From: a virus
IMG/VR virus record: IMGVR_UViG_3300027741_000277
Location: 1-23,213 of that record
DNA length: 23,213 bases
Direction: 5' to 3' (one strand)
In this document: piece by piece, positions 1 to 23,213 of the stretch
Layout: each line of letters opens with the position of its first letter
How positions within the stretch are numbered: the first letter of the stretch is position 1
Notes under the pieces: generated by a model
Seen by the model: only the letters and a program-made list of their open reading frames with translations
Database searches by the model: none
What the model was told of the DNA's origin: nothing
Position numbers and translations under genes: made by a program

Positions 1-1556
1 CGTTCTGCGCTGTTGGTATAAAGCGCCAAATACTGCGCCCCAGTTGTGCCAATTCCAATGTCGTTTCCAGAAGAAATTTCTGTGTTGTTGGCAACAAATG
101 CAGAGCCTGTTCCAATTGCTAAACTACCCAAAATGGAGTTGTATTGTCCGTTTGTTGTTTTGGCGACGGTTAGCGTTCCCGATGCATCCAGCGTCATTGC
201 TTGGGTGAAGGTGATGGCATTACCTGCTGTACCGGAGGGGGCAAGTTTCCATGTAACACAACCAACCCCTCCATAATTGTTTTGCTGAAGTGTTGCATAG
301 CCATTTGACACATACCTACTTGTTCCAGCGGCATCAAGATAACTGTTTGACCAAATTTCAGAAGTTCCGTCAGTTACTCCAGCAAATGCAGTTGAATTTG
401 TACCGCTTATTTGCAATACCAAGCGACTTCCAAACCATGTTTTAGGAGTAGCACCCAGTCCAAGGTTGCCGCTGAAGTCGAGGATTGCTCTGGTTACAGT
501 ACCAGCATTGTTTGTCTGTCTAAAGTTAAAGCCAATATAGTCAGCAGAAAGGGTGTTGATCGTATCCAGATAGCCATCACCAGCGGAGGTGGATATTCCA
601 ATATACTGGTTTGCGCCTGATCTTTTTGCGGCAAGTGTACCTTCAACAGTTAACTTATAAGCAGGTGAACTTGTACCAATACCAAGCCCTGTGCTGGTAA
701 GGCGCATTTGTTCGGAGCCTGAAACATTCCATTGATGATAAGTAGATAACCAAACATAAGCACCAGTTCCACCAACTGCAAGATAACCTGCTGTTGCAGA
801 TGGAGTGTTTATCCAAGTTCCGCCTGAATAGGAGCCAAACGAAATATCTGTTGTTCCTGCCGCGCTTCCAGCATTGTTGACAATAAAACGACCAGTATTT
901 GAAACATTAGTTCCATCAAACGTCAGCGCACTACCAGTAGTGACCACCTTGGAGCCATTGAGGTATGCAACGCCGTTAGCTGTGCCGTAAGACAAGGTTT
1001 CGCTTGTGGTGATGCTTGTATTTGCGGCAGTCAACGTAGTTCCGTTAAATGTCAGGTTGGCAGAGTCCGTCTCTAAACCGCCCGTGGTGCTGTAAACCAC
1101 ACGGCCTGAAGTCAAGCTAGTATTGGTGAGTGCAGATACCGTCAAGCTTCCACCGTACCCTGCAACTTTGGCAAAGTCGGTGCCGTTCCATGCAACAACC
1201 GCGTATTCTCCAGCAACCAAGGTGACGCCAGTAGTTGGTCCTACGCCAACTAACTTGATGCTCTGAGTACTGGACTTGTTGATGACAACATAGGTTTTGG
1301 ATTGGGCGGGGGCCGTGATGGTGCGAGTTACAGTTCCTGCGGCCGTCCAAAGGATTATGGCTTCACGGGCTTGGTTGGCTGAAAGGGTTGTTGTGGTCAG
1401 CGTAACGTCAGCGTCGGTGCTCAGGGTTGTAGTTCCTGCAATGGCGGAGTCCAACAGTGAGGTGATGGAGTTGTTTACTGTATCCCCCCAAGTGCCGGAG
1501 AGTTCGCCTGTAACCGGTAGGGCCAGACCCAAGAGTGATGTTGCTGCCGTGGTCAT
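1..1556 (-). CDS. Tail fibre protein, 3' end cut off by the window edge
   Basis: The reading frame starts at an ATG (1554-1556) and stays open to base 1, giving at least 518 residues. The start follows an AAGGAC ribosome binding site directly after the stop of the gene upstream. The N-terminus has the phrase LALPVTGELSGTWGDTVNNS, which I know as the N-terminal, probably virion-attaching, segment of many environmental phage fibres. The remainder is Thr/Ser/Gly/Asn-rich beta-type sequence with short recurring phrases (LTFNGT, GLGIGTSSPAYKLTVEGTLA) typical of fibre shafts. The last visible residues, YTNSAER, resemble the phrase that often precedes a C-terminal intramolecular chaperone domain, which would lie outside the window. 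Being last in the late operon fits a host-recognition protein. The fibre assignment is firm; the receptor cannot be inferred. Confidence 0.8.
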   Translation of the reverse strand, partial: MTTAATSLLGLALPVTGELSGTWGDTVNNSITSLLDSAIAGTTTLSTDADVTLTTTTLSANQAREAIILWTAAGTVTRTITAPAQSKTYVVINKSSTQSIKLVGVGPTTGVTLVAGEYAVVAWNGTDFAKVAGYGGSLTVSALTNTSLTSGRVVYSTTGGLETDSANLTFNGTTLTAANTSITTSETLSYGTANGVAYLNGSKVVTTGSALTFDGTNVSNTGRFIVNNAGSAAGTTDISFGSYSGGTWINTPSATAGYLAVGGTGAYVWLSTYHQWNVSGSEQMRLTSTGLGIGTSSPAYKLTVEGTLAAKRSGANQYIGISTSAGDGYLDTINTLSADYIGFNFRQTNNAGTVTRAILDFSGNLGLGATPKTWFGSRLVLQISGTNSTAFAGVTDGTSEIWSNSYLDAAGTSRYVSNGYATLQQNNYGGVGCVTWKLAPSGTAGNAITFTQAMTLDASGTLTVAKTTNGQYNSILGSLAIGTGSAFVANNTEISSGNDIGIGTTGAQYLALYTNSAE

Positions 1557-1565
1557 GCTATGTCC

Positions 1566-2426
1566 TTATGTTGCGTTGGGGTTATTGTTTACCAAAACCC
1601 ATGTCCCAGTTTGCGCGTTGTTTACCAAAGTCCAAGTCACTGTTTGACTGTCGTTTACGGTAGTCCACGAGGCTGTTTGCACGTTGTCTATGGACGACCA
1701 AGTTACACTTTGCGCGTTATTTATTGATGTCCATGCTGCCGTTTGCGCGTCATCAATAAGGTTCCACAAAAACGCCGCATCAAAAACGGCAGACCCCGTA
1801 GCTGATTCTACAACAGCTATGTTTAGAACGGCAATTGTGGTGAGTTGGTCTATACCTGACGCAGCCTCCAAAATCGAAGTGACTGCCTGTAACTGCGTGG
1901 TCAGGGTATCTAGACCAGAAGCATTTTCTAGAACGGCGGCAATTAAAGCCAGATTAGAAGTCGTGGAATCTGAGCTCGAGGTGGCCTCAGAGATCGACAG
2001 GGTTACGGTCAATGTTTTATCTACGGCGTCCAACCCGGATGCAGCCTCGGCAATGGCGACACTTAACGCGGCACTGCTCAGTACTGCATCAAGCCCGGAA
2101 GAAGCCTCAGTGATGGCTAAGCTCAGTGTGGCAGTTGTGAATATGGAGTCCAACCCGGAAGCAATTTCAGAAAGCGACAAATTTAGTGTCGCGGTGGCAG
2201 TTAGCGCATCAAGGCCGGAGGCGGCTTCAGTGATTCCCCCGAAAGCTTGTAGCTGCGTGTCTGTTACATCAAGCCCAGAGGCGGCTTCAGCTATCGTACT
2301 GGCAATCTGAAGGTTTAAAGCTACTGAGTCTGCGCTGGAGGCTGCCTCTGCTACCGTTGGGCCATAGATGCTCCCCGCCACAATGGCGGACATACTGATA
2401 GCTGATAGCGGTAGGAAGCCAAGCAC
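1566..2426 (-). CDS. Tandem-repeat virion protein (probable tail or fibre component)
   Basis: This 286-residue protein begins at a GTG (2424-2426), with TAAGGG as ribosome binding site six bases upstream, immediately after the stop of the preceding gene. After a hydrophobic N-terminus (residues 1-25) come ten copies of a 20-residue repeat (residues 27-216) built around E-A-A-S-G-L-D, followed by five copies of an 11-residue repeat (residues 227-281) of the pattern AQTxxWTxVNN. The period is exact in both blocks, with no indels. Ala/Ser/Thr-rich repeats of this kind occur in phage fibre and tail proteins, and the neighbours on both sides are tail proteins. It may form a regular beta-structured or helical rod. 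I recognise no catalytic motif. A role as an elongated fibre or spacer is inference. Confidence 0.65.
   Translation of the reverse strand: MLGFLPLSAISMSAIVAGSIYGPTVAEAASSADSVALNLQIASTIAEAASGLDVTDTQLQAFGGITEAASGLDALTATATLNLSLSEIASGLDSIFTTATLSLAITEASSGLDAVLSSAALSVAIAEAASGLDAVDKTLTVTLSISEATSSSDSTTSNLALIAAVLENASGLDTLTTQLQAVTSILEAASGIDQLTTIAVLNIAVVESATGSAVFDAAFLWNLIDDAQTAAWTSINNAQSVTWSSIDNVQTASWTTVNDSQTVTWTLVNNAQTGTWVLVNNNPNAT
1584..1748 (-). repeat. Five-copy 33-bp coding repeat (11-residue unit)
   Basis: Copies read AQTAAWTSINN, AQSVTWSSIDN, VQTASWTTVND, SQTVTWTLVNN and AQTGTWVLVNN in a row. On the plus strand the repeat shows as recurring GTTTGCGC / GTTTACC words. The conserved Trp and Asn positions suggest a beta-repeat stacking on aromatic residues. 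Confidence 0.85.
1779..2348 (-). repeat. Ten-copy 60-bp coding repeat (20-residue unit)
   Basis: Each copy encodes E-A-A-S-(G/S)-(L/A)-D followed by 13 variable, mostly Ala/Thr/Leu/Ser residues. The glutamates fall at residues 27, 47, 67 and so on to 207, an exact 20-residue spacing. The copies have diverged in DNA sequence while keeping the peptide core, so selection on the protein seems to hold the period. Confidence 0.85.
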
Positions 2427-2434
2427 AGTAACCC

Positions 2435-2719
2435 TTATGCGTCTTCAGCGCCTTCAAACTCCGGCTTCTGCTTAATGATTGCGTACAGTGCAGCACGGTC
2501 AGCACCAGCAATGTATTCAGAGCCAGAGATTTGCACCTTACCTGCGCTCAGAGGCTGTTTGCCAGCTTCACGGGCTTCTTTGGATGCGTAGCCGTAGAAC
2601 GTAACTTCCGTGCCCTTGCCTTTGAAGTCTTCTTGTACGGCTCCGATGTTCCAGTATGCGGCAAAAACTGGGGCTTCTGGTGTGCCGTAGTCAGTGTTAA
2701 TGGGCTTGAGTAATGCCAT
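2435..2719 (-). CDS. Small conserved-looking phage protein, function unknown (target of the GIY-YIG insertion)
   Basis: The start is chosen at the ATG 2717-2719 (MALLKPINTDYGTPEAP, 94 aa), because AAAGGAAACGAAA gives a ribosome binding site just upstream and the same start peptide occurs again at 3505. An in-frame ATG ten codons further upstream lies inside the endonuclease gene and is less likely. The protein is soluble and mixed alpha/beta in character (AAYWNIGAVQED, TEVTFYGYASKEA, YAIIKQKPEF) with no membrane segment or known motif. Its first 23 bases overlap the end of the GIY-YIG gene in another frame. Lying among tail genes, it is probably a tail-associated or assembly protein, which is inference only. 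Confidence 0.65.
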   Translation of the reverse strand: MALLKPINTDYGTPEAPVFAAYWNIGAVQEDFKGKGTEVTFYGYASKEAREAGKQPLSAGKVQISGSEYIAGADRAALYAIIKQKPEFEGAEDA

Positions 2720-3464
2720 TTTCGTTTCCTTTGTGTTTACAGTTTTCAAAATGATAGCGCAGCATGTTGCCGCCAGCGCCTATTGTTCCGCATTGCGGAC
2801 AAGTTTTTTTAGGGTGTGTCCAAGTTTTACCAAGCAATGCAAGACTTTGTGCTGGTCTTTTTTCTCCAGCACGTTTTTTGTTTGCTTCAATAACCGCTGG
2901 AAATGCTTTTCCTTTACGATGACTTGGCTTTCCTTTTAATGCTTCGCTTAATTTTGCACGTTGTTCATCAGACATTGGAGGCATTTTCTTGCCTTTGTTC
3001 CAACTTGGTTTTCCTTTTAAAGCAGCACTTAATTTTGCTCTTGCTTCAGCAGATTTTGGCGGCAACTTTCTTTTCCAATTAGGGCTAAGTTCACCACGTT
3101 TACCGAATGATGGATTTTTATCACCTGATCGTGCTTTGCTTTTTTTCAATAATACTTCTGGTGTATCTTTGCAACCAAGTCGAGTCCACTTCATATCTTG
3201 ATTGTGAAGGTTGTAACTCATTTCGGATTGCTTGGCTCTCATGCCAACAAGAGTAAAAGATTCAATCTCTAATGCTCGTTTTGGTTCACCAACAAACAGA
3301 ATCTTTCTTTTCCAACCATCAGGATTAGCTTCAATCAAAGGCTTAACCGTTTTACTAGAGCAAATATACCCATCATCAGGATGACAGCCTTTGCGTGTAC
3401 GTGAGCCGATATACCACTTTTCAGTAGCAATCTCTTTCCACATATAAACGTAAGCTTGTTCCAT
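2697..3464 (-). CDS. GIY-YIG homing endonuclease with NUMOD3 repeats and C-terminal zinc finger
   Basis: This 255-residue protein starts YVYMWKEIATEKWYIGSRT (from residue 5), which is the GIY-YIG nuclease motif in the variant form YVY...YIG. R22 lies where the catalytic Arg is expected, and E67 or E69 in ALEIES is a plausible metal-binding Glu. Residues around 118-198 carry NUMOD3-type DNA-binding repeats, including two near-copies of RAKLS(A/E)ALKGKPS and several NPSFGK/KGK phrases. The C-terminus has a C2HC finger, CPQCG...RYHFENCKH. This layout matches free-standing phage homing endonucleases such as T4 Seg proteins. The start codon overlaps the stop of a 13-codon ORF (TAATG), and the last codons overlap the start of the next gene. 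The region looks richer in A/T than its neighbours, which suggests separate ancestry. Confidence 0.88.
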   Translation of the reverse strand: MEQAYVYMWKEIATEKWYIGSRTRKGCHPDDGYICSSKTVKPLIEANPDGWKRKILFVGEPKRALEIESFTLVGMRAKQSEMSYNLHNQDMKWTRLGCKDTPEVLLKKSKARSGDKNPSFGKRGELSPNWKRKLPPKSAEARAKLSAALKGKPSWNKGKKMPPMSDEQRAKLSEALKGKPSHRKGKAFPAVIEANKKRAGEKRPAQSLALLGKTWTHPKKTCPQCGTIGAGGNMLRYHFENCKHKGNENGITQAH

Positions 3465-3505
3465 TAAATTCCGTAGTCGGTGTCAATTGATTTTATAAGT
3501 GCCAT
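3464..3505 (-). pseudogene. 13-codon remnant or duplicate of the start of the 2435-2719 gene
   Basis: A ribosome binding site (AAGGAAAATC) and ATG at 3503-3505 open a 13-codon frame, MALIKSIDTDYGI, ending in TAA whose last base is the first base of the endonuclease ATG. Nine of its first twelve residues equal those of the gene downstream of the endonuclease (MALLKPINTDYG). Codons differ at several third positions, so the two copies are diverged rather than recent. It could act only as a leader that couples translation into the endonuclease. The peptide identity and the insertion point after the glycine codon are seen directly; the history is inferred. Confidence 0.7.
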
Positions 3506-3513
3506 GATTTTCC

Positions 3514-4368
3514 TTAAAACATTAAAAACATATTGCCGGTTGATGTTGCAATAGGAGTGTAAGTGATGATAATAATACCGGCAGCACCAAGACCGCCAGT
3601 TGAAATTGTGGAAGATGCACCACCACCACCGCCACCACCATAAAGGCCACCAGCACCACCGGATGTAGTAGTTGCCCCGTCACCTGCACCACCACCGCCA
3701 CCACCTGAGTAAACCGACGTTCCTGCTCCACCAGCAGTTCCAGAAGTTGCGGCAATTCCACCGTTTCCGCCAGCGCCAGCGCCTGTTCCAGCAGTTCCAC
3801 CAGTTACTCCAGAACCAGCACCGCCACCATTTCCACCACCGCCGCCATTGCCAATTGTTGCTATTGTATTAGTAGAACCCGCTCCGCCAACTCCATTAGG
3901 GCCACCAGCACCGCCACCGCCGCCACCTGCTGCTGTTGTCGCCGTGCGTCCAGAACCTCCATTGCCTCCCAATTGTTGCAAGGAAATGTAATTAACACCT
4001 GCTAGTGTGCCTCCTCCATTAGAAGAAACAGTTCCTCCGGTAATTCCAGAAGCATTACCCCCCGTTGGCCCAAAAAACAAAGTCCCATAATAAGGGTCTC
4101 CGTTTCCATCAAGACCAATAAAACCATTCCATAACAGACAACCAAGGCTGTATCCATAATCTAAAATATATCCCGCTTCGACTGATGCTTTTAATGGAAC
4201 ATTTGTGCAGCGAATATAGCCTCCACCCGCACCACCGCCACCAGACCTTGATGCCGTTCCTGCCGCACCATTACCTCCAATGCCATATATTTCAATAGTG
4301 TTAGCGGCATCATTCCAATTTGCTGGAAGCGTCCAAGTTCCTGAGCCTGTAAGAATTACTTGAGCCAT
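3514..4368 (-). CDS. Glycine-rich tail protein, adhesin candidate
   Basis: The 284-residue protein starts at ATG 4366-4368, overlapping the stop of the fibre gene (TAATG), with a perfect AGGAGG site six bases before it. Residues 1-40 (QVILTGSGTWTLPANWNDAA, then NTIEIYGIGGNG) form a beta-type head that I know from glycine-rich phage tail proteins. From about residue 120 to 265 the protein is dominated by runs of Gly with Ala, Ser, Thr and Asn, such as AGGGGGGAGG, closing with a short hydrophobic strand (GIIIITYTP). Such Gly-rich blocks form polyglycine-II helix bundles in the receptor-binding adhesin gp38 of phage S16. Its place directly after a long fibre gene fits a tip adhesin. That function is inferred from composition and context. 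Confidence 0.75.
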   Translation of the reverse strand: MAQVILTGSGTWTLPANWNDAANTIEIYGIGGNGAAGTASRSGGGGAGGGYIRCTNVPLKASVEAGYILDYGYSLGCLLWNGFIGLDGNGDPYYGTLFFGPTGGNASGITGGTVSSNGGGTLAGVNYISLQQLGGNGGSGRTATTAAGGGGGGAGGPNGVGGAGSTNTIATIGNGGGGGNGGGAGSGVTGGTAGTGAGAGGNGGIAATSGTAGGAGTSVYSGGGGGGAGDGATTTSGGAGGLYGGGGGGGASSTISTGGLGAAGIIIITYTPIATSTGNMFLMF

Positions 4369-5612
4369 TACGCCTCCTGCGACACAGCTACTGCATCCCA
4401 ACGGGAATCGGCAGAGTTGTATATACAGCCGATATATACCAGCTTAGATGCAACAGTTGTTGTAGGCAAAGTAACGCCAACAGCACGGAATGCGTTTGTT
4501 GCACCTGTTGTCCAAGTCAATGCACGGGCAGTTCCGTTGTCCTTAAACCTGAACATAATTCGTTGACCGTCAGCAGGAGATGCGTTTGCATCGGCGTTAA
4601 TTGTCAAAGCATTAGCCAAGGCAGTAATGGCGTACTCATCAAAGGATGTACTGTTCCAAGCTAATGGGGATGTTACGTTTGCTGCACTACTAACTTTAGG
4701 TTTAATGCTGGTTGTGATGTTGACACGGCCTGCGCCTTTGGGTGTCAGGGTTAGGTCAATGTCTGCGTCTGTTCCAGCCACGCTGAATATTGGGCCAGAA
4801 CCAGTAATTGCGCCTGTTGCTGTGGCGTAGTTAACAATTGTTCCAGTTGTAAATGGAACTCTGAATTGCTCACTTGTTCCGGTAAAGAATTTAATAGCGC
4901 CGTTAACTTTTGATAAAAATTCAAGGTTAATAGCCGCATCAGAACCTTGAGCCGATATTTGTGGCCCGTTACCTGTTGCTCTGCCCGTTACTTGTACATA
5001 GTTAACAGCAGAGGCTGTGTGGTTTATGTTAAATTGAGTTACTGCGCTTGTTGCTGAGTTTGTCTTAAATGCAATTGCCGCAGCCGCACTATTTTGAACA
5101 ATAGGCGTTGTTACTGATGTTGTTGCTGTTAATGTTGTGAAGCTACCAGCAGCAGCCGCTGTGCCACCAATAGCCGGTGGGCTTGCAAGATATGTACTAA
5201 ATCCTGTCCCGCTTACCGTAGAAGATGCGCTTAATGTAGTAAATGCGCCTGTGTTTGCTGCCGTAGAACCGATGGCAGGAGGGCTTGCCAAGGTGTCCGT
5301 GGATACGGCTTTGCTGCCGGGGTATGTAGCAAACACGCTGGTGGTGTTGCCAGCAAACGAAATAAACGCAGTGGTTCCCAGCGAGTTGGCAAATACTGTT
5401 GTACGGGTCAGCGTACTAGGGGCAGTAAAAGTTCCAAGCCCTGTTTCCCATGCAAACGCAGTTGCATCGTAGATGGCATAGTAGACGGTATTACCCGAGC
5501 CAATGCCCGTAGCAAAAGACTGGTAACCCGATACAGCACCGTTTAGTGTAAATGCCCCGGTGCCGCTTGTAGTTGAAGTCTCTTGTACCCTATCAGCGAG
5601 TACTAGTGCCAT
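4368..5612 (-). CDS. Tail fibre protein
   Basis: This 414-residue protein begins MALVLADRVQETSTTSGTGA, an N-terminus I recognise from many environmental phage fibres. Residues 1-95 look like a compact attachment domain. The middle has a duplicated phrase, ASPPAIGSTAANTGAFTTL and ASPPAIGGTAAAAGSFTTLT, a common fibre-shaft repeat. The later part has NGPQISAQGSDAAINLEFLS and GPIFSVAGTDADIDLTLTPK, again a pair of related units, and then a C-terminal domain ending in DSRWDAVAVSQEA. It starts two bases after the stop of the preceding gene. The next gene overlaps its stop, so the two are probably made together, with this one as shaft and the Gly-rich protein as possible tip. Receptor specificity cannot be read. 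Confidence 0.83.
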   Translation of the reverse strand: MALVLADRVQETSTTSGTGAFTLNGAVSGYQSFATGIGSGNTVYYAIYDATAFAWETGLGTFTAPSTLTRTTVFANSLGTTAFISFAGNTTSVFATYPGSKAVSTDTLASPPAIGSTAANTGAFTTLSASSTVSGTGFSTYLASPPAIGGTAAAAGSFTTLTATTSVTTPIVQNSAAAAIAFKTNSATSAVTQFNINHTASAVNYVQVTGRATGNGPQISAQGSDAAINLEFLSKVNGAIKFFTGTSEQFRVPFTTGTIVNYATATGAITGSGPIFSVAGTDADIDLTLTPKGAGRVNITTSIKPKVSSAANVTSPLAWNSTSFDEYAITALANALTINADANASPADGQRIMFRFKDNGTARALTWTTGATNAFRAVGVTLPTTTVASKLVYIGCIYNSADSRWDAVAVSQEA

Positions 5613-5614
5613 AT

Positions 5615-6145
5615 TTAAGTCGCAGTCAAGCTAAAGGTGTAGGTAACATTCAGGGTGTCGCCGCTCACAACACTACGGTCGCCAGTGGTAAAGTCTGATG
5701 CAGAGAACAGGGTTCCAGTTGTACCGGACTTAGTGTTGTTGCTTACAAGGAAAGCGCCGCCAACGGTGGAGGTTGCGTTGATGTTAAACACAGCAGGTGA
5801 TGCGGAGTTGGTCGCCACGGACGGGTTAGCTGTAGTAGCTGCCACAAAAGTACAGGTTGGGCGGGTAGCGTTGCTGTAAGGGACAACCTCAGTCCAGCCA
5901 GCGTGAGAGGCCATTGTGTCACCAGCAGCGGGGTTGTTGGAAGCGCCAGCGCCATACAAGCCAATGTACCAAGTGGTAATTTGAGTAACAGCGGTAGCGC
6001 CAGCGGTCAAAGCAACGCTTGCCATGTACTGAATGCCTTGGTTAACTACAAGGTTGGGCAACTGCTCAGACCATTTAACAACACCATCAGCACCAACACA
6101 CTCAACAGTGTAAACGCCAGAAGCAAAAGTATTTTCTGTAGACAT
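5615..6145 (-). CDS. Virion structural protein, probable tail component
   Basis: This 176-residue protein opens with MSTENTFASGVYTVECVGAD and continues with VVKWSEQLPNLVVNQGIQYM, a phrase I recall from phage tail proteins of unknown role (compare the related phrase NxVxNxGxxxxL). The remainder is rich in Thr, Ala, Ser and Asn and predicted to be beta-strand, with no Cys cluster, membrane span or enzyme motif. A good ribosome binding site, AAGGAAC, lies five bases before the ATG. It sits between a smaller tail protein and the main fibre gene with short spacers on both sides. A role as fibre-attachment or tail-tip protein is inference. Confidence 0.65.
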   Translation of the reverse strand: MSTENTFASGVYTVECVGADGVVKWSEQLPNLVVNQGIQYMASVALTAGATAVTQITTWYIGLYGAGASNNPAAGDTMASHAGWTEVVPYSNATRPTCTFVAATTANPSVATNSASPAVFNINATSTVGGAFLVSNNTKSGTTGTLFSASDFTTGDRSVVSGDTLNVTYTFSLTAT

Positions 6146-6154
6146 AGTAGTTCC

Positions 6155-6568
6155 TTATGCGCTACGAATAAGCGCAGTGGTTGAAGTATTGGATGGCATT
6201 GTAATCAAGAACGTGGTCGTCGAGGTCTTGTCAGACCCAAAATCAAGAACCGCAATTGACTTGTTGCCTTTGCTGGCATTGTAAATGAGGGCACATCGTG
6301 CAGTAAGCCCAGAGGTCCACGAGGTATTGGCAAAATTGACGTAGGCTGTGTTGTTTGCAGTGCTAAGGGTTACCCCTGTGAGGGTATTGCCGCCCGCTGT
6401 ATAGCCTGTAGCCACAACCTCGTTGGTTGAGCTGTACACCGTGGTGTCCGCGTTTAAGTTGACGTTGGCAGTGTACAAAGCAATCTTCAAGGTATCTGTA
6501 AGCAGGTTGTGCACACCTTGGTACAGCTCAGACTTAAAGCTTGTAGTTTGGCCTTGAACGATGCTCAT
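6155..6568 (-). CDS. Virion structural protein, probable tail component
   Basis: This 137-residue protein begins MSIVQGQTTSFKSELYQGVH. The phrase KSELYQGVHNLLTDTLKIAL resembles a family of small phage proteins that I have seen beside neck and fibre genes. Later parts (TGYTAGGNTLTGVTLS, AYVNFANTSWTSGLTARCAL, LDFGSDKTSTTTFLITMPSN) are beta-rich. Its ATG overlaps the stop of the adaptor gene (ATGA), so translation is coupled to that gene. No enzymatic motif is present. It is likely a tail protein, but the sequence gives no finer assignment. Confidence 0.65.
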   Translation of the reverse strand: MSIVQGQTTSFKSELYQGVHNLLTDTLKIALYTANVNLNADTTVYSSTNEVVATGYTAGGNTLTGVTLSTANNTAYVNFANTSWTSGLTARCALIYNASKGNKSIAVLDFGSDKTSTTTFLITMPSNTSTTALIRSA

Positions 6569-7215
6569 GCTACTTGAGTCCTAACTTGACCATCACGGTA
6601 TGCGTCCATACGCTGTTTACCGTCGCCCAGATTTTTAAGCAGGAGCGTGGAGCGGTCGTACAAGTTTTGGTATAGAGCCACCATATCTGGCTCACCCTTC
6701 ATAAAGCGGATGGCTTCAACTAGTGCACCATTAAGCAGCGCCGAGTCAAAGTTGTCACCAAGCCACGTACTACCTGCAGTAACGATGGATTCTGGGTAGT
6801 AATAATAGTGTAGCTCTACAGTGTATGTAGTGTCAGGTGTTGGGCCTAAAATAAACGACAGCTCATTTACTGCGGTTGATTGCGGCCCAAAAATAGCATA
6901 GTGCTTAGGTAGGCCAGTGGCGGTTGGGTTGGGGTATGCTTCGCGGATGAAGTTGACGTCTTTGTTTAGCAGGTACGTGTAATTACCGCTGCCGTCGACC
7001 ACCGCCAATGAGTAGGTAGACAGGAAGTCATTAGGAGCTGACAGGTATTTGTTGTTTACCGTAATGCTACCTGTCTGGTTTTTACGCAGATTGGCCAACT
7101 GAACTGTGTTGTAGATACGTTGCTCGGCCTGCTGCGCGAACATGGCGTACTCAGTCGCCGTGAACGTGTTTTCACAGATGTCAGCAATGTTTACACACAG
7201 TTCAGTGTAGGTCAT
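6565..7215 (-). CDS. Head-to-tail adaptor (neck) protein
   Basis: This 216-residue protein begins MTYTELCVNIADICENTFTA and has AMFAQQAEQRIYNTVQLANL, then a beta region (YLSAPNDFLSTYSLAVVDGS) and a helical end (LLNGALVEAIRFMKGEPDMV). This pattern of N-terminal helices, central beta part with a P-x-D-F-L turn, and C-terminal helices containing MKGE matches the adaptor of short-tailed phages such as SU10, to which I assign it by memory of the family. It lies between the small basic proteins and the tail genes, where a neck protein is expected, and overlaps the next gene by four bases. I found no tape-measure gene beside it. Confidence 0.72.
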   Translation of the reverse strand: MTYTELCVNIADICENTFTATEYAMFAQQAEQRIYNTVQLANLRKNQTGSITVNNKYLSAPNDFLSTYSLAVVDGSGNYTYLLNKDVNFIREAYPNPTATGLPKHYAIFGPQSTAVNELSFILGPTPDTTYTVELHYYYYPESIVTAGSTWLGDNFDSALLNGALVEAIRFMKGEPDMVALYQNLYDRSTLLLKNLGDGKQRMDAYRDGQVRTQVA

Positions 7216-7218
7216 ACG

Positions 7219-7482
7219 TTATGCCATTGGGCCCCGGGCCATGATTCCTTTGGTAGCAGCGCCAGTACCCCGGATTTTAATACCGTCGGTCTTAACGGCC
7301 TCTTCGCCGGCAGACTTACTAATACCGCCAACACTTACATCGTAAGTGTCCGCTTTGCTACGATTGGGGCCTTTACCGGGGTTTTCTTCCACGGTCACGG
7401 CTTTACCGGTCATGGTGTGAGGAGGTGCATAGACTTCGGCGGGGCCGACTTCTTTACCCATTTTCTTCATGCTGTATGCCAT
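7219..7482 (-). CDS. Small basic phage protein with conserved C-terminus, function unknown
   Basis: An 87-residue Lys/Gly-rich protein. The N-terminus (MAYSMKKMGKEVGPAEVYAP) is basic and the end, KTDGIKIRGTGAATKGIMAR followed by GPMA, is a block I have seen in other phage late regions. The DGI...KG phrase loosely resembles the DGIA-KGKT motif of three other proteins in this window. Stop and start codons on both sides lie within a few bases of the neighbours, so it is part of the operon. No enzyme motif is present. It is probably a minor virion or assembly protein, which context supports but sequence does not prove. Confidence 0.65.
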   Translation of the reverse strand: MAYSMKKMGKEVGPAEVYAPPHTMTGKAVTVEENPGKGPNRSKADTYDVSVGGISKSAGEEAVKTDGIKIRGTGAATKGIMARGPMA

Positions 7483-7484
7483 GA

Positions 7485-7670
7485 TTAGCCTCGCTTCTGG
7501 TTGTTGGCGCGGGCCATATTGCGGCCAACGGCGCGCATAACTTGGCCAGTTACGCCTGCGGATTTTTTACCGCCCGTATCAATGCCAACAGCGGGGCCGC
7601 TATTGGGGAACACTTTAACGTCAGTCTTGCCTTTTTTGGCGATGCCGTCTGCTGCTTTTGTGAATGCCAT
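7485..7670 (-). CDS. Small basic phage protein with N-terminal DGIA-KGKT motif, function unknown
   Basis: A 61-residue, Lys/Arg/Gly-rich protein. It begins with MAFTKAADGIAKKGKT, the same motif that ends the proteins at 9911-10744 and 10744-11250, and continues with a Gly/Lys-rich middle and a basic tail (AVGRNMARANNQKRG). A clear ribosome binding site, GGAGTAAATC, comes between the previous stop and the ATG. The shared motif ties it to the other basic proteins although its position in the protein is N-terminal here. Function is unknown; nucleic-acid or capsid binding would fit the charge. Confidence 0.65.
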   Translation of the reverse strand: MAFTKAADGIAKKGKTDVKVFPNSGPAVGIDTGGKKSAGVTGQVMRAVGRNMARANNQKRG

Positions 7671-7679
7671 GATTTACTC

Positions 7680-8069
7680 CTAGGAAACCGCTACGGTAAC
7701 TATACCAACACTCGTCGTTCCTACCAAGTTATTTGGAGTAAGAACGGCATCAAAATTTGATGAGCCCCCAACTGGTGCCCAGCCCCATTGTATATCTCGT
7801 GAGCCTCCGGTAGGAAACCCACCTACGTTTACCCCTGCCTCTACGTACGTGGAGTCCCTGCGAGGCTCCCGAACAGCTTGTGGGTCGTCCACCGGAAACA
7901 TGCCCAACTGCAACTGCGGCTGGTCAGGGTCCCAACAATCCCGGCAGACCAAGAGATTGTACGTCTTAGTCTTCTTGACTTCTTTGCGTAGCTGAGTGAG
8001 CTTGTACCGTTGTCCGCAACGGTCGCATTCCGCAATGCTGTTTTTACCGGACGCGAACCGGTTACCCAT
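7680..8069 (-). CDS. Zinc-ribbon protein of the neck region, function unknown
   Basis: This 129-residue protein has a four-cysteine zinc ribbon near its N-terminus: CDRCG at residues 15-19 and CRDCWDPDQPQ at residues 42-52, with a basic KLTQLRKEVKKTKTYNLLV stretch between. The second half is Gly/Thr/Val-rich and beta-like, ending in VGIVTVAVS. It starts directly after the stop of the neck protein gene (TAA then ATG), so the two are probably made together. A zinc ribbon with a structural-looking C-terminal domain could be a minor head or neck protein, with the ribbon as a folding or contact element. No nuclease signature accompanies the cysteines. Confidence 0.7.
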   Translation of the reverse strand: MGNRFASGKNSIAECDRCGQRYKLTQLRKEVKKTKTYNLLVCRDCWDPDQPQLQLGMFPVDDPQAVREPRRDSTYVEAGVNVGGFPTGGSRDIQWGWAPVGGSSNFDAVLTPNNLVGTTSVGIVTVAVS

Positions 8070-8783
8070 TTAGGTACCCCCGCCAATGAACATTTGTCTT
8101 GGGACGAATCGGATCGCAGCTTTCTCGCGGTCTTCTCCAGCAGCCAACTCAAAGGACTCGTCGTACACAGCTTTAAGCATGGGTATCCGTTGTTCAGCTT
8201 CCGGTAATTTTAACGCGATGTGATATGCCAAGCCGGCGGTCAACGCTGGCAGGAAGCGGAAGTTCACGTCAGCAGTATTCACACCGGTACCCGCATCGTC
8301 AATACGGCGCAGACGCCAGTATCTAAACACGTAGTAAGGGCTGCCTGTGGTTCCTTGGTCTGGAACTGGCCAAACTGTAATCCTAGGGTTATCCCTAAGA
8401 CGCTCAATCCAAACTTGAATGGGGCGTGCTTGCTGCAGCTTGTTGGGGATCGTGGCGTATGTAGACACGCTAATACGTGTGATGGTCAAGTCAGACTGGG
8501 TAGACACGTTGCCTGCCCCCGTGCGAATAACATGTTCAAGCAAGTCAATGGTATCTGCCGGCAGGTCGTAGGTAGACTGGCCTTGAATGAGGTTGATGTA
8601 TCCCTCTTCAATGGTCCACATGTTGATACCTTTGTTCTGCCACTCAATCGTCATGAGGTTGAACGACCGACGCGCCGTGCGCAAGTCATAGCCCGACCGC
8701 ATTTCCCGGCCCGCCCGCTCAAAAGCCTCTTCAGCGATTTCCGTAAAATCGAGGTTAAATGCGGTTGTGCCGGAAACAGTCAT
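8070..8783 (-). CDS. Probable head-to-tail connector (neck) protein
   Basis: This 237-residue protein has an N-terminal helical region, FNLDFTEIAEEAFERAGREM followed by RSGYDLRTARRSFNLMTIEW, then a beta region (GINMWTIEEGYINLIQGQST) and a C-terminal helical part (FLPALTAGLAYHIALKLPEA). I recognise this layout from connector proteins of short-tailed phages, similar in organisation to P22 gp4, by pattern and not by a search. It sits upstream of the second adaptor candidate (6565-7215), so two neck proteins seem to be present. Its ATG overlaps the stop of the 59-residue gene upstream (ATGA). Confidence is good for a virion neck protein and lower for the exact homologue. Confidence 0.68.
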   Translation of the reverse strand: MTVSGTTAFNLDFTEIAEEAFERAGREMRSGYDLRTARRSFNLMTIEWQNKGINMWTIEEGYINLIQGQSTYDLPADTIDLLEHVIRTGAGNVSTQSDLTITRISVSTYATIPNKLQQARPIQVWIERLRDNPRITVWPVPDQGTTGSPYYVFRYWRLRRIDDAGTGVNTADVNFRFLPALTAGLAYHIALKLPEAEQRIPMLKAVYDESFELAAGEDREKAAIRFVPRQMFIGGGT

Positions 8784-8959
8784 TTTTTCAAGCCTTTGAG
8801 GGTCTCAGCTAGTCGAGCGCGTTGACCCATTTTACCGGGCTTCTTCGCCGCAGCGGCAAGTTTTTTAGCGGGGATAGGCTTGTCACCTTTAACGCCAAGG
8901 GAAGCGCGTAAAGCGCCGGGTTTTTTGATTGCGCCTGCAATCCAATTTTTAGTAGCCAT
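8780..8959 (-). CDS. 59-residue basic phage protein, function unknown
   Basis: A short frame between two recognised genes translates as MATKNWIAGAIKKPGALRAS, LGVKGDKPIPAKKLAAAAKK and PGKMGQRARLAETLKGLKK, ending in TGA. It is strongly basic, with Lys and Arg making up over a quarter of it. Its ATG shares a base with the upstream stop (TAATG) and its stop overlaps the downstream ATG (ATGA), so it fills the gap exactly, which is strong evidence that it is real. The phrase NWIAGAIKKPGALR is one I have met in other phage structural regions. Function is unknown. Confidence 0.8.
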   Translation of the reverse strand: MATKNWIAGAIKKPGALRASLGVKGDKPIPAKKLAAAAKKPGKMGQRARLAETLKGLKK

Positions 8960-9198
8960 TATCTGAACCTCGCTGTCTTTTTTGCAACCGTTTTTGGTTG
9001 CGCTACAAACTGTTTACCCGCTGCCTTGCCTGCACGTTTGGCACGGGTTGTGGCGGCATACTCTGCTGAGCTAAGGCTTTTAATGGCAGCTTCAGGGAGA
9101 TAGCGCTCCCCCGTCTTTGACGACGGCTTGCCAGACTTAGTACGCCACTTCTGGTCGCCCCAATCTTTAAGGGATTGCTGTGGTGCTTTAAGTGCCAT
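8959..9198 (-). CDS. 79-residue basic phage protein, function unknown
   Basis: The chosen start is the ATG at 9196-9198 (MALKAPQQSLKDWGDQKW), placed eight bases after a GGGAG ribosome binding site. Upstream in-frame starts at 9222, 9219 and 9204 lie inside the endonuclease gene and have poorer spacing. The protein contains WRTKSGKPSSKTGERYLPEA and a basic end, AKRAGKAAGKQFVAQPKTVA. This Trp-Arg-Thr-Lys-Ser-Gly-Lys pattern recurs, as I remember, in small phage proteins of unknown function. It overlaps the end of the endonuclease gene by 11 bases and the start of the next gene by one. It belongs to the basic-protein cluster. Confidence 0.7.
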   Translation of the reverse strand: MALKAPQQSLKDWGDQKWRTKSGKPSSKTGERYLPEAAIKSLSSAEYAATTRAKRAGKAAGKQFVAQPKTVAKKTARFR

Positions 9199-9646
9199 CG
9201 CCATAACTCCCAAAAGCATCAAGGTATTCTAGGGCATTCCTTAACACAGTAGGGCTATCTTTAAACATCCCCAACGCACGATTGCACTGTTTGCAAAGTA
9301 CGCCCCGAAATTCTCCGGTTTCGTGGTTGTGGTCAATAGCGCTTTCTATCAACGCTACTTCTACTTTGCAAATGGCACAGCACCCTTCTTGGCGCTCGTA
9401 CCGTTCTACAAGTTGTTCTGGGGTAATTCCCCGGCGGGAACAACGCTTAGCCAAAGTCCACGGGTCTCTTTCACGATACTCAGCCACTCGGTGCTGGTTA
9501 AGTTCTGCCCAGTCCTTATGTCTTTTGTAAAGACAAGTATTGCAATGACTTTTGTACAGATGCGCCATTTGCCCACCACGACTACGAAACGCGGATAACT
9601 GCTTTGTCTCACCACAATCTGTACAAGTCTTTGTAGCCTCAGTCAC
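9188..9646 (-). CDS. Recombination endonuclease VII-like HNH nuclease
   Basis: The protein (152 aa from GTG 9644-9646; a GTG at 9658 preceded by AAGG would give 156 aa) has an N-terminal CTDCG...CNTCLYKRH pair, then CCAICKVEV and IDHNHETGEFRGVLCKQCNR. The DHNH...GVLCxxCN pattern is that of the endonuclease VII family (T4 gp49, about 157 aa): a His-Asn-His metal site supported by a zinc site of two CxxC pairs. T4 gp49 resolves branched DNA before packaging, while many relatives are free-standing homing nucleases. Here it sits between two tiny basic genes with overlaps on both sides, which suggests insertion into the operon. The sequence does not say which role applies. Confidence 0.85.
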   Translation of the reverse strand: MTEATKTCTDCGETKQLSAFRSRGGQMAHLYKSHCNTCLYKRHKDWAELNQHRVAEYRERDPWTLAKRCSRRGITPEQLVERYERQEGCCAICKVEVALIESAIDHNHETGEFRGVLCKQCNRALGMFKDSPTVLRNALEYLDAFGSYGDGT

Positions 9647-9914
9647 GATAGCCCCCACCTGCGGCCTTATATTTTTTTGCTACTAATTGGCTTTTTCTCG
9701 CGCTCCATTTTCCAGAACCAGTACCCTGTGTTGCCGCAGCTTTAACTTGGCTCACAATACGTTTGCGCAGGCTAGGTTTGGTGTAGTTTCCAGCGGCATT
9801 TACATGCCCGCCTTCAGCGTACTGGGTGAAGTCAGTGTCGTCGCGGCGAGCGGTCTTTTTACCGCTAGGCATTTTGGATGGGGAGATGTCTCCCATGCCG
9901 CGACTAACCCTCAT
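9639..9914 (-). CDS. Small basic phage protein, DUF5872-like
   Basis: This 91-residue basic protein contains KKTARRDDTDFTQYAEGGHV and NAAGNYTKPSLRKRI, and ends with GSGKWSARKSQLVAKKYKAA followed by GGGYRD. The last block is a domain I recall as DUF5872, found in phages and some large viruses; this is from memory and not checked. The start at 9912-9914 is preceded by AAGGG at good spacing and overlaps the stop of the upstream gene (ATGA). The protein is a member of the basic cluster. Its function is not known; the Trp-Ser-Ala-Arg-Lys core suggests binding to nucleic acid or to an acidic partner, but that is a guess. Confidence 0.75.
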   Translation of the reverse strand: MRVSRGMGDISPSKMPSGKKTARRDDTDFTQYAEGGHVNAAGNYTKPSLRKRIVSQVKAAATQGTGSGKWSARKSQLVAKKYKAAGGGYRD

Positions 9915-10744
9915 TTGCGACCCTTGGTCATACCGCCACCGCAGAACTGCTGAGCACGGGTTTTGCCGCGTTGAGCAATACCATCAGCCGAACGGGTGAA
10001 GCCACCTACAGAGCCGCCAGAAGCATAGCCTTTGACTTTGCCACCGCGTTTCATGCCCAAGGTCCACTCGTCACCGCCAAGATTTTTACGCATAGCCTCT
10101 GCGCCAGCAGAACCGGGCTTAACACCGGAGCGGCGAGCGTTTTCAGACAGCATTTCGGAGTTACGGCCTTCAGCACGGGCAGCGCGTTGCTTAGCCAACG
10201 TGCCGGCTTTGTCGTAGCCAATGCGTTTGGTAGGTGCGGGTAATGCTGCTTGAGAGATGGTGCGTAGCCCGCTGCCGCCACCACGGTTAGCGGCTGCTTT
10301 AGCTAGTGCTGCAACGCCTTTAATACCAGCGCCACTACCACCGCCGAGAACCTGCTCAGGGTATACACGTTCGATAGCTTGGCTTTCGGGCATCATGGTT
10401 TGTTTGCGGTACTTAGAGTCGCCCTTGCCTTCGTTACCGTAGTTCTCGTTGGTACGAGTGTTGCCGGCCATTGAAGGGCGCTTAGAGCGGTCATCAGTAG
10501 CAGCTTTACGGACGGGTGCAGGGGTAGCTACCGGAGTACGACTTACTGGGCGGCTGGGCATTGAGCGGCCAGAAGTCTGCGTTTGGTCGGGGCCGTCAGC
10601 GGTAGCGCCTTCATCCATTGCGCGACGGCGGGGCAAGTCAGCGTTCAAAGCCGCTTCATTTGATGCTTCGTCTTCAGTCTGGTCGGGGATGCCGACCATG
10701 GAGCCCTCTTCGCCGTCATAGCGTTTGACTTTGTGTTTAGCCAT
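9911..10744 (-). CDS. Long basic low-complexity phage protein with C-terminal DGIA-KGKT motif
   Basis: The start is the ATG 10742-10744 (MAKHKVKRYDGEEGS, 277 aa), which overlaps the upstream stop (TAATG). The first 45 residues are mixed-charge, residues 60-120 are Pro/Thr/Arg-rich and look disordered, residues 130-150 are Gly/Ala-rich (LGGGSGAGIKGVAALAKAAA) and residues 165-230 are basic and helical. The end reads MKRGGKVKGYASGGSVGGFT then RSADGIAQRGKTRAQQF and a Gly/Lys tail, which carries the motif shared with two other proteins in the window. No enzyme or membrane signature is seen. Internal head protein or assembly factor are both possible. Confidence 0.72.
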   Translation of the reverse strand: MAKHKVKRYDGEEGSMVGIPDQTEDEASNEAALNADLPRRRAMDEGATADGPDQTQTSGRSMPSRPVSRTPVATPAPVRKAATDDRSKRPSMAGNTRTNENYGNEGKGDSKYRKQTMMPESQAIERVYPEQVLGGGSGAGIKGVAALAKAAANRGGGSGLRTISQAALPAPTKRIGYDKAGTLAKQRAARAEGRNSEMLSENARRSGVKPGSAGAEAMRKNLGGDEWTLGMKRGGKVKGYASGGSVGGFTRSADGIAQRGKTRAQQFCGGGMTKGRK

Positions 10745-11250
10745 TAGCACTTCCCGCCTTTCTTCATTGCAATTTGGGTTGCTTTGGTTTTGCCTTTGGT
10801 AGCAATACCGTTGGCAGAAGAACGGAACGCGCCCCCTGCAGCCAACTTTAAGGAGGTGCCCTTGCCGCCTTTGTGCTCTTGCATATCGTGCTGTTTGAAG
10901 GCCTTTTTAATCATGGCCTTGTCTTGGGCCATGTCGGTCGAGCCGCCCTCGGCCATCTTAGCCATGCCGCCTTTTTTCATGCCCATCATCTGCTTTTTGT
11001 CTAGTGCCATGTCAGCTTTAGAACCCTCTTTCATGCCCTTTTTCTCCATGTCTTTACCAGACTTCTCAAACTTAGCGAATGGGTTTATACCTTTAGTAGC
11101 CATACTTCCACCTTTTGAAAATTTACGGCCCTTGTCGGCTTTGTCGAAGTCTTGGCCCACGGACTGTGGGACGCCTACTTTTTTGGCAAACGCAGGGCTA
11201 TGCGCGATTGCCGCCATGAAATCATGTTGTTTTTTAGAGCTACTCGGCAT
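10744..11250 (-). CDS. Lys/Gly/Met-rich phage protein with C-terminal DGIA-KGKT-like motif
   Basis: This 168-residue, strongly basic protein begins MPSSSKKQHDFMAAIAHSPA and FAKKVGVPQSVGQDF, a block I have seen at the N-terminus of small phage proteins. The middle has NPFAKFEKSGKDMEKKGMKE and repeated GMKKGG/AEGGS units. The end, FRSSANGIATKGKTKATQIA followed by MKKGGKC, holds the shared motif. It overlaps the small membrane-protein gene by 11 bases and ends on the start codon of the next gene. Its Lys content and Met-Lys-Gly-Gly repeats would suit binding of DNA or an acidic surface. Function is unknown. Confidence 0.72.
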   Translation of the reverse strand: MPSSSKKQHDFMAAIAHSPAFAKKVGVPQSVGQDFDKADKGRKFSKGGSMATKGINPFAKFEKSGKDMEKKGMKEGSKADMALDKKQMMGMKKGGMAKMAEGGSTDMAQDKAMIKKAFKQHDMQEHKGGKGTSLKLAAGGAFRSSANGIATKGKTKATQIAMKKGGKC

Positions 11251-11434
11251 CTGGTTTCTTTCGAATCAGCTCTGAAAACGGTTTGCCAGTCACCATCTCT
11301 GCGATACGCATCAAAGCAAGCACTGCTCCGATAAGGCCAAACACCGGCGAAATGAACTCAAGAAACGCACCAATTGCTGCTATAGGAGCAAAGATGTCGA
11401 TAGCGTTTTTAAGGGTGTCGTGATGTTCAGTCAT
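11240..11434 (-). CDS. Small hydrophobic protein, possible membrane protein or holin candidate
   Basis: This 64-residue protein has a polar start (MTEHHDTLKNAID), a hydrophobic stretch over residues 14-46 (IFAPIAAIGAFLEFISPVFG then LIGAVLALMRIAEM) and a charged basic tail (SELIRKKPDAE). The stretch is long enough for one long or two short membrane helices with a break near the Ser-Pro. Size, hydrophobic core and charged tail are typical of holins, but no endolysin or spanin gene is adjacent. No clear ribosome binding site precedes the ATG, although the stop of the previous gene lies one base upstream. The membrane location is well supported and the holin role is speculative. Confidence 0.6.
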   Translation of the reverse strand: MTEHHDTLKNAIDIFAPIAAIGAFLEFISPVFGLIGAVLALMRIAEMVTGKPFSELIRKKPDAE

Positions 11435-11435
11435 A

Positions 11436-11690
11436 TCAACATTTCCATCGTGCTAAAGATGCGGCCTTGCGTGTAGGCTTGCCGTTTTCGTCTTTCATCG
11501 GACCCGGCATACCGGACATCCGCGCACAGAACGACTTCTTGCGAGGGCCACCTTGGGGCTGTGGAGCCTTGAGATTAGACCCTGTAGCTGCGTTGTACTT
11601 GGCGCGGCCTTTGGCAGTCAGCCCAGCCCCTTTAGAGGCCGGGAGTTTTTCACCGCGACCCACTGCGAGGGATGGGGTTTTCTTAGCCAT
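11436..11690 (-). CDS. Small basic phage protein with C-terminal Trp-Lys-Cys, function unknown
   Basis: This 84-residue Lys/Gly/Pro-rich protein reads MAKKTPSLAVGRGEKLPASK, then GAGLTAKGRAKYNAATGSNL and RKKSFCARMSGMPGPMKDEN, ending GKPTRKAASLARWKC. The phrases SLAVGRGEKLP and KSFCARMSGMPGPMKDE recur, in my memory, in phages of many hosts, possibly as DUF6321, so the protein is conserved although short. Both cysteines stand in conserved-looking places. The ATG lies inside the end of the upstream gene (8-base overlap). It is the first clear member of the basic cluster downstream of the decoration-type proteins. Function is not known. Confidence 0.75.
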   Translation of the reverse strand: MAKKTPSLAVGRGEKLPASKGAGLTAKGRAKYNAATGSNLKAPQPQGGPRKKSFCARMSGMPGPMKDENGKPTRKAASLARWKC

Positions 11691-11976
11691 AAAACACCGT
11701 AATTCCTGTTACAGAACCGACGCTAAGTGTGAGGTACAGCCCCGTAGAAGCCAAGATACCTTCGCCGGGAACAAATACACTAAACGTATTGGGCGTTCCA
11801 AGGCTTGCTATGTCCATTGTGTACAGAATGGCCCCCGTAGAACTTCCATCTCTTATCTCAAAAGTTGCAGCCGTGCTTGCTTTTGGGCTAATAACAATAC
11901 CTTTGAGGCGTGTACGCCCAGCGTAATAAGACCCTGCCGCACTTAAATGAGCACTCTTAACATCAGTTTGTTGCAT
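11683..11976 (-). CDS. Small beta-rich virion protein, function unknown
   Basis: This 97-residue protein (MQQTDVKSAHLSAAGSYYAG start) has alternating strands such as RLKGIVISPKASTAATFEIR, GAILYTMDI and LYLTLSVGSVTGITVFYG, consistent with a small beta-sandwich. The pattern is one I recall in structural regions of marine and freshwater phages. A ribosome binding site, AGGAGA, lies between the terminator hairpin at 11995-12012 and the ATG, so its translation start is directly behind a terminator. Expression therefore needs read-through from the 12020-12511 gene or a promoter inside that gene. A decoration or minor head protein is the best guess. Confidence 0.65.
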   Translation of the reverse strand: MQQTDVKSAHLSAAGSYYAGRTRLKGIVISPKASTAATFEIRDGSSTGAILYTMDIASLGTPNTFSVFVPGEGILASTGLYLTLSVGSVTGITVFYG

Positions 11977-11990
11977 AACTAATCTCCTGT

Positions 11991-12012
11991 AAAACAGGGG
12001 CCGAAGCCCCTG
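11991..12012 (-). terminator. Rho-independent terminator with TTCG loop
   Basis: On the minus strand the hairpin reads CAGGGGC-TTCG-GCCCCTG followed by TTTT. It begins eight bases after the stop codon of the 12020-12511 gene. The U tract is short, so partial read-through into the following gene is plausible, and that gene has no room for a promoter of its own after the hairpin. Confidence 0.8.
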
Positions 12013-12019
12013 AGACTAA

Positions 12020-12511
12020 TTACTGCTGGCCAACGGGTTGTGAGCTGTTGCCGCTAGAGTCTTTGACCGCGTACTGCACAGTTATTTGAGCTGCGCCCCC
12101 GCTAGCAGTTCCTGCGCAAGCGTAGATAACTTGAAGGATTAAGTCAACTGTACCGACGTTCAGAAGGGTGGCCATGTTGGTACCAGACAGCGTGGTAGTT
12201 GCGCGTCCAACTGCCAAGGGGGTAGTGGTAGCGCCACCGACGGTAGCCAAAGTAGTGCCGCCCGCCGTTTGAATGGTGATGGTATTACCAGTTGAGCCGG
12301 CAAAAGCAGTGGTGATATCGCAGAAGATATTGGTAATCTGTGCGCCAGCAGGAATGACTGCGAAAGTGGTAGCAGTTGTAGTACTGACCGTCATCGTACC
12401 CGTCTGAGTAACTTGGGTAGTACCTGTGTTCTGGATTGTGCCGGCAGTGGTGCCGGTGGTGTTTTTAACGGTGCCGAGCAGCCAAGGGCCGAGGTGAGTT
12501 GCGAATCCCAT
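12020..12511 (-). CDS. Small Thr-rich virion protein, decoration-type candidate
   Basis: This 163-residue protein starts MGFATHLGPWLLGTVKNTTG with AAGGAAC as ribosome binding site. It is very rich in Thr, Ala, Gly and Val (TTQVTQTGTMTVSTTTATTF, GNTITIQTAGGTTLATVGGA) and predicted to be beta throughout. The closing part, GGAAQITVQYAVKDSSGN, is also strand-like. The LGPWLLGTVKNTTG start is familiar from environmental phage structural genes. It has its own strong promoter (12602-12629) and a terminator 8 bases after its stop, which suggests it is made in large amounts. A head decoration or tail-surface protein fits that, but the sequence does not settle it. Confidence 0.68.
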   Translation of the reverse strand: MGFATHLGPWLLGTVKNTTGTTAGTIQNTGTTQVTQTGTMTVSTTTATTFAVIPAGAQITNIFCDITTAFAGSTGNTITIQTAGGTTLATVGGATTTPLAVGRATTTLSGTNMATLLNVGTVDLILQVIYACAGTASGGAAQITVQYAVKDSSGNSSQPVGQQ

Positions 12512-12601
12512 GATATGTGTTCCTTACATACAAGCTAAGTGCGTCAATCGGTATGTCGTCTGCTGGGGCAGTTTGGCGCACTGGAAGTCCCAGATGCACA
12601 C

Positions 12602-12629
12602 AATATACACTAAATTTTGATAGAGTCAA
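12602..12629 (-). promoter_or_regulatory. Sigma70-type promoter for the 12511-12020 gene
   Basis: On the minus strand TTGACT (12624-12629) is followed, after 16 bases, by TATATT (12602-12607). Each box matches the consensus at five of six positions. Transcription would start near 12595, about 80 bases before the ATG of the 12511-12020 gene. It is the best sigma70-like promoter that I see inside the late block. Confidence 0.65.
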
Positions 12630-12633
12630 GGGC

Positions 12634-12978
12634 ATGCCCTACAAAGACCCCGCTGTTAGAAAAGCCAAGCACAAAGAGTATTCGGCTGAGCACTACAAGG
12701 CTAATAAAGCGAAAGTGCGGGAGTCAGCAAAAACAACTCGGCGTGAAGGTAGGGCGTTATGGTCGGAGTTTAAAGCAGGGTTAAACTGTTCCGTTTGCGG
12801 TTTTGCACACCCCGCTGCTATTGACTTTCATCACCCACCGGGCACAAAAAAATACGGGGTAAATAATTTAATTAAAGATGGCCGGTATGCCCTAGCGTAT
12901 AAAGAGGCAGCCAAGTGCATCATCCTCTGTGCTAACTGCCATCGCATCCATCACTACAATGAAAAAGGGGACCGCTAA
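12634..12978 (+). CDS. HNH endonuclease, free-standing, opposite strand to the late operon
   Basis: The start is taken at MPYKDPAVRKAKHKEYSAEH (114 aa), because this N-terminus is typical of small phage HNH proteins; an in-frame ATG at 12553 would add 27 unlikely residues. The basic N-terminal third probably contacts DNA. The catalytic core is CSVCG, then AIDFHHPPG and CIILCANCHRIHHY, that is two CxxC zinc-binding pairs around the His-His...Asn...His metal site. It is the only plus-strand gene inside the late block, so late transcripts cannot express it. Ribosome binding is weak (AAGGG only two bases before ATG). It is most likely a homing-type nuclease. Its 3' end holds the terminator of the acidic gene on the other strand. 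Confidence 0.85.
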   Translation: MPYKDPAVRKAKHKEYSAEHYKANKAKVRESAKTTRREGRALWSEFKAGLNCSVCGFAHPAAIDFHHPPGTKKYGVNNLIKDGRYALAYKEAAKCIILCANCHRIHHYNEKGDR

Positions 12979-12986
12979 GGCCCCCC
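12962..12986 (-). terminator. Terminator of the acidic gene, inside the 3' end of the HNH gene
   Basis: On the minus strand a GGGGGGCC-TTAGC-GGTCCCC hairpin (one bulged base in the stem) is followed by TTTTT. It lies 25 bases after the stop of the 13011-13316 gene. The plus-strand side of the hairpin encodes the last residues and stop of the HNH protein. Confidence 0.7.
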
Positions 12987-13010
12987 GTGTTGGGTACGAT
13001 TATACCCAAA

Positions 13011-13316
13011 TTAGGTTGCTTCGGCTTCTTCTTCGTCTTCAACCAGCAGCCACTCGCCGGTCTCTTCGTTCAGCCAGTACCAAGCTTCGTACTCTTCGTC
13101 GTACCAGCAAAAGCACTCAGCGTCTTCATCGTAGGTGTACTCTTCGCCTTCAGCAAAGTAGTGGTCGATGTCTTCGGGGATTTCGATATCGTCTTCAATT
13201 TCAACAACTTTGCCATCGCCAAAAGCAGCTACAGCTTGCAAGAACTGCAGAATGGACTCGGTGGAATACTCAAAAAAACTGCCTTCTGGCAGCTCAACAG
13301 CTACAGTAAAAAACAT
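13011..13316 (-). CDS. Highly acidic, aromatic-rich small protein, function unknown
   Basis: The ATG at 13314-13316 is chosen (101 aa), because TTGGAG eight bases upstream is the ribosome binding site; reading that TTG as start would add four residues. Residues 1-40 look like a normal small domain (FFTVAVELPEGSFFEYSTES, ILQFLQAVAAFGDG). From about residue 41 the protein is dominated by Asp and Glu (VEIEDDIEIPEDIDHYFAEG) and holds many Tyr and Trp (CFCWYDEEYEAWYWLNEETG). It ends in a run of acidic residues. It forms its own transcription unit between two terminators. Such charge suits a DNA mimic, an anti-restriction protein or a partner of the many basic proteins here, but none of these is shown. 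Confidence 0.72.
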   Translation of the reverse strand: MFFTVAVELPEGSFFEYSTESILQFLQAVAAFGDGKVVEIEDDIEIPEDIDHYFAEGEEYTYDEDAECFCWYDEEYEAWYWLNEETGEWLLVEDEEEAEAT

Positions 13317-13397
13317 GGTGTTCTCCAAAAACTAGGCGCAGCGACCTTGCTGCAAAGACATCCTACACGGTTTTTGTGACTTAGTTTATGACGAGGT

Positions 13398-13417
13398 TTG
13401 TTGTGTAAATACAACAA
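13398..13417. repeat. Inverted repeat between the capsid terminator and the acidic gene
   Basis: TTGTTGT (13398-13404) and ACAACAA (13411-13417) form a perfect 7-base inverted repeat around GTGTAA/AT. It abuts the U tract of the capsid terminator and lies in the stretch that should hold the promoter of the acidic gene. It could be an operator or a second, weaker RNA hairpin. I see no convincing promoter boxes beside it. Confidence 0.5.
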
Positions 13418-13442
13418 AAAAGGGCTCCCGAAGGAGCCCTTT
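13416..13442 (-). terminator. Strong Rho-independent terminator after the major capsid gene
   Basis: On the minus strand the hairpin is AAAGGGCTCC-TTCG-GGAGCCC followed by TTTTTT, starting 17 bases after the capsid stop codon. A perfect GC-rich stem, TTCG loop and six-base U tract make this the clearest terminator of the window. It ends the terminase-to-capsid transcript. Confidence 0.9.
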
Positions 13443-13458
13443 CTCAAAGCCCGAGGGC

Positions 13459-14370
13459 TTAGGCCGAACCGGGCGATCCGAAGATGCCCAGAGGGTCAGA
13501 CACGCCGAACGAGTAACGCTCGCGAGCCTTGTAACGGACGTTACCAGTATCGAAGTCGCCGTCCATGTTGTTAACCAACGGGGTACGAACAAAATGCTTC
13601 AAACCGTTAGGCACGTCGGTAGTCAAGTACCAGCCGTTGGTGTCGGTCAAGAAGTGGTTAACGCAGTAACCTTCAGGAATCGAACCATTGTTCTTCAACG
13701 CGTTGATGTCGTTGTCGGTGGTACCAACGCGCAGTTCTGTTTCCAGCAGGCGGGTAGCGACGAACATCAAAGCCGGAGGAATAACCAACTTCTTGGGACG
13801 AGCAGCAATCAGCAGACCACGCTCATCAGTCCAAGCGGCGATTTGAATAACTGCGTTTTCCAACGAAGTTTCGTTCAAGTCAGCAGCGGTAGCTGGGCGG
13901 TTGCTGTTGACACCACCAGAGATCAGTGGGTGTGCAGTAGAGAACAGAGGCTGGCCATCACCGTACGTGACGTTGGCGGAGAAGCCGTTGTTCAAAATTG
14001 CAGCAGCCTTGACCTGCTTGGTGTATGCCATACCACGGGCCAAAGCCTTGGTGTAGCGGCTGGAGAGGCTGTCGTACAAGTTATCTTCCACAGCTTCCTC
14101 AGTGATGGAGAAGCCCATCGCAATGGTTTCGTGGTTGTAACGAGCAGTCCAAGCTTCCTGCGCATTGTCATAAGCAATGGCAGAGCCCTCGTTCTTCACC
14201 GGAGCGGCGGAGAAGCCAGACAGCTTGGTTTCCTCTTCAAAGCTACGCTCCGAAGTTTCGGTTTCATAGATTTCCTTGTGCTCTTCGCCGTACTTGGCGT
14301 ACTCCAGACCGAACAAAGCGTTCAGACCGGGGAGCAGTTCTTTCAATAGTTGTGCGCGTGAAATAGCCAT
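13459..14370 (-). CDS. Major capsid protein, Mu gpT-like
   Basis: This 303-residue protein starts MAISRAQLLKELLPGLNALF, with AAGGAG as ribosome binding site. Characteristic phrases are EYAKYGEEHKEIYETETSER, then AYDNAQEAWTARYNHETIAM, ALARGMAYTKQVKAAAILNN, the motif GQPLFSTAHPLISGG and, late, LVIPPALMFVATRLLETELR. I recognise this as the Mu gpT-like branch of HK97-fold capsid proteins. Its length, the scaffold and decoration genes upstream, and a strong terminator right after it all fit the most abundant head protein. No N-terminal protease-cleaved delta domain is obvious, and no protease gene is present, so the separate scaffold probably does that job. Confidence 0.85.
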   Translation of the reverse strand: MAISRAQLLKELLPGLNALFGLEYAKYGEEHKEIYETETSERSFEEETKLSGFSAAPVKNEGSAIAYDNAQEAWTARYNHETIAMGFSITEEAVEDNLYDSLSSRYTKALARGMAYTKQVKAAAILNNGFSANVTYGDGQPLFSTAHPLISGGVNSNRPATAADLNETSLENAVIQIAAWTDERGLLIAARPKKLVIPPALMFVATRLLETELRVGTTDNDINALKNNGSIPEGYCVNHFLTDTNGWYLTTDVPNGLKHFVRTPLVNNMDGDFDTGNVRYKARERYSFGVSDPLGIFGSPGSA

Positions 14371-14381
14371 GATTTAACTCC

Positions 14382-15218
14382 TTAGACTGCGGCAGCAGCG
14401 TAGTACTCTTGCAAGCCGAAGTTCAGTTTGACCAAAACTTCAGGATACTGAGTAAACACGAGCGTGGCGCTCGAACCAATCGTTTGCTGGGGTGCAGCGT
14501 TCAACACAACAGAAGTCGTGTTGTTAGCTGTAATAGCCGTAGCAACGAACGAACCGGTTTCCACCAGCGAACCGTTAGGGGCCAACCAAGCGACGTCAGT
14601 ACCCACAGGGATAGCAAACGGTACGTTAGCGGTAACCGTAATAGTAGCGGTAGAGATGCTGCTATACACAGCGGTACCCAGAGCAGCGGCGGTATCAGGA
14701 ACGATACCAACGATGCGGACGGGGTATGCGGCGTTAGCGCCAACCGAAGCTTGACTCTGAACTGCCACGGCAGAATTACCAGTAGCAGTGCTGCCAGTAT
14801 TCTGTACCAAAGGAGCGTTTTGGCCAACCATTGCATAGCTTGCGCTAGTAACGGTAGTGCCGCCAGAAGCGCACACAACAGCTTTGAACACTGTGTCAGG
14901 ATCATCGCAGATTACAGCTTGAATATCACCAGCCGCAGTGCTTGCGGGGTAGTATTGGCTGAAAGTCAGCTGCTTAGTCAACGGGTTCGTGTATTGGCAA
15001 CCCAAGAAAATACCAACCACAGCTTGGCTGTTGAAGGTAGTAGTGCCGGTGAAAGGCACAACAAAGCCACGCGCAATAGCCACGACATCGCCATAGAACA
15101 TGGCGGTAGAGTAGTTATACGAAATGGGTACAAGGCGGGTAGAACCCGCAAATACTTGACCGCCGATCAAGTTGACCGGCTTTAGGCCGTAGGGGGCCGA
15201 GACCGTAGGATATGCCAT
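14382..15218 (-). CDS. Head decoration or second structural head protein
   Basis: This 278-residue protein starts MAYPTVSAPYGLKPVNLIGG with GGAG six bases before the ATG. It is rich in Val, Thr, Ala and Ser and mostly beta (RLVPISYNYSTAMFYGDVVA, VAVQSQASVGANAAYPVRIV, LVFTQYPEVLVKLNFGLQEY). The start APYGLKPVNLIGGQVFAGST is a phrase familiar from environmental phage head genes. It stands directly before the major capsid gene with an 11-base spacer. The usual gene at this place is a decoration or cement protein. A rival reading, that this is the capsid protein, is less likely because the next gene has the capsid signatures. Confidence 0.68.
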   Translation of the reverse strand: MAYPTVSAPYGLKPVNLIGGQVFAGSTRLVPISYNYSTAMFYGDVVAIARGFVVPFTGTTTFNSQAVVGIFLGCQYTNPLTKQLTFSQYYPASTAAGDIQAVICDDPDTVFKAVVCASGGTTVTSASYAMVGQNAPLVQNTGSTATGNSAVAVQSQASVGANAAYPVRIVGIVPDTAAALGTAVYSSISTATITVTANVPFAIPVGTDVAWLAPNGSLVETGSFVATAITANNTTSVVLNAAPQQTIGSSATLVFTQYPEVLVKLNFGLQEYYAAAAV

Positions 15219-15235
15219 TTAAGACTCCAAAAAAG

Positions 15236-15688
15236 TTAAATACCTCTACCGAAAGTAACCTTTGTAGACCGCTCTTTGAACAGCGGCATACGTGGGTCGT
15301 TTTCTCGCATGTACGTATTGTCCACGCCGGCCATTTCGGCTTCCGTTTTTTGACGGAAATACGCGTCACGGTCCTGCATAAACTCTACGGGGGCTTTGCA
15401 TAACATCAGGCCACCAATCAAAATGCTGTCTGGAAAGTTGGCATGGCCACCTCCAAAAACCTGCACTTCAGGATGGTCAGACGCCTTTACAGGTTCCCAA
15501 CCTTCGCCAAACTGTCCAGAAATGTTAGTCGCGTCATCCTTGTTAAGCATGCTCACCCGAACCCAACGAAACGCATACCCCGGCTCTGGATTAGGGTCGG
15601 GTAGAAGTCGGCGCGGAGCCCATTTAACTGGACGTTGGTGGGCCACGCGGGATTCAGATTCACGGCTTTTACGAATTATCTCGGTCAT
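15236..15688 (-). CDS. Head-region protein, function unknown
   Basis: The preferred start is the second ATG (15686-15688, MTEIIRKSRESESRV, 150 aa), seven bases after GAGGAA; the ATG at 15694, two codons earlier, overlaps the scaffold stop (ATGA) but is too close to that site. The N-terminal third is basic and Arg/Pro-rich (QRPVKWAPRRLLPDPNPEPG). The rest contains YAFRWVRVSMLNKDDATNIS, GQFGEGWEPVKASDHPEVQV and GGLMLCKAPVEFMQDRDAYF, phrases I associate with phage head-region proteins without a known role. Position between scaffold and decoration genes suggests a head assembly or minor capsid protein. Confidence 0.65.
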   Translation of the reverse strand: MTEIIRKSRESESRVAHQRPVKWAPRRLLPDPNPEPGYAFRWVRVSMLNKDDATNISGQFGEGWEPVKASDHPEVQVFGGGHANFPDSILIGGLMLCKAPVEFMQDRDAYFRQKTEAEMAGVDNTYMRENDPRMPLFKERSTKVTFGRGI

Positions 15689-15690
15689 AA

Positions 15691-16641
15691 TCATTTCCTC
15701 ATTTGTTCAGCTACTACTTGCTTAGCATAAAGCTCCAACGGAACTCCAAGGCGCTTAGCAAGGTCCACCTGCGATTTAGTAAGTACGACTTTTTTGGGCG
15801 CAGTACTACGAGTGGCTGGTGCAACCACATTCGATTTGGTCCGTTGAGTTGGCGCATCAACGGGATCAGCAGGCTCGAACTCGTCTGCAAATCTTTGCCG
15901 CATTTCGGCGTCAATACGTTCGTAGTATTTGACGCTTCCAGCAGTATATCCTTCCGCCACAACATCGTCATGGAGTCCTACGGCATATGCCGTCATACCC
16001 TTTTTAGAACCGAACCATGGATTACGCTCTGTCCAGTCCTTCAGTTGGGGGTCCATATCCAGCTGTTGAGGCTGTTGGGTAGTTTGTACACTATCTTCAG
16101 TAATTTGTACAGGGGTAGGGCGAAAATTAGCAACCCGGTCCGATTTAAGGCGAGCTGCGGTCATTTCCTCCTGTGCCGAAACCAGAGCGTCTGGGTCACC
16201 CGCTTCGTACGCATTTTTAAACTTGGCGCGGGCTTTTTCCATTTCATTGGCGGCTACCTGCTTAGCCTGTTCCATCAAAGCCGTCTGGCCTTCATGCAGC
16301 GAGCCTTTGAGCTTTTTATTTTCCTCAACTACTTGCTTAGCTAAGCGTACGGCCTCTTCGCGTTCGCGCTGGGCAGCTTCTTTAGCTCGGCGTTCCTCAT
16401 GGTAGCCCTTGGAAAAGTGCTTGATGCGGCTCTGTACGCTTTCGTCGTACTTGGACAGCTCCTCGTCTGTAACGTCTTTAGGCGGCTCGGCCATAGGTTT
16501 ACGATTACGGTCCGCCGGTGGGGTATCGTCCACAATTTCAATTTCGTCAGCGGGGGCCACAATGCGACCGCCGGCCCGGGGGTTTTCTAACTCGACTGTA
16601 GTTTCGTCAGGAAACTCAAAGGTAGTTTGTTCTGTTGCCAT
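15691..16641 (-). CDS. Probable scaffolding protein
   Basis: The 316-residue protein starts with a strong site, AAGGAGGGTAT before ATG. The first 70 residues are acidic and Pro-rich (DEIEIVDDTPPADRNRKPMA). Residues 75-165 form a long charged helix, HFSKGYHEERRAKEAAQRER then EEAVRLAKQVVEENKKLKGS and later ANEMEKARAKFKNAYEAGD, which should make a coiled coil. A C-terminal part contains LDMDPQLKDWTERNPWFGSK and ends basic and helical (VVLTKSQVDLAKRLGVPLEL). An acidic N-terminus, a long coiled coil and a basic C-terminus upstream of the capsid gene are the usual marks of scaffolds. The exact homologue is unknown. Confidence 0.78.
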   Translation of the reverse strand: MATEQTTFEFPDETTVELENPRAGGRIVAPADEIEIVDDTPPADRNRKPMAEPPKDVTDEELSKYDESVQSRIKHFSKGYHEERRAKEAAQREREEAVRLAKQVVEENKKLKGSLHEGQTALMEQAKQVAANEMEKARAKFKNAYEAGDPDALVSAQEEMTAARLKSDRVANFRPTPVQITEDSVQTTQQPQQLDMDPQLKDWTERNPWFGSKKGMTAYAVGLHDDVVAEGYTAGSVKYYERIDAEMRQRFADEFEPADPVDAPTQRTKSNVVAPATRSTAPKKVVLTKSQVDLAKRLGVPLELYAKQVVAEQMRK

Positions 16642-16650
16642 ATACCCTCC

Positions 16651-17052
16651 TTAGTATGGGCGTTTGATGCCGCGAGGGTCTTGCACAACCGCTTCAACAG
16701 ATTCATCATAGATAAGACGCCATTCAGTACCATGAATTAGCATGCGGGTTCCGCTATTGGGGCGAGTAATAATAAAATCACCTACCTTGCAACTCGGACC
16801 GCTGGGAAACTTGTCCTTGGGGAACGCGTCGGGTCCTATCTTGGCCACAAACAACACGGGAGACAAAATCTCTTCGTGGTGCATCATGGTCGCGGTTTTT
16901 ACGAGGGAGCTACCCTCAATAGTCTCGTCTGCCTTGGGCAACATACACAAGATGTGGAATGTCGCTGGGTCCGGCACTTGCCGCGCTTTCTCCTCAGGGG
17001 TAGTATTTAATACCCCCGACAAGTCAACGGCTTGAACATCAAAGTCAGTCAT
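16651..17052 (-). CDS. GroES-like co-chaperonin
   Basis: This 133-residue protein has a core that matches phage co-chaperonins: LFVAKIGPDAFPKDKFPSGP, then SCKVGDFIITRPNSGTRMLI and HGTEWRLIYDESVEAVVQDP. The KVGD-hydrophobic-beta pattern and the Glu-rich closing strand are typical of the Cpn10 fold, and the HMM-type signature PSGPxCKxGD is known to me from phage-encoded versions. Residues 50-62 (SSLVKTATMMHHE) may form the mobile loop that contacts GroEL. The N-terminal 35 residues are extra. It starts within the end of the 65-residue gene (8-base overlap). Its place between portal and scaffold suggests help in folding the capsid or another virion protein by host GroEL, as with T4 gp31. Confidence 0.85.
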   Translation of the reverse strand: MTDFDVQAVDLSGVLNTTPEEKARQVPDPATFHILCMLPKADETIEGSSLVKTATMMHHEEILSPVLFVAKIGPDAFPKDKFPSGPSCKVGDFIITRPNSGTRMLIHGTEWRLIYDESVEAVVQDPRGIKRPY

Positions 17053-17242
17053 GGTTAGCTTTCAAAGTACGCACGAGGTCACCTATTTCCATCTGTGCGG
17101 TCAGGAGACCTCGGATAACTCCGCACAGTTCCCGGTAAGCAGGGAAGTCGGTGACTCCCCCCTCTGCCAAAGATTCAGCTAATTCAGTTCGACGTTTGGC
17201 GAGCAGCTCGCTCAGGTGCTCAAGGACCGCAATTTCATTCAT
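17045..17242 (-). CDS. 65-residue helical protein between portal and co-chaperonin, function unknown
   Basis: The protein reads MNEIAVLEHLSELLAKRRTE, then LAESLAEGGVTDFPAYRELC and GVIRGLLTAQMEIGDLVRTL, ending KANHD. It is predicted to be two or three helices, with charged heptad-like spacing. Its ATG overlaps the portal stop by four bases (ATGA) and it overlaps the next gene by eight, so it is translated within the operon. Small helical genes at this position are common in phages of this type, as I recall, but I know no function. A role in portal or prohead assembly is possible. Confidence 0.65.
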   Translation of the reverse strand: MNEIAVLEHLSELLAKRRTELAESLAEGGVTDFPAYRELCGVIRGLLTAQMEIGDLVRTLKANHD

Positions 17243-19800
17243 TTAGGTTCTTTCTTTTCAGGTTTAACTTTAGGCTGTGCAGCGGCAGCGGCTTCGGCGG
17301 CTGTGTGCAACTTGTGCAGGTGGGCCTGATCGGCATGCTTGAGCTTCTGCATGTGCACTGCACCGCCGTGGGCCATGGCCTGTGCAGCCTGCTGCTGTTT
17401 CATCTGCTGGGCTTGTTGAGCCTGCTGCATCTCCATAGCGTGACGCTGGGCCTGCTGCTGCATTTCCTGCTGGTGCCGGGCCATGATGATCTCTGGGGAC
17501 TCGCCGGAGCTCTGCTGCTCCTTGAGACGCAGCTCCCACTCTTTCATAGCCAAGTCACCGTCGACCTTCTTAGCCTTAGTGGCCTCGGCCTGACGTTTAA
17601 TCTCAAGCTCAGCCTGCTGCATCTGAACCAGCGGGTCTTGCGCGGCTTGTTGTGCCTGAGCCTGCTGAGCCTGACCCTTGCTCTGCTGCAGCACCTGCTG
17701 GGCCGCTTGAGCCACCATGCGTGACAACTGCACTTCGAGCTCCTCGGGCATATCTTCGTCCGGTGCGGGCATTGGTACACCAAGCTGGGCTTCGACTTTG
17801 GCGCGGTATGCGTAGGCCAAGTGTTCCGAGATATGCGCCTGAATCTCGGCCATCATTTTCTGGGCTTGCGGGTTCTGGCCAATCTGCTGCATCAGCATGG
17901 GGTCCTGCATCATGGCAGTGTGTACCGCAATGTGTGCATCGTGGTCTTGGTAAATAAACGCCTTGGTCGGCTTGCCGTTGAGGAACGCCATGTTCTCGGA
18001 CACAGGGTCGCGGGGCTTCATGTCGTCTTCGATCGGCACCAGCTTGTCAGCGTTCTTGATACCCAGCACCTCAATCATCTGGCGGTGCAGCTGCGGCAGG
18101 TCATAAATCTGGGGCGCACCTTGGGACAGCTGAATCACAGCTTGGTACTGCATGATTCGTTGAGCCATCGTCGCACTGTTGGGGTCCGACACAGGGATGA
18201 CCGAGCACAGGTCATAGTCGCCACGCTTGGCTTTACGATCGCCCGACGACGGGTCGAAGCTGTACTCTTCCGGCGTATAGTCGCGGATGATGTCGCGCAG
18301 CAGCTGGAACTCCTGCTTCATGGAGAAGTGCACCCGGGCCTGAACCGCGCTCATGGTTTTGAGCTGGCGCTCAAGCAGTGCAAGGGTGGTACCCACCGGA
18401 GCATTCGCACCCATGTCACTCACGTTCATGTCGGCAATCGAGCCCAGACGGCGACCTTCATCGGTGATCTGGTTCAACAGGGCCAGCAGAACTTGGCTTG
18501 GCTCCTTATAAGGAAGCGGCATAATGTTGTCGCGCAGAGCCCCACTGGCGATATCCACGTCACGGAATTCACCCGGTGCAATAGGTGTATCGTCACCCTT
18601 TACACGCAGACCACGAGTCTTCATACCACCGGGCAAATTCGACAGGGTTCCTGCGTCTACCAATTGGCGAATCAGGGAAGTGCCGGCGCGGGCGTAGCCG
18701 CCAATCAAGTTAATCAGGCCAAGGCCGTAGGCACCGAATCCGGGGATGTACGTGTACTGTACAAAGTGCTGGCGCTTAAGGCGCTGCTTGTCGTCCGGGT
18801 TCCAGTTACGGCGGATAGCCAAAACCTCGGTGGTAGCCCGGTCGATCGTAATTACGTAAGGCAGTGCGATGCCGTCCTCGTCCTCGTACCCGGGCAGGTC
18901 GTAATCAACGTGCACCTCAAGAATCTGGTAGCGCTCGTCGTCGGTAACAGAGTAACCTTGGTCCTTGGCCTTTTGCTTCTCAATGTCCGTGTGGATAACG
19001 CTTGGCTCGCCGAGGTCCACGTCTAGATAGAAACCCGCAGCCATAAGTTTGGCTAGCTCATTCTTGGTCTTACGCATAACATGCGTGACCCGCTCCGAGG
19101 TGCGCACACTAGACGCGCCATAAGGAATAATCAAGTCCTCTGCAGGGACAAACATCGCAGTCTGCCGGCCCAAGCCCGGGTCAAAGTAGACCTTCTTGAA
19201 CGCCGACCCCGCCAAGCCGAGGTTGTACAGCAGGCGCTCATGCTCAGGCCGGTACTCGGTCATCACCTCAGTCAACTGGTAGTTCATGTCATCACGGACA
19301 CGCTCACCAGCCTCTTCCTTCATCTTGTCAATCGCGCCTACAATCTCGGTCTTGACCGGACCCTGCGCGGGGAAGGTCTCAATAATCGTCTCGCTCTGGA
19401 ACCTAACAGCCGCCTCGGTCAGCACCGTGCTGAACACCCCGCAGGCACCGGTCCACGGCTCAGTACGCTCCTCGTACTTCATGCCCAGCACTTCAAGGCC
19501 CTTGACGTAGGCTTCTACCCAGTCTTTGCGTGACGTGATGTCCGCGTCGATCAGCTCCATCAGGTCGCTAGCTACCGTCTGTAGGTCGCCTTGGTCCATC
19601 TCTTCGGCCAAGTTGGCAGCAAAATCGTCGCCAACCGCAGCGGAGTCCGGGGTCAGCGTAATCTCCATAGACCCGTCCGACAGGGTTACCGCGTCAGGGT
19701 TGTCAATCTCGATCTCCAAGTCTGGGGCATCGGGGAGGTCGGAGTCCTGCAGCCCTAGGGGCGCGGGTGAGATGGAGGGGAACATGTTACTTGTTGCCAT
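17239..19800 (-). CDS. Portal protein
   Basis: The start is taken at ATG 19798-19800 (MATSNMFPSISPAP, 853 aa), seven bases after AAGGAA; an earlier in-frame ATG at 19884 lies inside the upstream gene. The protein is close in size to the large portals of short-tailed phages. Recognisable phrases are ITSRKDWVEAYVKGLEVLGM, YEERTEPWTGACGVFSTVLT, LYNLGLAGSAFKKVYFDPGL, TYIPGFGAYGLGLINLIGGY and GSIADMNVSDMGANAPVGTT, which are familiar from the P22/SU10-type portal group. The last 200 residues are Gln/Ala-rich coiled coil with a His-rich end (HADQAHLHKLH). A long helical C-terminus of this kind forms the portal barrel in P22. It would be the ring through which DNA enters the head and joins the neck proteins. 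Confidence 0.88.
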   Translation of the reverse strand: MATSNMFPSISPAPLGLQDSDLPDAPDLEIEIDNPDAVTLSDGSMEITLTPDSAAVGDDFAANLAEEMDQGDLQTVASDLMELIDADITSRKDWVEAYVKGLEVLGMKYEERTEPWTGACGVFSTVLTEAAVRFQSETIIETFPAQGPVKTEIVGAIDKMKEEAGERVRDDMNYQLTEVMTEYRPEHERLLYNLGLAGSAFKKVYFDPGLGRQTAMFVPAEDLIIPYGASSVRTSERVTHVMRKTKNELAKLMAAGFYLDVDLGEPSVIHTDIEKQKAKDQGYSVTDDERYQILEVHVDYDLPGYEDEDGIALPYVITIDRATTEVLAIRRNWNPDDKQRLKRQHFVQYTYIPGFGAYGLGLINLIGGYARAGTSLIRQLVDAGTLSNLPGGMKTRGLRVKGDDTPIAPGEFRDVDIASGALRDNIMPLPYKEPSQVLLALLNQITDEGRRLGSIADMNVSDMGANAPVGTTLALLERQLKTMSAVQARVHFSMKQEFQLLRDIIRDYTPEEYSFDPSSGDRKAKRGDYDLCSVIPVSDPNSATMAQRIMQYQAVIQLSQGAPQIYDLPQLHRQMIEVLGIKNADKLVPIEDDMKPRDPVSENMAFLNGKPTKAFIYQDHDAHIAVHTAMMQDPMLMQQIGQNPQAQKMMAEIQAHISEHLAYAYRAKVEAQLGVPMPAPDEDMPEELEVQLSRMVAQAAQQVLQQSKGQAQQAQAQQAAQDPLVQMQQAELEIKRQAEATKAKKVDGDLAMKEWELRLKEQQSSGESPEIIMARHQQEMQQQAQRHAMEMQQAQQAQQMKQQQAAQAMAHGGAVHMQKLKHADQAHLHKLHTAAEAAAAAQPKVKPEKKEPK

Positions 19801-19801
19801 A

Positions 19802-20068
19802 CTATTTCCTTTTGAGCGTAGCTCGATTTGTGTCTGGGTTGTACGTGTACGCGCTAGCCTTCTTACCTGAAAGCTTGGACGCACGATCTTTGGCTCGTTC
19901 TTCAGCGGTCATGGAGTTACGCGCAAGTCCCGCAGGGGTCAGCTTTTCTGACCCAGCTTCCATCTGCCCACGGCTACGTAGCAACTTTATAGCAGTCTCA
20001 CGGGAGCCGACCTGCGCAGTTAAGCGGTCGATCAAACTGTTGGCCCCCATAAATTTCTGCGTTGCCAT
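19802..20068 (-). CDS. Small basic protein between terminase and portal, function unknown
   Basis: This 88-residue protein contains SLIDRLTAQVGSRETAIKLL, then RSRGQMEAGSEKLTPAGLAR and NSMTAEERAKDRASKLSGKK, ending in SAYTYNPDTNRATLKRK. It is basic and helical with a polar tail. The start follows AAGGATACCT. Its last codons supply the AAAAGGAAA ribosome binding site of the portal gene. The phrase MTAEERAKDRASKLSGKKAS recurs in phage late operons that I remember. It could be a packaging or portal-assembly accessory. No motif supports a specific role. Confidence 0.7.
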   Translation of the reverse strand: MATQKFMGANSLIDRLTAQVGSRETAIKLLRSRGQMEAGSEKLTPAGLARNSMTAEERAKDRASKLSGKKASAYTYNPDTNRATLKRK

Positions 20069-20076
20069 AGGTATCC

Positions 20077-21600
20077 TTAGTAGTAAGCCTGCCGCCTAGA
20101 AGGACGGAACGTCTCATTATCCTCGTGGTCTGTACGTACACGCAACAAACCGCCATTACGGACGCGGGCCAATGCCAGCGTCATGGTGTCAACCTCGTCG
20201 TCGTGCTCGCCGCTAGGGAACGCCAAAATCTCTTCAACTGTAGCCGATGCCCATGCAGTTTCAGGAAACCACACATGACCGGACGCAAACAGGTCCGACA
20301 CCGCATTGAGCCTCGCAATTTTATCCTGCCCCTTGCCCGGGCTAAAGTCCTGCACAAATATACCGGAGCGTCGCATCTCGTCAATCAACGGCTGGCCGCT
20401 GGCCTTGGCCTCCACAATTACGCTGTCCGGTTGCCAGTCGTGGTACTGCTCGTGGGCCATAACCTTGAGCTCAGGAAATTCATACTTGCCCTTGATCTTG
20501 TTCAACAGAATCACATTAGTGCTGCCGTCCTCGTCGCTGGTGAAGGTACCCCACGTATGGCACACGGAATAGTCAGACCGCTGCTTAGTAGTTAGTGCCG
20601 TGTCGAAGGACTGCACAATGAAGTCGATCGGGGGCGGGGTGTCCTTGGTCCACCACTTAATCCACTCACGCTTAATAATTGCAGCTTCGGAGGCGGTCGG
20701 GTTCTGCTGGTACTGCGCATACCACTGCCACATAATGTGGTGCATGGACGCCCGGGTCTGCTGCAAAGCCTCCAGTGACCACTGTTCTGGCCAGATGGAC
20801 TTCTCGTTTTCGGTGTTTTCGTTCAGGATGGCAGGAAATTCAAAGGCTTCGTAGTCGTCGCCCCCCTCGTTCATGGCCGAATCTTTAAGCAGCCGACCAA
20901 TTAGGTCCCGTTGGTGCCAACGGGTGTGCAAAACGCAGATTTTTCCCTCTGGCATGAGACGAGTACGCAGACCAGCACTGAACCACTCGTAGGTATTGTC
21001 CAAAGAGTTGGTATTTCCCGCCTTAATGTCCTGTTCGGACAGCGGGTCGTCGGCAATTATGAGGTGGGCACCCCGTCCGGCCAGCGCACCGCCCACACCA
21101 ATCGAAAAATACTCGCCGCCCTTGGTGGTATTCCACTGTCCAGCAGCTTTTGCGTCCGCAGCGATGGCAGTTTGGGGAAAAATACGCTTGTATTCTGCCG
21201 TATTAATCAAATTTCGCACTTTTCGGGCCATAACCAGTGCCAAATCCGCTGTGTGGGAGGCCACAATGACCTTGTGATCGGGGTGCCTGCCCAAATACCA
21301 CGCCGGGTAGTAGATAGAAATCATTTGGGACTTGCCCATACGCGGTGCCATACTCACGGCAATCCGGTTTTTGATGTTCTGCTCTACATCCATCAGCAAA
21401 GAGCCCAGCCGTTTTAGGTGTGTACCAAACTTGTAGGTCTTGTCTAGGGCCGCAATGAACGCGAGGAAGTCGTTTTGCGCCAGCTGTATGCGCTTGCGCT
21501 CCTCTAACTCCTCAAACATAACCAGCAGTTCAGCCGCTTCCGCACGGGGCAGCTTTTTGATGATTCTTTCGACCATCTCGCTGGTTAGTTCTAGGTCCAT
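20077..21600 (-). CDS. terL: Terminase large subunit
   Basis: This 507-residue protein carries the packaging ATPase motifs: Walker A at residues 85-91 (APRMGKS), a second adenine-site region around VASHTADLALVMARKVRNLI, and Walker B at 180-185 (LIIADD) followed by PLSEQD. The nuclease domain shows QSFDTALTTKQRSDYSVCHT (first Asp cluster), then VIVEAKASGQPLIDEM and, near the end, GEHDDEVDTMTLALARVRNG, the third acidic motif. This order and length are those of headful-type terminases such as those of T4-like and P22-like phages. It starts at the stop of the small subunit gene (TAATG) and is followed by the basic 88-residue gene and the portal. Packaging mode cannot be read from the sequence. 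Confidence 0.93.
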   Translation of the reverse strand: MDLELTSEMVERIIKKLPRAEAAELLVMFEELEERKRIQLAQNDFLAFIAALDKTYKFGTHLKRLGSLLMDVEQNIKNRIAVSMAPRMGKSQMISIYYPAWYLGRHPDHKVIVASHTADLALVMARKVRNLINTAEYKRIFPQTAIAADAKAAGQWNTTKGGEYFSIGVGGALAGRGAHLIIADDPLSEQDIKAGNTNSLDNTYEWFSAGLRTRLMPEGKICVLHTRWHQRDLIGRLLKDSAMNEGGDDYEAFEFPAILNENTENEKSIWPEQWSLEALQQTRASMHHIMWQWYAQYQQNPTASEAAIIKREWIKWWTKDTPPPIDFIVQSFDTALTTKQRSDYSVCHTWGTFTSDEDGSTNVILLNKIKGKYEFPELKVMAHEQYHDWQPDSVIVEAKASGQPLIDEMRRSGIFVQDFSPGKGQDKIARLNAVSDLFASGHVWFPETAWASATVEEILAFPSGEHDDEVDTMTLALARVRNGGLLRVRTDHEDNETFRPSRRQAYY

Positions 21601-22148
21601 TAGCCGGTAATCTCCGCCATGTCAAACTCAATATTCGCAGTTTGCTGTGGTTTGCTAACTTCAAATGCTTCGCTCTCCACCACCCGGGTAAGGCGCTCCC
21701 GCAGTAACTGTTCCAGCTCTTCCGTGGGCCGATGGCGCATGGTGATTTCAGTCTTGTCCGTAAACAGGCCGACGTCGCTGATCTTGCCCAACATCTCTAA
21801 AGACTTCAAACGAATGCGCGGATCGGCATTAGCGCTCTCTAATATGAGCTTATTGGTGATGTACGTACGGAGCTGTGCGGCTGACTTAACTACGAGGTGG
21901 TCGTATTCCTGCAGGAGCGCCCCAAGGTGGGTGATGACTTCTGGTTTGGACAGGTCTGAGTCGGACGCTACCTGCCGGCCAGTAAATATGGCCCTTGAAA
22001 GTTCCGCGTCTTCGTCTGGGATATCAAACGGGGTGGAGTCGGTGTCATGCAACGAAGACAATGCAGCAGCTACCCGGGCGTCTAAAGATTCAAACGTCGG
22101 GCTAAATTCCGCTAGCGGAATGTCGTTGTCAATGGTCAAGGTATACAT
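21600..22148 (-). CDS. terS: Terminase small subunit (probable)
   Basis: This 182-residue protein lies directly before terL and overlaps it by one base. The first 45 residues are acidic and Ser/Asp-rich (LHDTDSTPFDIPDEDAELSR). Residues 70-150 are helical, containing EVITHLGALLQEYDHLVVKS, RTYITNKLILESANADPRIR and LKSLEMLGKISDVGLFTDKT, typical of the oligomerisation and DNA-recognition helices of small terminases. The phrase TYITNKLILESANADPRIR is one I know from this position. The end, EEITMRHRPTEELEQLLRER-like, is basic and helical. No enzyme motif is expected or seen. The start has a weak ribosome binding site, AGGAG, about 13 bases before ATG. Confidence 0.8.
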   Translation of the reverse strand: MYTLTIDNDIPLAEFSPTFESLDARVAAALSSLHDTDSTPFDIPDEDAELSRAIFTGRQVASDSDLSKPEVITHLGALLQEYDHLVVKSAAQLRTYITNKLILESANADPRIRLKSLEMLGKISDVGLFTDKTEITMRHRPTEELEQLLRERLTRVVESEAFEVSKPQQTANIEFDMAEITG

Positions 22149-22186
22149 GGAGGGGGCCGCACTCCTAAGTGATTTTCGCGCATTGT

Positions 22187-22192
22187 ATTATA
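22187..22192 (-). promoter_or_regulatory. Candidate -10 box for the late operon
   Basis: The minus strand shows a perfect TATAAT here, about 40 bases before the terS ATG, within the AT-rich run. No good -35 box lies 16-18 bases upstream, so the site may need a phage activator, or it may be chance. Confidence 0.35.
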
Positions 22193-22391
22193 TTTTTTGC
22201 AGGGGTGTTTTATTTTTGACGGGGGCCTTTTCTATGTAAAGGGGGGTGGGTCTGTATAGCGAGGTATATTAACTCGTGGGGTGGTGTTGGTGGTTCCATC
22301 ACTCAGCGTAAGCGAATGGGCGGAGTCCCATAACCCATTTGGGGGGTCGGGGTACGGTGGGTCACGGCGGGCGGCTTTTTGTAACCTTACG

Positions 22392-22420
22392 TTTAAATCT
22401 AAGGGAATTTATGGCATAAT
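22392..22420 (+). promoter_or_regulatory. Extended -10 promoter for the 22551 gene
   Basis: TTTAAA (22392-22397) and CATAAT (22415-22420) are spaced by 17 bases, and TGG directly before CATAAT gives the TGn extended -10 element. Transcription should start near 22427, leaving a leader of about 125 bases that contains the boxA. Confidence 0.65.
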
Positions 22421-22453
22421 TCAGTCATGCCAAGCCATCGTGCTTAGCGGTTC

Positions 22454-22465
22454 TGCTCTTTAACA
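22454..22465 (+). promoter_or_regulatory. boxA antitermination element identical to rrn boxA
   Basis: TGCTCTTTAACA is the exact boxA of enterobacterial rrn leaders, and the flanks (C before, AT after) also agree. It lies about 27 bases after the expected transcription start, as boxA does in rrn leaders. It would load NusB-S10 to make RNA polymerase resistant to Rho. Plasmid and phage leaders also carry this word. Confidence 0.7.
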
Positions 22466-22510
22466 ATCTCTAGGGGTTCACGGTTCGCATAATGGCGGGC
22501 AGACTGACCC

Positions 22511-22540
22511 CTATTTCTATCCTTTTCTATCCTTTTCTAT
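22511..22540 (+). repeat. Pyrimidine-rich 10-base tandem repeat before the 22551 gene
   Basis: CCTTTTCTAT occurs twice in a row (22521-22540), preceded by a third, degenerate copy CTATTTCTAT (22511-22520). The tract ends at the TGGAG ribosome binding site of the gene. It could keep the leader unstructured or, by slippage, change spacing. Confidence 0.8.
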
Positions 22541-22550
22541 TGGAGTTTTT

Positions 22551-23114
22551 ATGATTAAGTTTGACATTTCCCCTATTTCTAAAGCAATCAAAGCTGAGGG
22601 CGCCATCGTGGTTCGTAACGCTGAGGCACACGCCAAAGCAATCAAAGTCACGAACATGGAATTTCAGAAAATTGTTGACGAATTGACAATTGGATGGGCA
22701 ACTACCAAAGCGGATAAAAAAGCCTTTTGGGGTAAACCTTCAAGCGAAGTACGAACCGCAATCAAAGTGATTGCGGCCAAGGGCGAAACTTTGGGCGCGT
22801 GGCAAAAAGACATGAGCGAGACGCTAGTCCATTGCGTGGGCGTGGCATTTCAAGCGAATATCCCTTTCCATCGCAACCTAAAAGTAACGCACAAAGCAGA
22901 TGGCACGCTTCGCGAACCTAAGCGCGAATCGGCGGAGGGCGCGGGCACTAGCGGCGCGGTGACCACCACTGACCCGGCGGCGGCGGAAAAGACAGCGCGT
23001 AAACTGATTTTGCAGTTGCGCACGTTGGGCAACGATTCAGTAGCAGCAGGCATTGTTGACGTGATGCTGGAATTCAACCCCAAATTCACCGAAACCGAAC
23101 CCGCGAAAGCGTAA
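22551..23114 (+). CDS. Unknown protein, first plus-strand gene of the divergent (probably early) unit
   Basis: A 187-residue protein with ribosome binding site TGGAG five bases before ATG. The first 115 residues look like a folded, mostly helical domain (VRNAEAHAKAIKVTNMEFQK, VDELTIGWATTKADKKAFWG, SEVRTAIKVIAAKGETLGAW). Residues 118-145 are a Gly/Ser/Thr/Ala linker (ESAEGAGTSGAVTTTDPAAA), and the last 40 residues form helices (KLILQLRTLGNDSVAAGIVD). I recognise no known family and no catalytic motif. A domain-linker-helix plan is common in small DNA-binding and single-strand-binding helpers, but that is only a pattern. It is read away from the late genes behind a boxA leader and is followed by terminator-type hairpins, so it may be expressed alone and early. 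Confidence 0.7.
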   Translation: MIKFDISPISKAIKAEGAIVVRNAEAHAKAIKVTNMEFQKIVDELTIGWATTKADKKAFWGKPSSEVRTAIKVIAAKGETLGAWQKDMSETLVHCVGVAFQANIPFHRNLKVTHKADGTLREPKRESAEGAGTSGAVTTTDPAAAEKTARKLILQLRTLGNDSVAAGIVDVMLEFNPKFTETEPAKA

Positions 23115-23121
23115 CTATACG

Positions 23122-23139
23122 GGGCGGCGCAAGCCGCCC
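23122..23139 (+). terminator. Hairpin after the 22551 gene
   Basis: GGGCGGC-GCAA-GCCGCCC, seven bases after the stop codon, followed by TT only. It is a perfect GC-rich stem with a stable GNRA-type loop, but the U tract is too short for a strong terminator by itself. It may work together with the next hairpin. Confidence 0.55.
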
Positions 23140-23144
23140 TTCAC

Positions 23145-23166
23145 AAACCCAGCTTCGGCTGGGTTT
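23145..23166. terminator. Second hairpin with TTCG loop, probable terminator
   Basis: AAACCCAGC-TTCG-GCTGGGTTT is a perfect nine-base stem with the same TTCG loop as the late terminators. The AAA/TTT ends of the stem can act as a short U tract in the plus direction. After it, 47 bases remain to the window edge and hold no feature that I can identify. Confidence 0.6.
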
Positions 23167-23213
23167 GATGATAGTAGTCCGACCGCGCGGGAGTGCGGGC
23201 GAGCGAGAGAGTG

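Follow-up and report, generated by a model that had tools for sequence, protein, structure and literature searches.

How does an endonuclease gene come to lie directly behind the start of a small phage gene, in the structural region, when a complete copy of that gene follows immediately downstream? The question is raised by IMG/VR virus record IMGVR_UViG_3300027741_000277, whose whole stretch of 23,213 nucleotides was analysed and is referred to here as the window. On the minus strand the order is the end of a fibre-like gene, an AAGGA, a 13-codon reading frame (the stub), TAATG, the endonuclease gene, and a 94-codon gene. For comparison, 118 distinct IMG/VR loci of the 94-aa gene were compiled (L numbers below); the relatives are fragments of uncultured phages. 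The locus contains the following features.

End at 3514, minus strand: glycine-rich fibre-like gene, from the sequence.
3511-3515, minus strand: Shine-Dalgarno-like AAGGA, the resident gene's own and now preceding the stub; similar in the endonuclease-free ('empty') alleles L071, L061, and L038.
3464-3505, minus strand: stub, MALIKSIDTDYGI (13 codons) plus TAA, with its ATG at 3505; displaced 5′ end of the resident gene.
2697-3464, minus strand: free-standing GIY-YIG endonuclease, 255 aa; phrog_314 homing endonuclease, E 1.2e-13.
2727-2731, minus strand: Shine-Dalgarno-like AAGGA for the 94-codon gene, within the coding end of the endonuclease, from the sequence.
2435-2719, minus strand: target gene, 94 aa, full length; PHROG match to phrog_5084 (unknown function).
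2660-2719, minus strand: first 60 nt of the target gene, a foreign (donor) 5′ end encoding MALLKPINTDYGTPEAPVFA; identical in L001, with divergence beginning immediately after it.

An earlier note on this DNA described a short reading frame with its own ribosome binding site, ending in a TAATG that opens the endonuclease. The coordinates agree, on the minus strand, with the second A of TAATG forming base 1 of the endonuclease ATG (3464); the short frame is real, but it has 13 codons rather than the 12 given. The 23-nt overlap claimed between the endonuclease end (2697) and the start of the next gene (2719) is present, as is the duplicated start: the stub and the downstream start agree at 9 of 12 residues and at 27 of 39 nt, with many of the differences at third positions. 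The 12-residue motif is found at 12/12 and 9/12 in the window, whereas the best match in 100 mononucleotide shuffles of the window was 7/12, seen once. The downstream gene is a single full-length ORF of 94 codons. An intron was rejected: no Rfam match was obtained at E <= 1 in 2300-3800, and the complete downstream gene needs no splicing. By the same Rfam search and intact gene, the endonuclease lies outside any group I intron or intein. Among 209 loci scanned, two starts occur only in the window and in contig IMGVR_UViG_3300027749_000500 (L001/L083/L107), and since these are separate contigs with the same junction, an artefact of assembly is unlikely.

The endonuclease is composed of a nuclease domain, a modular DNA-binding region, and a finger-like motif.

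3186-3464, minus strand: N-terminal GIY-YIG-type nuclease domain, residues 1-93; alignment of 8 homologues, VIA-align Z 5.6 to 1mk0.
2985-3053, minus strand: NUMOD3 DNA-binding motif, the best of 2-3 stretches, residues 138-160; Pfam PF07460, E 2.2e-14.
2739-2801, minus strand: C-terminal finger-like CPxC...HFxxC motif, residues 222-242; cysteines and histidine invariant in eight homologues.

The assignment of the nuclease domain rests on invariant residues and structural matches. In the alignment of eight homologues Y5/Y7, Y18-I19-G20, R22, E68, and N85 are invariant, and we take these to be the I-TevI active-site residues. The predicted fold of residues 2-94 is closest to the I-TevI catalytic domain (73 residues aligned), and the top five VIA-align matches – I-TevI, a 5hmC-specific restriction enzyme, and UvrC domains – have Z scores of 4.1-5.6, at modest model confidence. 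Beyond the nuclease domain the AlphaFold model is of low confidence (mean pLDDT 59), Foldseek alone gave weak matches where VIA-align was clearer, and the sequence profile yielded only a chance match against the PDB. Three homologues match Pfam SegE_GIY-YIG weakly (best E 0.014), and the INPHARED matches, among those listed, are distant Seg-like endonucleases with about 27-28% identity. The endonucleases of L085, L150, and L204 are short (about 183 aa), without about 65-70 residues of the window enzyme's NUMOD3 region, so that the DNA-binding linker varies while gene location is constant. L084, L150, and L204 also have ATATAATATAGG in common directly after the upstream stop and before the endonuclease ATG, possibly a promoter or ribosome binding site of this subtype's own. 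Two other nuclease-like ORFs are present in the window: an Endonuclease VII family ORF at 9188-9658 (minus strand; Pfam E 8e-21) lies among structural genes and is probably another homing-type nuclease, and an HNH-looking ORF (CxxC...HH...CxxCH) at 12517-12978 is on the plus strand, opposite to its neighbours, with no Pfam match.

Across the 118 loci the target gene has the consensus start MALIKS[IV]DTD[YF]GIPAxYWNIGAVQEDF, and its first 16 residues are about three times as variable as the rest (mean entropy 0.69 vs 0.22 bits). No relative of the gene was found in INPHARED phage genome records, and structure comparison gave no convincing fold match for the protein. One 46 kb contig, IMGVR_UViG_3300042516_001195, has two copies (L016 and L039), which are separated by about 27 kb and preceded by different genes.

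No endonuclease adjoins the gene in 108 of the 118 relatives, which show what the site looks like when unoccupied. The uninterrupted single copy expected in such relatives is what is seen, and none of the 108 has a second start or a free-standing 13-codon ORF; L071, L061, L038, and L078 have single intact copies behind similar fibre-gene ends. The best empty allele is L071, whose fibre-gene end is as in the window, and which matches the fibre end and the stub, and then the sequence from the YWN codons to the end of the gene.

2657-3467, minus strand: 811 bp standing in for 10 bp of L071 (codons 13-17); BLASTN pieces L071 3964-4038 and 4049-4272.

The stub matches the intact start of L071 at 37 of 39 nt and the endonuclease-linked starts at only 20-27 (27 for the second start of the window itself), so that the stub is the start of the resident gene and the downstream start is the import. 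The joint had been predicted at the TAC-GGN codons, but lies after codon 13, between GGAATT and TAATG; the recipient contributes GGAATT or GGAAT and the donor TAATGG or TTAATGG, with 1-2 bp in common. The endonuclease start (window 3452-3464) and the YWN codons of the target have seven nucleotides, TGGAACA, in common; these were considered as a recombination guide and rejected, as the joint is off TGGAACA and shuffling gives a 2.5% chance of such a match. The earlier note also offered a second reading, in which the gene was once a tandem pair and the endonuclease took the place of most of one copy. Two tandem starts with so many third-position differences could be explained in this way, but side-by-side starts occur in no endonuclease-free relative among the 209 loci scanned, the genes that the stub matches are single-copy and stand in the same fibre context, and in L071 the remainder of the gene runs on across the gap; we regard a tandem origin as extremely improbable.

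The extent of the imported sequence is indicated by comparison with L001.

2660-3505, minus strand: block common to L001, comprising stub, endonuclease, and donor 5′ end; 846 bp with 5 differences in the window/L001 comparison.

The block is thus 99.4% identical, whereas the remainder of the gene has 21 differences in 225 nt (91%; Fisher p 6e-11). Only the ~35 bases immediately preceding the stub are also related; farther upstream, where the fibre sequences differ, and downstream of the gene the window and L001 are unrelated; elsewhere, in the part of the contigs compared, there are stretches at 96% and 92%, below the identity of the cassette. Heads of the TPEAPVF/SETHPVF type are found solely beside the endonuclease in the 118 distinct loci. 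The relatives were retrieved with the window's 94-aa protein as query, in which search endonuclease-free TPEAPVF alleles would have ranked first, and none was present among them. The sharp fall in identity at the edge of the block, together with the foreign head, supports a mobile unit made up of the endonuclease and ~60 nt of the gene start. With the L071 flanks, this block supports the first reading of the earlier note, in which the endonuclease landed in the gene and the 5′ end was rebuilt with a cassette-carried start from a related phage. The 3′ parts of the window and L001 genes are mutual nearest neighbours (19/222), and a single ancestral event, followed by an exchange of flanks that had other causes, may underlie both, so the joint form counts as one event seen twice.

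The GIY-YIG gene is polymorphic for presence and absence, occurring at 8 of the 118 loci, always at the start of the target gene and with differing flanks. For several of the endonuclease-linked genes, the closest match to the 3′ part is a gene with no endonuclease beside it: L002 differs from L141 at 14 of 222 positions and from the window at 35, and L204 differs from L157 at 5 (L141 and L157 being endonuclease-free). Monophyly of the four genes with 21-residue heads, judged from their 3′ parts, is rejected (p-AU 0.0055), and so is monophyly of all eight; the 222-nt trees have little resolution, with 32 of 114 branches starred. At six loci – L002, L003/L082, L084, L085, L150, and L204 – there is no stub, and the endonuclease directly follows the stop of a different fibre gene. 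That stop in L085 is itself within a TAATG, with the flank GCTTAATGGAACAAGC, so that the TAA of the stub is most simply, and probably, the stop of the donor's upstream fibre gene. As in the window, the endonuclease ends of L002, L084, L150, and L204 contain a purine-rich site.

These loci bear also on whether selection maintains the stub as a leader peptide or regulatory uORF that drives endonuclease translation. A good ribosome binding site and the TAATG overlap have been kept, and stop-start coupling has been proposed for T4 mobE (PMC2988022); however, the six relatives without a stub have their endonuclease after a fibre-gene stop, and the codons of the stub match the resident gene, with no sign of separate selection. 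We therefore consider a selected leader very unlikely, while the stub may have an incidental leader effect. It is plausible that the stub acts as a translation-coupled leader of the endonuclease, but it would not be unusual in this, as L085 has the TAATG at its fibre-gene stop.

The codons at which the joint is located tend to differ between occupied and empty loci. The stretch from G12 to YWN reads G-[ILV]-P-[AS]-x at 89 of the 108 endonuclease-free loci and at none of the 10 endonuclease-linked loci, which include eight with GIY-YIG and two with HNH genes (L067 and L156). When corrected for kinship, 5-8 independent tree pairs agree with this association and 0 disagree (median p 0.016). Altered alleles, including VDC and CTA forms, are also present at 19 of the 108 endonuclease-free loci, so that an altered site is not exclusive to endonuclease linkage. 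The unrelated HNH endonuclease genes are situated between the upstream gene end and the target (L067:3322-4014; L156 just upstream of 1762), and in L067 the end of the HNH gene overlaps the target start by about 14 nt.

An alternative is that the endonuclease is a passive passenger, moved by ordinary modular recombination at a short junction between fibre and target genes, and that its own target is elsewhere. Free-standing enzymes of T4 do cut far from their own genes (PMC2988022), and tail-fibre regions often recombine, with upstream fibre genes varying freely among the present loci. But the joint is within a conserved gene, the right edge of the block falls exactly at the altered site, and the site alleles differ in 10 of 10 endonuclease-linked loci, two of them with an unrelated HNH enzyme. 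We therefore judge passive transfer unlikely, although the most credible of the rival explanations. There may be a recurrent class of phage homing elements, each an endonuclease with a resistance-giving 5′ end of the next gene, in which unrelated GIY-YIG and HNH enzymes compete for one gene start and their turnover drives the unusual diversity in codons 1-16 of a gene that is otherwise strongly conserved; we propose this tentatively, as a possibility that falls a little short of even.

The reading that we favour, and consider highly probable, is one of free-standing homing in which the endonuclease moves together with the 5′ end of the gene that it probably targets. Mixed infection would bring it to the common allele of that gene, which it would cut around codons 13-17. 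Homology in the conserved YWNIGAVQEDF stretch would guide repair of the right side from the donor phage, as the sequences support, with the result that the recipient retains its own 3′ part and gains the donor head. In the lineage of the window the left flank of the donor, a different tail-fibre end, had no homology to that of the recipient, so the left end would presumably have been joined to the broken resident gene at a junction almost devoid of homology, with codons 1-13 surviving as the stub before the donor TAATG; this fits the sequence. Donor-type fibre-gene ends resemble those of endonuclease-free phages (e.g. VRKLAVIA, TTYKVLVST), and there both sides could recombine without leaving a stub, whereas in the GNMFLMF context of the window the left side would have had no partner. 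The new head has an altered site, an association that is observed, and this should protect the chimaeric gene from being cut again. With the resident ribosome binding site still in front of it, the stub probably passes ribosomes on to the endonuclease by stop-start coupling, and the binding site of the restored gene lies within the endonuclease end. Double-strand-break repair that is homologous on the right and non-homologous on the left would account jointly for the hybrid gene and its altered site as well as for the stub, which is a scar bracketing the likely cleavage site.

Among the closest parallels are the WHO elements of Torulaspora and Lachancea, which target FBA1 (PMC7282813). In both systems the endonuclease and a piece of the target gene move together to give an intact recipient/donor chimaera, genomes bearing the endonuclease have a divergent target allele, the two gene ends give discordant trees, and a displaced resident fragment remains – here the 13-codon stub of the window and L001, which is absent from the six other endonuclease loci. 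The WHO elements differ in carrying the 3′ end of FBA1 and lying downstream of it, where the phage endonuclease carries a 5′ end and lies upstream; in encoding LAGLIDADG enzymes with zinc fingers in yeast nuclei rather than GIY-YIG/NUMOD3; and in having experimentally demonstrated resistance, which for the phage we infer. Since nuclease and host differ, the phage element works like WHO but is not a member of it. In the mobile ORFs of fungal mitochondria (Allomyces atp6; Glomus atp6, atp9, cox2, and nad3; PMC3630166) an endonuclease ORF likewise brings a foreign terminal segment of the target and displaces the native one, and the Glomus atp9 enzyme is also GIY-YIG, although it is the C-terminal end that is replaced, and not the N-terminal end as in the phage.

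Intronless homing by the T4 Seg and Mob enzymes (PMC2988022) also involves a free-standing GIY-YIG gene beside a phage gene, co-conversion of flanks, an overlapping stop-start (nrdA/mobE), and expression signals for the next gene inside the endonuclease; the donor allele is assumed to be resistant (PMC12724721). The T4 enzymes, however, cleave at a distance of hundreds of bases or more from their own genes (PMC2988022), whereas the putative site here is at the insertion point and a stub of the target gene is left. In Aeh1, mobE is a free-standing endonuclease inserted into a phage coding gene, nrdA, which is reported to stay split as genes-in-pieces (PMC1851037), whereas here a duplicate 5′ end appears to restore the gene. 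In the literature covered, which is partial, we found no phage precedent for a homing endonuclease carrying a 5′ end. From its sequence organization we classify the locus as putative intronless homing of a Seg-like endonuclease, with the layout of WHO and the fungal mitochondrial mobile ORFs reversed, at the 5′ instead of the 3′ end.

Free-standing homing endonucleases are common in phages, but the unit that moved, and how the host gene is preserved, are usually hard to discern; this one locus offers empty alleles, donor-type alleles, and a scarred recipient together. The scar predicts the cleavage site to within about 10-30 bp, and the linked 5′ ends predict which alleles should be resistant. 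The finding would carry over to phages a logic known from the WHO elements of yeasts and the mobile ORFs of fungal mitochondria, with the other end of the gene involved.
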